Below are positions 1-64,000 of a stretch of 64,000 nucleotides of DNA, one piece after another; the first letter of the stretch is position 1, and every line of letters starts with the position of its first letter. The translations under genes and the position numbers were made by a program. Origin of the DNA: Acidimicrobiales bacterium (GTDB taxonomy: Bacteria; Actinomycetota; Acidimicrobiia; Acidimicrobiales; MedAcidi-G1); assembly GCA_014237715.1 (NCBI GenBank), contig JAAZZG010000003.1, forward strand, positions 62,001 through 126,000. Reading direction: 5' to 3'. The notes under the pieces are model-generated. The model saw only the letters and a program-made list of their open reading frames with translations. It was not told the origin of the DNA and made no database searches.

Positions 1-1169
1 CTGACCGTAGGTTCCACGCCGCCCAGCCCGTAGGCCGCCGGCCCGGGCTCCGATCCCGCGCTGAGTGGCCCCACCCGGATCTGGCCCAGTGCGTCGACCG
101 TGGCGATCGACCCGCCGCCGGCCCCGATCTCGATCATCTCGATGACGGGGATGGAGATGGGCATGCCACTGCCCTTGGTGAAGCGGTGGGTACGGGCCAC
201 TTCGAACGTCTTGGCTGTGCGGGGCATCTGGCTTTCGATCAGGCAGATCTTTGCTGTGGTCCCACCCATGTCGTACGACAGCACCCGATCGAGGCCGTGT
301 CGGGCTGCGATGTCCGCTGCGAAGATCGCTCCACCGGCCGGGCCGGATTCCACGAGCCGGACAGGGAATCGGGCTGCCCCGTCCACGTTGATGAGTCCGC
401 CGCCCGAGTGGATGAGGTACACGGGGCACGTGGCGCCTGTCTCGAGCAGTTGGGCTTCGAGGTTTCGCAGGTAGGTGGCGATGAGTGGCTGCACGTAGGC
501 GTTGGCGCACACCGTGTTGAACCGCTCGAACTCCCGCATCTGGGGGGCAACCTCCGACGAGATCGACACCGGCACGTCGGGGAGGCGTTCCGTCAGAAGG
601 TCGCGGAAGCGGCGCTCATGGCTGCCGTCCACGTAGGCGTGGATGAAGCCGACGGCGATGGCCTCGTAGGCCTCGTCGTCGGGACGGTCGGCCAGCACTT
701 CGATCAGCGCCCGCGCCTCGTCCTCGTCGAATGGGCGGAGCACCGTCCCGTCTGCTGCGATGCGTTCCCGTAGGACATGGCGGTCCCGGCGCTCGATGAG
801 TGCGGCGGGTAGCACGAGGTTCAGGTCGTACTGCTCGAATCGACTCTCGGTGCGCATTTCGATGGTGTCGCGGAAGCCGTCGGTGGTGACCAGCGCCGTG
901 CGGGCCCCGGTGCGGCCGATCAGGGCGTTGGTGGCAAGTGTCGTCCCGTGGATGAAGGTGTCCAGGTCGGCGAGGTCGGCGCCCGCTTCGGCCACCACAG
1001 TGGCCACGCCGTCGAGGATGCCCCGCTCCGGGGCGTCATAGGTGGTGAGGACCTTGGTGGAGAACATCCGTCCCTCGGACCCGCCGCCCTGTTCCTCCTC
1101 CCGGTCCAGTTCAAGTACGACGTCGGTAAACGTTCCCCCGACGTCGGCGCCGATCCGCATGCTTCCCAT
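1..1169 (-). CDS. hydantoinase/oxoprolinase family protein, subunit A (partial)
   Basis: The gene reads leftward and runs off the window at position 1, leaving about 389 codons of a protein normally near 680 residues. The N-terminus carries the ATP-binding signature DVGGTFTDVV of the HyuA/ASKHA fold, followed by FIHGTTLATNALIGR, HSGGGLINVDGAAR, SGPAGGAIFAA and SYDMGGTTAKICLIE, all characteristic of the N-methylhydantoinase A / 5-oxoprolinase / acetone carboxylase beta family. Such proteins use ATP to open cyclic amides or activate ketones, usually with a HyuB partner, which would lie beyond the window edge. The start may be 1169 or the in-frame ATG at 1160; 1169 has an AGG about 8 nt upstream. 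It follows the SDR gene stop by about 24 nt, so co-transcription is likely. The substrate cannot be told from sequence. Confidence 0.85.
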   Translation of the reverse strand, partial: MGSMRIGADVGGTFTDVVLELDREEEQGGGSEGRMFSTKVLTTYDAPERGILDGVATVVAEAGADLADLDTFIHGTTLATNALIGRTGARTALVTTDGFRDTIEMRTESRFEQYDLNLVLPAALIERRDRHVLRERIAADGTVLRPFDEDEARALIEVLADRPDDEAYEAIAVGFIHAYVDGSHERRFRDLLTERLPDVPVSISSEVAPQMREFERFNTVCANAYVQPLIATYLRNLEAQLLETGATCPVYLIHSGGGLINVDGAARFPVRLVESGPAGGAIFAADIAARHGLDRVLSYDMGGTTAKICLIESQMPRTAKTFEVARTHRFTKGSGMPISIPVIEMIEIGAGGGSIATVDALGQIRVGPLSAGSEPGPAAYGLGGVEPTV

Positions 1170-1192
1170 CAGTGCTGCCTCATCTGGGTCGC

Positions 1193-2008
1193 TCAGTCTC
1201 CGCCGAGGACCTGTTCGAGCGACGGGAAATCGGTGGGCGGCATGATGTCGACGGTGGCTGAGCGCTGCTGGGAGAGCATCCCGCCGTCCACCTTGATGAC
1301 GTCGCCGGTGATGTAGCAGGCATCGTCGGATGCCAGGAACAGGGCCGGCCCGGCCATGTCGTCCGGGTCGCCGGGCCGTCCCAGGGGAATGTTCTCGCCC
1401 CTCAGGTTTCGGGCCGCCTCGTCCATGCCCTCGGTGTCGATCGAGCCGGGCATGAGGGCGCACACCCGGATGCCGTAGGGCCCGAGGTCGAGTGCCATGG
1501 CCCGGGTGAGGGCCTCGATGCCCCCCTTGGAGGCGTCGTAGGCGGTGAACGCCCGGTGGGCCCGGGTGGCTCCGCCCGACGACATGTTGATGATGACGCC
1601 GTGGCCGGACGCCGCCATGATGCGGGCCGCCCGGTGCGAGCACAGGAAGTGGCCGGTCAGGTTGACGTCGATGATGCGTCGCCACCATGCCTCGTCGGCC
1701 TCGAAGAAGTGGAGCATCGGGCTGATGATGCCGGCGTTGTTGACCAGCACGTCGACGGTGCCGTAGGCCTCGACAGCCGAGTCGAACATGGCTGCCACCT
1801 GGGTTGAGTCCGATACGTCGGCCGGTGTCCCGATGGCTGAGCCACCAGCGGCGGTGATTCCGTCGACGACGGTGGCGACCCGTTCGGCGTCAATGTCGTT
1901 GACCACCACGTGGGCGCCCGCTCCGGCGAACCGGTCGGCAATGGCCTGGCCGATGCCCTTCCCGGCACCGGTGACGACGACGACTCGTCCCTCGTGTGAT
2001 TGAGCCAT
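1193..2008 (-). CDS. SDR family NAD(P)-dependent oxidoreductase
   Basis: A 271-residue classical short-chain dehydrogenase. Visible motifs are the Rossmann glycine motif TGAGKGIG near residue 13, NNAG near 90, the catalytic Ser in INMSSGG, and YxxxK in YDASKGG. The C-terminal ITGDVIKVDGG is also typical. It interconverts an alcohol and a ketone with NAD(H) or NADP(H); the substrate is unknown. The ATG at 2008 is preferred because GGAGGG lies 8 nt upstream, while the GTG at 2017 would sit on top of that ribosome binding site. It appears to be co-transcribed with the hydantoinase gene downstream. Confidence 0.9.
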   Translation of the reverse strand: MAQSHEGRVVVVTGAGKGIGQAIADRFAGAGAHVVVNDIDAERVATVVDGITAAGGSAIGTPADVSDSTQVAAMFDSAVEAYGTVDVLVNNAGIISPMLHFFEADEAWWRRIIDVNLTGHFLCSHRAARIMAASGHGVIINMSSGGATRAHRAFTAYDASKGGIEALTRAMALDLGPYGIRVCALMPGSIDTEGMDEAARNLRGENIPLGRPGDPDDMAGPALFLASDDACYITGDVIKVDGGMLSQQRSATVDIMPPTDFPSLEQVLGGD

Positions 2009-2098
2009 GTCTTGCACCCTCCGGCGATCGATCGGGATGGAACCGCCAATGCGCGGAGACTACCCGTGACCTCGTTTCGGGGTCGCCTCAGGCCTGTG

Positions 2099-3163
2099 TC
2101 AGGCGGCCTGTGCGAAGAAGCGGGCAAACGAGTCGATGACGTGGTCGGCCTGTTCGTCGTCGACGTCAAGGTGGGTCACGAACCGCATGGTGGGTGCCCA
2201 GTAGGTAGCCAGGATTCCGTCGGCTTTGAGGTGGTCGACCAGCGCGCCGTGTACTGCGGCCGGCGGAGTGATCCACAGCATGTTGGTGGTGTGCACTACG
2301 TCTAGGCCGTGGTCTGCGAGGGGTGCCAGCCCGGCACCGATACGACCGGCCCGGACGTGGTCGTCGGCCAATCGGTCGACGTGGTGGTCAACGGCGAAGA
2401 GCGCTGCGGCCGCCAGGTGGCCGACCTGGCGCATCCCGCCGCCCAGAACCTTTCGAAGCCTGTGGGCCCGGGCGATCGATGCCTGGTCGCCGACCAGGAC
2501 GGTGCCGACCGGAGCGCCCAATCCCTTGGAGAGGCACAGCGACACGGTGTCGGTGTGGGTGGCGTAGGCATCGATGCCGACACCTTGGGCGACCGCGGCG
2601 TTGAACAGGCGGGCCCCGTCGAGGTGGACGGCCAGGCCGCATTCGCGGGCCGTCGAAGCCAGCGATGCCACGTGCTCGACCGTCTGTACGTGGCCGTTCA
2701 CCGTGTTCTCGAGGCTCAACAGGGTGGTGACAGGGTGGTGCTGGTCGGGTTCCTTCACGGCGGCCCGCACGTCCTCGGGTAAGAAGTGGCCGGTCTCGTC
2801 GACCTCGATGGGCCACGGGACAGCACTGCCCAGCATTGCCGTGCCGCCGGCTTCGTTGATGAGCACGTGCGAGGTGCGCCCGATCAGGTACTCGTCGCCC
2901 CGTCCACAGTGGCTGAGCACGGCAGCCAGGTTGGACTGGGTACCCGACGAGAAGAAGAGGCCGGCTTCCTTGCCGGCCATGGCGGCGAGCCGGTCCTGGA
3001 GGGCGTTGACCGTGGGGTCCTCGTCGTAGACGTCGTCGCCCACCTCGGCATTCGCCATGGCGTCACGCATGGCGGCCGATGCCTGGGTGACGGTGTCGCT
3101 TCGCAGGTCGGCACGGACGCTGCTGGCCATCGACAGGTCTGGGGAGGTGGGCGAGAGGTCCAT
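2099..3163 (-). CDS. ltaE: low-specificity L-threonine aldolase
   Basis: A 354-residue PLP enzyme that cleaves L-threonine and allo-threonine to glycine and acetaldehyde. The family signature DLRSDTVTQAS sits near residue 19, FSSGTQSN near 93, HLDGARLFNAAV near 180, and the PLP-binding Lys in SLCLSKGLGAPVG near 208. Length fits the family. No ribosome binding site is visible; a TATCCT hexamer ends 6 nt before the ATG, which suggests a leaderless transcript. An internal ATG at residue 12 is a possible alternative start. It is divergent from the DapA-family gene, with a 96 bp spacer holding both promoters. Confidence 0.88.
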   Translation of the reverse strand: MDLSPTSPDLSMASSVRADLRSDTVTQASAAMRDAMANAEVGDDVYDEDPTVNALQDRLAAMAGKEAGLFFSSGTQSNLAAVLSHCGRGDEYLIGRTSHVLINEAGGTAMLGSAVPWPIEVDETGHFLPEDVRAAVKEPDQHHPVTTLLSLENTVNGHVQTVEHVASLASTARECGLAVHLDGARLFNAAVAQGVGIDAYATHTDTVSLCLSKGLGAPVGTVLVGDQASIARAHRLRKVLGGGMRQVGHLAAAALFAVDHHVDRLADDHVRAGRIGAGLAPLADHGLDVVHTTNMLWITPPAAVHGALVDHLKADGILATYWAPTMRFVTHLDVDDEQADHVIDSFARFFAQAA

Positions 3164-3259
3164 CAGCGCAGGATACGCGGCACCTGTGCCACGATCTGCG
3201 TTCGCCAGCTAAACGGCAGGCCAGCTGACCGGCCCGCCAACCAATGAAACGGGGAGACG

Positions 3260-4168
3260 ATGGGGGATACACGAGAGGCACTGCTGCCCGATGGGGTGGT
3301 GGCGCCCATCCTGACCCCGTTCGAGGCTGATCTTTCGGTATCGCACCGCCGGATGCTGGCCCATGCGCAGAGCACCCTCGACGCCGGGTGCGTGGGCCTG
3401 GCCGTCTTCGGCACCACCGGTGAGGCCCTGTCGGTGGCCTCTAGGGAGCGTGAGGCCGCTCTCGAGATGCTGGTTGACGGTGGGATCGACCCCGGGGTGG
3501 TGGTGGTGGGCACCGGCCTACCCGATCTCCCGGGCACTGTTCGCCTGACCAGGCACGCCGTCGACCTCGGATGCCGGGCATGCATGGTGCTGCCGCCCTT
3601 CTACTTCAAGGATCCGTCCGATGAGGGCCTGTACAGGCATTTCGCCGGGCTGATCGAGCGGGTCGACGACCACCGCCTGCGAGTCGTGCTGTACCACATC
3701 CCCCAGGTGGCCGGCGTGGGCATCCCGGCGGCCGTGGCGGCCCGACTCCGAACCGAGTTTCCCGAACAGGTGGTCGGCCTGAAGGACTCGTCGGGTGACT
3801 GGGCGACCACCGAGGCCTTCCTCGACATCGACGGCCTGATCGTCTGGCCGGGCGCCGAGCTGCCCCTACTGGATGCGCTGGACCGGGGGAGCCCGGGTTG
3901 CATCACGGCCACGGCCAACGTGAACCCCGGCCCAGTGGTCGAGGTCGTCCGGCGGTACGGGGCAGGGGGCCGCGAGGCGGCCGCCGACGCCATGGAACGG
4001 GCCCGCGCCTACCGCCTGGCCCTCCAGGGTCAGCCGGCCATCCCGACCATGAAGCGCCTCTTGGCGCTGGCCCACGACGATCCGACGTGGGCCAACGTTC
4101 GACCGCCGTTCGTCGAGATGGACGAGGCTGAAGGTCGGATACTCATGGACCGTCTCGCAGCGATCTGA
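3260..4168 (+). CDS. dihydrodipicolinate synthase / N-acetylneuraminate lyase family aldolase
   Basis: A 302-residue class I TIM-barrel aldolase. It shows the GTTGEA substrate-binding motif near residue 51, the catalytic tyrosine in VLYHIPQ near 140, and the Schiff-base lysine in VVGLKDSSGD near 170. These enzymes condense or cleave pyruvate-containing substrates. It need not be the lysine-pathway DapA: no lysine genes are nearby and this family includes many catabolic lyases. A GGGGAG ribosome binding site lies just before the ATG. It is divergent from the threonine aldolase gene. Confidence 0.85.
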   Translation: MGDTREALLPDGVVAPILTPFEADLSVSHRRMLAHAQSTLDAGCVGLAVFGTTGEALSVASREREAALEMLVDGGIDPGVVVVGTGLPDLPGTVRLTRHAVDLGCRACMVLPPFYFKDPSDEGLYRHFAGLIERVDDHRLRVVLYHIPQVAGVGIPAAVAARLRTEFPEQVVGLKDSSGDWATTEAFLDIDGLIVWPGAELPLLDALDRGSPGCITATANVNPGPVVEVVRRYGAGGREAAADAMERARAYRLALQGQPAIPTMKRLLALAHDDPTWANVRPPFVEMDEAEGRILMDRLAAI

Positions 4169-4212
4169 CCGACTAGCGAGGATCAGGCGCCTCGACCTGT
4201 GATGCTGTCGGC

Positions 4213-5262
4213 ATGAGACCAGACGAGAACGAGGAACGCATAGCGGTCTTCGTCGACTACGAGAACCTCGCCATCGGTGCCCGCCAGGACCTCGGCATCG
4301 CCCGTTTTGACTTCGGACCGATCGCCAGGGCGATGGCCGAACGCGGCCGGGTCGTCTATCGGCGGGCCTATGCCGACTGGTCGGGCTTCGACGATGACCG
4401 CCGGCACCTGACCCGCCACCAGGTCGAACTGATCGAGATCCCCCAACGCATGGGGACCAGCCGTAAGAACTCGGCCGACATCAAGATGGTGGTCGATGCC
4501 CTCGAGCTGGCCTTCGAGCGCGACTTCGTGACGACCATCGTGATCTGCACCGGAGACAGCGACTTCACGCCTCTCGTCCAGAAGCTACGTGAGCTGGACC
4601 GCAGGGTCATCGGGATCGGTGTGAGGAATTCGACCTCCAAGTTGCTGCCGCCGGCGTGCGACGAGTTCCTCTACTACGACAGCCTCGAGGGCGTGGAGGC
4701 GGTCATCGCGGCCAGCAAGGCCCCGAAGAGGAAGGCGTCCACCGGTGGCCGTTCTTCGGTCGAGTCCGACGATGAGCCGATGGTCGAGGCCCCGCCGCTC
4801 GAGGAACTGGTCGTCTCGACGCTGGCCGGCATGCAGGGCTCCACCGAGGACGTACGGGCCTCGACGCTGAAGCGGGCCATCACCCGCATCGACCCGACGT
4901 TCAACGAGGCCGACCACGGGTTCCGGGGCTTCACCGAACTGCTGCGACACCTGGCTGGGCGAAAGCGGGTGGAGCTGTCCGGTGAGAAGCGCGATCCCGA
5001 GGTCGACCTGGTGACCGGTGACGGGCCAGCCCAGGTCGGATTCGACCTGCTGGTCGACGTCGTGACCGCCAAGTCGAAGAAGGGCGGAGCGGTGCTGTCC
5101 GGCCTCAAGACCGAGATGAACCGACGGGACGAGACCTTCAACGAACGGGCACTCGGCTACGGCGGTTTCCTGCAGTTCTGCAAGGCCGCAGCGGCCCGCG
5201 ATCTTGTGGTCATGGCCTGGGACGACGACCGGGGCGACTACCTACTCACCCCTGCTGGTTGA
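4213..5262 (+). CDS. NYN-domain protein with two OST-HTH/LOTUS domains
   Basis: A 349-residue protein. Residues 1-155 form a NYN (PIN-like RNase) domain with conserved acidic residues in VFVDYENLAIG, ADIKMVVDAL and CTGDSDFTPLVQKL. Two LOTUS/OST-HTH winged-helix modules follow, near 195-270 (FNEADHGFRGFTELLRHL) and 275-348 (FNERALGYGGFLQFCK). By family knowledge, NYN domains cleave RNA and LOTUS domains bind RNA, often G-rich or structured. A GATGCT hexamer ends 6 nt before the ATG, suggesting a leaderless transcript. The linker near 165-190 is low in complexity and charged. The RNA target is unknown. Confidence 0.88.
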   Translation: MRPDENEERIAVFVDYENLAIGARQDLGIARFDFGPIARAMAERGRVVYRRAYADWSGFDDDRRHLTRHQVELIEIPQRMGTSRKNSADIKMVVDALELAFERDFVTTIVICTGDSDFTPLVQKLRELDRRVIGIGVRNSTSKLLPPACDEFLYYDSLEGVEAVIAASKAPKRKASTGGRSSVESDDEPMVEAPPLEELVVSTLAGMQGSTEDVRASTLKRAITRIDPTFNEADHGFRGFTELLRHLAGRKRVELSGEKRDPEVDLVTGDGPAQVGFDLLVDVVTAKSKKGGAVLSGLKTEMNRRDETFNERALGYGGFLQFCKAAAARDLVVMAWDDDRGDYLLTPAG

Positions 5263-5294
5263 GGGTCGGGTCCGGCGACCCCGAGGCTGGGGTC
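5263..5294. terminator. paired overlapping hairpins between convergent genes
   Basis: Two perfect 6-bp hairpins share bases: GGGTCG/CGACCC (5263-5268 with 5276-5281) and GACCCC/GGGGTC (5277-5282 with 5289-5294). They fill the gap between the stops of the NYN gene (plus) and the P450 gene (minus), so a bidirectional terminator is the simplest reading. There is no T-tract. Confidence 0.5.
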
Positions 5295-6417
5295 AGGCCG
5301 AGCGAAAGCTGAGGTTGAGCGGACGCCGCACGTAGTTGCCGGTGGCGTACGCCATGTCGTCGACGTCGACCACGTAGTCCGGGAAGCGGGCCAACAGTTC
5401 CTCGAGGGCCACCCGTCCCTGTAAGCGGGCGGCGGCAGCCCCCAGGCAGTGGTGGGCCCCGTAGCTGAACGTCAGGATCCTCGCCGGGTTGCGACCCACG
5501 TCGAGGAATTCGGCGTCGTCGCCGAACTCGCGCTCGTCCCGGTTGGCTGCCCCGTAGCTGAGCAACACCTTGGATCCCTCGGGGATAAGCCGTCCATGGA
5601 GCTCGACGTCCCGGGTGGTGGTACGGGCCAGGTTCTGGACGGGGCTGGTCAGGCGCAGCAACTCCTCGACAGCGGCCGGGATCATCGATGGATCGTCCAC
5701 GAGCCGCCGTCGCTGGTCTGGGTGCTGGTGGAGCAGCACTGTCGATCCGCCCAGCAGCCCGGTCGTGGTGTCGTTGCCGCCGGTGACCATGGTGAAGGCG
5801 AAACCGAGGATCCACAGGATCGACACGGCGTCCTCGCCCATGGCGATCAGCTGGCTGACTATGTCGTCGCCTGGTTCGAGCCGGCGACGCTCGATGAGGT
5901 CGGTGAAGTAGGCGAGCAGGTCGCCGATGCCTGAATCCGGCTCGTCGGTCCGGCCCTGGGCTGCGGCGGCCACGATCTGGTCGGTCCATTCGTCGAAGTG
6001 GAAGCGGTCCTCGACCGGCACGCCGAGGTAGTGGGCCACCACGAAGCTGGGTAGCGGCTTGAACAGCTCGGCCACGATGTCGCCGCCACCGCCCGCAGCT
6101 ATTTGATCCAGGCGCTCGATGACGAATGCCCGCACGTCGTCCTCGATGGCTGAGACCTGGCGGGGGGTGAAGCCCGACCCGACCAGTCGTCGGAAGGCCG
6201 TGTGGTCGGGCGGGTCGAGGAACACGATCGGGGTGGCCTCACCCATGTCGACACCGGCACCTCGTTCGACGGTCAAGCCGCTCGCCGAAGAGAAGGTGGC
6301 GGTGTCCCGGGCGGCATCGAACACGTCACCAAACCTGGACAGGACCCAGAATTCGTCCCGATGCTCGGCGCCCTCCACGCGGTGGACCGGGTCGTTGTCT
6401 CGCAGCGCCCGGTACAT
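5293..6417 (-). CDS. cytochrome P450
   Basis: At least 374 residues of a soluble bacterial P450. It shows the I-helix motif GGNDTTTG, the K-helix ExxR in EELLRLT, and the heme loop FSYGAHHCLGAAAAR with the axial cysteine near residue 324. The protein would oxygenate a lipophilic substrate using ferredoxin and a reductase, neither encoded nearby. The start is a problem: the ATG at 6417 falls inside the conserved N-terminal region, and P450-like codons (ARFDLRSGESWRDPFA) continue upstream in frame. The next in-frame stop is a TAG near 6522, and no ATG, GTG or TTG lies between. Translation may begin at a rarer codon such as ATC at 6480 or CTG at 6453. Confidence 0.88.
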   Translation of the reverse strand: MYRALRDNDPVHRVEGAEHRDEFWVLSRFGDVFDAARDTATFSSASGLTVERGAGVDMGEATPIVFLDPPDHTAFRRLVGSGFTPRQVSAIEDDVRAFVIERLDQIAAGGGGDIVAELFKPLPSFVVAHYLGVPVEDRFHFDEWTDQIVAAAAQGRTDEPDSGIGDLLAYFTDLIERRRLEPGDDIVSQLIAMGEDAVSILWILGFAFTMVTGGNDTTTGLLGGSTVLLHQHPDQRRRLVDDPSMIPAAVEELLRLTSPVQNLARTTTRDVELHGRLIPEGSKVLLSYGAANRDEREFGDDAEFLDVGRNPARILTFSYGAHHCLGAAAARLQGRVALEELLARFPDYVVDVDDMAYATGNYVRRPLNLSFRSA

Positions 6418-6484
6418 GGCGAACGGGTCGCGCCACGACTCGCCGGATCGCAGGTCGAATCGGGCTATTTGCTGGGCGATGGGG

Positions 6485-7156
6485 TCAGCCCGCTTTGGGG
6501 AGCACGATGAAGGCGATGGCTACGTAGTGCAACGCTGCGGCGGTGACCGTGCAGGCGTGGAACACCTCGTGGAACCCGAAGGTCGTCGGCCACGGATCCG
6601 GCGACTGGAAGGCGTAGACCATGGCACCGGCGGTGTAGAGCAACCCGCCGATCAGCAGGAGTACGAAGCCGGCCACCCCGAGTTGCTGCCAGGCGTCGAC
6701 CGCCACCGGGAGGAGGCACCACCCGACGACCAGGTAGGGGATGGCCACCACGGGAGTGGGCGCCTGGGTGTACCGCAGTCGCAGCCAGATGCCGATTGCC
6801 GCACCTCCCCAGACGAGTGGCAGCACAAGTTTGGCTGCCCACGGGGATAGTGCGAAGGCGGCGATCGGCGTGTAGCTCGCGGCAATGGCGATGAAGATCG
6901 TGGAGTGATCGAACCGTTGCATGATCCGGTCGCCCCGTTCGCTCCATGGGATGCGGTGGTAGAGGGCCGAGACGCCGAACAACGCCACGACGGCCAGCGA
7001 ATAGAGGGCGATGACGAACCGGGGCCATACGTCGGGCGCCCGCACGACCATGATCGGGGTCAGGGTCAGGGCGGCAACGAACGCCATCCGGTGCGACACC
7101 CCCCGGTATCGGGGCTTGGGTGGCCTCGGGTCCGTCATCTCGGTGACCGCTGACAT
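6485..7156 (-). CDS. hemolysin III / PAQR family membrane protein
   Basis: A 223-residue polytopic membrane protein. The family opening RYRGVSHRMAF is present, with seven predicted hydrophobic segments, the conserved LYHRIPWS and FDHSTIFIAIA regions, and a C-terminal FHEVFHACTVTAAALHY holding conserved histidines. HlyIII/PAQR proteins are membrane metal-hydrolase-like proteins of unclear bacterial function; the hemolysin name is historical. The ATG at 7156 is chosen because a TAGTGT hexamer (7164-7169) ends 7 nt upstream with no ribosome binding site, which implies leaderless expression. The P450 gene follows on the same strand with its likely N-terminus almost abutting this stop. Confidence 0.85.
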   Translation of the reverse strand: MSAVTEMTDPRPPKPRYRGVSHRMAFVAALTLTPIMVVRAPDVWPRFVIALYSLAVVALFGVSALYHRIPWSERGDRIMQRFDHSTIFIAIAASYTPIAAFALSPWAAKLVLPLVWGGAAIGIWLRLRYTQAPTPVVAIPYLVVGWCLLPVAVDAWQQLGVAGFVLLLIGGLLYTAGAMVYAFQSPDPWPTTFGFHEVFHACTVTAAALHYVAIAFIVLPKAG

Positions 7157-7254
7157 GGGCATCACACTACGGGTGAGCACTGACCGACCAGGTTCGGGCA
7201 GAATCGGGGAATCGTCGGGCCTGACCAGAGGGTCACCCGGCCGGAAGGGGCCAG

Positions 7255-8910
7255 GTGTCGGATCGCTACGACTTCGTGATCATCGGGGGTGGTTCGGCGG
7301 GCTGTGCGCTGGCCAACCGCCTAAGTGCCGATCCGGCCAACCGGGTGCTCCTGATCGAGGCCGGTCGGCGCGACTGGCGGGCCGACGTGGTCATCCACAT
7401 GCCGGCCGCCCTGTCGATGGGCATCGGCAACCGCTTCTACGACTGGATGTACGAGTCCGAACCTGAGCCCGAGATGGGTGGCCGCCGGGTGTACCACGCC
7501 CGCGGCAAGGTTCTGGGCGGCTCGTCGTCCATCAACGGGATGATCTTCCAGCGGGGCAACCCGATGGACTTCGACCGCTGGGCGGCAACACCAGGCTGCG
7601 AGGAGTGGGACTGGGCGCACTGCCTCCCGTACTTCAAGCGCATGGAAACCTGCCTGGCCGGCGAGGACGACTGGCGGGGCGGCGAGGGCCCCCTCAAGCT
7701 GGAGCGGGGTCCGGCCACCAGCCCACTGTTCCAGGCGTTCTTCGAGGCCGTCCAGCAGGCTGGACATCCAATGACGCCTGACGTCAACGGCTACCGCCAG
7801 GAGGGCTTCAACGCCTTCGACCGCAACGTCTACCGGGGTCGACGCCTGTCTGCCGCCCGGGCCTACCTGCATCCGGTCCTCCACCGCAAGAACCTGGACC
7901 TCTGGACAAAGGCGCACGCCACCCGTCTCCTGATGGATGGCACACGAGTCACAGGGGTGGAGGTGAGCCACCGGGGCCGCAACCGGACCGTCGAGGCCGC
8001 CGAGGTCATCTCGTCCAGCGGGGCCATCAACACACCGCAACTGCTGCAGTTGTCAGGCATCGGACCGGCCGGCGTACTACGCGACGCCGGGGTCACGCCG
8101 GTGGTGGACCTGCCGGGCGTCGGAGAGAACCTTCAGGACCACCTCGAGGTGTACGTGCAGTACGCCTGCAACGAGCCGGTATCGCTGGCGCCGCAGCTGG
8201 CCCAGTGGCGCAAGCCATGGATCGGCCTCCAGTGGTTGTTCCGGAGGGGCCCTGGGGCGTCGAACCACTTCGAGGCCGGCGGCTTCCTGCGCAGCAATGA
8301 CGACGTGCCATGGCCGAACCTGATGTTCCACTTCCTACCCATCGCCATCCGCTACGACGGCTCGGTATCCACCGAAGGGCACGGCTACCAGTTCCACATC
8401 GGGCCGATGTTCTCCAACAGCACCGGATGGGTGCGGATCCAGAGCGACGACCCGTTCCAGAAGCCGAAGATGCTCTTCAACTACCTGTCGACACCGGAGG
8501 ACCGCCGGGAGTGGACCGAGGCCATCGAGGTGGCCCGCAACATCATGGGACAACCGGCTTTTGCTCCGTTCAACGGTGGCGAGATCTCGCCCGGTCCTCA
8601 CGTGGCCAGCGACGAGGCGGTCCTCGACTGGGTCCGTGCCGACGCCGAGACGGCTCTGCACCCGTCGTGCACAGCGCGCATGGGCACCGACGAGATGGGT
8701 GTCGTCAACCCGGCGTCGATGCGGGTCCACGGCGTAGACGGGCTGCGGGTGGTGGACGCCTCGGTGATGCCGACGCTCACCAACGGCAACATCTACGCGC
8801 CGGTGATGATGACCGCCGAGAAGTCCGCCGACCTGATCCTGGGCAACACGCCGTTGCCGGCCAGCGACGCTCCGCACTATCGACACGGCGTATCTGAACC
8901 GGACTGGTAG
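7255..8910 (+). CDS. betA: GMC-family choline dehydrogenase-like oxidoreductase
   Basis: A 551-residue FAD enzyme of the glucose-methanol-choline family. It has the dinucleotide motif [17 protein letters not shown] at the N-terminus, GGSSSINGM near residue 90, [17 protein letters not shown] near 257 (GMC signature 2), and the catalytic His region [13 protein letters not shown] near 465. The closest named relative by motif is choline dehydrogenase, which oxidises choline to glycine betaine. No betaine aldehyde dehydrogenase is adjacent, so the substrate could be another alcohol. It begins at GTG with GGAAGGGG upstream. The next gene is DmdA-like, so the pair may serve methylated osmolyte use (inference). 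Confidence 0.82.
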
Positions 8911-8940
8911 TCGACCACCAATGGGGGGGAGACTCAGGCC

Positions 8941-9021
8941 ATGAGGACCGTGACCTGCGACGCCGCCGTGCTGGCTGCCTTGGTGCAGGGTGGCCAGGTC
9001 GTCCTCGACCGGCTTGGATGA
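8941..9021 (+). CDS. possible 26-residue leader or small protein
   Basis: A short reading frame of 26 codons starting ATG AGG ACC and ending TGA 10 nt before the DmdA-like start. A purine-rich GGGGGGAGA lies about 8 nt upstream of the ATG, a better ribosome binding site than most here. The predicted peptide (MRTVTCDAAVLAALVQGG...) has no known match that I recognise. It could couple translation to the next gene, act as a leader, or be chance. Confidence 0.3.
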   Translation: MRTVTCDAAVLAALVQGGQVVLDRLG

Positions 9022-9031
9022 GGTGGGTTCG

Positions 9032-10141
9032 ATGACGTTGCAGATCGGGCTGGGGTCGAGGATCCGGAAGTCGCCGTTCCACGACGCCCTGATGCGTCAC
9101 GGCCTGACCCACGTGACCGTCTACAACCACATGTACATGCCGGGGTCGTTCGGCGACCCGAACGAGGAGTATCGGGCGCTCGTCGAGCGGGTGTCGTTGT
9201 GGGACGTGTCGTGTGAGCGCCAAGTCGAGGTGGTCGGGCCGGATGCTGGGGCCTTGTGCCAGTACGTGTCGGCGCGGGACCTGCGGGGGATGAAGGTCGG
9301 CCGGGTGCGGTACGCGCCGATGTGTGACCACGACGGGGTACTGATCAACGATCCGATGGCGCTGAAGTTGGCCGACGACCGCTGGTGGCTGTCGATCGCC
9401 GACAGCGACGTGCTGCTGTGGTGCCAGGCGGTGGCTGCCGAGCGCGGAATGGACTGCCGAGTGTTCGAACCGGACGTGTCGCCGTTGGGCGTGCAGGGGC
9501 CGCGGGCTGACGACACGATGGCCGACCTGTTGGGGGAGTGGGTGCGGGACCTGCCGTTCTTCGCCTTCGAAGAGGTCGTCCACGAAGGCATCCCGTTCGT
9601 GCTGTGCCGGTCCGGGTGGAGCGGCCAGGGCGGTTTCGAATTGTTCCTCCAGGACGGGTCCCTGGGTATGGACCTGTGGGACGCCGTGTGGGTGGTCGGT
9701 GAGAAGTACGGAATCCACCCGGGTGGACCGACGCTCAACGAACGGATCGAGTCGGACCTGTTCTCCTACCGGGCCGACTGCGGGGCTGCAGCGACGCCGC
9801 TGGAGGTGGGGCTGGAGAAGTTCCTGTCGCTGGATCGTGACGATGACTTCATCGGAAAGGTGGCGATTCTGGCCGAACGTGAGCGCGGCCCAGCGAGGCG
9901 CCTAGTCAAGGCGTTGTTGTCGGGGGAGCGGTTCGCCTCGACGAGCGAGTCCCCGTGGCCGGCGGTCGGGCCGGACGGTCAGCCGTGCGGAGAGGTCCGG
10001 GTGGCCGTGTGGTCCCCGAAGCACGAGTCGAACCTGTGCCTGGCGTTGGTGTCGTCGGACGTGGCCGGCGGCCCGTTCACAACGACGACTCCGTCGGGAG
10101 GGACGCTTCAGGCTACGCACGTTGCCTATTTCGCTGAGTGA
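9032..10141 (+). CDS. DmdA-like aminomethyltransferase (DMSP demethylase family)
   Basis: A 369-residue member of the GcvT/DmdA folate-dependent family. Many stretches match the pattern I recall for dimethylsulfoniopropionate demethylase rather than GcvT: VTVYNHMYMP, LWDVSCERQVEV, WLSIADSDVLLW, EPDVSPLGVQGPRADD, CRSGWSGQGGFELFL and ERIESDLFSY. DmdA moves a methyl group from DMSP to tetrahydrofolate. One difference is that the usual ESGLLSY reads ESDLFSY here, so the substrate may not be DMSP. The ATG at 9032 is chosen over the GTG at 8990 because AGGTGGG lies 5-6 nt upstream. Placement behind a choline dehydrogenase-like gene supports a role in methylated osmolytes. Confidence 0.72.
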   Translation: MTLQIGLGSRIRKSPFHDALMRHGLTHVTVYNHMYMPGSFGDPNEEYRALVERVSLWDVSCERQVEVVGPDAGALCQYVSARDLRGMKVGRVRYAPMCDHDGVLINDPMALKLADDRWWLSIADSDVLLWCQAVAAERGMDCRVFEPDVSPLGVQGPRADDTMADLLGEWVRDLPFFAFEEVVHEGIPFVLCRSGWSGQGGFELFLQDGSLGMDLWDAVWVVGEKYGIHPGGPTLNERIESDLFSYRADCGAAATPLEVGLEKFLSLDRDDDFIGKVAILAERERGPARRLVKALLSGERFASTSESPWPAVGPDGQPCGEVRVAVWSPKHESNLCLALVSSDVAGGPFTTTTPSGGTLQATHVAYFAE

Positions 10142-10156
10142 GTCCGGGTAGCCCTA

Positions 10157-10181
10157 TCGCCACATGCTCCTTGTGGGGCGA
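10157..10181. terminator. intergenic hairpin, probable bidirectional terminator
   Basis: TCGCCACA pairs with TGTGGGGCGA across a short loop, with a small G bulge. It lies between the convergent stops of the DmdA-like gene and the zinc alcohol dehydrogenase gene. No long T-tract follows on either strand. Confidence 0.5.
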
Positions 10182-10199
10182 CAGGTATCGGCCTGCCGG

Positions 10200-11267
10200 C
10201 TAGTGCTCGTGTCGCAGCACCGCTCGGACGGCGTCCTCGTCGCCGTCCCGGTGCAGTAATGCCATCGCCCGGTCGATCTCGTCTAGGCCCACCACGGCAC
10301 CTAGCAGGGGATCAGTCGGGAACCCACCTTCGTTCAAGATCCGGGCCGCCTCGTCGACAGAACCGGCATCGCCGCCGGCCCCACCGAGGACCCGTAGACC
10401 CTTCATCACGACCTTGTCGGTCACCACCGGCACGGCCTGACGATCCTTCAACCCCGCCCAGATCACCGTGGCCCGGTGGTGCACCAGGTCGAAGCACAAG
10501 CTCGGGGTGCCCGGTGCACTGGCCAGGTCCACGGCCAGTGACGCACCGAACCCACCGGTCAGGTCCATCACCGCATCCACCGGATCGTCGACCATCACGT
10601 CGATTACATGGTCGGCGCCTACCTTGAGCGCTACATCCAGGCGCAACGCGTCGTCCGACGTTCCCGTCACGATCACCTTGTCGGCACCCAGCGACTTCGC
10701 GTACGCCGCGCAGGTCAGACCCATGTGCCCCGGCCCCTGTATGACGACGGTCTGGCCGGCCTGGAAGCCTGCCTGGCCCAGCCACGCCACCATGTTCGAC
10801 AGCGGTTCGAACAGCGTGAGTTCTTCGGCTGACAGGTCATTGGTCAGCTTCGCTAGGTGCGTGCCAGCCAGCACGGCCATGTATTCGCCGTAGCCACCCC
10901 ACAGGCCCGCCCCCTCGTCGAGGCCGAACGAGTACCCGTAGCACCGCACCCCGAACGGGTTGTCCTCGCTCGGAGGCCCGTACCAGACAATGTCGACGGC
11001 CACCCGGTCGCCGACCGCCACACCCAGGTCGGCGTCGTCGGCCAGCGCATGCACCCTCCCGACGATCTCGTGGCCCGGTACCACCGGGGACACCTCACCC
11101 GGCACGTGCTTGTGGCCAGCCAACTGGGCGACGTCGCTGTGGCACAGCCCGACGGCCTCCACGGCCAGCACCGCTCCACCCGGCGGGGGAGTGGGCACCG
11201 AGAAGTCGTCACGCAACTCCCACGTACCGTCACCACCGAACACCACTGCCCGGCACGTGTCAGTCAT
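10200..11267 (-). CDS. zinc-dependent alcohol dehydrogenase family protein
   Basis: A 355-residue medium-chain dehydrogenase/reductase. Catalytic zinc ligands are visible as GLCHSD (Cys near residue 42) and PGHEIVGRV (His-Glu near 65); the NAD(P) motif is QGPGHMGLTCAAYAK near 180. The four-cysteine structural zinc lobe is not evident, only one cysteine being present there. Substrate unknown. GGAGG lies 9 nt before the ATG. The thiolase, acyl-CoA dehydrogenase and SDR genes follow upstream on the same strand with short gaps, so this may be the last gene of a catabolic operon. Confidence 0.87.
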   Translation of the reverse strand: MTDTCRAVVFGGDGTWELRDDFSVPTPPPGGAVLAVEAVGLCHSDVAQLAGHKHVPGEVSPVVPGHEIVGRVHALADDADLGVAVGDRVAVDIVWYGPPSEDNPFGVRCYGYSFGLDEGAGLWGGYGEYMAVLAGTHLAKLTNDLSAEELTLFEPLSNMVAWLGQAGFQAGQTVVIQGPGHMGLTCAAYAKSLGADKVIVTGTSDDALRLDVALKVGADHVIDVMVDDPVDAVMDLTGGFGASLAVDLASAPGTPSLCFDLVHHRATVIWAGLKDRQAVPVVTDKVVMKGLRVLGGAGGDAGSVDEAARILNEGGFPTDPLLGAVVGLDEIDRAMALLHRDGDEDAVRAVLRHEH

Positions 11268-11300
11268 CTGTCTGCAGCCTCCCAGAGATCCCGTAACCGC

Positions 11301-12479
11301 TCAGAGGCGCTGGATGAGCGTGCCGGTGCCCAGACCGCCACCACAGCACATCGTCACCACGGCGTACTCACCGTCCACCCGGTGCAGTTCGTGCACGGCT
11401 TTGGTGGTCAGGATGGCGCCCGTCCCACCCAGTGGGTGCCCCAGGGCGATGGCGCCACCATTCGGGTTGACGACCTCCATGTCCGGGGAGAGTTCCTTCT
11501 CCCACGCCAGCACCACCGAGGCGAACGCCTCGTTGATCTCGACCACGTCGATGTCGTCGATTGTCAGTTCGTTGTCGGCCAGCAGCTTCTGGGTGGCGCC
11601 GATCGGACCAGTCAACATGAGCTCCGGATCCGACCCCACAAGGCACGAGTCCACGATACGGGCCAGCGGCTTGACGCCTAGTTCGGCGGCCTTCTCGGCC
11701 GTCATCAACAAGATGGCGCCCGCACCATCCGAGATCTGCGACGACGTCCCCGCCGTGTGCACGCCATCTTCACGGCCCGATGGCTTGAGGTTGCTGAGCG
11801 ATTCCATGGTTGTTTCCCGAAGGCCCTCATCGCGGGTGATGGTCGTCATCTCACCGGTCGCCTTGCCGTCCTCGCCCAGCACCGGCGCGTCGACGGGCAC
11901 GATCTGGGTGGCGAAGCGGTCCTCGTCCCACGCCCGGGCCGCCCGGGCCTGGGACTGCACGCCGAACGCGTCGGTATCGAGCCGGGTGATGCCCCACTGG
12001 TCGGCGATCCGTTCCGACCCCTCGAACTGCGACGTGAACTCGAAGTGCTCGAAGTAGTTGCGGTTGACGGGCAGACCCGAGTTCGGTTCCTTCGGCGACG
12101 TCGCTCCGAAGCCAACCTGGCTCATGAGTTCCACGCCGCAACCCACCGCGGCGTCCACTACGCCGCCGGCGACCAGGGCGTACGCCAGGTTGGTGGCCTG
12201 CTGGCTCGAACCGCACTGGGTGTCAACCGTCGTGGCCGGTACCTCCAACGGCAACCCGGCGGTCAGCCACGCCGTGCGGGTCACGTTCATCGACTGCATG
12301 CCCACCTGGCCGACACAACCGCCGACCACCTGGCCGACCTCCAACGGGTCTACGCCCGTTCGCTCGAACAGGGCCTTCTGGACGGTACCCAGCACGTCCA
12401 CGCTGTGGCATGTCGACAGGCCGCCCTTTCGACGACCCACCGGGGTCCGTACGGCATCCACGATCACGACTTCACGCAT
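11301..12479 (-). CDS. thiolase family acetyl-CoA C-acyltransferase
   Basis: A 392-residue thiolase. The nucleophilic cysteine sits in VDTQCGSSQQATN near residue 88, the catalytic His in NPNGGAIALGHPLGG near 345, and the second Cys in VTMCCGGGLGTG near 375. It performs CoA-dependent thiolysis of beta-ketoacyl-CoA or the reverse condensation. The ATG at 12479 is supported by AGGAG 8 nt upstream. Its neighbours (acyl-CoA dehydrogenase, SDR, alcohol dehydrogenase) point to beta-oxidation of a lipid, sterol-like or branched substrate. Confidence 0.92.
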   Translation of the reverse strand: MREVVIVDAVRTPVGRRKGGLSTCHSVDVLGTVQKALFERTGVDPLEVGQVVGGCVGQVGMQSMNVTRTAWLTAGLPLEVPATTVDTQCGSSQQATNLAYALVAGGVVDAAVGCGVELMSQVGFGATSPKEPNSGLPVNRNYFEHFEFTSQFEGSERIADQWGITRLDTDAFGVQSQARAARAWDEDRFATQIVPVDAPVLGEDGKATGEMTTITRDEGLRETTMESLSNLKPSGREDGVHTAGTSSQISDGAGAILLMTAEKAAELGVKPLARIVDSCLVGSDPELMLTGPIGATQKLLADNELTIDDIDVVEINEAFASVVLAWEKELSPDMEVVNPNGGAIALGHPLGGTGAILTTKAVHELHRVDGEYAVVTMCCGGGLGTGTLIQRL

Positions 12480-12562
12480 GTTGTTGCTCCTGTTTCCTTG
12501 ACTGACGGCCACCTCGCTGGCGGCACGAGTATTTGAGATTCGCCTGTCCGGGTCGGCCTGTT

Positions 12563-13801
12563 CTAGATCGGTAGGTCGCCGGTGGCCCGGGCCGTGGAAC
12601 CGGTGTCGGTCCATGCGGCGATCGAACGTTGGGCGATCCGCATCTGGTGGACCTCGTCGGCCCCGTCGGCGAATCGTGCCCACCGGGCTTGCTGGAACAT
12701 GTGGGCCAGCGGCGTGTCGGTCGAATACCCCAATGCCCCGTGCACCTGGATGGCCCGGTCGATGATCCGGTTCAGGCTGTTGGCCACGAAATGCTTGGCC
12801 ATCGACACCTCGGACTTGAAGTCGTCGCCCCGGTCGATCTTGTAGGCGGCGTGCAGCACCATGAGCTTCGACTGGTACAACTCCATTGTCGAATCAGCGA
12901 TCATCCACTGGATGCCCTGCTTTTCGGCTAGCAGCGACCCGTGGCTGAAGCGCTCTAGTGACCGTTCCACCATCATGTCCAGCGCCGTCTCGGCTTGGGC
13001 GATCCACCGCATGCAGTGGGCGAGCCGGGCCGGTCCGAGCCGGTACTGGCCCAGTAGGTGGCCCTGGCCTCGGCCGCCCAGCATCTGGTCCTCGTGGAGC
13101 CGTAGGTCCTCGATGAGGATCTCTGAGTGCCCGGTCGAGCCGTGCATTGTCTCGATCTGGCGTACCTCGGTCCAACCATCGGACGGGATGTCCACCAGGA
13201 ACGCCGTGTTGGCGGCCTGCGGAAGGTCTGGATCCTCCTCGGTGCGGCACACCAGGATGGCGAACTTGGCCCGGTGGGCATTGGAGATGAACCACTTGTG
13301 GCCGTTCACCACCCACTCGTCGCCGTCCTGGTACGCGTTGGTGCGGATCAGCGTCGGATCCGACCCAGCTACCTCGGGTTCGGTCATGGCGAAGCACGAC
13401 CATGTGGTGCCCTCGCACAACGGCTTCAGGTACTTCTCCTTCTGGGCGTCGGTTGCCCAGTGGAGCAGCGTGTGCATGTTGCCTTCGTCGGGCGCCTGAC
13501 AGTTCAGCACCCACGGTCCGTAGTACGAGCGGGCCGCCTCGGCCTGCACCATGGCCAACTCGACGTGGCCGAGCCCCATCCCGCCCCATTCTGTGGGCAT
13601 GTGGGGCAGCCACAGGCCCTCCTCTCGGGCCTGCTTGCGCATCCCTATCAACGCCCGGATGCGGTCCTCGCCGTCGAGGGCTGGCGTATCGCCCTGGCCG
13701 TCGATGGCCGCCCCACCGGGACGGATCACGTCGTCAACGAACGTTCGAATACGGGTCCGGATCGCCTCCAGTTCGGGCGTCAGGCTGAAGTCGATGGACA
13801 C
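12563..13801 (-). CDS. acyl-CoA dehydrogenase family protein
   Basis: A 412-residue FAD flavoprotein introducing an alpha-beta double bond into acyl-CoA. It has the N-terminal helical domain, the mid-domain CFAMTEPEVAGSDPTLI near residue 145, and the C-terminal helices with IQVHGALGYSTDTPL near 365. In that position many acyl-CoA dehydrogenases show QxxGGxG. The GTG at 13801 gives the family-typical start SIDFSLTPE and has GGAG 7 nt upstream. It sits between the thiolase and SDR genes on the same strand. Confidence 0.92.
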   Translation of the reverse strand: MSIDFSLTPELEAIRTRIRTFVDDVIRPGGAAIDGQGDTPALDGEDRIRALIGMRKQAREEGLWLPHMPTEWGGMGLGHVELAMVQAEAARSYYGPWVLNCQAPDEGNMHTLLHWATDAQKEKYLKPLCEGTTWSCFAMTEPEVAGSDPTLIRTNAYQDGDEWVVNGHKWFISNAHRAKFAILVCRTEEDPDLPQAANTAFLVDIPSDGWTEVRQIETMHGSTGHSEILIEDLRLHEDQMLGGRGQGHLLGQYRLGPARLAHCMRWIAQAETALDMMVERSLERFSHGSLLAEKQGIQWMIADSTMELYQSKLMVLHAAYKIDRGDDFKSEVSMAKHFVANSLNRIIDRAIQVHGALGYSTDTPLAHMFQQARWARFADGADEVHQMRIAQRSIAAWTDTGSTARATGDLPI

Positions 13802-13833
13802 GGGGTGCTCCGTCAGTTGGTTGGGAAACCCGG

Positions 13834-14766
13834 CTAGATGGTCTTGCCCGGGCGTCCCGGGCCCTCGGCCGGGTTGCCACCCATGTCCGAGTTGAGTTGT
13901 GCCTCGGCCATCAGCCCGGCAATCACATCGGTCATGTCGGCCGGTTCGTCGGTCTGCATGGCCGTCGGGCCCAGATGCCACTGCTCGGCGATGCCGACCC
14001 GTTGGCCCACGATGTCGAAGACGCGGCCTGTCACGTTCTGGGCGGCTTCGCTGCACAGCCACGTCGTGGTCACGGCGATCCAACGCGGACCCATCTTCTC
14101 CTGGGTTTCCTCGTCCATACCGGCAAACCCCGGTAGGTCCTTGGTCATCCGGGTGTAGGCACCGGGGGCCAGACAGTTGCAGGTCACGCCGTACTTGGTG
14201 AGTTCCATGGCTGTGATCAGGGTGAACGCCGCGATGCCCGCCTTGGCCGCCCCGTAGTTGGACTGTCCGACATTGCCGTAGATGCCCGACGGCGACGCCG
14301 TGTTCACGATCCGTCCGAATGCCTCACCGCCCGCCTTGACCTTCTCGCGCCAGTAGACGGCAGCGTGGTGGCTGGGGGCGAAGGTGCCTTTCAGGTGGAC
14401 ATTGATCACCGCGTCCCAGTCGGACTCGGTCATCGAGAACATCATGCGGTCACGGAGGATCCCGGCGTTGTTGATGAGGATGTCGCAGCTGCCGAACGTG
14501 TCGATGGCCTGCTGGACCATCTCGCCGGCAGCGTCGAAGTCGGCCACGTTGGCGCCGTTGACAACCGCCTCGCCGCCCATAGCCACGATTTCATCGACCA
14601 CCGACTGGGCTGGGGTGACATCGGCACCCTCGCCGGTGGCATCGCCACCCAGGTCGTTGACCACCACCTTGGCGCCATTCTCAGCGAGCATGAGGGCGTG
14701 CTCTCGCCCGATGCCTCGGCCGGCGCCGGTCACGATGGCCACGCGGCCTTCAACGATGTTGCCCAT
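13834..14766 (-). CDS. SDR family oxidoreductase (MFE-2-like)
   Basis: A 310-residue short-chain dehydrogenase resembling the dehydrogenase part of type 2 multifunctional beta-oxidation enzymes. Motifs are VTGAGRGIGREHAL, NDLGGDATGEG (an insertion typical of this subgroup), NNAGILRDRM, NTASPSGIYG and YGAAKAG, where the usual YxxxK appears as NYGAAKAG. It probably oxidises a beta-hydroxyacyl-CoA, fitting the adjacent acyl-CoA dehydrogenase and thiolase. The ATG at 14766 has AGGAG 9 nt upstream. It is the first gene of the leftward catabolic set. Confidence 0.88.
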   Translation of the reverse strand: MGNIVEGRVAIVTGAGRGIGREHALMLAENGAKVVVNDLGGDATGEGADVTPAQSVVDEIVAMGGEAVVNGANVADFDAAGEMVQQAIDTFGSCDILINNAGILRDRMMFSMTESDWDAVINVHLKGTFAPSHHAAVYWREKVKAGGEAFGRIVNTASPSGIYGNVGQSNYGAAKAGIAAFTLITAMELTKYGVTCNCLAPGAYTRMTKDLPGFAGMDEETQEKMGPRWIAVTTTWLCSEAAQNVTGRVFDIVGQRVGIAEQWHLGPTAMQTDEPADMTDVIAGLMAEAQLNSDMGGNPAEGPGRPGKTI

Positions 14767-15072
14767 GGGGAAGTGCTCCTGTATCTGGTGCGGATCTTTG
14801 GTCTCTGGAGATGAAGTCTGAGCCTGCCACCGAGGTGGGGTCGGTGCCCACGCGGGGATGACCCGGGGACCACTGTCACATCCGTTGTGAATGGGTGCTC
14901 CTTGGATGCGACGAACATCCTCACTACGCAAAAGGAACTGACCCGGTCTGTCGCCGTCCTGCTTGTCGGGCTCGACGCCGGTGATCGTGACCGGTCCGAC
15001 GGCGGCCCCAAACGGGTGTTCCGATCGTCGGTCGGTCAGGAGTACCCGGTCGGCGGCACCTAGGGTCGGCCT
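14767..15072. other. divergent intergenic region
   Basis: About 306 bp between the divergent SDR and MBL-hydrolase genes. It must hold both promoters. I see the short palindrome listed separately and a TAGGGT hexamer 6 nt before the MBL start; otherwise nothing recognisable, and no RNA gene. Confidence 0.5.
14876..14890. promoter_or_regulatory. small palindrome, possible operator
   Basis: TCACA-TCCGT-TGTGA, perfect 5-bp arms with a 5-nt spacer, lies about 110 bp upstream of the leftward SDR start in a divergent promoter region. It could bind a dimeric regulator. Arms this short can occur by chance. Confidence 0.25.
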
Positions 15073-16074
15073 GTGGCAGCGGACGGAAGACTGGCAAGCG
15101 GAAGAACCGCCGACATTCCCTACGAGACCGGCCTCCATGAGGTGGCTGACGGCGTCTTCGCATATCTACAGCCTGACGGGGGATGGGGTTGGTCCAATGC
15201 CGGCCTGCTGGCCACCGCCGACGGCTCGGTTCTCGTCGACACCCTCTTCGATCAGGTCCTGACCCGGAAGATGCTCGACGCCATGGCCCCGATCACCGGC
15301 TCCCACCCCATTGGCACGGTGGTCAACACTCACGCCAACGGTGACCACTGCTATGGAAACGGCCTGCTTCCTGAGGCTGAGATCGTCACGACCGAGGCTG
15401 CCGCCCGCGAGATGGGTGCCGTGCCTCCGTCGGCCCTGGTTGCCCTGCTGGCCGCCGACATGGGCGAGGTCACCAACGACTACGTCCAGCGGGCCTTTGG
15501 CGGGTTCACCTTCGAGGGCATCGAGGTTCCCGAGCCCACCCGTACCTTCACCGGCATGCTGGATCTCGAGGTCGGCGGCCGTCGTGTCGCCCTGCAGCAG
15601 GTAGGTCCCGCGCACACCGCTGGCGACTTGCTGGTCCATTTGCCCGACGCTGGCGTGGTGTTCGCCGGCGACATCCTGTTCGTGAACGGCACCCCGATCG
15701 TTTGGGACGGGCCCATTTCCAACTGGGTCGCCGCGTGCGACCGGATCCTGGAACTGGATGCGGACGTCGCCAACGGCGCAGCGGTCATCATCCCCGGGCA
15801 TGGGCCGCTTACCGACGCCGCTGGTGTCCAAGCAGTCCGTGACTACCTCACCTGGCTTGAGGGCGCCTGTCGGGAGACCCACGCTGCCGGCCTCACCGCA
15901 GCGGACGCAGTGGCGGAGTTGGCTTCCAGCGAAACGTTCCAGCCCTACCGCGAATGGGGCGAGTGGGAACGTCTCGCGGTGAACGTCCGGGCCGCCTACC
16001 GTGAGATCGACGGCGGCGACGAGAGCATTCCCAACCTGTTCGAGGCAATGGCAAACCTGGCGGCGGGCCACTAA
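15073..16074 (+). CDS. MBL-fold metallo-hydrolase
   Basis: A 333-residue metallo-beta-lactamase-fold protein. Metal ligands are visible in NTHANGDHCYGNG near residue 90 (the THxxGDH form), VGPAHTAGDLLVHL near 178, FAGDILFVNG near 198, and PGHGPLTD near 240. The reaction is hydrolytic; the substrate is unknown. There is no ribosome binding site, but TAGGGT (15061-15066) ends 6 nt before the GTG, so the transcript is probably leaderless. It precedes the hydroxyisobutyrate dehydrogenase-like gene by 60 nt. Confidence 0.85.
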   Translation: MAADGRLASGRTADIPYETGLHEVADGVFAYLQPDGGWGWSNAGLLATADGSVLVDTLFDQVLTRKMLDAMAPITGSHPIGTVVNTHANGDHCYGNGLLPEAEIVTTEAAAREMGAVPPSALVALLAADMGEVTNDYVQRAFGGFTFEGIEVPEPTRTFTGMLDLEVGGRRVALQQVGPAHTAGDLLVHLPDAGVVFAGDILFVNGTPIVWDGPISNWVAACDRILELDADVANGAAVIIPGHGPLTDAAGVQAVRDYLTWLEGACRETHAAGLTAADAVAELASSETFQPYREWGEWERLAVNVRAAYREIDGGDESIPNLFEAMANLAAGH

Positions 16075-16134
16075 GGCCGTCCAAGGTTCACAACCCGGAA
16101 GCCGAACTCGAAACCCGAGAAGGAGATCACCACC

Positions 16135-17004
16135 ATGCCGAACTGTGCATTCATCGGCCTCGGAGTCATGGGGTATCCCATGGCTGGCCACCTCAAGGCC
16201 GCCGGGTACGCCACCACCGTCTACAACCGCACCGCCACCAAGGCTGACGACTGGGTCGCTGAGCATGACGGCATATCGGCGCCCACACCCCGAGAGGCCG
16301 TGGCGGGCGCGGAGTTCGTGATGGTTTGCGTTGGGAACGACGACGACCTCCGGTCCGTGGTGTTTGGTGACGACGGAGCGCTGGCCGGTATGGCGTCCGG
16401 GGCCACACTGGTTGACCACACCACGGCGTCTGCTGAAGTGGCCCGTGAGATCCGAGCGGCCGCCGACGAACTCGGGGTCGGCTTCATCGACGCGCCGGTC
16501 TCGGGCGGGCAGGCCGGCGCCCAGAATGGTCAGCTCTCCGTCATGTGCGGCGGTGACGCCGACGTGTTCGCCGGCGTAGAGCCGGTCATCGACGTCTACG
16601 CAAAGGCGACGGTCCTCATTGGCGACACGGGTTCCGGGCAGCTCACCAAGATGGTCAACCAGGTTTGCATCGCCGGTCTCATTCAGGGCTTATCCGAGGC
16701 TCTGGACTTCGGGCGCCGCTCCGGCCTCGACGAGGAGAAGGTGCTGTCAGCCATCAGCGCCGGAGCATCCGGGTCATGGCAGATGGACAACCGGGCCCGA
16801 ACCATGCTCGATCGGCACTTCGACCACGGATTCGCCTTGGACTGGATGCGAAAGGACCTCGGCATCGTGTTCGACGAGGCTCAACGCATCGGCGCCACCC
16901 TGCCCGTCACCGCCATGGTCGACCAGTTCTACGCCCGGCTCCAGCGTGAAGGCCACGGTCGCTGGGACACCAGCGCCCTGATCGAGCTCCTTCGAGACGA
17001 TTGA
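16135..17004 (+). CDS. 3-hydroxyisobutyrate dehydrogenase family oxidoreductase
   Basis: A 289-residue beta-hydroxyacid dehydrogenase. It carries the N-terminal NAD(P) motif FIGLGVMGYPMAGHLKAAGY, the substrate motif DAPVSGGQAGAQNGQLSVM near residue 121, and the catalytic lysine in GQLTKMVNQ near 170. The family oxidises 3-hydroxyisobutyrate, tartronate semialdehyde or glyoxylate-type substrates; which one is not clear. AAGGAG lies 9 nt before the ATG. It is probably co-transcribed with the MBL hydrolase. Confidence 0.9.
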   Translation: MPNCAFIGLGVMGYPMAGHLKAAGYATTVYNRTATKADDWVAEHDGISAPTPREAVAGAEFVMVCVGNDDDLRSVVFGDDGALAGMASGATLVDHTTASAEVAREIRAAADELGVGFIDAPVSGGQAGAQNGQLSVMCGGDADVFAGVEPVIDVYAKATVLIGDTGSGQLTKMVNQVCIAGLIQGLSEALDFGRRSGLDEEKVLSAISAGASGSWQMDNRARTMLDRHFDHGFALDWMRKDLGIVFDEAQRIGATLPVTAMVDQFYARLQREGHGRWDTSALIELLRDD

Positions 17005-17091
17005 TTCCGGTTCTCCCATCGAACTGGTGGGGGCGCCTCCGATTCTTACAGCGAACAGGAATGGGGCCGAGCGCCGGGTCAGGTGGGACCG

Positions 17092-17976
17092 TCAGGTGGC
17101 TGGTTCTGACCCCGCCACCGTGGTGCGGTGCAACTCGCGCCGCTGGCCGGCGTAGTCGTTGAGTGCCACGTGCTGTGTGGACCGGTTGTCCCACAGCACC
17201 ACGTCGCCGTCGGACCAGCGGTGCCGCATTGTGAATCGCACATGGGTCGTGAACTCGTGCAGCCACTTGAGTAGATGGGATTCCTCGCGGGAACCTGCCT
17301 CGGTTCCATCACCCACGCCTGGACCACGGAGCGCCCGAACATAGGTGCCGTTGAAGAACAGGCTTCGCTTCCCCGTCTCAGGATGCGTGCACAGCAGCGG
17401 ATGTTCCCGGGTCTCCTCGGCCGACTCCGATGTCCGGATGTCCATGCCCGACAGCCCCGAATGGAGCTCCTGCTGGGCGGGAGAGTAGCTGGCGCTCGCC
17501 GAGTGAACGCACGTGACCTCCTCGAACTGCTCGCGCATGTCGGCAGGTAGTTGGTCATGGGCCGCCGTCATCGACGCCCACACCGTGTCGCCCCCCACGT
17601 CAGGCACATCTAGAGCGTGAAGCACCGTGAACGCCGGCGGAGCATCCAGGAAGGAGAAGTCGCTGTGCCACACTCCGCCAAAATTGAACACCTCGGTCTC
17701 GTTGGCCTCCTTGACGACCTTGATCACCTCGGGATGCTCGGGCACCGGTTGCACGAACGGCACCGGCGAGTAGTCGCCCAGCAGATGGCTGAACCCGGCC
17801 TGTTCTTCTGGAGACAAGGCCTGACCCGGCACCACCAGCACCTCGTAGTCCACCAGCGCTGACCGGAGGACTGCCACATCGTCCGGATCCATGTCCGGAG
17901 ACAGCGTGACCCCGTCGAGCCGGGCGCCCAGCACTCCCGTCAGTCGAGAAATCCGAACTCCACTGGTTGCGGCCAT
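17092..17976 (-). CDS. TauD/TfdA family alpha-ketoglutarate dioxygenase
   Basis: A 294-residue Fe(II)/2-oxoglutarate dioxygenase. The HxD pair is in GGVWHSDFSFLDAPP near residue 104, and the distal His region is DNRSTQHVALNDYAG near 265, followed by RRELHRTTVAG with the 2-oxoglutarate-binding Arg. The family hydroxylates taurine, chlorophenoxyacetates and similar small acids; the substrate is not predictable. TAGGGT ends 7 nt before the ATG with no ribosome binding site, indicating a leaderless transcript. It is divergent from the amidohydrolase gene, with only 46 bp between starts. Confidence 0.88.
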   Translation of the reverse strand: MAATSGVRISRLTGVLGARLDGVTLSPDMDPDDVAVLRSALVDYEVLVVPGQALSPEEQAGFSHLLGDYSPVPFVQPVPEHPEVIKVVKEANETEVFNFGGVWHSDFSFLDAPPAFTVLHALDVPDVGGDTVWASMTAAHDQLPADMREQFEEVTCVHSASASYSPAQQELHSGLSGMDIRTSESAEETREHPLLCTHPETGKRSLFFNGTYVRALRGPGVGDGTEAGSREESHLLKWLHEFTTHVRFTMRHRWSDGDVVLWDNRSTQHVALNDYAGQRRELHRTTVAGSEPAT

Positions 17977-18022
17977 GAGCCGGACCCTACGACGCCTCGC
18001 CCCCTGGCTCTAATCTCTAGCC

Positions 18023-19261
18023 ATGTCACGACTGATCCTCCGCAACGGCCACGTGTTCGACGGAATCTCGGCCGGCTCACCCGTAGCAGGCCCACTCGAA
18101 GCAGACATCGTGGTTGAGGACCACCGCATCGTCGACGTCGGCCCCGGACTCGACGGCGACGAAGAGATCGACTGCACCGGTCGCCTGATCACCCCCGGCT
18201 TGTTTGACTGCCACGTTCACTTCATGGCCGACGGGGACTTTTCCGCCCAGACTCACCTTCAGTCGCCGTTCTCACTCCAGTTCTTCCAGGCCGCCGAACG
18301 TATGGAACGCACCCTCGCCGTGGGCGTGACCAGCGTCCGTGAGGCCGGCGGTGCCGACGCAGGCGTCCGAGAGGCCCGCGATCGGGGCCTCATTGCCGGC
18401 CCACGCATGCAGATCTCGCTCACCATGCTCTCTCAGACCGGCGGCCACGGCGACTCGTGGGAGATCTGCGGAGGCTTCATGCCGGGGATGGGCGATGCCC
18501 ACCCTGGGCGCCCCCACAACATCGTCGACGGCCCCGACGAGATGCGTCGAAAGGTCCGCGAACTCGTCCGGGCCGACGCCGACGTCATCAAGGTGGCCAC
18601 CACCGGTGGCGTCATGTCGTCCCGGTCTCGACCTCAGCAGGCGCAGTTCCACCCCGACGAGTTGGAGGTGCTCGTCGCCGAGGCCTCAGCGGCTGAACGG
18701 TTCGTCATGGCCCACGCCCAGGGCACCCGGGGCATCCGCAATGCCATCACCGCAGGGATCCGTTCCATCGAGCATGGGATCTACCTCGACGACGAGACCA
18801 TCGAGATGATGTTGGCCGCCGGAACCTGGCTCGTGCCGACGCTGATTGCTCCGATGGGAGTCCTGGAAGCCGCCGATCGGGGTGTCGAGCTGGCGCCCCA
18901 GGTCATCGCCAAGGCCACGGAGACCATCGAGGCCCACCGGAGTTCGGTGGCCCGGGCCATGGCGGCCGGCGTGAAGATCGCCATGGGCACCGACTCCGGG
19001 GTGACCCCCCACGGACAGAACCTCCGAGAACTGGCCGAGATGTCCAAGCTCGGCATGTCTGACGACCAGGTGCTCCGGTCGTCGACGTCGGTGGCCGCCG
19101 ACCTGTTGGGCGTCTCCGAGGATCTTGGCAGCATCGAGACAGGCAAACTGGCCGACCTGGTCATCTGGGAAGGGTCCGGGCTCGACGTGAGAGATATGCG
19201 GTCCCGCATCCGCACCATCATTCAGAACGGCATCGTCGTGGCCGGCCGAGCCGGCGACTGA
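18023..19261 (+). CDS. amidohydrolase family protein
   Basis: A 412-residue metal-dependent amidohydrolase of the imidazolonepropionase / Xaa-Pro dipeptidase-like group. Metal ligands are in GLFDCHVHFMAD near residue 64, the carboxylated-lysine region VIKVATTGG near 190, FVMAHAQG near 231, SIEHGIYLDD near 252, and the aspartate in MGTDSGVTPHGQN near 325. Hydrolytic substrate unknown. TAATCT (18011-18016) ends 6 nt before the ATG, a clear leaderless signature. Confidence 0.88.
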   Translation: MSRLILRNGHVFDGISAGSPVAGPLEADIVVEDHRIVDVGPGLDGDEEIDCTGRLITPGLFDCHVHFMADGDFSAQTHLQSPFSLQFFQAAERMERTLAVGVTSVREAGGADAGVREARDRGLIAGPRMQISLTMLSQTGGHGDSWEICGGFMPGMGDAHPGRPHNIVDGPDEMRRKVRELVRADADVIKVATTGGVMSSRSRPQQAQFHPDELEVLVAEASAAERFVMAHAQGTRGIRNAITAGIRSIEHGIYLDDETIEMMLAAGTWLVPTLIAPMGVLEAADRGVELAPQVIAKATETIEAHRSSVARAMAAGVKIAMGTDSGVTPHGQNLRELAEMSKLGMSDDQVLRSSTSVAADLLGVSEDLGSIETGKLADLVIWEGSGLDVRDMRSRIRTIIQNGIVVAGRAGD

Positions 19262-19276
19262 GACGGGTATCTCGGG

Positions 19277-19299
19277 GCTCCGTATCCGAGGTACGGAGC
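19277..19299. terminator. perfect 8-bp hairpin between convergent genes
   Basis: GCTCCGTA pairs perfectly with TACGGAGC around a 7-nt loop. It lies between the amidohydrolase stop (plus) and the ABC ATPase stop (minus) and probably terminates both. No T-tract is present. Confidence 0.6.
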
Positions 19300-19319
19300 G
19301 GCGAAGCGGACCCCGGAAA

Positions 19320-20108
<789 letters not shown>

Positions 20109-20138
20109 GACATCACCTCAAAGGCCTCTGGGAGACCG

Positions 20139-21974
20139 TTAGCGCTCGCCCAGCCCGGTGCGCCGTTCGAGACGCTGGCTGGCCTTGGACATTTGGTAGG
20201 CGAAGATCCAGTAGATCACCGACACGAAGAAGAGGTTTTCTCTGGTGCTGCCCATGAACTCGGTCTGTCCGGGAATGACGATCCGTCCAATGTAGAGCAG
20301 GTCGAACACTCCGATGATGGCCAGCAGCGAGGTCTCCTTGAACACTCCGATGCAGTGTCCCACCAACGGTGGGATGGAAACTCGTAGCGCCTGAGGGAGG
20401 ACGATGAACACCGTCTTTTGGGCGGTGGTCATGCCGACTGCCTCGGCCGCCTCGTGCTGTCCCCGGGTTATCGACTGCAGGCCACCCCGCACGTTCTCGG
20501 CCAGGTAGGCCGAAGAAAACAGGACGTAGCCGATGGCCACAGCGGCGACTTCGCCTAGGTGCATCCCTCTGGGAAGGAAGAGAGGCACCATGATCGAGAA
20601 GAAGATCAGGACCGTGATCAACGGTATGCCTCGCACAACCTCGATGAACCCGGTCGCCAACTGCCGGAAGATGGGCATGGTCGACGTGCGAGCCAGCGCC
20701 AGAGCAATTCCGAGGGGGAACGAGATTACGAGGGCGATGAACGCGATGAACAGGGTGATCGAGAAGCCACCGATGAAGAAACCCCCCGGGACCGTGACGG
20801 TCGACGGGGTGTTGATCGAGGTGATCAGCCACGACATCACGCCCAGGATGCCCAACCAGCCGAAGATGTAGCGCCTCCGGGCCTGGGGTCCGCCTGCGAA
20901 TGTTGGTGCCGCCAGAGCGAAGGCGGCCAGCAAGAGCATGTCGAGTCGTACGACCTGTCGCATCGGTGTCAGGAACGTGCAGAAGCCGGCCACCAGGATC
21001 AGCACGGCGACGATTCGACCGGTTTCGCCGGTCGACGGGCGGGTGAGCCACGAGAGTAGGGCCGCGCCGCCGACTGCGTAGACGAGGAAGATTGGCAGGT
21101 CGGTGCTGAACACGTGGCCCATATCGAAATCTGGGTCCCGCAGAACCAGGTAGGTGAGGAAGAATGGCGCTAGGAGCCAAAGCACCAGGAGGGTGGCCCG
21201 GGTCGGATTGGTCGGGAGGCGCTCTCGCATCAGGCGTCCCGCGAAGTACGCCGCCACGACGATGAGCAGCATGATCGTCCACGGCAACTTGGTGGTCATT
21301 GCCACTGTGCCCGGTTCGGCCAACACCCTCGGTACGCGCTTCGCTATGTAGGTGTGGTGGCCGTAGGGGACCACCCACAACGAGCTCACCAACCCGGTCA
21401 GGGTGACCACCAGCACTGTCAGCGAACTGACCGTTCGTTCGTTTTCGCCTCTAACGGCGAAGCGACGGATGGTCTCGCCGACGGCGGCCACGGCCAGAGC
21501 GGCGGCCAGCCACTGGACGGTGGCCGAGGCGCTGAACGGAGCGAGGAGGGCGAGGAGAGCGAGAAGGGCGCCGATGGCCAGGAGCTTGCGTCCGAGCACC
21601 GCCACCGGCACCGTCGAGCCGGCCTGCCATACAGCCAGCGACAGGCCTGTGAGGATGAGGAGGACGGCGACGCAAAACCAGACTCGGATGTACTGCTCAT
21701 CGGGATAGGCCCGCGTCATGAACAGCTGCATGTTGGTGGCCGTGCTGTCCCACTGGCGGACCGGATTGAAAATGAACGACAGGAAGCCACGGAAGATTGC
21801 CAACAGGATGATTGTGGTGACAACGGTCAGGACGGAGTTGAAGGGGCTCGAGAAGAGGTTCTCCTTCACCCACTCACGCGGTGCCAATTTTGGCATTTCG
21901 GGCGGCGCGGACAGAGGCACACTCGCCATCGCTTCGACCATGGAAGGCGTCGAGCCTTGATCCGAGAGCGACAT
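20139..21974 (-). CDS. aapM: amino acid ABC transporter permease (AapM-like, extended)
   Basis: A 611-residue membrane permease. The N-terminal VKENLFSSPFNSVLT is the AapM hallmark, and the C-terminal ~220 residues form the HisM-type permease core with FIEVVRGIPLITVLIFFS and the EAA-like loop AAEAVGMTTAQKTVFIVLPQALR. AapM proteins are usually under 400 residues; here about 200 extra residues, mostly hydrophobic helices, lie between the first segment and the core. The start ATG directly abuts the stop of the other permease (TAG followed by ATG), so translation is coupled. It probably imports L-amino acids. Confidence 0.88.
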   Translation of the reverse strand: MSLSDQGSTPSMVEAMASVPLSAPPEMPKLAPREWVKENLFSSPFNSVLTVVTTIILLAIFRGFLSFIFNPVRQWDSTATNMQLFMTRAYPDEQYIRVWFCVAVLLILTGLSLAVWQAGSTVPVAVLGRKLLAIGALLALLALLAPFSASATVQWLAAALAVAAVGETIRRFAVRGENERTVSSLTVLVVTLTGLVSSLWVVPYGHHTYIAKRVPRVLAEPGTVAMTTKLPWTIMLLIVVAAYFAGRLMRERLPTNPTRATLLVLWLLAPFFLTYLVLRDPDFDMGHVFSTDLPIFLVYAVGGAALLSWLTRPSTGETGRIVAVLILVAGFCTFLTPMRQVVRLDMLLLAAFALAAPTFAGGPQARRRYIFGWLGILGVMSWLITSINTPSTVTVPGGFFIGGFSITLFIAFIALVISFPLGIALALARTSTMPIFRQLATGFIEVVRGIPLITVLIFFSIMVPLFLPRGMHLGEVAAVAIGYVLFSSAYLAENVRGGLQSITRGQHEAAEAVGMTTAQKTVFIVLPQALRVSIPPLVGHCIGVFKETSLLAIIGVFDLLYIGRIVIPGQTEFMGSTRENLFFVSVIYWIFAYQMSKASQRLERRTGLGER

Positions 21975-23501
21975 CTACCGCTCCACCAGTTTCATGCGGA
22001 CGTTGAACCAGTTGACGACCACCGAGATGGTTAGCGAACAGCTCAGGTAGAAGAGCATCCAGATGGCCACCACGGGCAGTGTCCGGCCGGTCTGGTTGAA
22101 CACCGTGGTACCGACCTGGACCATGTCGCTCATGCCGACGGCGACGGCCAGCGAGGTGTTCTTGGTCAGGTTCAGGTACTGGTTGCCGGTCGGGGGCAGG
22201 ATGACCCGGAGAGCCTGAGGGAGTACCACGTGGCGGAGGATCTGTCCCCGGCGGAGACCGACAGCCTTGGCCGCCTCGGTCTGACCCTTGGGCACGGCCA
22301 GGATGCCGCCTCGGACGTTTTCGCCGATGAAGGCAGACGTGTAGAACACGACAGCGAAGAACACCGAGGCGAAGCCAATCGACATCGTCAGACCGTTCTT
22401 CCCGTAGTTGGGGAATTTGCCCTTCTGGACGATGTCGGGGCGCATGGCGTCGAATGGGCGGGCTGAACCGTCGACGTTGAACTTGTCGGCTAGGACCTCG
22501 AACAAGTCGCGGCCGCTGTTGAGGGTCCACGCCGAGAGGCCGGACCAGCGAACCACCAGGAAGACGACGGCCAGTGAGGCCACAGCGGTAAAGGCAATCC
22601 GGAACCAGTCGTCGTCGGTGAGCGAGAGGTGTCCGCGGGCACTGCGGTGGTCGGAAACGAAACGGCGGATCCAAACGGTGGCACTGCCGACAGCGATGGC
22701 GGAGAACAGCAACTGTGGGACGGCGACGGGAAACGAGTCGAGCAGGTCAGCGACGGCACTGAAGACGGAGCCCAGCCAGGAGAACACAGGGTGGACGAAC
22801 AGGCCGATTAGCCCGAACAGGGCGATCGTTCCGAGCGCCCACAGGATCGGCGAGGTGTTGGCGCCGGTCTCGTCCTGAATTCGTTGACGGTGACGGCGGA
22901 CGAAGTGAGCGGCCACCACACCGACGAGCATCACGACCGCCCACTGGTAGAAACCATCGGCTATGTGAACTCGTGGCATCGAGATGCCCTTGTTGGACAC
23001 ATGCAGCCAGCCGTTGATGGGTCCGGTTTCGAGGCCGAGCTTGGGAAAAGCGGCTGTCATAACCGAGTAGTAGATGATCATCTGCACCAGCAGCGGAATG
23101 TTCCGCAATATCTCGACCCACGAGGTGGCAATGCGGCGCACCAGCCAGTTATCAGACAGCCGGGCCAGGCCGACAATCACGCCCAGGATCGTGGCGAAGA
23201 AGATGCCTGCAATGGATAGCCGCAGGGTGTTGACCATGGCGGCCCATAGAGCCCGCCCGCCCGTGTCCGGGTGAGTGTCGATTCCCTCACTGATCTGGAT
23301 GTCGACGGGGCGTTCGAGGAAGTCGAAGTCGGTATTGATGTTTCGTGCCCGAAGGTTGTCCCCGGCTTGACTGGCAAGGAACCACATCGTTCCGAGCACC
23401 ACGAACAGCAGCACAACCTGTGTCACCCACTTGAGAACGACGACGTCGCGCCACAGCGGTACTCGCTGAGAAACCCGCTCTTGGGTGGTGGTGGCCGTCA
23501 T
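21975..23501 (-). CDS. aapQ: amino acid ABC transporter permease (AapQ-like, extended)
   Basis: A 508-residue permease. The N-terminal membrane segment leads into the AapQ-like stretch NLRARNINTDFDFLERP near residue 50, then SWVEILRNIPLLVQMIIYY near 145. The EAA-type loop EAAKAVGLRRGQILRHVVLPQALR and the stretch GNQYLNLTKNTSLAVAVG follow near 420-460. It is longer than the ~400-residue AapQ proteins I know, with extra helices between 200 and 320. It pairs with AapM to form the channel. The gap to the binding-protein gene is 172 bp and contains a strong hairpin. Confidence 0.88.
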   Translation of the reverse strand: MTATTTQERVSQRVPLWRDVVVLKWVTQVVLLFVVLGTMWFLASQAGDNLRARNINTDFDFLERPVDIQISEGIDTHPDTGGRALWAAMVNTLRLSIAGIFFATILGVIVGLARLSDNWLVRRIATSWVEILRNIPLLVQMIIYYSVMTAAFPKLGLETGPINGWLHVSNKGISMPRVHIADGFYQWAVVMLVGVVAAHFVRRHRQRIQDETGANTSPILWALGTIALFGLIGLFVHPVFSWLGSVFSAVADLLDSFPVAVPQLLFSAIAVGSATVWIRRFVSDHRSARGHLSLTDDDWFRIAFTAVASLAVVFLVVRWSGLSAWTLNSGRDLFEVLADKFNVDGSARPFDAMRPDIVQKGKFPNYGKNGLTMSIGFASVFFAVVFYTSAFIGENVRGGILAVPKGQTEAAKAVGLRRGQILRHVVLPQALRVILPPTGNQYLNLTKNTSLAVAVGMSDMVQVGTTVFNQTGRTLPVVAIWMLFYLSCSLTISVVVNWFNVRMKLVER

Positions 23502-23606
23502 GGTCGACGTGGGCTCAGATCGTGGGGCTGGGGATCAGTCAAAGGCTTCTCTGGAAGGGTTCCAGAAGATGGACAGTATCCGCGTGCTCAAGTGTCGTTA
23601 ACGCGA

Positions 23607-23652
23607 ATGATCCCGGGGTCTGGGAGCTGGCGCCCCCAGACCCCGGGATCAT
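23607..23652 (-). promoter_or_regulatory. 18-bp perfect hairpin between binding protein and permease genes
   Basis: An uninterrupted 18-bp inverted repeat (23607-23624 with 23635-23652) around a 10-nt loop lies just downstream of the binding-protein stop and 106 bp before the permease start. By analogy with other ABC importer operons it may stabilise the upstream mRNA or partly terminate, giving more binding protein than permease. There is no T-tract, so partial termination is uncertain. Confidence 0.6.
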
Positions 23653-23673
23653 CAATAGCGTTGGTTCGCCTAC

Positions 23674-24801
23674 CTAGCGGGCCGGCGGGGAGTAGATGAG
23701 GCCCCCGTCGAGCCATCCGGCGTTGGCGCTGCCCTCGCGGTACAGGCCCACCGGGTTCAGGTTGCGGTCATAGACCTCGCCGTAGCTTCCAACCTGCCTG
23801 ATCACCTGGTGGAAGGCGTCGGCGGACAGACCCATAGCAGTCTGGAGCTCACCATCGCCGCCGCACAGACGTGCCACCTCGGCCTCGGCCGTGGCGCACG
23901 TGGCATCCACGTTGGCGGAGGTGACGCCGTACTCATCCATGATGATCATGGCGTACACGGTCCAGTTGACGGCATCGGCCCAGGCCGAGTCGTTCTGACC
24001 GTATGTCGGACCGAGCGGCTCCTTGGAGATCGGCGTGGCCGGGAAGATCACCCACTCCTGATCGGCGGGCTGCTGCTTGGCCTTGCGGCCCACGAGGGCC
24101 GAACCGTCGGTGGTGGTGATGTCACACCCACCGGCGATGAAGGTCTCGTAGACCTCATCACTCGTCTCGAAGCCGAGCAACGTGATTTCGGCACCAGCCA
24201 ACAGGGCGGCCTCGGCGATGTTCTTCTCCGTGGTCGTACCGACGTTGGTGCACACGATGGAGCCGTCGATGTCGGCAACCGAGCTGGAGCCCGAGAAGCC
24301 GTCGCTGACACGGGCCATCAACTGCTGGCCGTCGTAGTAGGTGGTGGGACCGAAGTCCATGCCCACCGAACTGTCACGGCTCTGAGTCCAGGTGGTGTTA
24401 CGCATGAGCACGTCCACGTCGCCCGTCTGGACGGCGGTGAAGCGCTCCGACGCGGTCAGAGCCACGAAGTTCACGGCACCAGCGTCACCAACGACGGCGG
24501 CGGCCACTGCACGGCAGAAGTCGGCGTCGATACCGGTGACCGAACCATCAGCCTGAGTCTCGGAGAACGCGACGGCAGAGCCACTGACACCACAGTTCAG
24601 AGTGCCTCGGGCCTGCACGACGTCCAGGAGACTGCCGTCGGCGACGACCTCGACCTGAGCGGTCGTGGTTGCCGCTGCTGCGGTCGTTGCCGGTGCTGCG
24701 GTCGTTGCCGGTGCGGCGTCCTCGCTGTCGCTACCGCATGCAGCGGCGACGACACCGATCGACAGGAATATGGCAAGAAACTTGAGGAACTTGCTCTTCA
24801 T
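23674..24801 (-). CDS. aapJ: amino acid ABC transporter substrate-binding lipoprotein
   Basis: A 375-residue exported binding protein. The signal peptide begins MKSKFLKFLAIFLSIGV and ends at the lipobox VAAAC, so it is a predicted lipoprotein anchored at Cys 22 or thereabouts. An Ala/Thr-rich linker (repeats of APATTAA) follows, then the family 3 solute-binding domain with VVQARGTLNCGVSG, GIDADFCRAVAAAVVGD and FIAGGCDITTTDGSALV. It captures an amino acid and delivers it to AapQM. The ATG at 24801 is preferred, giving the positively charged signal start with GGAGGGGG upstream. Confidence 0.92.
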   Translation of the reverse strand: MKSKFLKFLAIFLSIGVVAAACGSDSEDAAPATTAAPATTAAAATTTAQVEVVADGSLLDVVQARGTLNCGVSGSAVAFSETQADGSVTGIDADFCRAVAAAVVGDAGAVNFVALTASERFTAVQTGDVDVLMRNTTWTQSRDSSVGMDFGPTTYYDGQQLMARVSDGFSGSSSVADIDGSIVCTNVGTTTEKNIAEAALLAGAEITLLGFETSDEVYETFIAGGCDITTTDGSALVGRKAKQQPADQEWVIFPATPISKEPLGPTYGQNDSAWADAVNWTVYAMIIMDEYGVTSANVDATCATAEAEVARLCGGDGELQTAMGLSADAFHQVIRQVGSYGEVYDRNLNPVGLYREGSANAGWLDGGLIYSPPAR

Positions 24802-24920
24802 AAAAGTTAACCCCCTCCGGGTCATTGGTTCCCGAGGGGCATCACACGCCGCCTACAGGTGCCACCCATCGTTGGATGACGTGTTGAGGCTAGGTGCCGG
24901 CGGTCACACGAGCAACCTCG

Positions 24921-24941
24921 GTTATACGTTGATTGCATAAC
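24921..24941 (-). promoter_or_regulatory. possible promoter and inverted repeat upstream of aapJ
   Basis: A TATAAC hexamer on the minus strand (24926 to 24921) lies about 120 bp upstream of the binding-protein start and overlaps an inverted repeat GTTAT-N11-ATAAC. This could be the operon promoter with an operator on it. No convincing -35 is seen. The remaining intergenic sequence up to 25070 holds nothing else recognisable. Confidence 0.35.
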
Positions 24942-25070
24942 TGGATCCGCTGAACCTGTGAACCATCACACCCGCGGACCCATTCCTGAGCGACGTTGTC
25001 AGCTTCCAGCGGATTGGAGTACCGAGCCGGTTCTGCGTGTTGGGCCTGGGTGTCGGGTCGGCGGATCGGA

Positions 25071-25604
25071 TCAGCGGACCGAATGGACCTCTTCAAGAAG
25101 GCCGGTGGTCACGCAGTACACGAAGCCCCGGATGTGGTCCTTGTGTCGCACGAAAGGTGACAGGTGCAGTCGCTGCATGGACTGTCGGACGCTGGCGTGG
25201 GGATCGGTGAATGCTTCGAGCACCCAGACTGGTGCCACGCCGATCTCGTCGACCAGGTCCGCTCGGAAATCGTCCTCGTTGACCTGCTCGAGACCGCAGT
25301 TGGTGTGGTGCACGAGCACGATCTCGCGGGTCTTGAGGAACCGCTGGGAAATACACAGCGAGCGGATCACGTCGTCGGTGATGACCCCGCCGGCGTTGCG
25401 GATGACGTGCGCTTCGCCATGGCCCAGGCCTAGTAGCTGGAACATGTCCATCCGGGAGTCCATGCAGGCCACGACGGCCACGTGGCGTGTCGGTTCGACC
25501 TGGAGTTTGGCGTCGGGGAACTCCACGGCGAATGCCTGATTGGCAGCCACGAACTCGTCGGCGATAGGCCGGTGATCTGAGTCTGAATCTGAGTCCTGGT
25601 TCAT
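25071..25604 (-). CDS. beta-carbonic anhydrase
   Basis: A 177-residue zinc enzyme interconverting CO2 and bicarbonate. Zinc ligands are visible as VVACMDSRMD (Cys, with the Asp-Arg dyad) near residue 36 and VLVHHTNCGLEQV (His and Cys) near 90. RNAGGVITDDVIRSL is the conserved segment between them. The ATG at 25604 is 4 nt after the acyl-CoA ligase stop, so both belong to one transcript. The N-terminus is Asp/Ser rich. Confidence 0.92.
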   Translation of the reverse strand: MNQDSDSDSDHRPIADEFVAANQAFAVEFPDAKLQVEPTRHVAVVACMDSRMDMFQLLGLGHGEAHVIRNAGGVITDDVIRSLCISQRFLKTREIVLVHHTNCGLEQVNEDDFRADLVDEIGVAPVWVLEAFTDPHASVRQSMQRLHLSPFVRHKDHIRGFVYCVTTGLLEEVHSVR

Positions 25605-25608
25605 GGGC

Positions 25609-27165
25609 TTAGTTGACCTGCTTGGCCATGCCTTCCCAGTAGGGGGCACGAAGCTTGAACTTCTGGAGCTTGCCGGTGGCCGTCCGGGCCAGTTCGTCAC
25701 GGAACTCCACTGACGTGGGGCACTTGAAGTGGGCCAGCTTCTCCCGGCAGTGGTCGATCAGCGCCTGCTCGTCGGGCTGACTTTCAGTATCCACATCAGT
25801 GCCGGAACCAGGCGCCAGGACCACCAGGGCCTTGATGGTTTCTCCCCACTTCTCGTCGGGCACGCCAATGACGGCTACCTCGGCCACCGCGGGATGCGAG
25901 AAGAGGGTGTCCTCCACCTCGATGGACGACACGTTCTCGCCCCCCGAGATGATCACATCCTTCTTGCGGTCGGTGATGGTGGCGAAGTTGTCGTCGGCAA
26001 TTGTCGCCCCGTCGCCCGTGTGGAACCAGTCGTTGGCCATGGCATCAGCGGTGGCTTCGGGCTGCGCCCAGTAGCTCTTGAGCACATGGTTGGACCGGGC
26101 CAGCAATTCGCCGTCGGGAGCGGTGTCCAGTGTGACGCCCAGCGCGGGAGCGCCGGCCCGCGACAGCCGGGCGGCTCGCTCAGCCGGGGTGTCGTCATCC
26201 CATTCGGAGCGGTTCCGGTTCATGGTGAGCAGCGGAGCCGTCTCGGTCAGTCCGTAGATCTGGATGAACTCCCATCCCAGTTCGGTCTCGACCCGTTCGA
26301 TGGTGCGGGTGGGCGGGGGAGCGCCGGCCACCACGCAACGCATGGTGCCCCGCCCGGGGATCTCGCCGCCCCAGTCGGCCGCAGCGTCCAGCACGGCGGA
26401 CAGCACGGCGGGGGCACCGCACAGGAGGGTCACCCCGTGCTCGGCGATACGTCGCAGGATCTCGTGGCCGTCGACCTTGCGGAGCACGATGTGCTTCCCG
26501 CCCATGCCGGTCATGGCGTAGGGCATGCCCCAGCCGTTGCAGTGGAACATGGGCAGCGTGTGGAGGTACACGTCCCGGTCGTTCACCCCGGTCTGCCAGC
26601 CGAATACCGCAGCGTTCAGCCACAGGTTGCGGTGGGTCATCTCGACGCCCTTGGGTCGGGCCGTGGTACCGCTCGTGTAGTTGATGGTCGCCGTGGCATT
26701 CTCGTCGGGCGCCCAGGGGAGCGGCTCGACGCCTTCCAGGAACAGCGAGTCGGACTCCTCGCCGGCCAGCAGACGGGTACCGACCTTCACGTCACCCAGA
26801 TCGGCCTCCAACTCGGGGTCCATGATCAGGACCTCAGCGCCGGAGTGGTCGACGATGTACTGCACCTCCTCGGCATTGAGGCGGAAGTTGATGGGCACGC
26901 CGACCCGACCGAAGGCACTGGTGCCGAACAGGAAGACCAGCAGGCGAGAAGCGTTATGGCTCACCATGGCCACCCGGGCCCCCAGGTCCAGCCCCAGCTG
27001 GTCCAGGCCGGCGGCCATGGCCCGGGAGAGTTCGCCTACCCGGCGATATGTCAGGTCGGGCAGTGGGGCGGCCACCTGGTCCGGCTCGTCAACGAAGGCG
27101 ACCCGGTCTCCGTAGACGAGTTCTGCTCGGCGGAGGTGGTCGGCGATGGTCAGCGGGATCTGCAT
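25609..27165 (-). CDS. AMP-dependent acyl-CoA synthetase
   Basis: A 518-residue ANL-superfamily ligase that activates a carboxylate with ATP and CoA. It shows the P-loop INYTSGTTARPKGVEMTH near residue 162, the motif YGLTETAPLLT near 297, and WFHTGDGATIADD near 385. The C-terminal hinge ITDRKKDVIISGGENVSS and the catalytic lysine in RTATGKLQKFKLR near 503 are also present. It is most like medium- or long-chain fatty acyl-CoA ligases. It is co-transcribed with the carbonic anhydrase gene. Confidence 0.9.
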   Translation of the reverse strand: MQIPLTIADHLRRAELVYGDRVAFVDEPDQVAAPLPDLTYRRVGELSRAMAAGLDQLGLDLGARVAMVSHNASRLLVFLFGTSAFGRVGVPINFRLNAEEVQYIVDHSGAEVLIMDPELEADLGDVKVGTRLLAGEESDSLFLEGVEPLPWAPDENATATINYTSGTTARPKGVEMTHRNLWLNAAVFGWQTGVNDRDVYLHTLPMFHCNGWGMPYAMTGMGGKHIVLRKVDGHEILRRIAEHGVTLLCGAPAVLSAVLDAAADWGGEIPGRGTMRCVVAGAPPPTRTIERVETELGWEFIQIYGLTETAPLLTMNRNRSEWDDDTPAERAARLSRAGAPALGVTLDTAPDGELLARSNHVLKSYWAQPEATADAMANDWFHTGDGATIADDNFATITDRKKDVIISGGENVSSIEVEDTLFSHPAVAEVAVIGVPDEKWGETIKALVVLAPGSGTDVDTESQPDEQALIDHCREKLAHFKCPTSVEFRDELARTATGKLQKFKLRAPYWEGMAKQVN

Positions 27166-27319
27166 GCAGGGTTCCTCCGGCGAAATGGTGGAGCGGGTCG
27201 TCGACCCTTGGCGTGACCCGAGAGTATGCGCGGGTGGGCCGCGGTCCGTCCCCGGGACTGGGCCCGGTCACGGGAAACAGGTCACCGGCTGCCCTGTCGG
27301 AGGCCCTACGATCCGGTGG

Positions 27320-27616
27320 GTGGGACAGGCCGAACGAGACGAGACGCTGGACGAGTACCGATCGAGCATCGACAACATCGATGCCGCTCTCATCCACCTG
27401 TTGGCCGAACGCTTCAAGGTGACCCGGAAGGTTGGCGCCCACAAGGCTGCCGTTGACATGCCGCCCGCTGATCTTGAGCGTGAAGCGTCCCAGGTGCAGC
27501 GAATGCGCGAGCTGGCCGAGTCAACTGGTCTTGATCCGGTGTTCAGCGAGAAGTTCCTGCGGTTCGTTATCGACGAGGTGATCCGTCACCACGAGAACGC
27601 CAGCAACGGGGACTAG
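27320..27616 (+). CDS. chorismate mutase (AroQ type)
   Basis: A 98-residue all-helical chorismate mutase converting chorismate to prephenate for phenylalanine and tyrosine synthesis. It shows the conserved pattern RSSIDNIDAALIHLLAERF near residue 13, the active-site RKVGAHKA near 38, and RHHENA at the end. TACGAT (27307-27312) ends 7 nt before the GTG, suggesting a leaderless transcript and supporting this start over earlier codons. It overlaps the convergent ferritin-like gene by 4 nt, the two stops sharing a CTAG. Confidence 0.88.
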   Translation: MGQAERDETLDEYRSSIDNIDAALIHLLAERFKVTRKVGAHKAAVDMPPADLEREASQVQRMRELAESTGLDPVFSEKFLRFVIDEVIRHHENASNGD

Positions 27617-28803
27617 CCCTCAGCCATCTCCCGGTCCTTGGACACCTCGTCAAGGTCGGCGAACTCTTCGCTGGTGTCGACCCAGTTCTCGAACTCGATT
27701 ACCCCGATGTCGGTGAACCGGTCGCGCAACCATCCGTCGCCGGCATCCAGAAGCCCCAACTTCTTGCAGTTGGGGACGATCTTGGAGAACAACATCTTCT
27801 GGAACAGTCGCAGCTCATCGGGCATCTCGAGGCTGAACTTGACCATGTCCTTGACGGGTACGCCCATGCGTTCCCAGACCTCCTGGCGCATGAACCGGTC
27901 CCGCATGCGCAGCGCCGCCTCGAAGGTGAACTCCTGTCGGTCGCGCAACTCGGCCACCGTGAGCTCCTGGTAGACCTCCTGGAGGCTAAGTACTCCGAAG
28001 GCCACGTGCCGGGCCTCGTCGGACATCACGTAGCGAAGCAGCTTCTTGAGTAGCGGCTCCTCGGTGGTCTGGTGCATGAATCCGAAGGCAGCTAGTGCCA
28101 GGCCCTCCACCATGATCTGCATGCCCAGGTAGGTCATGTCCCAGCGGCTGTCCTCGAGAATGTCGTCCAGCAGGGCGCCGAGGTGGGTGTTGACCGGGTA
28201 CTTGATGCCCCCGAGCTTCTGGTCGAGGTACTGGGCGAACACCTCGACGTGGCGAGCCTCGTCGACCACCTGGGTGGCCGCGTAGTACTTGGCGTCGATC
28301 CACGGAACGGTCTCGACGATCTTGGCCGTGCACAACAGGGCACCCTGCTCGCCGTGCATGAACTGGCTGAGGCTCCAGTTCATGGACTCCACACCCACCT
28401 CGAGCCACTCGTCCTCGTTGAGCTTGTGGAGCGGTGAATCGGGATTGTCGGCAAAGTAGGCCACCTCGGCGGGGTCGGCCGGAGCCAGCACGGCGTAAGG
28501 ATCAACGTCGATCGACCAGTCCAGGTCGGTCTGACCGTTCCACTGGGAGGTTTTGGCCTTCTCGTAGAGCTTGTCGAGGGCGGCCCGCTCTCCCTTGTCG
28601 TAGCGCCACGTGAAGATGGCGTCAGAGTTGTCCTCGACCACGCTGATCAGCGAATTGACGTCGTCGTTACTGCGGGAGAAGTCGGTGATCCGGTCCGGGT
28701 CGTTGGCATACGCCCGAAAGTCGAATGCCGCGTCGCTGATGTTCTCCGTGTCCATCTCAGTCATGGCTGCGGCTTCGGGAGAGGGGTTCTCGGTGGTGGT
28801 CAT
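27613..28803 (-). CDS. ferritin-like diiron protein, copy 1
   Basis: A 396-residue protein with a four-helix diiron core. Likely iron ligands are in SQFMHGEQGALL, QVVDEARHVEVFAQYL near residue 185, VEGLALAAFG near 228 and VMSDEARHVAFG near 255; the two EARH motifs are the signature pairs. It is closely related along its length to the neighbouring upstream gene, and the shared C-terminal FSKIVPNCKKLGLLD is striking. The exact reaction is unknown to me; related diiron proteins act as oxygenases or desaturase-like enzymes. AGGAG lies 6 nt before the ATG. It is part of the TetR-paralog operon. Confidence 0.85.
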   Translation of the reverse strand: MTTTENPSPEAAAMTEMDTENISDAAFDFRAYANDPDRITDFSRSNDDVNSLISVVEDNSDAIFTWRYDKGERAALDKLYEKAKTSQWNGQTDLDWSIDVDPYAVLAPADPAEVAYFADNPDSPLHKLNEDEWLEVGVESMNWSLSQFMHGEQGALLCTAKIVETVPWIDAKYYAATQVVDEARHVEVFAQYLDQKLGGIKYPVNTHLGALLDDILEDSRWDMTYLGMQIMVEGLALAAFGFMHQTTEEPLLKKLLRYVMSDEARHVAFGVLSLQEVYQELTVAELRDRQEFTFEAALRMRDRFMRQEVWERMGVPVKDMVKFSLEMPDELRLFQKMLFSKIVPNCKKLGLLDAGDGWLRDRFTDIGVIEFENWVDTSEEFADLDEVSKDREMAEG

Positions 28804-28842
28804 GGTTACTCCTGCTTTCTGGTGCGGGCTGTCTGGGACCGG

Positions 28843-30042
28843 TCAGTGGGTTGGGGTGTCGATGACCTCGACGCCCTGCAGGGCATCCGGGTCGAATGAG
28901 GCTCGGTTGGCGGCGTCGTCGAGTTCCCGGTCGGCTACCGGTCCGTCGAGGTCGAGAGCTTCGGCGGTGTTCTCCCAGTCCTCGAATTGGATGATGTTCA
29001 TCTCCTGGAAGCGCTCGCGCAGCCAGCCGTCCCGATGGTCGAGCAGGCCCAGCTTCTTGCAGTTGGGGACGATCTTGGAGAACAGCAGCTGCTGGAACTT
29101 CTGTTGGGAGTTCTGGTCGGGCAGCAGGGCCTCGATCTCCTCGTTGGAGATGCCGTAGCTGGGCCACAACTCGGCGTTCAGTGTGCGACGCCGCATCTGG
29201 TTGCAGGCCTCGAAGGCAAATTCCTGACGGAGCCGGAAATCGTCGGCCGAGAGGTCGGCGTAGATCTCCTGCAACGAGAGGATCCCGAAGGCCACGTGGC
29301 GGGCCTCGTCGGACATCACGTAGCGCAGAAGATTCTTGAGTAGGGGCTCCTGGGTGGTGCCCAGCATCATGCCGAAGGCGGCTAGGGCCAGGCCTTCGAT
29401 CACCACCTGCATGCCGAGGTAGACGAGGTCCCATCGTTCATCGCTCAGCACCGAGTCCAGCAGCGACTTCAGGTTTTCGTTGATCGGGTAGGAGGTGGGC
29501 ATCTTCTCGTCGAGATACCGGGCGAACGCCTCAACGTGGCGGGCCTCGTCGACCACCTGGGTGGAGCCGTAGTACTTGGCCTCGATCCACGGGACCGATT
29601 CGACGAGACGGGCCGTGCAGAGCAGGGCGCCCTGCTCCCCGTGCAGGAACTGGCTGAGCGACGCGCACTGGGAGTTGACCGCGAAGTCGACCCACTGGTC
29701 GTCGTTCCATGAGGCGACGGGGGAGCCCTTGACGTCGAGAAGGCTGCGGGCCGGGAACCCGGCCGGAATTCCGGTGGCTTCGGCCTGGAGGCGGACCATC
29801 CTCTCCGGGTCGACGTCGATCGACCAGTCCAGGTCGTCGCTGACGTTCCACTGGGACCGCTTGGCCTTTTCGTAGAGGCGGTTGAGGCCGTCCCGGCCGC
29901 GTTCGTAGTCCCATGTGAACTGGGTGTCGAACTCGGCCCGGACCTTGTCGATGAGCTGATCGAAAGCGGTAGCGCCGTCGGAAGGTTCCTCAACTGGGGA
30001 CCTGTCACTCGAGGTAGTGGCATCGCCCTGGATGATCGTCAT
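28843..30042 (-). CDS. ferritin-like diiron protein, copy 2
   Basis: A 399-residue paralog of the next gene, sharing the diiron motifs HGEQGALLCTARLVES, VVDEARHVEAFARYLDE and YVMSDEARHVAFGILSLQE, and the C-terminal FSKIVPNCKKLGLLD. The N-terminal 30 residues differ. The ATG at 30042 overlaps the TetR stop as ATGA, so the two are translationally coupled. Tandem arrangement suggests duplication, and possibly a heterodimer or two substrate specificities (inference). Confidence 0.85.
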   Translation of the reverse strand: MTIIQGDATTSSDRSPVEEPSDGATAFDQLIDKVRAEFDTQFTWDYERGRDGLNRLYEKAKRSQWNVSDDLDWSIDVDPERMVRLQAEATGIPAGFPARSLLDVKGSPVASWNDDQWVDFAVNSQCASLSQFLHGEQGALLCTARLVESVPWIEAKYYGSTQVVDEARHVEAFARYLDEKMPTSYPINENLKSLLDSVLSDERWDLVYLGMQVVIEGLALAAFGMMLGTTQEPLLKNLLRYVMSDEARHVAFGILSLQEIYADLSADDFRLRQEFAFEACNQMRRRTLNAELWPSYGISNEEIEALLPDQNSQQKFQQLLFSKIVPNCKKLGLLDHRDGWLRERFQEMNIIQFEDWENTAEALDLDGPVADRELDDAANRASFDPDALQGVEVIDTPTH

Positions 30043-30686
30043 GTCTGGTCTCCGGTCAGGGAATCGTCGGTGGGAAAGTTCTCGGCGGGGAGCGCCAGTC
30101 CGGTCAGGACCCGGTCGATGACGGCGTGCCAGTTGTCGGGCTCGGGGAGGTCCAGGCCCATCGAACGGGTCAGCAGCATCCCGAAGCCGATGGCGTGGGC
30201 CAGCCGGACCACCGCCTGCTCGTCGAGGCCCGGGTCCAGGAGTCCGTCGCTGGTGCCCTCGCTGACGATCTTGCCGAGCCGGCGGTCCTCGTCGGTCACC
30301 CGACACCGGAGGCGGTCAGCCAACTCGGGATCGCGACGGGCGGCCACCACGGCTTCGAGGAACAGTCCGTGGCCGCCGTCCAGGTCGTCGAGCAGGTGGT
30401 CGCCGAGCCGGGATAGCACCTCGGTTGCCGAGCCGCTCCCGCTACTGTTGAGCACGGTGTCGAGCGAGTCGGGCATGTGGTGGTCGGCGGCTTCGAGGAG
30501 GAGTTCGGCCTTGCCGCCGAAGCGGTTGTAGATGGCGCCGGTGGTTACGCCGGCTCGGCGGGCGATCTCGGCGACGCCGGCCTTCTCGTAGCCCTTTTCG
30601 GCAAACACCTCAGCCGCCGCTTGCAGCAGACGGTCCGTGAGTTCGCTCCCGGTGTTCCCGGTGTGGGAGCTGGGTAGGTCGGCCAT
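30039..30686 (-). CDS. TetR family transcriptional regulator
   Basis: A 215-residue repressor. The N-terminal helix-turn-helix reads LLQAAAEVFAEKGYEKAGVAEIARRAGVTTGAIYNRFGGK (seen in parts), typical of TetR; the C-terminal ligand domain is variable. The ATG at 30686 is preferred because TATTAT ends 6 nt upstream, indicating a leaderless transcript, with no ribosome binding site. A palindrome overlies that promoter, so it probably represses itself and the two diiron genes. The effector is unknown. Confidence 0.88.
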   Translation of the reverse strand: MADLPSSHTGNTGSELTDRLLQAAAEVFAEKGYEKAGVAEIARRAGVTTGAIYNRFGGKAELLLEAADHHMPDSLDTVLNSSGSGSATEVLSRLGDHLLDDLDGGHGLFLEAVVAARRDPELADRLRCRVTDEDRRLGKIVSEGTSDGLLDPGLDEQAVVRLAHAIGFGMLLTRSMGLDLPEPDNWHAVIDRVLTGLALPAENFPTDDSLTGDQT

Positions 30687-30692
30687 CACACG

Positions 30693-30720
30693 ATAATAAC
30701 CATTGTTATCAGAGAATCAA
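30693..30720 (-). promoter_or_regulatory. tetR promoter with overlapping operator
   Basis: On the minus strand a TTGATT -35 (30720-30715) and TATTAT -10 (30698-30693) are separated by 16 nt, and the -10 ends 6 nt before the tetR ATG. The palindrome ATAAC-CATT-GTTAT (30696-30709) overlaps the -10 and spacer. This geometry is what an autorepressing TetR operator would show. Confidence 0.65.
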
Positions 30721-30811
30721 GTGAGGCACTCTCCGCGGTGGTTCCCAAGTGGCTTACGGGCGGGCCAACGATCACCGTCGCCAGTGATCGGGGGACCTAG
30801 GTTTCCGCAAC

Positions 30812-31657
30812 ATGTACTTCGGAGCCTGTTTCTTTCCCACCGAGTACGCCATCAGTCCCGTCGAACTGGGCGTCGCCCTGGAGGACCGTGGCTTCGAGTC
30901 GGTCTGGCTGGCCGAGCACAGCCACATTCCGGCATCCCGGGAGTCGCCGTGGCCAGGCGGATCGGACCTCCCACAGATGTACTACGACACTCTCGATCCG
31001 TTCGTGACGCTCGGTGCCATGGCAGCCACCACCACGACGCTGAAGCTGGGCACCGGCATCGCACTCGTCGTCCAGCGCGATCTGATCCACACAGCTAAGG
31101 AGGTGGCCAGCCTCGACGTGCTCTCCGATGGTCGCGTGCTGTTCGGGGTGGGCGCCGGTTGGAACCTCGAAGAGATGGCCGACCACGGGACCGACCCGGA
31201 CCGCCGATTCGGACTGATGCGTGAACGGGTCGAGGCCATGAAAGCCCTGTGGGCCGGAGATCCAGCCGAATACCACGGAGATCAGGTCGATTTTGACGCC
31301 ACGTACCAGAATCCCAAGCCGGTCCAGCAACCCCACCCGCCGATCCACGTCGGCGGGGTGGCCCCGGGCGGACTCCGTCGAGCCGTGGCCTATGGCGACG
31401 GCTGGATTCCCATCGGCGGACGGACCGCTGTGGACGGCGGCCAACTCTCCGCGCTGCGGGCCGAGGCATGTGCCGAGGCGGGGAGGGACCCCGCCGAGTT
31501 GGAGATTTCGATCTACTACGCGCCCGCTGATGCCGGCGTGCTGGCTGATCTAGCCGAACACGGCATTGAGCGAGCGGCGTTCGCCGTGCCGTCCGCTCCT
31601 CGTGACGAAGTGCTGCCCCTGCTGGATACCTACGCTGAGGTCATGGCCAGCCTGTAG
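30812..31657 (+). CDS. LLM class F420-dependent oxidoreductase
   Basis: A 281-residue luciferase-like TIM-barrel enzyme. It has the beta-strand start MYFGACFFPTEYA, the family segment GFESVWLAEHSHIP near residue 30, LGTGIALVVQRDLIHTAKE near 80, and RVLFGVGAGWNLEE near 110. Family members use F420 or FMN to reduce or oxidise diverse small substrates. TAGGTT (30798-30803) ends 8 nt before the ATG, a leaderless signature. It is divergent from tetR. Confidence 0.87.
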   Translation: MYFGACFFPTEYAISPVELGVALEDRGFESVWLAEHSHIPASRESPWPGGSDLPQMYYDTLDPFVTLGAMAATTTTLKLGTGIALVVQRDLIHTAKEVASLDVLSDGRVLFGVGAGWNLEEMADHGTDPDRRFGLMRERVEAMKALWAGDPAEYHGDQVDFDATYQNPKPVQQPHPPIHVGGVAPGGLRRAVAYGDGWIPIGGRTAVDGGQLSALRAEACAEAGRDPAELEISIYYAPADAGVLADLAEHGIERAAFAVPSAPRDEVLPLLDTYAEVMASL

Positions 31658-31709
31658 CAGGAACCCCGATCAGAAACTCCTGTACGGGCACTCTCGGCCG
31701 GCAGTTCCC

Positions 31710-32294
31710 TCAGGGGCGGGTGGCCGCCAAATCGGCGGCGAGAGCGGCCCGCTGGGCCTCGGTGAGGTCAACCGTCAATTCGAGCGCCGCAAAGTCGCTG
31801 CCCAACCGAACCGGTCCGCTCTCGAGCGAGAAGCTCAGGTACTGCACCGCGGACAGTCGGCCACGACCCACCTGGGTCGGGTCGAACTCGGCGTAGACGC
31901 GAGAGCCATCGGCGGTCTCGGCATACAGGCACTCCTGGAGGCCCAGCCAGGCTTCGAGTAGCGGCCGGCGTTCGGCCTCGTCCTCGATCTCAATGAGCAG
32001 GGCGCACCCCAGCTGGCCGGGGCCGCCGAGCATCCCGTTGTAGGTCTCGAGTTCCTCGTGGATGCTGGTCTCGCGCACGATCCGTTCGGCTCGCATGATC
32101 TCGTGGACCTGGTAGCGCATCGTGTCGTGGTTCTCGAACAGGAACGTGAGGTGTTCGCCGAGGTGGATCCGGCGAACCGCCTTGACGGGCATCACCTGGG
32201 CGCGGACGGCATCCCGATCGTCGGCGTAGGTCTGCCAGTCGAGGATCTCGTCACGCCGGACATGGTGGGGGGCTGGGGCCGGGCTGTCCGTCAT
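31710..32294 (-). CDS. DUF3501 family protein
   Basis: A 194-residue protein matching the DUF3501 pattern: HVRRDEILDWQTYADDRD at the start, RIHLGEHLTFLFENHDTMR near residue 43, and RIVRETSIHEELETYNGM near 70. Function unknown. It overlaps the Fe-S CCG protein gene as ATGA and follows rubrerythrin upstream; the same three families are known to be neighbours in other bacteria, suggesting a shared oxidative-stress or peroxide role (inference). Confidence 0.85.
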   Translation of the reverse strand: MTDSPAPAPHHVRRDEILDWQTYADDRDAVRAQVMPVKAVRRIHLGEHLTFLFENHDTMRYQVHEIMRAERIVRETSIHEELETYNGMLGGPGQLGCALLIEIEDEAERRPLLEAWLGLQECLYAETADGSRVYAEFDPTQVGRGRLSAVQYLSFSLESGPVRLGSDFAALELTVDLTEAQRAALAADLAATRP

Positions 32295-33667
32295 GGCGCG
32301 CCTGTCTCGTCGGTAACTGGTTCCGCGGGTGGAGCCACGGGCGTGGGGAATCCGTCCGGCTCATAGGCCCGGGCCAGGACCGACATCGGGTGCATGGGTC
32401 GCTTTCCTGCGTGTTGGCTGAACTGGAGGGCGGCCAGCGGGCAGTCGGTGGCCCAGACCTCGGCATCCGGTGCAGCGAGCCCGTCGAAGGCCTTCTTTCC
32501 GATCCGGACCGAGGCTTCGAAACCCTCCACCTTCATGGCGTACGTACCGTCGTGGCCGCAGCACTCCATGGTCGTGGACGGTTTCACGCCCGGGATCTTC
32601 CGGAGCAGGTCCCGACCCTTGAAGCCCACGGCCTGGGTTCGGAGGTGGCACGGGGCGTGGTAGGCGACGCTGCCCGGTGTCGAGGCGAACCGGTCGTCGA
32701 AACGGTCCTCGTCGCGGATCGACCATAGGAACTCCGATGGGTCCGACACCGCGTCGGCCAGCCGTTGGGCCCGTTCCCGGTCCTCGGGGGCCACCAGTTC
32801 GGGGTACTCGCGGCGAAGCATCATCGAACACGTCGGATTGATGGCCAGGACCTTCTTGCCGGCGTCGACGTGTGGCCCGAGCCGGTCGAGGTTCGTGGTG
32901 GCCCGTTCCCGAAGGGTGTCGAGATCGCCCGACTCCCAGGCAGGCATGCCGCAGCAGGCCAGGCCTTTCTCACATGTCAGGTCCACGCTGTTGCGTTCCA
33001 GCACAGCGACCGTGTCGTGCCCGACCTCGGGTTCGTTGTGCTCCACGTAACAGGTCGGGAAGAGGACGGCTTCGCCTTCGGTCGGATCGTCGCTGACGAG
33101 GCCGCGTCGAGTGGCCCAGGCGGTGAAGGTGGTTCGGGCGAAGCGGGGGAGGTCCTTGTCGCGGTGGACGCCCAGCACCTTCTCCAGGAAGATCCGGTGG
33201 ATCCGACTGCGTGTGTTGGCCACGTTGGCCAGACCACCTGATGCACGGGCAAGGGTCGCCGTCCGGTCCGGATCGCCCAGCACCCGGTCCCGTAGCCCGA
33301 GCCCCTCGGCTCTGGCACGTTGGGCCTTGTAGCGATGGACCAGCTTGGGGAAGTCCAACTGGAATTCGTGGCCGTCGCGCACCGTGTACGGGCACTGCAC
33401 CTCGCAGAGCTTGCACTGGAAGCACTGATCCATGACTTGGGCCGTCTCGGCATCGGTGACGGCCCGAACGTCGCCGTCGTGCCGGTCGTCCAGAAACGAG
33501 AACAGCGACGGAAACGAGTCGCAGTACTTGAAGCACATCCGGCATCCGTGGCAGATCTCGAACGTCCGATCGACCTCGCCCTGCAACGCATCAGCGTCCC
33601 AGTACAGGGGGTCGGAGGGGTCGTAGGTCAGCCCTGTAGTGGGGGCGTATGGAATGTGGTCGGCCAC
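32291..33667 (-). CDS. GlpC-like Fe-S oxidoreductase with CCG domains
   Basis: A 458-residue cytoplasmic protein. Two 4Fe-4S motifs are near the N-terminus ([11 protein letters not shown] and [13 protein letters not shown]). CCG-domain cysteines appear as [13 protein letters not shown] near residue 240 and HAPCHLRTQ followed by [12 protein letters not shown] near 345-380, as in GlpC, HdrD and related electron-transfer subunits. It probably passes electrons between a quinone or flavin partner and the rubrerythrin encoded upstream. The GTG start has AGGAAG 8 nt before it. It overlaps DUF3501 by ATGA. Confidence 0.88.
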
Positions 33668-33722
33668 GGTCGTGCTTCCTGAAAGGGTTACGTCAGGTCG
33701 GTCCAGACCTGGTCAGACGCGA

Positions 33723-33756
33723 CGCACCGGCCGCCCCGAGGGGAACGGCCGGTGCG
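33723..33756 (-). terminator. hairpin between rubrerythrin and CCG gene
   Basis: An 11-bp perfect stem (33723-33733 with 33746-33756) surrounds a loop containing a small CCCC/GGGG hairpin. It lies 33 nt past the rubrerythrin stop and 56 nt before the Fe-S gene. It could end rubrerythrin transcripts partly, raising rubrerythrin over the downstream genes. Confidence 0.5.
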
Positions 33757-33788
33757 ACACGTACAGGATCTGGACAGTGGGGCTGGGC

Positions 33789-34205
33789 TCAGCTGACTCC
33801 GTCGAGCAGCGACTGGAAGCGACCGGCGTGGGCCTTCTCGGCCTTGGCGAGGGTCTCGAACCAGTCGGCGATGTCGCCGTGTCCCTCTTCGCGGGCCGTC
33901 TTGGCCATGCCGGGGTACATCTCGGTGTACTCGTGGGTCTCGCCGGCCACCGCGGCGGCCAGGTTCTCCATGGTGTCGCCGATGGGCAGGCCGGTGGCTG
34001 GATCGCCGACGACCTTGATGTAGTCGAGGTGGCCGTGGGCGTGTCCGGTCTCGCCTTCCGCCGTGTCGCGGAAGTTGCCGGCGATGTCGGGATAGCCCTC
34101 GATGTCGGCCACCTTGGCGAAGTAGAGGTAGCGGCGGTTGGCCTGAGACTCGCCGGCGAAGGCGGCCTTCAGGTTCTCGAGCGTCTGGCTGCCGTCAAGG
34201 CTCAC
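33789..34205 (-). CDS. rubrerythrin-type diiron protein
   Basis: A 138-residue rubrerythrin without the C-terminal rubredoxin domain. Diiron ligands lie in [17 protein letters not shown] near residue 17, [18 protein letters not shown] near 46, [13 protein letters not shown] near 87 and [12 protein letters not shown] near 122. Rubrerythrins reduce hydrogen peroxide; lacking rubredoxin, this one needs an external electron donor, plausibly the neighbouring CCG Fe-S protein. GTG start with AGGAG 7 nt upstream. Confidence 0.9.
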
Positions 34206-34360
34206 GATGGAACTCCTGATTCTCTGGTTGCTGGGCGGATTCGTCCCCGGGGGGGAACGCGTGTCGACAATCTAGACCGACGCCATCCAGATCGGGGCCT
34301 CCGGAACGGGTTTCGGGCAGCGGCGTCGAGCGAACAGCGTTGGGCTACCAGCGGCGGCCG

Positions 34361-34630
34361 CTACTCCTGGTCGTAGCGGGGAACGTCCGGCCCGACGTGG
34401 GCTGTGAACAGGTCGAGTATCTCGCCGGGTTCGGCGTGACGGCCCGTCTCGGCCTTCGAGTAGATGATGGTGTCGTCGACGACCACGTCGAACACCGCGT
34501 TCTCACCGGTCACGAGAACCAGATCGTCGACGACGTTTTGGTAGGTGGCCAGCAGGTCTCCAGCCGCGCCCACGGCGCGGGAGGAATAATCTCAGGGGAC
34601 GCAGTAGGTGATTCGGATGCGGTGGCTCAT
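34361..34630 (-). CDS. SelW/Rdx-family selenoprotein (in-frame UGA)
   Basis: An 89-residue protein if the TGA at codon 13 (34592-34594) is read as selenocysteine. The N-terminus then reads MSHRIRITYCVPUDYSSRA, placing Sec exactly in the CxxC redox motif of SelW/SelT/SelH proteins. After the TGA the frame stays open for 76 codons and matches the family: VFDVVVDDTIIYSK, then TGRHAEPGEILDLF. The only other reading, starting inside the gene, would lose the redox motif. A perfect 7-bp hairpin with loop GUG begins 11 nt after the TGA. The ATG overlaps the stop of the lipid-kinase gene (ATGA). Thioredoxin-fold, probably a thiol oxidoreductase; its physiological partner is unknown. Confidence 0.85.
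34564..34580 (-). promoter_or_regulatory. SECIS-like hairpin of the SelW-like gene
   Basis: CCGCGCC pairs perfectly with GGCGCGG around a GUG triloop; a CUC/GAG lower stem may extend it past a small bulge. The loop starts 18 nt after the TGA and begins with G, as bacterial SECIS elements usually do (a loop guanine about 16-37 nt downstream of UGA). Confidence 0.65.
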
Positions 34631-35664
34631 GACTCGGACCCTAGGCGCGGATGCCGGAAGCGAGCCGGAGCGCGGCCGGGGGGATGGCAGTCGGCTCCTG
34701 CCACCAGCAGGGAACCGGGACGCACCGTGACGGTGAGAGGAAGCCGGGTGAACGGTTCACCATCGGCTCGAACGGTCGGGTCAGCGGTGTCCGTCTCGAG
34801 GTGCACCTCGGAGGCCCGGTGGATCGTGACGTCGGAATGGTCGAGGTGGGCGCCTGTTCGGACCTTTGGGAAAGCCCGGAGGAGGGCCAGGCGACCCACG
34901 TCACCCACCAGGCACACGTCCAGCAGGCCATCGTCGGGACTGGCATCGGGACAGATCCGCATCCCACCCCCGAACAGCCCCAGGTTGGCCACCACCACGA
35001 CGGCTGCCCGTTGATCGAGAACCACCCCATCATCAGGACCACCGGAAAAGGTGAGCCGGAACCTGCCCGGTTGCATTCCTGGAATAGCACCCAACGTGGC
35101 CAATGTGTAGCGCGATGGGCCTCGCGGAAACCCCATCGCCTCGGCCCGGGCGTTGACGAGTGCGGGAAAGCCGGCGATGCAGCTCGTGACGGCATAGAGC
35201 GGGTCGGATCTCCCGGCGTCCCGACCGGAACGACAGGCCAGCAGGTCGACGGGGATGGGATCAGCGAGCGCACGATCCACTCGGGCGTCGAGGTCCTGTT
35301 TGCTCGGGCCTCCGATCAGACCCAGGGACTCGGCGGCGTCGTTGCCCGTGCCGGCGGCCACGATGCCTACCACGGTGGGCGATCCGGCAGCCGCGTTGGC
35401 TGCCATGTGGACGATTCCGTCGCCCCCGACCACGACCAGCCTCGGGATGCCGGTCGCCACGGCATGGTGGGCGGCGGTCAGAGCCTCGTCAGCAGACGCG
35501 GAGTCCAGGACCAGCGGCTCAATTCCCCGGAACCTGAGGCGTTCAAGCACCCGGGCCATGTCGGCGGCGGCCCGACCCCGCCGGGCCGCGGGATTGGCCA
35601 GGAGGGCGACCTGGGAACCCTTGCGCGGGATGGAAGAACTCAACATCGGCCCATCATCGCCCAT
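34627..35664 (-). CDS. diacylglycerol kinase-like lipid kinase family protein
   Basis: A 345-residue protein of the YegS/DagK/LCB family. It shows VALLANPAARRGRA at the start, the nucleotide motif VVVGGDGIVHMAANA near residue 80, and VGIVAAGTGNDAAESLGL near 100, where GGDG and GTGND are the family signatures. It would phosphorylate a lipid such as diacylglycerol with ATP. The ATG at 35664 has GGAGG 6 nt upstream; longer readings would run into the divergent cupredoxin gene. It is translationally coupled to the selenoprotein gene by ATGA. Confidence 0.87.
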   Translation of the reverse strand: MGDDGPMLSSSIPRKGSQVALLANPAARRGRAAADMARVLERLRFRGIEPLVLDSASADEALTAAHHAVATGIPRLVVVGGDGIVHMAANAAAGSPTVVGIVAAGTGNDAAESLGLIGGPSKQDLDARVDRALADPIPVDLLACRSGRDAGRSDPLYAVTSCIAGFPALVNARAEAMGFPRGPSRYTLATLGAIPGMQPGRFRLTFSGGPDDGVVLDQRAAVVVVANLGLFGGGMRICPDASPDDGLLDVCLVGDVGRLALLRAFPKVRTGAHLDHSDVTIHRASEVHLETDTADPTVRADGEPFTRLPLTVTVRPGSLLVAGADCHPPGRAPARFRHPRLGSES

Positions 35665-35680
35665 CGGTAGCCTCCGGCCT

Positions 35681-36121
35681 ATGGATTCATCTCGCGAATC
35701 GAGCAGTGCGCGTTCTCTGACCCGTATCGCGCCGGCTACCGGCCGATTGGCGGCTGGCATGCTGGTGGCCGGCTTTTTGAGTACCTGCCTTCTGGCTTCG
35801 GGCTGCGGTGGAGGCGATGACGGCTCCACCGCTGACAAGTCGGCTGACGGCGTTCTTCGAGTGGTTGGGCTCGACACGCAGGACTTCCATGCCGACAGTT
35901 ACATGGCCACCGCTGGCGAGGTCACCGTTGAGTTCTCGCTGGCCGGCTTCCAGGCGCACACGCTGGTCATCGAGGGCCGTGAGGGCGAGTTGCGTCTCGT
36001 CGTAGAGAACGGTGGCACGGACACCGGGACCATCACGCTGGAGCCGGGCCGCTACATCCTCTACTGCGACATCGCCGGCCACCGCCAGAGCGGGATGGAA
36101 GCCCGCTTGCTCGTGGAGTAA
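35681..36121 (+). CDS. cupredoxin-like lipoprotein
   Basis: A 146-residue exported protein. A positively charged start leads to a hydrophobic segment ending LLASGCGGG, a lipobox-like site, so it is probably a lipoprotein. The mature domain carries a type 1 copper site: His in FQAHTLVIEG, and C-x4-H-x4-M in YCDIAGHRQSGM at the end, as in plastocyanin. It may carry electrons or bind copper at the cell surface. TAGCCT (35668-35673) ends 7 nt before the ATG. Only 16 bp separate it from the divergent lipid-kinase start. Confidence 0.8.
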   Translation: MDSSRESSSARSLTRIAPATGRLAAGMLVAGFLSTCLLASGCGGGDDGSTADKSADGVLRVVGLDTQDFHADSYMATAGEVTVEFSLAGFQAHTLVIEGREGELRLVVENGGTDTGTITLEPGRYILYCDIAGHRQSGMEARLLVE

Positions 36122-36142
36122 CGAGGCGGTCTGAAAAGCACG

Positions 36143-36170
36143 AACGACCCGCCCCTGAGGGCGGGTCGTT
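36143..36170. terminator. 12-bp perfect hairpin, bidirectional terminator
   Basis: AACGACCCGCCC pairs with GGGCGGGTCGTT around a CTGA tetraloop between the convergent cupredoxin and PuuD-like genes. It is flanked by A-rich sequence on one side and TTT on the other. Confidence 0.75.
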
Positions 36171-36216
36171 TCGCGTCAGCGAACTTGGTTCAGCGGCCGG
36201 TGGCCAGAGGTAGTGC

Positions 36217-36969
36217 TCAGGCGAGGATCTCGAAGAGCAGGTAAAGGAGGACGGTGATGGCCAGGCCGTACTTGATCGTGTCCTGATGCTTGTCGAGCAC
36301 GATCTTGTTGATCGCGCTGTCGTAGCCGCCGATCTTGCCGACGGCTGAGAGTTCCATCACGATCCAGATCACTGCGAAGACGATCCAGATGACGATGCGG
36401 GCACCGGAGTCCACCGCCAGAGAGTTCGTGACATCTCCGAAGTGCGGAGCGAAGTGGCTCGGGAACATCATGAAGAAGATGAGCGGAATTGAGAACAGCG
36501 TGTTGACCCGGCTTGCCCGACCGGCTCGCTTGGCCGCTGCTGGCGCAGCGGGGTCGGCCTCGCCGCCCTCGGAGACGGCCACCGATGAACCGATGGCGAT
36601 CTGCTGAGCTGGCCAGATGACCATCCACACGTTGGCGGCCATGGTCGTGCCGAGCAGGAAGCCGAACGAGATCCCCATGCCGGCGGCCGAGCGGAAGTAG
36701 TCGCCGCGGACCTCCTGGGCGATCAGGATCCAGATGCCCGAGAGCCAGGTGCCGAGCGCTGCCCAGCGGAACCACCACAGGGTGCGCCACGTGATCTTGC
36801 GGAGCGCCTCGCCGCGTGCGGCATCGCCCATCTCGGCGAAGGCTGAACCCTGGATGAAGTTGAAAAAGTAGAGCAGGCCGATCCAGGTGATGCCGGCCAA
36901 ATAGTGGGCATACCGACCGAGGGCCTGACCGCCTCCGGTCATTCCCATGAAGTCACTGAACAATTCCAC
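36217..36969 (-). CDS. PuuD/DUF989-like integral membrane protein
   Basis: A 250-residue membrane protein with about six hydrophobic helices. The features YAHYLAGITWIGLLYFFNF, TWRTLWWFRWAALGTW, NVWMVIWPAQQ and FMMFPSHFAPHF match the membrane domain of PuuD (urate hydroxylase family). Canonical PuuD has a C-terminal cytochrome c domain that is absent here. The conserved His and Trp residues could bind heme, but that is inference. Function in this organism is uncertain. Confidence 0.72.
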   Translation of the reverse strand: MELFSDFMGMTGGGQALGRYAHYLAGITWIGLLYFFNFIQGSAFAEMGDAARGEALRKITWRTLWWFRWAALGTWLSGIWILIAQEVRGDYFRSAAGMGISFGFLLGTTMAANVWMVIWPAQQIAIGSSVAVSEGGEADPAAPAAAKRAGRASRVNTLFSIPLIFFMMFPSHFAPHFGDVTNSLAVDSGARIVIWIVFAVIWIVMELSAVGKIGGYDSAINKIVLDKHQDTIKYGLAITVLLYLLFEILA

Positions 36970-37087
36970 GAAGGTCTCCCTCGATTCGGTGTGGGCGGAC
37001 GGGCACGATCATGCCATGAGACGCGCGTGTCGACAACGACCCGCCGGGTTGGTCCGGAGCCCGCCGGACTGGATCAACCGGGCCCGA

Positions 37088-38710
37088 TCAGTCGACCGTC
37101 ACGTCGGCAAAGCGGTCACGCAGGGTCTTCTTGGAGAACTTCCCGACCGAGGTCTTGGGCACCTCGTCGATGAACTCCACGCGGTCGGGCATCCACCACT
37201 TCACGACCCGCCCGTCCAGCCAGGCCAGCACGTCGTCGGCCGACAGGTCGGCCCCCTCAGTGGTCACTACGCAGGCCATGGCCCGCTCGCCCCACTTGGC
37301 TGACGTCACCCCGATGACAGCGGCCTCGGCCACTTCGGGATGGGCCATGATCTCGTTCTCCAGTTCGACCGAACTGATCCACTCGCCGCCCGACTTGATG
37401 AGGTCCTTGGTGCGGTCCACGAGCCGGATGTAACCCTCGGCGTCGGCGGTGGCCACGTCGCCCGTCTTGAGCCAACCGTCGTCGGTGAACGACTCCGGTG
37501 AGCGCTCGTCGTCGTAGTAGCTGCCTGCCACCCATGGTCCCCGGACCTGCAGCTCGCCGCTCGTCTGGCCGTCCCACGGCAGCTCCTCGCCGGTCTCGGG
37601 TTCGGCGATGCGGAAGTCCACGCCGGCGGTGACCAGGCCGACCGCGGTCCGAAGGTCGGCCTTGGCGTCGTCGTCGAGGTGGTCGAGCGTCGACTTGATG
37701 TTGCAGGTGGCCGCGAGGGGACTGGTCTCAGTCATGCCCCACGCCTGGAGGATGGGAAGGCCGGTGGTTTCCCGGAATCCTTCCGAGAGTGATCTCGAGA
37801 CGGCCGAGCCGCCACAGATGACGGACCGCAACGACGAGGTCTCTCGGCCGACCAGTTCGGGCAGCACGCCCATCCAGATGGTGGGCACACCTGCAGCCAT
37901 GGTCACCGATTCGCTCTCGATGAGGCCGGCTAGGGCTCCGGGGGACAGGTCGGCACCCGGCATGACCAGGGTGGCGCCGGTAGCCACGCCGGCATGGGCC
38001 AGTCCCCAGGCGTTGGCATGGAACATCGGAACGACCGGCAGGATCACGTCTCGTTCGCAGGCGCCGAGGGTGTCGGTCATCATCGTCCCGAAGGTGTGGA
38101 GCACCATCGACCGGTGGGAGTAGACGACCCCCTTGGGGTTTCCCGTGGTGCCCGATGTGTACATCATCGAGCCGGCGCGCCCCTCGGGCACCGGCGTCCA
38201 GTCGACCGGTGAGGTAGCGGCCAATAGGTCCTCGTAGTCGTGGACCTCCGGAGCGATCGCGTCAGGATCGGGAGCCGGAGCGCCGTCGTCCATGAGCACC
38301 ACGTGGCGGACCGTTTCAAAGGTCTCCATGAGTGGCCAGATCAGGCCAGCCACCGAGTGGTCGAGAAAGATGACCTCGTCGGCGGCGTGGTTGACAATGT
38401 AGGTGAGCTGCTCGGGGAACAACCGGATGTTCAACGTGTGGGCGACGCGGCCGGTGCACGGAGGGGCAAAGTAGAGCTCAAGGTGACGTGACGTGTTCCA
38501 GGCGAAGGTGGCCACCCGACCGTCCTCGCTGATGCCCAGGTTGTCGAGCACCCCGCCGAGGCGGCGGGTCCGTTCGCCCCACTCGCCGTAGCTCATCCGC
38601 TCGAGGCCGGAGGGGGTGGCCGTCACCACCTCCTTGTCGGCGAAGAGGCGTGTGGCGCGGTCGAACAGGTGGATCAGGGACAACGGTGTGTCCATCATCA
38701 GGCCATCCAT
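37088..38710 (-). CDS. AMP-dependent fatty acyl-CoA ligase
   Basis: A 540-residue ANL ligase distinct from the one near 26 kb. It has the P-loop MMYTSGTTGNPKGVVYSHRS near residue 183, QAWGMTETSPLAAT near 322, and WLKTGDVATADAEGYIRLVD near 415. RTKDLIKSGGEWISSVELE and the catalytic Lys in PKTSVGKFSKKTLRD near 525 follow. It activates medium- or long-chain acids by family resemblance. AGGAG lies about 9 nt before the ATG. Confidence 0.9.
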   Translation of the reverse strand: MDGLMMDTPLSLIHLFDRATRLFADKEVVTATPSGLERMSYGEWGERTRRLGGVLDNLGISEDGRVATFAWNTSRHLELYFAPPCTGRVAHTLNIRLFPEQLTYIVNHAADEVIFLDHSVAGLIWPLMETFETVRHVVLMDDGAPAPDPDAIAPEVHDYEDLLAATSPVDWTPVPEGRAGSMMYTSGTTGNPKGVVYSHRSMVLHTFGTMMTDTLGACERDVILPVVPMFHANAWGLAHAGVATGATLVMPGADLSPGALAGLIESESVTMAAGVPTIWMGVLPELVGRETSSLRSVICGGSAVSRSLSEGFRETTGLPILQAWGMTETSPLAATCNIKSTLDHLDDDAKADLRTAVGLVTAGVDFRIAEPETGEELPWDGQTSGELQVRGPWVAGSYYDDERSPESFTDDGWLKTGDVATADAEGYIRLVDRTKDLIKSGGEWISSVELENEIMAHPEVAEAAVIGVTSAKWGERAMACVVTTEGADLSADDVLAWLDGRVVKWWMPDRVEFIDEVPKTSVGKFSKKTLRDRFADVTVD

Positions 38711-38804
38711 GTCGGGGTGCTCCTGGGTGTCGGGAGATCCCGTCGGACGGGATCTCAGTCAGTTGGTTGCGGGTCTAGCGGTGCGCGGCCTATCGCTCAG
38801 CGGT

Positions 38805-39542
38805 TCATCTTTCTGCGGCAAAGCCGCCGGCAGCGTCCACGAGGGCCACGAGTTCGGCCCGTTCATCATCGGTCAGGCAGGCGAAGTCCGCGGCGTTGGC
38901 TTCGTCGGTAGCTGCTTCGATGGCATCGACCTGGGCGGCGGGGGTGGCCTCGTGACCGGGGTCCACATTCTGGTAGCCGTGGAGCTTTGCCGTTCCTTCG
39001 CCGCTGTTGGCGAGGATCATGCCCAACGGTTCGACTCCCACGGAGCGGGAGGCCTCCATATGTCGACAACCCCGGAGTTCACGAACGGTGGCCAGCAGCA
39101 GGTAGGCCCGTCCGGCACCGTCGTCGGGTCGGGCGGCGTCCCTCCAGCCGGCAAACAGGGCGGCTCCGGTGTCGTCGGCCGAGTCGGCTACCTGTTCGAG
39201 GAGTTCAGCGAGCCGCGAAGCGCCCGTGAATCCGTCGAGATAGGAGCGTCCCCGCTCCGCACAGATCGACGCGTAGACGGCGCCCGCCTCGGACTTCGAG
39301 AGGTCGCACGGCTCCTCCCAGCACCGGGCCACCAGGTCCCGGTCAAAGAAGAGCATGTTGTCGACGGCCGTCTCCGTGTCGACTCCACCCATGACCCCGA
39401 TCCGCCCCTGGACGTAGGACGCCAGACTGGCTGGCAGCCCCATCTGGGTGGATCGAGTGAAGGTGGTGGGATCCAGCATGAACCTCGCCCCGAAGCTCCC
39501 GATGGGCCCGGCCAGTCGCCGGGTGGCCGTAAGTGCATCCAT
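38805..39542 (-). CDS. SCO6745-like helical protein
   Basis: A 245-residue mostly helical protein. Its overall shape (LPASLASYVQGRIGVMGGVD near residue 35, then VDNMLFFDRDLVARCWEE, then FAGWRDAARPDD and AYLLLATVRELRG) resembles the actinobacterial SCO6745 family, often annotated as MarR/HTH-like without proof. No catalytic motif stands out. No membrane segment or signal peptide. Family call is by recollection and moderate in confidence. Confidence 0.55.
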   Translation of the reverse strand: MDALTATRRLAGPIGSFGARFMLDPTTFTRSTQMGLPASLASYVQGRIGVMGGVDTETAVDNMLFFDRDLVARCWEEPCDLSKSEAGAVYASICAERGRSYLDGFTGASRLAELLEQVADSADDTGAALFAGWRDAARPDDGAGRAYLLLATVRELRGCRHMEASRSVGVEPLGMILANSGEGTAKLHGYQNVDPGHEATPAAQVDAIEAATDEANAADFACLTDDERAELVALVDAAGGFAAER

Positions 39543-39616
39543 GGTCGTCAGGCTCCTGGCGGATCTCGTGGAACTCAGGTAGGGCGCGGACGGTAGCAGT
39601 CGGCCCGGTTCAGGCT

Positions 39617-40000
39617 TCAGCCGAGGGCGGCTACCACGCCGAGGGCGACCAGTGCCGTGTTGCGAGCGAGGTCTCGCCACGAGAGCGGCCGCCGTGACCA
39701 TGTCCCGAAGCAGCCACATGGATCCCGGTGCCCGGTCGCCAGCCGTCCGGCGATCAGCGTGGTAAAGGCGACCAGCAGGGCCACCGCGCATTGGCCGCCC
39801 ACCCGGGGGTCGACTATCAGCAACAGGGCCGTGGCCGCCTCGGTGGCTGGCAGTACACGAGACAGCAGCCGGGGGCGGGGAAGACCGAACTCTCCGAGGG
39901 TCCGGCGGGTTCCCAGAGGATCCCGCAACTTGGTGGCCGCCGCGGCCACGAACACCCCAGCCAGCAGCCAGGCGGTTGTGGTGACCAGGAAGACAGGCAT
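39617..40000 (-). CDS. MauE/DoxX-like membrane protein
   Basis: A 127-residue protein with four hydrophobic helices. The sequence starts MPVFLVTTTAWLLAGV and has the KLRDPLGTRRTLGEFGLP loop, and GHRDPCGCFGTWSRRPL with the CxCFG motif seen in MauE-type proteins. MauE helps disulfide formation in methylamine dehydrogenase maturation, but no mau genes are here, so the role may be general thiol redox. No ribosome binding site is visible before the ATG at 40000. Confidence 0.7.
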   Translation of the reverse strand: MPVFLVTTTAWLLAGVFVAAAATKLRDPLGTRRTLGEFGLPRPRLLSRVLPATEAATALLLIVDPRVGGQCAVALLVAFTTLIAGRLATGHRDPCGCFGTWSRRPLSWRDLARNTALVALGVVAALG

Positions 40001-40019
40001 GGGAAACCAGGAAGCGGGC

Positions 40020-40943
40020 TCAGTACCCGAGCGCCACGTCGACCGGCGCCAACAGGTCTTCGCCGGAGCAGAACCGCCGCACGTTCTCGGCCACGAACGG
40101 CTCCAGAAGAGCAAGGCCCATCTCCGGGGTATTGGCGATGTGCGGAGTGATAAGGCAGTTCGGTGCCGACCACAACGGATGACCGTCGGGCAGCGGCTCA
40201 GGATCGGTGACGTCCAGGGCCGCACCGCCGATGGCGTCGTTGGTCAGAGCGGTCACCAGGTCGTCGGTGACCACATGGCCGCCCCGGGCGACGTTCACGA
40301 GCCAGGCGTGGTCGGGCAGGGCGGCCAGCTCCGGCGCCGCGATGATGCCGGTTGTCTCGGCGGTCAGCGCCAGGGCCAGGACCAGCACGTCGGTACGGGG
40401 GAGAACTTCGTGGAGCCGGGATGTGGTCACCGTCCGGTTGGCACCCTCGAACGGTTCGCTGGAGCGCCGTACCACCGTGACGTCACACCCGAAGGGCGCC
40501 AGCAGGGGAAGCAGGTGGTCGGTGATCCCGCCGCCACCGAGAATGGTGACTCGGCTGCCGCCGAGGATTCGACCCACGGGACGGGACCAGCCAGATGCCC
40601 GGGAGTACCCGTGAAGATGCTTCTGGCCGGCCAGCATCAGGGCCAGGACGGTCTCGGCCACGGCCGGGGCGTAGACGCCCTTTCCGCACGTCCATCTCCA
40701 ACGTTCGTCCAGATGGTCGGCAAACGGTTCGATCCCGGCGTAGGGGAGTTGGATCCATTCCAGTTTCCTGGCCTCGGCGACGAGGCCAGGAAAGGCCCCT
40801 GGGTGAGCGGGGTCGGACCAGACCAGGCCCTCAGCAACGGTGATGTCGGCCAGAGTTCCGCCACCGTCGATCACGGCTCGACACATGGCCTCGTACATCC
40901 CCGCGCGGGTATCGGGCGCAACGGCGATCGCTCGGGCAGGCAC
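40020..40943 (-). CDS. D-2-hydroxyacid dehydrogenase family protein
   Basis: A 307-residue NAD-dependent dehydrogenase. The NAD-binding region is ILGGGGITDHLLPLLAPFG near residue 140 (an unusual four-glycine variant of GxGxxG). Conserved segments ALALTAETTGII, LVNVARGGHVV, AALDVTDPEPLPDGHPLW and ITPHIANTPE follow, with the catalytic Arg, Glu and His. Substrate unknown. It starts at GTG 8 nt after the LLM oxidoreductase stop, with GAGGAA before it. Confidence 0.85.
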   Translation of the reverse strand: MPARAIAVAPDTRAGMYEAMCRAVIDGGGTLADITVAEGLVWSDPAHPGAFPGLVAEARKLEWIQLPYAGIEPFADHLDERWRWTCGKGVYAPAVAETVLALMLAGQKHLHGYSRASGWSRPVGRILGGSRVTILGGGGITDHLLPLLAPFGCDVTVVRRSSEPFEGANRTVTTSRLHEVLPRTDVLVLALALTAETTGIIAAPELAALPDHAWLVNVARGGHVVTDDLVTALTNDAIGGAALDVTDPEPLPDGHPLWSAPNCLITPHIANTPEMGLALLEPFVAENVRRFCSGEDLLAPVDVALGY

Positions 40944-40951
40944 GGGCTTCC

Positions 40952-41908
40952 TCAGCTCTGGAGGGAGAGGCATTCGGTGGCCACGTCCTCGATGGTGGCA
41001 TGCCATGCGTCGACTCCACCGGAGGTGTTGCCTGTCGATCGGCTCGATGACGGTTCGGGTGGCTCGTCCAGCGGAAAGACCACGAACTTTGATGCTCCTG
41101 CGGACACGAAGGCCTCGAGTCGGGACCGGATGCCGGCCACCCCCTGGGCCACTACCTCCCGGGGATCCAGCTCGGGTTGGCGAACCCGGAGCCGGGCGGC
41201 GAACCGTTCGGGCATCGACCCATGGACGAACGGGACCAGTGCGCCGAAGTGCTCGGGATCAATGGTCCGCCCGTGTTCGGTCGCGGTGGTCGACACGAGG
41301 CGGATGCCGTCGGAGACCATGGATGGTGTGGTGAACGATGGCAGCCACCCGTCGCCGAGTCGGCCACAACGTCGCAGTTCGGAGGGCGCCTGACCTCCCA
41401 GCCACACCTCGAACGGATCCTGGATCGGCTTGGGCTGCACCCGTACGCCCTCGAGGTGGAATCGGTCGCCGTCGTGGTCCACCACGTCCTCGGTCCAGAG
41501 ACGACGTATCAGTGGCAGGGCCTCGTCGAACCATGCGGCCCGGTCACCCCGCTGGACGCCGAACGCCTGGTGTTCGGCTGCGTCAGCGATTCCCAACCCG
41601 AACGCCGGCAACGCCCGGCCTCCGGACACGCGGTCCAGACTGGCTAGAGCCTTGGCGCACAGCACCGGGTTCCGCCCGGGGAGCACCATGACGGCTGGCC
41701 CGAACTTGAGGCGTTCGGTTCGCCCCGCGGCGAAGGCCATGGCCACCATCGGGTCGAGCGTGGTTCCGGTCGCCCGCTCGCTCACCCAGAGGGAATCGAA
41801 GCCGAGACGCTCCAGGTCATCGACGACGGCAGCGAAGATCTGATCGACGCCCCGTTCATCACCCGGGCCGGTCGAACCGCCGAAGCCGAACCCGACGCGG
41901 ATCCGCAT
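40952..41908 (-). CDS. LLM class flavin/F420 oxidoreductase
   Basis: A 318-residue luciferase-like monooxygenase fold protein. It begins MRIRVGFGFGGSTGPGDE and contains GFDSLWVSERATGTTLDP near residue 36, VMVLPGRNPVLCAKALASLD near 73, and ALPAFGLGIADAAEHQAFG near 98. Cofactor could be F420 or FMN. It precedes the hydroxyacid dehydrogenase gene by a few bases, so the pair probably forms one operon with linked substrates. Confidence 0.87.
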   Translation of the reverse strand: MRIRVGFGFGGSTGPGDERGVDQIFAAVVDDLERLGFDSLWVSERATGTTLDPMVAMAFAAGRTERLKFGPAVMVLPGRNPVLCAKALASLDRVSGGRALPAFGLGIADAAEHQAFGVQRGDRAAWFDEALPLIRRLWTEDVVDHDGDRFHLEGVRVQPKPIQDPFEVWLGGQAPSELRRCGRLGDGWLPSFTTPSMVSDGIRLVSTTATEHGRTIDPEHFGALVPFVHGSMPERFAARLRVRQPELDPREVVAQGVAGIRSRLEAFVSAGASKFVVFPLDEPPEPSSSRSTGNTSGGVDAWHATIEDVATECLSLQS

Positions 41909-41943
41909 TGATCGATTCCCGGGTTCCGTGAGGGTCAGACGGC

Positions 41944-42435
41944 TCAGCCGAGTGCGGCGGTGCCGGCGTAGGGAGCCGGATCGCCGAGGCTGGGGATCTC
42001 CGGACGGGACCAACTGGTCATGTCGGCCAGGTCGGCCGCCGTCGCTCTCCATGCTGGCGGATCCCAACCTTCGGCCACTCCGATCACTGATCCGTCTTGG
42101 CGGATGGCCACGAACGCCGGAAGGCTGCTGAGACCCATGGAACGGGCCACGGACCGGTCGGGGTCAGCCAGGGTGAGGATCTCATCGACCAGAGGGCCGA
42201 GGAAGCTCGCAGCCCCGGCGGCATCGGCACCGGCCACCACGAAGGCCACCCGGACGTCTGCGCCGCGAAAGACGGTGAGCACGCGCCGGGCGGTGTCCAG
42301 CAGCCACGAACTCTCGTGTGTGTAGGGGTCGACCATGACAGCAGCCAGGGGAAAGGTGGTCAACAACTCCGAGAGCAGGCGGGGGTCGCCGCCGACGGGA
42401 TGCAGTTCGATCGAGAGGTCGGGTGCGTTCGCCAC
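41944..42435 (-). CDS. thioredoxin-like fold protein without CxxC
   Basis: A 163-residue protein that appears to have a thioredoxin-like fold (GLSSLPAFVAIRQDGSVIGVAEGWDPPAWR resembles the cis-Pro and C-terminal half), but no CxxC or single cysteine is visible, so it should not be a thiol oxidoreductase. TAGCGT ends 8 nt before its GTG, a leaderless signature. Function unknown. It is divergent from mutY, with 77 bp between. Confidence 0.6.
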   Translation of the reverse strand: MANAPDLSIELHPVGGDPRLLSELLTTFPLAAVMVDPYTHESSWLLDTARRVLTVFRGADVRVAFVVAGADAAGAASFLGPLVDEILTLADPDRSVARSMGLSSLPAFVAIRQDGSVIGVAEGWDPPAWRATAADLADMTSWSRPEIPSLGDPAPYAGTAALG

Positions 42436-42512
42436 GGGCGCTGACGCTAGCGCGCCGCATCCGGATCTCAGGGCCCGGCCACTGCCTCCTCCCCGGGGCT
42501 ACCGTCGTTTCG

Positions 42513-43430
42513 GTGGATGGCGCCGACCCCCTGCGATCGCTGTCGACCGGCGAACCGGTTGCGCTGCCGTTACAGAGGCCTTCGGGGCTTCCCGTCGAGT
42601 TGCTGGAGTGGGGTCTCGGACGCCTCCGCGATCTGCCGTGGAGGGCCGTGCGGGATCGCTGGTCGATCCTGGTGGCTGAGGTGATGCTCCAACAAACACA
42701 GGTCACGAGGGTGGCCGAGCGTTGGCCCCGGTTCCTCGGGCGGTATCCGACGCCGACGGTGTGCGCAGAGGCGCCGGTCGGCGAAGTGATCGCCGAATGG
42801 TCGGGGCTGGGATACAACCGGCGTGCCGTGTACCTCCATCGGACGGCCGTCACGGTCGTCGACCACCATGGAGGTGAGGTGCCCGGAGACCTGGCTGATC
42901 TGCTGGACCTGCCCGGCATCGGCCCCTACACAGCGCGAGCGGTGCTGGCATTTGCCGACGAGGCCGACGTGGGCATCGTTGACACCAACGTGGCCCGGGT
43001 GCTGGCTCGGTGGTCGGGTCGGGAGCTCCGCCCGCGCGAGGTTCAAGAACAGGCCGACGCGTCGGTCCCGGCTGGATCCGGTTGGGCCTGGAACCAGACC
43101 GTGCTGGATCTCGGTGCAACTATCTGCCGGGCTCGAAACCCGACTTGTGACGACTGTCCGCTCAGTGACGGCTGCGCCTGGAGGGGAGAGGGCGACGATC
43201 CCGCCGTCGGGTCAGCAGGGGTCTCGGGGCGACAGGCGGCCTTCGAAGGGTCTGATCGGCAGGGGCGTGGTCGGTTGGTGGCCGCATTGGCCGAGAACCC
43301 GGTGGACGGCGATGGTCTGGCTATGGCAATGGGATGGCCCGACGATCCCCGGAGGGCTGAGCGGGTGGCAGCCCGGTTGGTAGCCGACGGCCTGGTCGTC
43401 ACTGATGGTCGGTGTTGGTACCTGCCGTGA
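42513..43430 (+). CDS. mutY: A/G-specific adenine glycosylase MutY
   Basis: A 305-residue base-excision enzyme removing adenine opposite 8-oxoguanine. It has the catalytic Glu in VAEVMLQQTQV near residue 51, the helix-hairpin-helix LPGIGPYTARAVLAFAD near 130, the catalytic Asp in GIVDTNVARVL near 155, and the 4Fe-4S cluster C-x6-C-x2-C-x5-C near 206-222. A C-terminal NUDIX domain is lacking; only about 80 residues follow. TACCGT (42500-42505) ends 7 nt before the GTG. Its 3' end overlaps the UGSC selenoprotein gene on the other strand by 32 bp. Confidence 0.9.
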   Translation: MDGADPLRSLSTGEPVALPLQRPSGLPVELLEWGLGRLRDLPWRAVRDRWSILVAEVMLQQTQVTRVAERWPRFLGRYPTPTVCAEAPVGEVIAEWSGLGYNRRAVYLHRTAVTVVDHHGGEVPGDLADLLDLPGIGPYTARAVLAFADEADVGIVDTNVARVLARWSGRELRPREVQEQADASVPAGSGWAWNQTVLDLGATICRARNPTCDDCPLSDGCAWRGEGDDPAVGSAGVSGRQAAFEGSDRQGRGRLVAALAENPVDGDGLAMAMGWPDDPRRAERVAARLVADGLVVTDGRCWYLP

Positions 43431-43995
43431 TGGCGTTCACCACGGTGTCGACGAGAGCGTCGGCCATGGCGTGCATCTCCTCGTCGGTTCGATCCTGGAT
43501 CGGATGGGGGGTGAACACGGTGGCCACCTCGAGCCCCAGTGCGCGGGACTGGGCCGCAGCAGCGTCCCTGAACGGTTCCGAGGCGATCACCACCCCGGGA
43601 AGTCCCCGCCGTTCCAGATCGTCGATGTCGTGCACACTGCACGTCGTGCAGGAGCCTCAATCGGCGAGTGCTTCGATCACCGCGTCGCACTGGGTGGCGA
43701 TCTCGTGACGTAGGTCGGCGGGCGCCGGCTTGGTGAAGGTCGGCTTGGCGAAACGCAGCACGGTGGCCCCACGGTGCCCCAACTGCTGTTGGAGTCGATC
43801 GAGGAACACGTCACCTCGTGGCTTGTTGATGTCCAGCAGGCCGATGGTGAGGCCGTCCAGGGAGGGTTTCCGGGCGGTGAGAACCCGAGCGGTCGATTCG
43901 GCCTCGGAGGTCGGATCCAGAAGCATCACCGTCCCTGAGTGTTTCGCTGCGTCCGGATGGTGCCCGCTGGTCGGTGACGGGTCGGTGTCGCTCAC
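43399..43995 (-). CDS. UGSC-family selenoprotein (in-frame UGA)
   Basis: A 198-residue protein when the TGA at codon 113 (43657-43659) is read as selenocysteine. The frame is open on both sides: upstream it gives TIGLLDINKPRGDVFLDRL and IATQCDAVIEALAD; then U-GSCTTC and SVHDIDDLERRGLPGVVIASEPF continue as one protein. The motif UGSC and the surrounding pattern match the UGSC family, known to include selenocysteine members, whose function is undefined. Reading TGA as stop would lose the redox centre and half of the conserved domain. The GTG start overlaps the preceding stop as GTGA. Probable cytoplasmic redox protein. Confidence 0.88.
43629..43643 (-). promoter_or_regulatory. SECIS-like hairpin of the UGSC gene
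   Basis: CGTGCA pairs perfectly with TGCACG around a GUG triloop, the loop starting 19 nt after the TGA. A competing 6-bp hairpin (CTGCAC/GTGCAG) lies closer to the TGA but its loop is only 11 nt away, shorter than typical. The chosen element has the same GUG loop as the SelW-like gene. Confidence 0.6.
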
Positions 43996-45083
43996 GGAGT
44001 GATCTCCCTGCTGGTCGGTTCGCTTCCCATTGGGCCGTTCACCCAGCCTCCCACGATCGAGGAGAACAGGCCGGCCGGACCGCCGGCGTGGACGACCAGC
44101 AGCCCGCCGGGACGAAACTTGGGGAGGGTCAGGCCGGCCATGGCTTCGGGAAGGCCCTCCTCGATACCGCCGGCGCCGGTCACGATGGTGTCCGTGTCGA
44201 CCATCAGGTGGGCGCCCAGTTCCTCCATGAACCGTGCCCGGTCCCAACCCGCATCGCTGAATCTGGACAGATGCTCGGGTGACACCACAAGCATGGCGTC
44301 CATAGCCGCCACCACTCTCGAAGACACCGTCGATCGCAGGCCGTCGGCCAGTGAGCGAACCAACGAATCGGCCGTCCGGCTGTGCTGGTCAATGACGATC
44401 CGGGGAGCTTCTCCACAGAAGGCGGTCACCACGTCGGCTGACCGGGCGAAGCCCCGTTCCTCGGCCAACGTGGTCCAGGGGCTGGTGGTCTCGTCCTCGG
44501 CGAAGCAGAAAGACAGCTTGGCCGGACTCCCGTGGGTGGCCCGGTCAATTTCTCCGGGTCGACCGCCGCCCACGTTGCGTACAACCAACTGGACGGCCCG
44601 TCCGATGGTCAGGTTGGCTCGGTTTCCGTGGCCTAGGACGTTGATGCCGGCGTTCATGCCGATCCGTTGGGCAATGGGCCCGTTGACGACGAACACCGGT
44701 CCAACACCCATGGTGGTGGCCAACACGCCGTGCATGTTGAACTCGTCAGTACAGATGGCCCCCAGGGCCGCCAGCACCACCGGGAGGTACTCGGGACGGC
44801 AGCCAGCCATCACCGCGTTCACGGCCACCTTCTCGACCGTGCACTCGACGAGTGCAGGGGGCACGAGCGCCACGACGTCGCCGGGCGAACGGGTCGTGCC
44901 GTCGAGCATGCGGGCTACCCGCGCCTCGGTCGGGGCGACGACGGGGAGGCCGTCGGTCCACCCCCGGTCGAACATGGCCTCCGCCTCGTCCTCAAGGGAA
45001 CCCACCTCCACCCGACGCGACGCCAGGTTCCAACCGTCGTAGCGGGCTCGCAGTGCGTCGATCCGCCCGGGATCGACCGTCAA
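43992..45083 (-). CDS. conserved protein in UGSC operon, possibly part of a larger selenoprotein
   Basis: A 363-residue protein if it starts at TTG 45083. Conserved-looking stretches are MFDRGWTDGLPVVAPTEARV near residue 37, VEKVAVNAVMAGCRPEYLPV near 80, FVVNGPIAQRIGMNAG near 130, and THGSPAKLSFCFAED near 183. I recall this pattern as a partner of UGSC proteins but know no proven function. It ends overlapping the UGSC start (GTGA), so the genes are coupled. The TTG start is weak: GAGGG is only a few nt upstream, and the thioredoxin-like gene ends in frame just 6 nt before, at a TGA. See the readthrough candidate. Confidence 0.8.
   Translation of the reverse strand: MTVDPGRIDALRARYDGWNLASRRVEVGSLEDEAEAMFDRGWTDGLPVVAPTEARVARMLDGTTRSPGDVVALVPPALVECTVEKVAVNAVMAGCRPEYLPVVLAALGAICTDEFNMHGVLATTMGVGPVFVVNGPIAQRIGMNAGINVLGHGNRANLTIGRAVQLVVRNVGGGRPGEIDRATHGSPAKLSFCFAEDETTSPWTTLAEERGFARSADVVTAFCGEAPRIVIDQHSRTADSLVRSLADGLRSTVSSRVVAAMDAMLVVSPEHLSRFSDAGWDRARFMEELGAHLMVDTDTIVTGAGGIEEGLPEAMAGLTLPKFRPGGLLVVHAGGPAGLFSSIVGGWVNGPMGSEPTSREITP
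45057..45077 (-). promoter_or_regulatory. SECIS-like hairpin after the third TGA
   Basis: GTCGATCC pairs perfectly with GGATCGAC around a CGGGC loop. The stem begins 12 nt after the TGA and the loop begins 20 nt after it, with G at loop position 2. Spacing matches the hairpins after the other two TGA codons. Confidence 0.5.
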
Positions 45084-45089
45084 TGACCC

Positions 45090-45467
45090 TCAACCGGGTT
45101 TGAAGGGCGGTAGGTCCGGCCCGAGGTCGCTCACGCCGGTGAATTCCTCCCACCGGTCGCGGTCCCAACCGGTGGTTCGCTCCGCCTCCACGCCACCTTC
45201 AATTCGCAGGAGGGTGGGGACGGCGTCGAGGTCCAGACCCCAACTGATGGACAGGTCGGTGTCGTCGACGACCCAGTCAGCCTCGGTGGGGAAGGCCGGA
45301 TCGTCCTGGGTGTAAACGGTCAGATCGGCCCGTTCGGCGAGATCGACGAACACCGATCGGGCCAGCGAACAGGCCGGACAGTCGGCCTTGACGACGGCGA
45401 TCAGCCCGTCTGGAAGCGACCCGGGACTTTGGGTCTGTGAGCCCTTGGGAGAGGGTTCCATGGCCAT
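45090..45467 (-). CDS. thioredoxin-like protein of UGSC operon
   Basis: A 125-residue thioredoxin-fold protein. The redox motif is VVKADCPACSLARSVF near residue 27 (CPAC) and the cis-proline region is LDAVPTLLRIEGG near 89. It would reduce or oxidise disulfides, and the operon context suggests service to the downstream seleno-redox proteins (inference). A GAAACT hexamer ends 6 nt before the ATG, a possible leaderless start. Its TGA may be read as Sec, fusing it with the next gene. Confidence 0.82.
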   Translation of the reverse strand: MAMEPSPKGSQTQSPGSLPDGLIAVVKADCPACSLARSVFVDLAERADLTVYTQDDPAFPTEADWVVDDTDLSISWGLDLDAVPTLLRIEGGVEAERTTGWDRDRWEEFTGVSDLGPDLPPFKPG

Positions 45468-45568
45468 GGGGCGAGTTTCGCACCGTTTCCAATGTCACAC
45501 CGAGCCGGCTGAGAGATGCGTCACATCTTCCCCGTCGGGCCGGGAGGCCTCCCTACCCTTGGTCACCG

Positions 45569-46456
45569 ATGGGGGAGTCACTCGACGTCACGTTCTTCGG
45601 AGTCCGGGGTTCTACCCCGTGCCCGTGTGATGACAATCGGCGCTACGGGGGGAACACCTCGTGTGTGGTTCTCGACGTTCCCGGTGGTGAGCCGATCATC
45701 TTCGATCTGGGTACCGGCCTTCGGTTCTACGGCGTGGACGAGCGTTGCGGTTCCGGCCCCTTCCGGGCCACAGCCCTGGTCAGCCACCTCCACTGGGACC
45801 ACATCCAGGGGCTTCCCTTCTTCACTCCCTTGCACTGCCCGGACACCCGGCTCGACGTGTTCGGGCCGGGCGAGGAGGGAAGCACGCTCGAGCAGTCGTT
45901 CGACATGTTCATGACGCCTCCGTTCTTTCCGATCTGTTACCGGGAGCTGGTCGGGCGGGTGTCGCTCAACGACGCTCCAAAGGGAGGCTTTGACGTCGGT
46001 TCGGCAAGGGTGACCGCTCGACCGGTGCCTCACGTCGGCCGAACGTTGGGCTACCGGGTCGACTGGAACGGGATCAGCGTGGCCTACATAAGCGACCACC
46101 AGCAGCCCATCGACGATCCGACTCGTGTCGACAACCAGGTGCTGGCCCTGGCTGATGGCGTGGACCTGTTGATCCACGATGCCCAGTTCACCCCGGAGGA
46201 GTTCGCGGAGCGCCCCCACTGGGGGCACTGCACGGTGGACTACGCCATCGAGGTGGCCCATCAGGCGGGGGTCGGAGAGTTGGTTCTCTTCCACCACGAC
46301 CCGGCCCACGACGACGACCACATCGACCGTCTGCTGGCCGAAGCGCGTGATCGTTCTGTCGGGCTCGACGTGGGCCATGTCTCTGCCGCCGTCGAGGGTC
46401 GCACGATCTCACTGGTGCCGTCCGACGACACGTTGGCAGCGTCGGCTCCCCGCTAG
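45569..46456 (+). CDS. MBL-fold hydrolase, RNase Z/PhnP-like
   Basis: A 295-residue metallo-beta-lactamase-fold protein. The start LDVTFFGVRGSTPCPCDDNR and the metal motif VSHLHWDHIQGLPFF near residue 71 (HxHxDH) fit cyclic-phosphodiesterase / RNase Z-like proteins. Further ligands lie in RPVPHVGRTLGYRV near 153, AYISDHQQP near 170, HDAQFTPEEF near 199 and LFHHDPAHDDDH near 230. It probably hydrolyses a phosphodiester. TACCCT (45554-45559) ends 9 nt before the ATG. It is divergent from the UGSC operon. Confidence 0.85.
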   Translation: MGESLDVTFFGVRGSTPCPCDDNRRYGGNTSCVVLDVPGGEPIIFDLGTGLRFYGVDERCGSGPFRATALVSHLHWDHIQGLPFFTPLHCPDTRLDVFGPGEEGSTLEQSFDMFMTPPFFPICYRELVGRVSLNDAPKGGFDVGSARVTARPVPHVGRTLGYRVDWNGISVAYISDHQQPIDDPTRVDNQVLALADGVDLLIHDAQFTPEEFAERPHWGHCTVDYAIEVAHQAGVGELVLFHHDPAHDDDHIDRLLAEARDRSVGLDVGHVSAAVEGRTISLVPSDDTLAASAPR

Positions 46457-46509
46457 GTTCGGTCCCCGACCTCGCCGGACATCGGCGGGCAACGATGGAG
46501 GGAGAGCCC

Positions 46510-47037
46510 GTGGCAGACGAGAACCCTGGCGAGAACTCGAGCGGAATTCTGAACGAGATCGATGGTGACCTGTACCGCAAGGTGCTGGGCCGCTACCCGA
46601 CGGGCGTCACGCTGGTGTCGGCCATGGATGGCGACGAGCCCCTAGCCATGGTGATCGGATCATTCGTGTCGGTGTCGATGGATCCTCCGCTCGTGGGCTT
46701 TCTGCCCGGCAAGGAGTCCTACACGTGGGGGCGCATGTCGTCATCAGGTGGATTCTGCGTCAACGTGCTGTCCGACGCTCAGGCCGATCTGTCCAACGCC
46801 TTCTTCCGCAAGGACGGCGACCCCTGGGAGGGCACCGGGTGGCAGCCGGCCGACGTGACCGGATCGCCGGCCATCCCCTCGTGTCTCGCGTCCATCGACT
46901 GTGCCGTGCATGAGGTGGTCGATGCCGGGGATCACTGGTTCGTGATGGGCCGCGTGGTCGGGGTGTCCCACGTCGACGAGGGTTCGCCGCTGGTCTTCCT
47001 CGGCGGGAAGTACGGCGAGTACCGGACGCAGGGCTGA
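46510..47037 (+). CDS. flavin reductase family protein
   Basis: A 175-residue FMN-binding protein of the DIM6/NTAB (flavin reductase-like) group. It shows LGRYPTGVTLVSAMDG near residue 24, IGSFVSVSMDPPLVGFL near 47, and GGFCVNVLSDAQADLSNAFF near 79. It reduces free flavin or provides FMNH2 to a monooxygenase. GTG at 46510 is chosen, with AGGGAGAG just upstream. It overlaps the next gene at TGATG. Confidence 0.85.
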   Translation: MADENPGENSSGILNEIDGDLYRKVLGRYPTGVTLVSAMDGDEPLAMVIGSFVSVSMDPPLVGFLPGKESYTWGRMSSSGGFCVNVLSDAQADLSNAFFRKDGDPWEGTGWQPADVTGSPAIPSCLASIDCAVHEVVDAGDHWFVMGRVVGVSHVDEGSPLVFLGGKYGEYRTQG

Positions 47038-47555
47038 TGGCGATCTACGCGCTCGGTGACCGCGTCCCGGTGATCGATCCGACGGCCTACGTCCATCCGC
47101 TGGCCGCGGTGATCGGTAGCGTCGAGTTGGGCCCCGGTGCGAGCGTGTGGCCCCACGCGGTCATCCGGGCCGATGACAACATGATTCGGATCGGAGCCCG
47201 GACTTCGGTCCAGGACAACGCTGTGCTGCACTGCACCAGCCACCTGCCGACCATCGTCGGCGAGGACGTGACCCTGGGGCACCTGTGTCACCTTGAGGGG
47301 TGCACCATCGAGGATCGGGCGCTGGTTGGCGTGGGGGCCGTGGTCCTGCACGAGGCGGTGATCGGCCGGGGTTCGATCGTGGGCGCCAATGCCATGGTGC
47401 GCAACGGCCAGATCGTGCCGCCCCTGTCGATGGCCCTGGGTGTGCCGGCTGCCGTCCGGGAGGGTGTGGTTCCCGAGGACGCGAACATGATTAACGCTGA
47501 GGTGTACGTGCAGCGGGGCCGGGAGTTCCGCGACACCCTCCGCCGGCTGGATTGA
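47037..47555 (+). CDS. gamma-carbonic anhydrase-like hexapeptide protein
   Basis: A 172-residue left-handed beta-helix protein. Hexapeptide repeats run through VELGPGASVWPHAVIRADDN and NAVLHCTSHLPTIVGEDVTLGHLCHLEGCTI (in parts); His in CTSH, GHLCH and others could bind a metal as in gamma-carbonic anhydrase / YrdA. Activity is unproven in this subgroup. The ATG overlaps the stop of the flavin reductase gene. Confidence 0.87.
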   Translation: MAIYALGDRVPVIDPTAYVHPLAAVIGSVELGPGASVWPHAVIRADDNMIRIGARTSVQDNAVLHCTSHLPTIVGEDVTLGHLCHLEGCTIEDRALVGVGAVVLHEAVIGRGSIVGANAMVRNGQIVPPLSMALGVPAAVREGVVPEDANMINAEVYVQRGREFRDTLRRLD

Positions 47556-48376
47556 CCGGCGTGTCTTCTGCGGGCGATGCCGCGGCCTCCGGGGTCGACG
47601 GGTTCGATAACCACCGGTTCCGGTCCGGGGACCTGACGCTGGCCGCTCATGTGACCCGCCCAATCAGTAACGGGTCCGGGTCCGGTGGAGCGGCCCTGCC
47701 CGGCGTGGTGATCTGCCACGGGTTTCCCAGCGGACCCGACGGTGGAGCGAACTCGGTGGCCACTTTTCCGGAGTTGGCCTTCCGGATCGCCACGGAGATG
47801 GGATGGGTGGCCATGGTTCCGTACCTACGGGGAATGCCCGGATCCGACGGCGACTTCAGCCTCGACGGTTGGCGCGACGACGTGGTGGCCGCCGTTGCCG
47901 ACCTTGGGAATCAGGCCGGCGTGGAGAGGGTGTGGGTCGTGGGGTTCGGTAGTGGGGCCGCGTTGGCCATCTGTGCGGCGGCCGTCGATGACGGGATCAG
48001 CGGGGTGGGCGCACTGGCCGCACCGGCCGACTGGTCGGACTGGGCGGCCAACCCGCGCCGACTGCTCCTGCATGCTCGTGACGCTGGCCTTCTGACCATG
48101 TCCGACTCGCCGCCCGACTTCGGTCGATGGTCGGGTGCGCTTCGGGAGCTGTCGGCTGAGCGGTCGGTGTCGGCCCTGGCACCGCGCGATCTCCTGCTGG
48201 TCCACGGTGGTGACGATGAGATCGTTCCGCCGCTGGACGCGCGTGTGGTGGCCGGGGCCCACGGATCGGCCGATCTCCGGATTATCGCCGGGGCGGGACA
48301 CCACCTGCGGCACGATCCGAGGGCCATCGCCATTCTGTTGGGTTGGTTGGATCGGCAGCGTCGCCACCACACCTGA
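47552..48376 (+). CDS. alpha/beta hydrolase-like protein lacking the usual nucleophile
   Basis: A 274-residue alpha/beta hydrolase fold protein. It has VICHGFPSGPDGGANS near residue 51, YLRGMPGSDGDF near 93, the elbow WVVGFGSGAALAICAAA near 130, VHGGDDEIVPPLD near 221, and GAGHHLRHDP near 250. The elbow reads G-F-G-S-G, so the canonical Ser at position 3 is Gly; the adjacent Ser might substitute or the protein may be non-catalytic. TTG start overlaps the previous stop (TTGA); GTG at 47561 is an alternative. Confidence 0.75.
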   Translation: MTGVSSAGDAAASGVDGFDNHRFRSGDLTLAAHVTRPISNGSGSGGAALPGVVICHGFPSGPDGGANSVATFPELAFRIATEMGWVAMVPYLRGMPGSDGDFSLDGWRDDVVAAVADLGNQAGVERVWVVGFGSGAALAICAAAVDDGISGVGALAAPADWSDWAANPRRLLLHARDAGLLTMSDSPPDFGRWSGALRELSAERSVSALAPRDLLLVHGGDDEIVPPLDARVVAGAHGSADLRIIAGAGHHLRHDPRAIAILLGWLDRQRRHHT

Positions 48377-48414
48377 ACCGTTCCTAAGGTTGATGCCCTT
48401 CTGAACGGTTCAGG
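48372..48414. promoter_or_regulatory. 12-bp perfect inverted repeat upstream of sufB
   Basis: CCTGAACCGTTC (48372-48383) and GAACGGTTCAGG (48403-48414) are perfect complements, 19 nt apart. The left arm covers the stop of the hydrolase gene; the right arm lies just before a TACTAT -10-like hexamer (48422-48427). It may be a terminator for the upstream gene, an operator for an Fe-S or iron regulator acting on sufB, or both. Confidence 0.5.
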
Positions 48415-48421
48415 GGATTGT

Positions 48422-48427
48422 TACTAT
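48422..48427 (+). promoter_or_regulatory. possible sufB -10 element
   Basis: TACTAT fits the -10 pattern, about 70 bp before the sufB ATG. Only a weak TTCTGA -35 is found 17 bp upstream, so an activator or alternative sigma factor may be involved. Confidence 0.35.
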
Positions 48428-48496
48428 CTACGTAGGGGAAATCCCCGTCTTCCCATCCATCAACCCCGACTGCCACTGGCAACAGGAGTCCCGCCG

Positions 48497-49900
48497 ATGT
48501 CCGCCACCGATCTGGGCCTCGACCTCAGCCGCTACAAGCTTGGCTGGAGCGACGAGGAGGACTACGTCTACAAGCCCACCAAGGGCGTCGACGAGAACGT
48601 CATCAAGGAAATGTCATGGATGAAGGGCGAGCCGGAGTGGATGCGGGACTTCCGCCTCAAGTCGTTCCAGCGGTTCGGAAACAGGCCCATGCCCTGGTGG
48701 GGCGGCGATATGTCGGGCATCGACTTTGACGACATCTACTACTACATCAAGCCCACCGAGTCGCTCAGCGACAACTGGGACGACGTCCCCGAGTCAATCA
48801 AGAACACCTATGAGAAGCTGGGCATTCCGGAGGCCGAACGGAAGTACCTGGCCGGTGTGACGGCCCAGTACGAGTCAGAGGTGGTGTACCACCGCAACCG
48901 CGAGGACCTCGAGGAACAGGGTGTGATCTTCTGCGACATGGACACCGCCCTGCGTGAGCACCCGGAGGTCGTGCGGGCCTACTTCGGTCGGATCATCCCG
49001 CCCAACGACAACAAGTTCTCGGCGCTCAACTCCGCGGTGTGGAGCGGCGGTTCGTTCATCTACGTTCCACCCGGCGTCAAGGTCGACATGCCGTTGCAGG
49101 CCTACTTCCGGATCAACGCGGAGAACATGGGCCAATTCGAGAGGACGCTGATCATCGCCGACGAGGGTTCGGAGGTGCACTACATCGAGGGTTGCTCGGC
49201 ACCGGTTTACACCACTGATTCTCTTCATTCGGCCGTGGTGGAGATCGTGGTGAAGCAGTCGGCTCGGGTCACTTACACCACCATCCAGAACTGGTCGTCC
49301 AACGTCTACAACCTGGTCACCAAGCGGGCCCGGGTGGAGGCTGAGGGCCACATGGAGTGGATCGACGGCAACATCGGGTCCCGCCTGACCATGAAGTACC
49401 CGGCCGTGGTCCTAGCTGGCCCGAAGGCCTCGGGCGAGGTGTTGTCGGTGGCCTACGCCGGTCCGGGACAGCATCAGGACGCGGGTGCCAAGATGACTCA
49501 CGCCGCGCCGGAGACCACGTCCAAGATCGTGTCCAAGTCGATCTCCAAGGACGGTGGTCGGACGAGCTACCGGGGCCTGGTGCGGGTGGAGGACGATGCC
49601 TACGGCTGCAAGAGCCACGTCCAGTGCGATGCACTCATCCTCGACGACGACAGTATTTCCGACACCTACCCCTACATGGAGGTCGGTTCAGCCGACGCGG
49701 TGATCGGCCACGAGGCGACGGTGTCCAAGGTGGCCGACGACCAACTCTTCTACCTGATGAGCCGGGGGCTGACCGAGGAGCAGGCCATGTCCATGGTCGT
49801 CAACGGCTTCATCGAACCGGTCACCCGGACGTTGCCCATGGAGTACGCAGTGGAGTGGAGCCGCCTGATCGAGCTACAGATGGAGGGCTCGGTCGGCTGA
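48497..49900 (+). CDS. sufB: Fe-S cluster assembly scaffold SufB
   Basis: A 467-residue SufB with the family pattern across its length: [18 protein letters not shown] near residue 135, [20 protein letters not shown] near 173, [20 protein letters not shown] near 225, [14 protein letters not shown] near 262, and [20 protein letters not shown] near 384. The conserved Cys in EGCSAP is a known cluster-related residue of the family. In a SufBCD complex it assembles 4Fe-4S clusters. No sufC, sufD or sufS gene follows here, which is unusual; a small Cys-rich gene follows instead. The ribosome binding site is AGGAG about 8 nt upstream. Confidence 0.95.
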
Positions 49901-49982
49901 CCTGTCTTCTTGAGGGCCCGCGCGCCTGACGGGCGGTCCCTGTTGCCGCCGTTGGTGACTCCGCACGCGCCACACTGGCGTC

Positions 49983-50366
49983 ATGCCGATGCGTGAGGAC
50001 TGCAAGCACTTCGAGAGCCGGAGCTACCCCAACGGGGACACGGTCCGGAAGTGCAACCTGGACCTCGCTCCGGAAGCTCCCTGGCGGTGCCCCGACGACT
50101 GCCCGTCGTTCACCAAGCGTCGCCTAGACGTCAACTGGAGTCACGGCAGCATCGTGACCCCTGAGACGCCGGACGAGCCGGTCGGTCTCGGCGATGACGA
50201 CAGCATCGCTGCACTGCTGGATGCGGCCGAGGACATCATCAACGAGGCGGGTCCCCGGGTGATGGCCGATCTGGACGCCGAGAAAGCGAAGAAGGAGCGC
50301 TGGCGTCTCAAGCGCGGTGGCCGGGCTGGAGGCAAGTCCGGCAGAAAGGGTCGCCGCCGGAAGTAG
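49983..50366 (+). CDS. small Cys-rich conserved protein
   Basis: A 127-residue hypothetical. The N-terminal 40 residues hold four Cys at about 7, 24, 36 and 40 (EDCKHF, VRKCNLD, WRCPDDCPSF), a spacing able to bind zinc or an Fe-S cluster. The C-terminus is strongly basic (GGRAGGKSGRKGRRRK). Position after sufB suggests an iron-sulfur or RNA-binding role (inference). CACACT ends 6 nt before the ATG, perhaps leaderless. I do not recognise a named family. Confidence 0.65.
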   Translation: MPMREDCKHFESRSYPNGDTVRKCNLDLAPEAPWRCPDDCPSFTKRRLDVNWSHGSIVTPETPDEPVGLGDDDSIAALLDAAEDIINEAGPRVMADLDAEKAKKERWRLKRGGRAGGKSGRKGRRRK

Positions 50367-50384
50367 CGGCCCTCCATCGTGTAC

Positions 50385-50405
50385 GGGAGGGTGCTTCGGC
50401 CTCCC
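50385..50405. terminator. weak hairpin before phoH
   Basis: GGGAGG/CCTCCC, 6 bp with a 9-nt loop, follows the Cys-rich gene; an alternative CCCTCC/GGAGGG pairing overlaps it. No T-tract. Could terminate the sufB transcript. The rest of the 171-nt gap shows only a TACCCT -10 before phoH. Confidence 0.3.
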
Positions 50406-50537
50406 CTGAAACGACCGGGGTCATCTCCGTAGCAAAGTCCGCAGCATCCTCCTCATCCACCGTCATGACCGGAGGGTCGCCCCAGCCGATCGGGGAACTG
50501 GTGCGAGGATCCGGCGGCGATACCCTGTGGGTCTCCC

Positions 50538-51560
50538 ATGGAGTCGACCACGCTCACCGTCAACGTCCCCGGCAACGATCTGATGCCGGACCTGGTCGGG
50601 GAGCGAGACGTCCTGCTCCGCCAGGTCGAGGGGGCGTTCCCCGGTTCGGCCATTCATGTCCGGGGCAACCAGATCACCATCGACGGAGCCCACGCGGCCA
50701 CCGTCGGGACGGTGTTCGGCGAAATGGTGGCGTTACTCCAGCAGGGCCTGACCATTGACGAGAGGACGTTGGACCGCACGATCGACATGGTGCGAGCTGA
50801 CGAACGGCCATCGGAGGTTCTGACCACCGAGATCTTCCGGACCTCACGTGGCAAGCCGGTCCGCCCCCGGTCGGCCGGCCAGAAGCGCTACGTCGAGGCA
50901 GTGGCCGACGGAATCATCACCTTCGGCATCGGTCCGGCGGGAACCGGCAAGAGCTGGTTGGCAGTCGCCATGGCGATCCGGTCCCTCCAGGCGGGGCAGG
51001 TCGACAGGATCGTCCTGACCCGCCCACTGGTCGAGGCAGGGGAGCGGGTGGGCTTCCTCCCCGGCGACCTGATGGCCAAGGTCGATCCCTACCTTCGGCC
51101 CCTCTACGACGCCCTGTTCGACATGGTCGATACCGAGACGGCTGAGCGTCTGGTGGATCGGGGACAGGTCGAGGTAGCCCCGCTGGCCTTCATGCGTGGC
51201 CGCACCCTGAACAACAGCTTCATCATCCTCGACGAGGCTCAGAACACGACTCCCGAACAGATGAAGATGTTTCTCACCAGGGTGGGCTTCGGGTCACGGG
51301 TGGTGGTGACCGGCGACATCAGCCAGGTCGATGTGCCCGGCGGACGGAGCGGGTTGCTCGACCTGGAACGGATGCTGACCGGAATCGACGGACTGTCGTT
51401 CGTCCATTTGGGTGCCCGTGACGTGGTCCGCCACCGCATCGTGCAGGACATCGTCGAGGCCTATGAGCATGAGGCTGGCCTGCGAGAAGTTGACGACCGC
51501 GGTGACGGAGTCGGTGCCGGTACCGATCCAGGTGACGACGTCAGCGACGGGCCCCATTGA
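50538..51560 (+). CDS. phoH: PhoH family protein
   Basis: A 340-residue PhoH ATPase. It shows KRYVEAVADGIITFGIGPAG followed by TGKSWLAVAMA (Walker A) near residue 120, LTRPLVEAGERVGFLPGD near 160, AFMRGRTLNNSFIILDEAQN (Walker B) near 220, and VVTGDISQVDVPGG near 258. PhoH proteins are RNA-associated ATPases often linked to YbeY and RNA processing. TACCCT (50521-50526) ends 11 nt before the ATG. It is followed directly by ybeY. Confidence 0.93.
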   Translation: MESTTLTVNVPGNDLMPDLVGERDVLLRQVEGAFPGSAIHVRGNQITIDGAHAATVGTVFGEMVALLQQGLTIDERTLDRTIDMVRADERPSEVLTTEIFRTSRGKPVRPRSAGQKRYVEAVADGIITFGIGPAGTGKSWLAVAMAIRSLQAGQVDRIVLTRPLVEAGERVGFLPGDLMAKVDPYLRPLYDALFDMVDTETAERLVDRGQVEVAPLAFMRGRTLNNSFIILDEAQNTTPEQMKMFLTRVGFGSRVVVTGDISQVDVPGGRSGLLDLERMLTGIDGLSFVHLGARDVVRHRIVQDIVEAYEHEAGLREVDDRGDGVGAGTDPGDDVSDGPH

Positions 51561-52078
51561 AGAGCGGAGCCCCGGGTTCCGGAGTGGCCGGTTCGCCGAC
51601 GGTAATCGTCGACGACGAGCGGGCCTACCCGGTCGACACCGCTGACTGTCGGGCGCTGGTCGCCGACGTGCTGGATCATGAGGGCATGGGTGGGAGCAAC
51701 CTCGAGGTCCACGTGCACCTCGTGGACGCGGAATCGATGGCTGCGTTGAACGCTGAGCACATGGGCGGCGAGGGCCCCACCGACGTGTTGTCCTTCCCGC
51801 TGGAGGATCCGCAGGACCTGGCCTCGGCCACGATCGAGCGGGCGGGGGTGCCGTTCCTCTTGGGGGACATCGTGTTGTGCCCGGCGGTGGCCGAGCGACA
51901 GGCCGCGGAACACGCGGGCGACTACGAGACCGAGATCGCCCTCCTGTTGGTCCACGGGGTGCTCCACCTTCTCGGCCACGACCATGGGGAACCGGCCGAG
52001 AAGGCCGTCATGCAGGAGCGTGAGCGGGCCCATCTGGCTCGGCACGGGATGGTCGCCCACCAGGAGGACCGTTCGTGA
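51557..52078 (+). CDS. ybeY: endoribonuclease YbeY
   Basis: A 173-residue rRNA maturation enzyme with the zinc motif LLVHGVLHLLGHDHGEP (HGxLHxxGxDH) near residue 134 and the conserved LSFPLEDPQ near 79 and LLGDIVLCPAVAERQA near 98. It processes 16S rRNA 3' ends and helps ribosome quality control. TTG start overlapping the phoH stop (TTGA) gives tight coupling. The order phoH-ybeY-CBS-era is conserved. Confidence 0.93.
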   Translation: MKSGAPGSGVAGSPTVIVDDERAYPVDTADCRALVADVLDHEGMGGSNLEVHVHLVDAESMAALNAEHMGGEGPTDVLSFPLEDPQDLASATIERAGVPFLLGDIVLCPAVAERQAAEHAGDYETEIALLLVHGVLHLLGHDHGEPAEKAVMQERERAHLARHGMVAHQEDRS

Positions 52079-53391
52079 GCCTCGGATTGGGTCTCCTGCT
52101 AGTGGTGGTTCTGACTGTCATCTCGGGACTGCTGGTCGTCGTGGAGACGGGAATCCTGCACATCCGACGGTCCCGCGCCGAGGTGCTCGTTGAGCGGCTC
52201 GCTGAGCGGGAACCGACATCCAACGGTGCTTCCGGGAGGGAACCGACCGGACCATCAGACGCCGAGGCGCTGCCGGAACTCCTGGAGGATCGGGTCCGCT
52301 CCCTAGGCGTGGTCCTGCTCCTTGTGATGGCGTGTCGGATGTCGGCCGCCGGAACCCTTGCAGTGGTCGTCGCCGACCGCTCCGGTGGAGGCTGGGCCTT
52401 CGCGTCGGTGGCCGTGCTGCTCATCGCTGGCTTCGTTCTGACCGACGTGCTGCCCCGTACCGTTGCCCTTCGGTCTCTGGATCGTGTGGTCATCGGTTCG
52501 GCATCGGTGGTGACTCACCTCTCGACGTTCGCCCCGCTTCGTTGGCTGGCCAATGTTCTGGTCTCGACAGCCGAGCGCCTCCTGCCACGTTCGCTGCGAA
52601 CCAGTGCCCCGACAGTGTCCGAGGAGGAGTTGCTGGCGGTAGCCGACCGGGCGTTGGCATCCGAGGCCATCGATGCCGAGGAACACGAATTGATCGAGTC
52701 GGTCATTGCCTTCGGAGACCGCCTGGTCCGTGAGGTGATGGTGCCCCGACCCGACATGGGGTGCATCGGATCCGACCTGACGGTGGCCGGGGCCATGGCC
52801 CAGGTTGCCCACAACGGCCACAGCCGGACCCCGGTGAGCGGTACGGGAATTGACGACGTCGTGGGCGTGGTCCACGCCAAGGACCTGATGCGGGCCCATC
52901 TCGACGGCCGCGACGAGGAACCGATCGGTTCTCTGGCCCGGTCACCGCGATTCGTGCCTGAGACCAAGCAGGCCGATGACCTGTTGCGTGAAATGCAGGC
53001 GGGCCGCTTCCACCTCGCGATCGTGGTCGACGAGTACGGGGGAACCGCCGGTCTAGTGACCATGGAGGACCTACTCGAGGAGGTGGTCGGCGAGATCGTC
53101 GACGAGTTCGACGAGGAGGAACCGTTGTCCCAGCCGGTGGCTGGTGGCGGGATCCGGGTCCACGGCCGTATGCCGATCGACGAGTTGGACGAACTGCTGG
53201 GCGACAGCCTGCCTGTTGGGGACTGGGACACCGTGGGTGGTCTGATCTTCGATGCGTTGGGCCATGTGCCCGTGGTGGGCGAGGCCGTGGTGGTGGCCGG
53301 GCGCCGGTTCGCGGTCGAACAGGTCGTGGGGCGTCGGATCACCCGGGTTCGCATCGGGGCATCGGAGGCCGAGACCAGAGCACCGACATGA
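52075..53391 (+). CDS. CBS/CorC_HlyC domain membrane protein
   Basis: A 438-residue hemolysin C/CorC family protein. Four hydrophobic segments in the first ~175 residues form a CNNM/DUF21 domain; two CBS domains lie near 210-335 (REVMVPRPDMGCIGSDLT and FHLAIVVDEYGGTAGLVTME), and a CorC_HlyC transporter-associated domain ends the protein (VHGRMPIDELDELLGDSL). Likely a divalent-ion related transporter or regulator. GTG overlaps the ybeY stop (GTGA). Confidence 0.9.
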   Translation: MSLGLGLLLVVVLTVISGLLVVVETGILHIRRSRAEVLVERLAEREPTSNGASGREPTGPSDAEALPELLEDRVRSLGVVLLLVMACRMSAAGTLAVVVADRSGGGWAFASVAVLLIAGFVLTDVLPRTVALRSLDRVVIGSASVVTHLSTFAPLRWLANVLVSTAERLLPRSLRTSAPTVSEEELLAVADRALASEAIDAEEHELIESVIAFGDRLVREVMVPRPDMGCIGSDLTVAGAMAQVAHNGHSRTPVSGTGIDDVVGVVHAKDLMRAHLDGRDEEPIGSLARSPRFVPETKQADDLLREMQAGRFHLAIVVDEYGGTAGLVTMEDLLEEVVGEIVDEFDEEEPLSQPVAGGGIRVHGRMPIDELDELLGDSLPVGDWDTVGGLIFDALGHVPVVGEAVVVAGRRFAVEQVVGRRITRVRIGASEAETRAPT

Positions 53392-54257
53392 CGTCCATGA
53401 TGCATTCGGGTGACGGGCACCGGTCAGGTTTCGTGACCCTTGTCGGGCGACCCAATGTCGGGAAGTCGACGCTGTTGAACCGGATACTCGGCCAGAAGGT
53501 CACCATTGTTTCCGATAAGCCGCAGACCACGCGAACCGAGGTCCGCGGGGTGTTGACCCGCCCGGGCGTGCAGGCCGTGTTCTGTGACACCCCGGGGATC
53601 CACAAACCCCACACGCTGTTGGGCGAGCGTCTCAACCACACTGCCCGTTCGGCGTTGGCCGACATGGACGTCGTGTTGTTCCTGGTGGAGGCCGACGGAC
53701 CGATCGGGAGGGGCGACGCCTTCATCGCCGGAGGTCTGCCCAAGGACCGGACGGTGCTGGTGGTGAACAAGGTCGACCGGGTGGGTCGGGATCGGATCGC
53801 CGAACAGTTGATCGTCGCCTCGGGCTTCGAGTTCGACCAGTACTTCCCGATCTCGGCCCGGGATGGTGAGGGTGTGGACGGTCTTCGGGACCATGTCCTG
53901 GGCCGCCTTCCGGAGGGGCCGCAGTACTACCCACAGGACATGGTCACCGATGTGCCCGAGGCGTTCTGGGTGGCTGAACTGGTCCGTGAGCAGTTGCTGG
54001 CCGTCGTGAAGGAGGAGCTACCGCACTCGATCGCCACCCGGGTCACCGAGTGGGAATGGCCAAGGGTCCGTTGCGAGATCCTTGTGGAACGTGATTCCCA
54101 GAAGGGGATCGTGATCGGGAAGAAGGGGGCCGTCCTCAAGGCTGTTGGTACGGCAGCCCGGGCCCAGATGCCCGATGGTGCTTTCCTCGAGTTGGTGGTG
54201 CGTGTCGACAAGGGCTGGCAGAAGCGCCCCAAAGCCCTCGACCGGCTGGGTTACTGA
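53388..54257 (+). CDS. era: GTPase Era
   Basis: A 289-residue ribosome-assembly GTPase binding 16S rRNA. G1 GRPNVGKSTLLN near residue 19, G2 region QTTRTEVRG, G3 DTPGIHKPHTLLGERLN near 66, G4 VNKVDRVG near 125, and the KH domain with ILVERDSQKGIVIGKKGAVL near 235. The ATG overlaps the CBS gene stop (ATGA); ATG at 53397 or 53400 is also possible. Confidence 0.95.
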   Translation: MTSMMHSGDGHRSGFVTLVGRPNVGKSTLLNRILGQKVTIVSDKPQTTRTEVRGVLTRPGVQAVFCDTPGIHKPHTLLGERLNHTARSALADMDVVLFLVEADGPIGRGDAFIAGGLPKDRTVLVVNKVDRVGRDRIAEQLIVASGFEFDQYFPISARDGEGVDGLRDHVLGRLPEGPQYYPQDMVTDVPEAFWVAELVREQLLAVVKEELPHSIATRVTEWEWPRVRCEILVERDSQKGIVIGKKGAVLKAVGTAARAQMPDGAFLELVVRVDKGWQKRPKALDRLGY

Positions 54258-54275
54258 GATCGACCGAACTGTGGG

Positions 54276-56228
54276 TCAGTCCACGAGTCGGGCCAGAAAG
54301 TCCAGCGCCTCGCCCCGGTCGCCGGTTCGGGGCATGTCCGGCAGGGCCTCGAGCAGGTCCCACCGGTAGGACCTGTTGGTGGCCAGTCGTCGATCCAGGA
54401 CCGCCACCAGGCCCCGGTCGGTGGCGCTGCGGATCAGCCGGCCCGCCCCCTGAGCGAGCTCGGTGGCAGCCAGGGGAAGGTCGATCTGGCGGAAGGCTTC
54501 ACGTTCGCCGACGAGGTCGCGTCGGGCGCTGAGGAGCGGGTCGTCGGGGCGCGGGAACGGAATCCGATCGATCACGACCAGCGACAGGCTCGGGCCCGGT
54601 ACGTCGATGCCGTGCCACAGGCCCTTGGTGCCGAACAGGCAGGAGGTCTCGTCGTCGGCAAACTCAGCCATCAGAAGCGGACGCGGCATGTCATCTTGAT
54701 GCAGGATCCGCCATGGCAGACGCTTCCGCAGTTCCTCGACGGCGGCGTCCAGTGCCCGGCGGCTGGTGAAGAGGGCGAGAGCCCGTCCGCCGGTTGCGTT
54801 GACCAGACGTTCGATCTCGTCGTGGCAGGCCGCCAGATAGGCCTCGTCCCGAGGTTCGGGCATGGAGGTGGCGCAGTAGAGCATCGACTGGTTGGCGAAG
54901 TCGAACGGGCTGCCCACGTCCTCGTAGCGGTGGTCGTGCCTGTCTAGCCCGAGTCGGATGGGGAGGTTGGCCGGGACGGTGGCGCTGGTCAGGATCACCG
55001 TTCGTTCCTGCCAGAGCCGTTCGTGCAGGACGGTGGCCACGTCGATCGGTGCCACCTGGAGGCTGGGGCGCCCGACTGTGCCTTCCGTCCAGGCAACCTT
55101 CAGTCCCGGAATGGGTCCACCCTCTAGGTCCAGGGCCGCTCGGACATCGTCGGTCAACGTCTCCAGGGAGCGAAGTGCCCGTTCCCGACGAGGACCGACA
55201 TCGCCCGGGCCGTCCTTGGGGAGCCCGAGCAGTTCGGTACGGAGCGCACCGAGACGGGTTTCGGCCAGGCGGAGGGCCGCAGCGACCTCAGCTGACGCCG
55301 CGGGAACAAGCCGGGCGCCTAGGTGTCCGCTGAGGGCGTCGTCGAGTTGGCTGGCCGTGTTGGACACGTTGGCCACCGCAGTCGATCGGGTGAGGATGGC
55401 CCTGGCCCGGTGGACGAGTCCCTGGAAGCGACCCGATCGGAGTTCGAAGCCGACGGCCCGCGCCAGGATGTCCTCGGTCTGGTGGGCCTCGTCGAGGATG
55501 GCCACGTCGTGTTCGGGGAGGATCGCCCCCTCGCTGGCTACATCGATCCCGTAGAGGTGGAGGTTGGTCACCACCACATCGGAGAAGGCGGCAGCGGCTC
55601 GGGCGTCCTCGGCGAAGCAGTCGTCACCGCTGGGGCATCGTGCCGCTCCGGGACACTCGGTCGATCCGACGCTGACCGCCGACCAGGTGGCCGGCGACGG
55701 CTCCATCGGCAGGTCGGATCGGTCGCCGGTGGAAGTCTCCTGGGCCCAGGCCGCGATAGTGGCCAGGTCCTCGACATCGGCCGTCTCGGCCAGCCCGTCG
55801 AATTGCTGCTGGTCACCGGCGGTAGCCGTCGCCAGTTCGTTCAGCCGCTGCCTGCACAAGTAGTTCGAGCGTCCCTTGAGGACCGAGAACGAAAACGAAC
55901 GACCAAGATGTGGCGCCAAGTGCTCCTGAAGGAAGGGCAGGTCCTTTGTGGCCAGCTGGTCCTGGAGAGCCTTGGTGGCCGTCGCCACCACCGTGGTACG
56001 CCCAGAGATGATGGCTGGGACGAGGTAGGCCAGCGACTTACCGGTGCCCGTTCCCGCCCGGATCACTAGGTGGGAGCCTGACTCGATGGTCTCGGCGACC
56101 CTGCGCGCCATGGCCTCCTGGCCGGGCCGACGCTCGCCGCCACCGGGGAGAGCTCCGCAGACCTCTTCGAGGGCAATGGCTGACGCCTCGGCCGGCCCCA
56201 TCTCCGCTCCGTCGCTCGACCCGCCCAT
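54276..56228 (-). CDS. DinG-type ATP-dependent DNA helicase
   Basis: A 650-residue XPD/DinG superfamily 2 helicase. Walker A lies in IRAGTGTGKSLAYLVPAI near residue 57, the DEAH box in VAILDEAHQTEDILA near 222, and an Fe-S cluster is suggested by Cys in YLCRQRLNE and in ECPGAARCPSGDDCF near 115-175. Motif VI-like QGAGRLIRSATDRGLVAVLD is near 600. It unwinds DNA in repair. TAGCCT (56237-56242) ends 8 nt before the ATG. It is divergent from uppS. Confidence 0.9.
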   Translation of the reverse strand: MGGSSDGAEMGPAEASAIALEEVCGALPGGGERRPGQEAMARRVAETIESGSHLVIRAGTGTGKSLAYLVPAIISGRTTVVATATKALQDQLATKDLPFLQEHLAPHLGRSFSFSVLKGRSNYLCRQRLNELATATAGDQQQFDGLAETADVEDLATIAAWAQETSTGDRSDLPMEPSPATWSAVSVGSTECPGAARCPSGDDCFAEDARAAAAFSDVVVTNLHLYGIDVASEGAILPEHDVAILDEAHQTEDILARAVGFELRSGRFQGLVHRARAILTRSTAVANVSNTASQLDDALSGHLGARLVPAASAEVAAALRLAETRLGALRTELLGLPKDGPGDVGPRRERALRSLETLTDDVRAALDLEGGPIPGLKVAWTEGTVGRPSLQVAPIDVATVLHERLWQERTVILTSATVPANLPIRLGLDRHDHRYEDVGSPFDFANQSMLYCATSMPEPRDEAYLAACHDEIERLVNATGGRALALFTSRRALDAAVEELRKRLPWRILHQDDMPRPLLMAEFADDETSCLFGTKGLWHGIDVPGPSLSLVVIDRIPFPRPDDPLLSARRDLVGEREAFRQIDLPLAATELAQGAGRLIRSATDRGLVAVLDRRLATNRSYRWDLLEALPDMPRTGDRGEALDFLARLVD

Positions 56229-56286
56229 CGGCGCCGAGGCTAGGCCCGGCCACTCGGCGTGGAGGGGCGCGGGTAGTTTCGTCGGT

Positions 56287-57018
56287 GTGCTTCCCTCGGA
56301 CCTGGATCGCTCGCGGATCCCGAACCACATCGCGTGCGTCATGGACGGCAACGGCCGGTGGGCCGAGCAGCGGGGCCTTCCGCGCACCGATGGCCACACG
56401 GCTGGCGAGCAGGCCCTCTTTGAGGTCCTAGATGGCGCTGACGAACTCGGGGTGGGTTGGTTCACCGTGTACGCCTTCTCGACGGAGAACTGGCGGCGCC
56501 CGGTCGAAGAGGTGGAGTTTCTGCTGCGGTTCAACGAGGAGATCATGCTCGGCCGCCAGGAGGAACTCCATGAACGGAACATCCGCATCCGGTTCATCGG
56601 TCGGAGGGACCGGCGTGTACCCCGACGCCTCGTCAGAAGGATGGAGGAGGCTGTCGCCCTTACCCGGGACAACACCGGCCTGACCTTCACCATTGCCTTC
56701 AACTACGGCGGTCGGGCCGAGTTGGTCGATGCCGTGCAACGGATCGTCGACGCCGGCACGAAGCGGGTCTCTGAGAAGACCATTGCACGCAACCTCTATG
56801 ACCCCGAGATGCCCGACCCGGACCTCGTCATCCGGACGTCGGGGGAGTACCGGGTGTCGAACTTCCTCCTCTGGGAGCTGGCCTACAGCGAACTGGTGTT
56901 CAGCGAGGCGCTGTGGCCTGATTTCGGGCGACAGCATCTCTATACGGCAATCAAGGAGTTCCAGGACCGGGATCGTCGCTACGGCGGCATCGTCGATCCG
57001 GGCGAGTCGATCGGGTGA
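56287..57018 (+). CDS. uppS: undecaprenyl diphosphate synthase family protein
   Basis: A 243-residue cis-prenyltransferase building the undecaprenyl or polyprenyl carrier for cell-wall synthesis. It shows HIACVMDGNGRWAEQRGL near residue 14, YAFSTENWRRPVEEVEFL near 60, TIAFNYGGRAELVDA near 140, and DLVIRTSGEYRVSNFLLW with the C-terminal RTSGE motif near 180. TAGTTT (56274-56279) ends 7 nt before the GTG. It overlaps recO (GTGA). Confidence 0.94.
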   Translation: MLPSDLDRSRIPNHIACVMDGNGRWAEQRGLPRTDGHTAGEQALFEVLDGADELGVGWFTVYAFSTENWRRPVEEVEFLLRFNEEIMLGRQEELHERNIRIRFIGRRDRRVPRRLVRRMEEAVALTRDNTGLTFTIAFNYGGRAELVDAVQRIVDAGTKRVSEKTIARNLYDPEMPDPDLVIRTSGEYRVSNFLLWELAYSELVFSEALWPDFGRQHLYTAIKEFQDRDRRYGGIVDPGESIG

Positions 57019-57734
57019 GCCTGTACCGGGACGACGGCGTGGTGCTACGGACGTGGCGCCTTGGCGAGGCCGACCGCATCATTGTCCTGCTGACCGCCGA
57101 GCACGGAAAGGTCCGTGCGGTGGCCAAGGGAGTCCGGAAGACCCGATCGAAGTTCGGTGGACGTCTGGAGCCGACCAGCCACGTGGCCGTCCAGCTTCAC
57201 CGGGGGCGGGGCGATCTCGACATCGTCACTCAGGCCGAGACGATCGACCGTTTCGAGGGGCTTCGCCTCGATGCTGAGAGGTTTGCCGACGCGTCGTCTC
57301 TGCTGGAGGTGATTGACGTCGTGGCGCCCGACCGTGAGGCCGACCGGGAGCGTTACCGGATGCTGGTCGGCGCGCTTCGGACCCTCGACGAACGACCGGC
57401 GGCCCTGGTGGTGCCGGCCTTCCTCCTGAAGTTGCTGGCCCACGAAGGTTTGGCTCCGCAGTTGGACGGGTGTGTCCGTTGTGGGGTCGACGAACCGCTG
57501 GTGGCGGTAGACATCGGTGAAGGTGGAGTGCTCTGCCCGGACTGCCGGCGTGGCCGTGCCGTGTCGTCCTCGGCCATCGCGGTCATGCGGGCCGTGCTGG
57601 GTGGTGGGCTGTCCGGCGTACTGGCTGTTACCGATCCGGCGGTGTGTGCCGAGGTTGACGGGGTGGCCACATCGGCCGTTGAATACCATCTGGAGCGCCG
57701 GCTGCGGTCCCGCCGGGTTCTGGACGGGAGTTAG
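57015..57734 (+). CDS. recO: DNA repair protein RecO
   Basis: A 239-residue recombination mediator. The N-terminal OB domain begins LYRDDGVVLRTWRLGEAD and has KGVRKTRSKFGGRLEP near residue 38; zinc cysteines occur in CVRCGVDEP near 153 and CPDCRRG near 178. It helps load RecA with RecR. GTG start overlaps the uppS stop. The end overlaps the RDD gene by 4 nt. Confidence 0.93.
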   Translation: MSLYRDDGVVLRTWRLGEADRIIVLLTAEHGKVRAVAKGVRKTRSKFGGRLEPTSHVAVQLHRGRGDLDIVTQAETIDRFEGLRLDAERFADASSLLEVIDVVAPDREADRERYRMLVGALRTLDERPAALVVPAFLLKLLAHEGLAPQLDGCVRCGVDEPLVAVDIGEGGVLCPDCRRGRAVSSSAIAVMRAVLGGGLSGVLAVTDPAVCAEVDGVATSAVEYHLERRLRSRRVLDGS

Positions 57735-58285
57735 TCCACGAAGGGCCCGTTGCCCCCGTCCTCCCCAGAAGGGGCGGCATCGTCGGGCAGCGCCTGTGGG
57801 GTCGTCTCGAGACTCGGAATGGTGATGGGTTCACCGATCCAGCCCCGGTCGACGACCACCGTTCCGGCCAGTCGGTCACCGAGGCGCCGGTGCCCTCGGC
57901 TGGCCAGCATCATCCCGGCCTCGATGATGGGGATGAACGGCACGGGGATGACCCACGGAAGGGTTCGGCTCGCGGCGCCCCGGAAACCCGGCAGGCCACC
58001 GTCGATCCGGCGAACCACCCGGAGACCGGTCACCGCCTTACCGACGCTAAACCCGGTGGTCATGGTCAGCGCCACGTGATTCAGGACCATCAACACGGTC
58101 ACGGTCCAGATGACCGACGGGTTGATGGACAGTCCGTCGTCGGAGTTGAACGCCACGTCGCCACGATGCACGAGCAGGACCACGATGGCCATGAACAGGT
58201 TGTCGAGCAGCCAGGCGATGATCCGGCGACCGATCACCGCGGTCGGATCGATTCCCGGTGATCGGAAACGGTCGGAGATACCCAT
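57731..58285 (-). CDS. RDD family membrane protein
   Basis: A 184-residue membrane protein with an RDD domain. The region GRRIIAWLLDNLFMAIVVLL holds the first helix and VGKAVTGLRVVRRIDGGLPG follows two more helices; the Arg-Asp-Asp pattern appears as RRIIAWLLDN, slightly degenerate. Function unknown; RDD proteins may carry ions or small molecules. CAGACT ends 6 nt before the ATG, a weak leaderless signature. Confidence 0.8.
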   Translation of the reverse strand: MGISDRFRSPGIDPTAVIGRRIIAWLLDNLFMAIVVLLVHRGDVAFNSDDGLSINPSVIWTVTVLMVLNHVALTMTTGFSVGKAVTGLRVVRRIDGGLPGFRGAASRTLPWVIPVPFIPIIEAGMMLASRGHRRLGDRLAGTVVVDRGWIGEPITIPSLETTPQALPDDAAPSGEDGGNGPFVD

Positions 58286-58336
58286 GGGTTCAGTCTGGCC
58301 CCGTGACGGGGAACCGCGTCGCTACCCTGCCTTCTC

Positions 58337-59656
58337 ATGGTCCCCAACGACGACACGCTTTTCGACAAGGTGGTGAACCTCTCGAAGCGTCGGGGGTTCG
58401 TGTTCCAGTCGGCCGACATCTACGGCGGATTCCGGTCCACCTACGACTACGGACCGATCGGGGTCCTGCTGCTGCGGAACGTGAAGGAGCAGTGGTGGCG
58501 AACCATGGTGCAGTTGCGCCACGACGTGGTCGGCCTCGATGCCTCGATCCTGTCGCCGCCTGCCGTCTGGCAGGCGTCGGGTCACCTGGCCAATTTCACC
58601 GATCCGCTCGTCGACTGTCGGGACTGCGGTGCCCGTCATCGCCTCGACAAGCTCGAGGACCCTGACACCTGCCCGTCGTGTTCGAAGTCCGGCACGTTCA
58701 CCGAGGCCCGTGAGTTCAACCTCATGTTCAAGACCCACGCCGGACCGATGGTCGAGTCGGCCGCCGAGGTCTACCTGCGACCCGAGACGGCCCAGGGGAT
58801 GTTCATCAACTTCACCAACGTGCTCAACACGTCGCGGAAGAAGCCGCCGTTCGGCATCGCCCAGATCGGAAAGTCGTTCCGCAACGAGATCACCCCCGGG
58901 AACTTCGTATTCCGGACCCGAGAGTTCGAGCAGATGGAGATGGAGTTCTTCGTCCCGCCCGGCGACTCCCCGGAGTGGTACCGCCACTGGTGCGATGCTC
59001 GGATGGCCTGGTACCACGACCTCGGCATGCCCACCGACAAGCTACGGCTTCGCGAACACGAGGGCGACGAGTTGAGCCACTACTCGACGGCCACCGCGGA
59101 CGTGGAGTTCCTGTTCCCGTGGGGGTGGGACGAGCTCGAGGGAATCGCCAACCGCACCGATTTCGACCTGAAGCAGCACGCCGAACATTCCGGCACCAAG
59201 CTCGAGTATCACGATCCGGCGTCCGGCGACCGGTACGTGCCCCACGTGATCGAACCGGCAGCCGGTGCGACCCGGACGGCCATGGCATTCCTGATGGCCG
59301 CCTACGACGAGGAAGAGGTCAACGACGACGTCCGGACCGTCCTCCGCCTCGATTCCCGGCTGGCGCCCTACAAGGTGGCTGTGCTGCCACTTTCCAAGAA
59401 GTCCGAGTTGATCGACCCGTCCAACGAGGTGCTGGGGTTGCTGCAGCCGCACTGGATGTGCGACTACGACCAGACTCAGGCCATTGGCCGTCGCTACCGA
59501 CGCCAGGACGAGATCGGGACGCCGTTCTGCGTAACCATCGACTTCGACACCCTTGACGACCGGGCGGTGACCGTACGCGAACGGGATTCGATGGCTCAGG
59601 AACGGGTGGCCATTGGCGACCTGGTGGCCTACCTCTCGGAGCGGCTCGCGGCCTGA
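58337..59656 (+). CDS. glyS: glycyl-tRNA synthetase (alpha2 class II type)
   Basis: A 439-residue synthetase charging tRNA-Gly. It shows RGFVFQSADIYGGFRSTYDY at the start, GLDASILSPPAVWQASGH near residue 75, zinc-binding CRDCGARH and CPSCSKSG near 95-117, and class II motif 2 with FRNEITPGNFVFRTREFEQM near 180. The anticodon-binding domain begins near 345 (APYKVAVLPLSKK). TACCCT (58323-58328) ends 8 nt before the ATG. Typical actinobacterial form. Confidence 0.96.
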   Translation: MVPNDDTLFDKVVNLSKRRGFVFQSADIYGGFRSTYDYGPIGVLLLRNVKEQWWRTMVQLRHDVVGLDASILSPPAVWQASGHLANFTDPLVDCRDCGARHRLDKLEDPDTCPSCSKSGTFTEAREFNLMFKTHAGPMVESAAEVYLRPETAQGMFINFTNVLNTSRKKPPFGIAQIGKSFRNEITPGNFVFRTREFEQMEMEFFVPPGDSPEWYRHWCDARMAWYHDLGMPTDKLRLREHEGDELSHYSTATADVEFLFPWGWDELEGIANRTDFDLKQHAEHSGTKLEYHDPASGDRYVPHVIEPAAGATRTAMAFLMAAYDEEEVNDDVRTVLRLDSRLAPYKVAVLPLSKKSELIDPSNEVLGLLQPHWMCDYDQTQAIGRRYRRQDEIGTPFCVTIDFDTLDDRAVTVRERDSMAQERVAIGDLVAYLSERLAA

Positions 59657-59706
59657 TCGGCCCCAGCCCCTGCGAGGCCAGTGTCCCTGAGCGACCAGAG
59701 CGACTG

Positions 59707-61284
59707 ATGTCATCACCCGAGGCCCGCGTCGACAGCTTGGATGGGCTGCGTTCCCTGGTTGCCGAGGCGACGATTGTCGGTTCGGCCGAAGCCAGATGGC
59801 GCGCCGTGGCCGCTGTCGATCCAGCTCTGGTTGAGAGGCTGATCCATGGTGGCCCCGCTGTGGTGGCGCCCGATGGCCAGAGTCGACCCGTGTTGCTGGC
59901 CGCCGGGACGGGTGCCAGCCCCGGGGTGGGTACGGGGATCGTCTGCCTGACGGCTGAGGCCGTGTTGGACGCCGTCGACCGGGACGAGGACGCCCTACTG
60001 GTCTGTGACGAGACGTCGCCGGCCGACGAGGTCGGCATGCGCATGGCCGCCGGAATCCTGACGGCCCGAGGCGGGGTGGCCAGCCACGCAGCCGTGGTAG
60101 CTCGCGGGTGGGGGATCCCCGCGGTGGTCGGGGTGGTCGGGATGGTGGTGGGTGACGACCACGTGGTGCTGGGAGGGGTTCGGGTCGACGCCGGTGACGT
60201 TGTCTCCGTGGACGGCGGGTCGGGCGAGGTACTGGTTGGGGCGGTCGAGTTGGTCAGGGCGGCCGAGGCCGGTGAGGTGCCCGAACTGGACGTTCTCCTC
60301 GGATGGGCCGACGAGGTCCGCGGTGAGCGGATCGGGGTTCAGGCCAACGCCGACCGGGGCGAAGATGCCGCCCGGGCGCGTTCGTTCGGAGCCGAGGGGA
60401 TCGGCTTGTGTCGGACTGAGCACCTGTTCCTCGGGGGCCGCCTTCCCCTGGTGCGAGCGTTCCTGCTGGCTGGTTCGCCCGACGACGAGAACGAGGCGCT
60501 AGCCGCGCTGGGTGCCGCCCAGAGAGAGGACCTGACCGGCGTCCTGGTTGCCATGGCACCGCTCCCGGTGACCGTCCGCTTGTTGGATGCGCCGCTACAC
60601 GAGTTCCTCGGCGACGACGCCCCCCCGGAGTGGCGCGAGCACAACCCGATGCTGGGCATCCGGGGGATCCGCCTTGCCGTATTGCGTGAGGGGCTCTACA
60701 GGATGCAGGTCCGGGCGCTGCTGGGGGCCATGGACGACGCCGCGGCCGCCGGTTCGCACGCCCATACGGCGATCATGGTCCCACTGGTTTCGACAGCAGC
60801 CGAGTTGGCCCTCGTGAGGGGCTGGGTGCTCGACGAGATCGAGGAATGGGACCCCACTGAACCACCTGCTGTCGGCACGATGATCGAGACGCCACGGGCG
60901 GCCCTCCTGGCCGCCGACATGGCGGCCCATGCCGATTTCTTCTCCTTCGGAACGAACGATCTCACCCAGATGGTGTTCGGGCTGAGCCGTGACGACGTGG
61001 AACAACGGATGATGGGTCCGTACCTCGAGCGGGGGCTGTTGCCCGCCGACCCGTTTGCCCACCTGGACCCGGGCGCCGTGGCGCCTCTGGTGGCTGCGGC
61101 GACCCGTGCCGGACGGATGGCCCGCCCCGACCTAGAGGTCGGCGTGTGCGGTGAGCACGGTGGCGACCCAGAATCAATACGCCTGCTGGTCGAGGCGGGG
61201 GTCGACTCGGTGTCGTGTTCCCCGTTTCGGGTGCCGGTGGCCCGCTTGGCCGTGGCCCAGGCGCTCATCGCCAGCGACGGCTGA
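59707..61284 (+). CDS. PEP-utilising dikinase-like protein lacking the ATP-grasp domain
   Basis: A 525-residue protein matching the central and C-terminal parts of pyruvate phosphate dikinase. The phosphohistidine domain carries GILTARGGVASHAAVVARG near residue 118. The PEP-binding barrel shows GIGLCRTEHLF near 230, EHNPMLGIRGIRL near 312, FFSFGTNDLTQM near 415 and VGVCGEHGGDPES near 478. The N-terminal ~340-residue nucleotide-binding domain of PPDK is missing, so it cannot itself use ATP. It might work with a separate partner or act like PtsI. No pts genes are adjacent. Confidence 0.85.
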   Translation: MSSPEARVDSLDGLRSLVAEATIVGSAEARWRAVAAVDPALVERLIHGGPAVVAPDGQSRPVLLAAGTGASPGVGTGIVCLTAEAVLDAVDRDEDALLVCDETSPADEVGMRMAAGILTARGGVASHAAVVARGWGIPAVVGVVGMVVGDDHVVLGGVRVDAGDVVSVDGGSGEVLVGAVELVRAAEAGEVPELDVLLGWADEVRGERIGVQANADRGEDAARARSFGAEGIGLCRTEHLFLGGRLPLVRAFLLAGSPDDENEALAALGAAQREDLTGVLVAMAPLPVTVRLLDAPLHEFLGDDAPPEWREHNPMLGIRGIRLAVLREGLYRMQVRALLGAMDDAAAAGSHAHTAIMVPLVSTAAELALVRGWVLDEIEEWDPTEPPAVGTMIETPRAALLAADMAAHADFFSFGTNDLTQMVFGLSRDDVEQRMMGPYLERGLLPADPFAHLDPGAVAPLVAAATRAGRMARPDLEVGVCGEHGGDPESIRLLVEAGVDSVSCSPFRVPVARLAVAQALIASDG

Positions 61285-61366
61285 TCTGTTCCGCTGACGG
61301 TACGGCTGACAGGGCGATCAACTGGTCCGGCCGACCGGGTAGGCCGGTGGGCGGTACCGTCCGGCC

Positions 61367-63169
61367 ATGGGCATCGTCGACGAGGACGTCAGGAAGGTCC
61401 GCGACGAGTCCGACATCATCCGAATCATCACCGAACACACCCAGCTCAAGAAGACCGGCGCCCAGTGGATGGGACTGTGTCCATTCCACGGCGAGAAGTC
61501 TCCCTCGTTCTCGGTCAATGCCGAAAAGGGCGTCTACTACTGCTTCGGGTGTCAGGTGTCGGGGGACGTCATCGACTTCGTCCGCGAAATCGAGGGACTG
61601 GACTTCGCTGGCTCGGTGGAGTTCCTGGCGGCCAAGACCGGCATCTCGCTGCGATACACCGACCAGAATGAGGGGCGCCGCCGCAACCGTCGTAAGGAGT
61701 ACGCCGAGATCGTCCAGAAGGCGGTGGATTCCTACCATCGACGACTGCTGGAGGACCCGGCGGCTCGTCCGGCCCGTGACTATCTACGGGCCCGGGGGTA
61801 TGGCGGCGAGGTGGCCCGTCGCTTCCAGATCGGTTGGGCGCCCGACGACTGGTCACTGCTTTCCAGGGAACTTCACCTGTCCGACGAGGACCTGAAGGCC
61901 ACCGGACTCGGCGGGATCAACAAGCGGGGTGGCCAGTACGACTTCTTCCGGGCCCGGATCGTGTTCCCGATCTTCGACGTCCAGGGAGGTCCGGTGGGCT
62001 TCGGAGGCCGGAAGCTGCCAGACGGTGAGGGCCCGAAGTACAAGAACACCTCAGATGCCGCCGAGTACTACTCCAAGTCCGACGTGCTCTATGGCCTCCA
62101 TTGGGCGAAGGCCGAGGCGGGGCGCCTCGACGAGTTGGTGGTATGCGAGGGCTACACCGATGTCATCGGTTGCCATCTGGCCGGTATCGAGCGGGCGGTA
62201 GCCACCTGCGGGACAGCCCTCACCCCCAGCCACGCTCGACTCATCGGCCGGTTCGCCCGACGGGTGGTGCTGGCTTTCGACGCCGACGGAGCGGGCCAGG
62301 CGGCGGCCGAGCGGGTCTACGCCTGGGAGGAGGAGTTCGGCCTCCAGTTCGCGGTGGCCGCCCTTCCCGAGGGAGCCGACCCCGGTGACCTTGCCGGGTC
62401 GGACCCCGAGGCGTTGCGGAGGGCTATTGATGGCGCTCGCCCGTTCCTGGAGTTCCGCGTGGACCGGGTGCTGGCCCGCGGCGACCTGGACTCCGCGGAA
62501 GGTCGGGCCCGGGCGGCCACCGAGGCCATGACGCTGGTCGCCGAGCATCCGGACTCGTTGGTACGTGACCAGTACGCCATGAGCATTGCCGACCAGTGCC
62601 AGGTGGGCATCGACGAACTTAGAAGGCGGGGGGCGGCGGCTGTGGCAGCCGGCCTGAGGGGTCGGGCCGTGCCCTCTTCGGACGGAACCGCAGCGGGAGC
62701 GTTGCCGGGCGCCGGTCAGCTCACTTCTGAAACCCAGGCGCTCCGTCTGCTCGTCCACCGACCGGACCCGATCAGCGTCCACCTCTCGCCCGTGCTGTTC
62801 GATGATGGACTAAATCGTGCGGCCTACCTGGCGCTGCGGGAGGCTGGCGACCTCCACGGAGCCCGTGCGGAAGCGGAGCCCGACGTGGCCGACCTGTTGG
62901 GAAGGCTGGCCGTTCAGGACGCGACCGATGACGAGCCGCTCGGGGTGTTGACCCGTCTGGCCTATCTGGCCGCCGAGCGTGCTGCCGTGAGACTTGAAGC
63001 CGAGGCACGCTCCTCGGGTGACCTCGCGGGGTATCAGCCCGTCATCTCGTTCCTTCGGACCGAAGTGATGAAGCTGAGAGAGCCGGTGGCCAAGGGCGCC
63101 GATATAGAGGAATTGCTAACTTGGCTCAACGACCACGATGAGGGGGCTGAGGGGAGGGTCGATGGCTGA
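61367..63169 (+). CDS. dnaG: DNA primase DnaG
   Basis: A 600-residue primase. The CHC2 zinc finger is [16 protein letters not shown] through [11 protein letters not shown] near residues 37-65; the TOPRIM domain has [17 protein letters not shown] near 258 and [18 protein letters not shown] near 308. It makes RNA primers for replication. TACCGT (61355-61360) ends 6 nt before the ATG. Its end overlaps the rpoD start by 8 nt. Confidence 0.96.
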
Positions 63170-64000
63170 AGCCGCTTCCGGATCACAGATCTGGTCCGGG
63201 GTTTCGGAGTTCGAGGTCGCACGCTTGCTGCGGCGTGGACGCGACCGTGGCAGCCTCGGTCTAGACGAGGTCATCGACGTCCTGCGCGACGCAGAGATCA
63301 CCTCGGAGTTGATCGCCGACGTCCGACGCCGGTTGGAAGCCGATGGCATCGAGTTCGACGAGACGGTGGCCGTCGAGGCTGGTCCCGACGAGGTGATGCG
63401 ACTAACGAGGGCCAGCAAGGCCGAGTACCGGGTTCGTCCAGAGGCCGTGACCGATGCTGGAGGGGTCACTGATTCGACCCGCCTGTACCTCCGTGAGATC
63501 GGACAGGTCGCCCTGCTGACCGCCCGCGAAGAGGTGGAGTTGGCTGACGGCATCCGGAATGGGAACGAAGCGGAGGGGCGCCTGGCTGACCTGGCGGCAG
63601 CTGGCGATCTGAGTCGGACGGACCGGGCGGAGCTGGCCTCCCTGAAGCGGATCCAGCGGCGCGGCGACCGTTCCCGGGACCGCCTGACACGGGCCAATCT
63701 CCGGCTGGTCGTTTCCGTGGCCAAGAAGTACGGGGGTCGCGGTCTGCCGCTTCTCGACCTCTTTCAGGAGGGGAACCTTGGTCTCATGCGGGCTGTGGAG
63801 AAATTCGATGCCGGCAAGGGCTTCAAGTTTTCGACCTATGCCACCTGGTGGATCCGCCAATCAATCACCCGCGCCATCGCCGATCAGTCGCGGACCATCC
63901 GAATTCCCGTCCACAAGGTCGACGCCATGAACCGCGTGCTCCGTGTTCAGCGTGATCTGGCCCAAGAACTAGAGAGGGAACCGTCCCATGCTGAGATCGG
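63162..64000 (+). CDS. rpoD: principal sigma factor RpoD/SigA (partial)
   Basis: The first 279 codons of the primary sigma factor, cut by the window end. Region 1.2 begins [20 protein letters not shown] near residue 104; region 2 is recognisable as [38 protein letters not shown] and [20 protein letters not shown] with the conserved -10-recognising residues. Region 3 starts near 248. A GGGGAGGG ribosome binding site lies before the ATG, inside dnaG. The dnaG-rpoD pair is the classical macromolecular synthesis operon. Confidence 0.96.

Follow-up and report, generated by a model that had tools for sequence, protein, structure and literature searches.

A SelW/Rdx-family gene with a predicted selenocysteine codon, and its peroxide-enzyme neighbours, in an Acidimicrobiales bacterium

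The minus strand of the 64,000-nucleotide stretch of Acidimicrobiales DNA analysed here (the window) almost certainly carries a genuine selenoprotein gene of the SelW/Rdx family, selW, complete with a hairpin behind its selenocysteine (Sec) codon. The frame opens with the ATG at 34630, reads through a TGA as codon 13, continues for 76 open codons and closes with the TAG at 34363-34361 (Table 1). Its product begins MSHRIRITYCVPUDYSS... and has its redox motif, C10-V-P-U13, near the N-terminus. A mechanical listing of open reading frames starts the gene at GTG 34573 and returns 70 aa from which the redox motif is missing, and an earlier, first-pass annotation of the sequence was thus right that an inner start loses the redox centre. 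In short, ordinary annotation would truncate this redox gene. The gene adds another member to the already known SelW-like selenoproteins; what is new here is the peroxide enzyme encoded downstream of it, a neighbour on which the first-pass annotation was silent.

Table 1. Features in and around selW, numbered from the first nucleotide of the window.
Feature	Position	Strand	Remarks
selW, SelW/Rdx-family selenoprotein gene	34361..34630	(-)	89 residues with TGA = Sec
CxxU motif codons TGC GTC CCC TGA	34592..34603	(-)	TGA 34594-34592 = predicted Sec codon
SECIS-like hairpin CCGCGCC-GUG-GGCGCGG	34564..34580	(-)	11 nt after TGA; codon conservation and covariation
DAGK/YegS-type lipid kinase gene	34627..35877	(-)	Pfam YegS_C, DAGK_cat; upstream of selW
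Rubrerythrin, without rubredoxin domain match	33789..34205	(-)	Pfam Rubrerythrin 4.8e-29
Fe-S protein, CCG (HdrD/GlpC-type) domains	32291..33667	(-)	Pfam CCG, Fer4_8, Fer4_17; follows rubrerythrin, conserved with rubrerythrin
DUF3501 protein, end of conserved block	31710..32294	(-)	Pfam DUF3501 4.9e-46

The product matches Pfam Rdx (PF10262) with 59.1 bits (E 5.1e-16; cut-off 22.6) and TIGR02174 with 35.9 bits (cut-off 34.2), and the first of these matches, along with the frame itself, bears out the claim that an in-frame TGA occupies the Sec site of a SelW CxxU motif. The best NCBIfam match is NF041051 (SelTWH_Campy), a SelT/SelW/SelH family (seleno)protein model, at 63.2 bits over residues 5-74, yet the product falls outside this narrower equivalog group because its score is under the model's cut-off of 88 bits. 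A structure model built from a 39-row alignment (pLDDT 90.7) predicts the thioredoxin-like fold of SelW-related proteins, and its top 21 matches in the PDB (E up to 5.1e-5) are bacterial SelW-related or hypothetical family proteins. The modelled fold is shared with 2fa8 from Agrobacterium (TM 0.83, 27% identity) and with 3dex, SAV_2001 of Streptomyces avermitilis (TM 0.79, 35% identity), both of which carry Cys where the window protein has Sec. Mouse SelW (2npb), which has a CxxU site as well, adopts the same fold (TM 0.67), although its sequence match is not significant (E 0.59).

A contig scan with the single SelW protein gave only two relatives, and a broader genome search was used instead. 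This search found a SelW match in 43 of 48 genomes of the bacterium's own taxonomic family (below, the family), 42 of them with an inner TGA. Codons were counted in 41 extracted family sequences, which omit a fragment near a contig end (G040) and a copy with ambiguous bases (G007); the latter, read separately, has TGA at the Sec site and a CxxU motif. In every one of the 41, Cys fills the first position of the motif and TGA the Sec site; close relatives keep the TGA and do not show the change of codon that the first-pass annotation had named as fatal to its proposal. The frameshifted G034 sequence entered the codon and hairpin counts, though neither the protein alignment nor the tree, and of the identical pair G036/G037 the protein alignment has a single copy. 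This G034 copy (L072) is split near residue 59, by either an assembly error or real decay.

The draft state of the assembly and the frameshifted copy in G034 could both suggest that sequencing introduced the TGA in error, or that selW is decaying and has acquired a nonsense mutation. Such a reading is vanishingly improbable because 41 sequences, drawn from many species, share the TGA at the same codon; the protein is also conserved on either side of the Sec codon in the family alignment, and its codons follow a purifying pattern. Very improbable, too, is the view that translation really stops at the UGA and that the cell makes the 70-aa product of the mechanical listing, which begins at GTG 34573 and is devoid of a redox motif. 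Codons -6 to -3 ahead of the TGA (I/T/Y/C) are nearly fixed in the family, the putative GTG start is itself the hairpin loop and is GTT in one relative, and the genome holds a complete Sec machinery. Beyond the family, SelW matches occur in 111 of 397 genomes of the order, and all 112 matches hold at least one TGA, with two of them additionally holding TAA or TAG. Loci outside the family were extracted by HMM, and in the 50 from the order the second position of the motif is TGA. Across the phylum, a SelW match turns up in 54 of 396 genomes; the 15 matches without an inner stop, in 14 genomes, all lie outside Acidimicrobiia, and the nine of these that were examined are all CxxC.

The source genome is a 2.33-Mb draft of 75 contigs with 92.6% completeness. 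A search for selA, selB, selC and selD, on which the first-pass annotation had let its proposal stand or fall, located all four: selA (C22:241028, 396.6 bits), selB (C22:242306, 268.4 bits), tRNA-Sec (C22:227315, 67.5 bits; anticodon tca by ARAGORN) and selD (C11:80011, 352 bits), the last with an in-frame TGA of its own in HGAGUGCK. A lineage-wide reassignment of UGA to an amino acid, with no selenium involved, would also leave the frame simply open. Given these four genes, however, it has a close to negligible probability, and the upstream kinase stops at TGA, as does selW itself in 12 of 40 family members free of a frameshift; one gene therefore employs TGA in both meanings. Among 31 genomes searched, selA is present in 25; the 31 include 12 order genomes from outside the family, in which a SelW match was found in none of the six without selA and two of the six with it. 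The selD gene (L080, C11:79000-82500) is itself a predicted selenoprotein gene, whose TGA is followed by two predicted hairpins, the second being GGCGCAC-GUC-GUGCGCC.

The hairpin with a GUG loop that had been noted shortly after the selW TGA is indeed present, conserved and covarying. Its loop lies 18 nt past the UGA, and the element shows the features looked for in a bacterial SECIS, a stem-loop just past the UGA with a G in a small apical loop. Eukaryotic SECIS elements sit in the 3' UTR. Less of the original description carries over to the relatives, most of which have a CGUGA loop on a 5-6 bp stem, unlike the 3-nt GUG loop in the window, and single-sequence folding of three stretches was not significant against shuffles (z -0.56, -1.78 and +0.52). 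The case for the hairpin is therefore comparative, as the window sequence by itself has an unexceptional fold energy. Across 36 distinct family sequences, standard pairs make up 92.1% of pair cells against a shuffled mean of 85.5%, and the stem covariation score is 0.302 against 0.171, a value that none of 500 shuffles reached; both the pair fraction and the score drop when the partner is shifted by 1-3 columns. Pairs with double changes (3) and further pair types (6) show no excess over shuffles, column pair 17-29 of the stem fails in 10 of the 36 sequences, and two of its six pairs are invariant. Because the paired columns double as codon positions in genes that are related, inheritance may account for some of the covariation.

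Codon choice in the family is most uniform over the same element. Among 44 scored positions, the lowest codon entropy is found at codons +6, +7 and +8, which are Ala GCC (41/41), Val GTG (40/41) and Ser AGC (30/30), unlike the other Val and Gly codons of selW, which vary across the family. By these comparative measures, the hairpin after the TGA is evidently constrained as RNA, and it offers a clear example of RNA structure fixing synonymous codons. Outside the family (85 loci, with L102, L148, L152, L162 and L163 removed from the comparison as duplicates), one of two hairpin sequences accompanies 74 of 76 Sec loci and none of nine Cys loci; GCCGUGnGC was found in 48 Sec loci and the GUCGGUCUG type in 26. 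The formate dehydrogenase mRNA of E. coli has a GGUCU loop, of which the GUCGGUCUG type is reminiscent. The two loop types after the SelW Sec codon differ by family (L110-L122 and L124-L129, among others, versus L004-L033). An Rfam scan of the window gave no match at gathering score, and a window scan for further genes with a TGA and a hairpin of the pattern GC[CA]GT[GC][AGC]GC, which other hairpin types would escape, returned selW only.

The coupling of selW to a lipid-kinase gene, also proposed at first pass, holds as gene order and less so as overlap. The kinase lies upstream in all 41 family loci compared, and its reading frame in the window ends at 34627, overlapping the selW ATG as ATGA; only G000, G036 and G037 show this overlap, the other loci having 1-57 nt between the end of the kinase frame and the chosen start of selW. 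Further upstream, a membrane protein (36217-36969, minus strand) has a match to a portion of the N-terminal domain of urate oxidase, and a gene for such a urate-oxidase-like membrane protein precedes the kinase in many family loci.

A better functional clue than the kinase is the downstream neighbour. The next identified gene downstream of selW encodes a peroxide enzyme in 42 of 42 family loci, with rubrerythrin in 33, the catalase-peroxidase KatG in eight and AhpC in one. The intervening gap is mostly 77-180 nt, reaching 263 nt in G028 and 569 nt in G030, and given such distances selW and the peroxide-enzyme gene may be on separate transcripts. In G042, G030 and G047 the contig ends after the start of katG.

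There is about an even chance that these peroxide neighbours owe their place to an inherited order of genes or to a hot spot of recombination, and not to a function shared with the SelW selenoprotein. The kinase is, after all, equally constant, and the peroxide link stops at the family border, outside which neighbours differ; in 60 loci outside the family with about 3 kb of flank (fewer at contig ends), no rubrerythrin, kinase, CCG or DUF3501 match was found at 1e-3. In the SelW tree, seven of the eight KatG-linked proteins, from three genera, fall alongside rubrerythrin-linked SelW in one weakly supported group of 17 rows, and the 42 cases are for that reason not independent. This group is mainly of genus g1 yet contains the KatG-linked SelW of G030 (g6) and of G020 and G023 (g5), and it may be that few events sufficed to spread a SelW-KatG cassette; the KatG-linked SelW of G021 groups with its own genus. 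Many independent exchanges of rubrerythrin for KatG are unsupported by the tree. On the other hand, the enzymes that occupy the slot come from three unrelated families and share one substrate. The nine genomes (78-96% complete) with KatG or AhpC in that position gave no rubrerythrin match at any locus, whereas both of two comparison genomes did, and KatG, found in eight of 48 family genomes, is downstream of selW each time.

The gene, its Sec codon, the Sec machinery, the conserved hairpin and the synteny can be read from the sequence, and Sec insertion and a redox reaction of SelW are predicted from it. The ribosome would decode the UGA at 34594-34592 as Sec by means of tRNA-Sec(UCA), SelB and the stem-loop 11 nt on, and the resulting 89-residue protein, with its thioredoxin-like fold and Cys-x-x-Sec centre, would perform thiol/selenol redox chemistry. 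SelW might then help to defend the cell against peroxide, as a partner that reduces, repairs or senses, a role suggested by the constancy of the downstream neighbour and judged to fall a little short of an even chance. Rubrerythrin, KatG and AhpC use different reductants, and SelW is therefore more likely to serve as a partner under a shared stress, in reduction, repair or sensing, than to supply electrons to one particular enzyme. A fuller proposal, tentative and rather doubtful as a whole, makes SelW a dedicated selenol partner of peroxide removal, with a slot that takes whichever peroxide enzyme the genome keeps and a double-Sec form in a related genus. Were the slot filled in this manner, SelW would serve the common stress and not one enzyme.

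The first-pass annotation considered a SelW-like selenoprotein in an actinobacterium notable. Although the gene is real, this claim is weaker than stated, as SelW-like proteins are described in excerpts of two marine metagenome studies as the most abundant marine bacterial selenoprotein family (PMC1088965, PMC2398784), and a table excerpt lists them in Symbiobacterium, then filed under Actinobacteria (PMC1794560). The excerpted Sargasso survey terms the function of SelW-like proteins unclear (PMC1088965). As far as these excerpts go, the marine proteins are like the window protein in belonging to the Rdx family and in having CxxU and a hairpin with a G in a small apical loop past the UGA; they differ in that the window selW comes with a genome, a lineage and a gene neighbourhood, and Actinobacteria are unnamed in the excerpts (PMC1088965, PMC2398784). 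In open-licence PMC text, no report was found of selenoproteins from this lineage, sought under Acidimicrobiia, Microtrichales and marine Actinobacteria, or of a SelW selenoprotein together with rubrerythrin or catalase-peroxidase. The marine SelW-like family can here be tied to a genome, to a host lineage and to a partner slot that stays constant, and its function becomes testable, for instance through peroxide sensitivity or through redox exchange with any of the three enzymes rubrerythrin, KatG and AhpC.

Genus g41, from another family (f36) of the same order, has TGA at both motif positions (YUVPU) in 12 of 15 matched SelW genes (L132-L135, L137, L142 and L172-L177, in 12 genomes), and CxxU is retained in three further members of this genus. 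The UxxU proteins form one tree group (support 98/43), and in 97% of 200 bootstrap trees one change accounts for them. All 12 UxxU genes are followed, 23-44 nt downstream, by the start of a gene from a single cluster, whose representative is a cytochrome P450; selA is present in 11 of the 12 genomes and was not found in G336. SelW of this related genus is possibly a diselenide form, set beside a cytochrome P450. Review tables, as excerpted, give UxxU in other families and the SelW family as CxxU (PMC9312934, PMC13188914). Elsewhere in the window (27613-30033, minus strand), two tandem paralogue-like genes have weak matches to AurF, a di-iron N-oxygenase, just below the Pfam cut-off.
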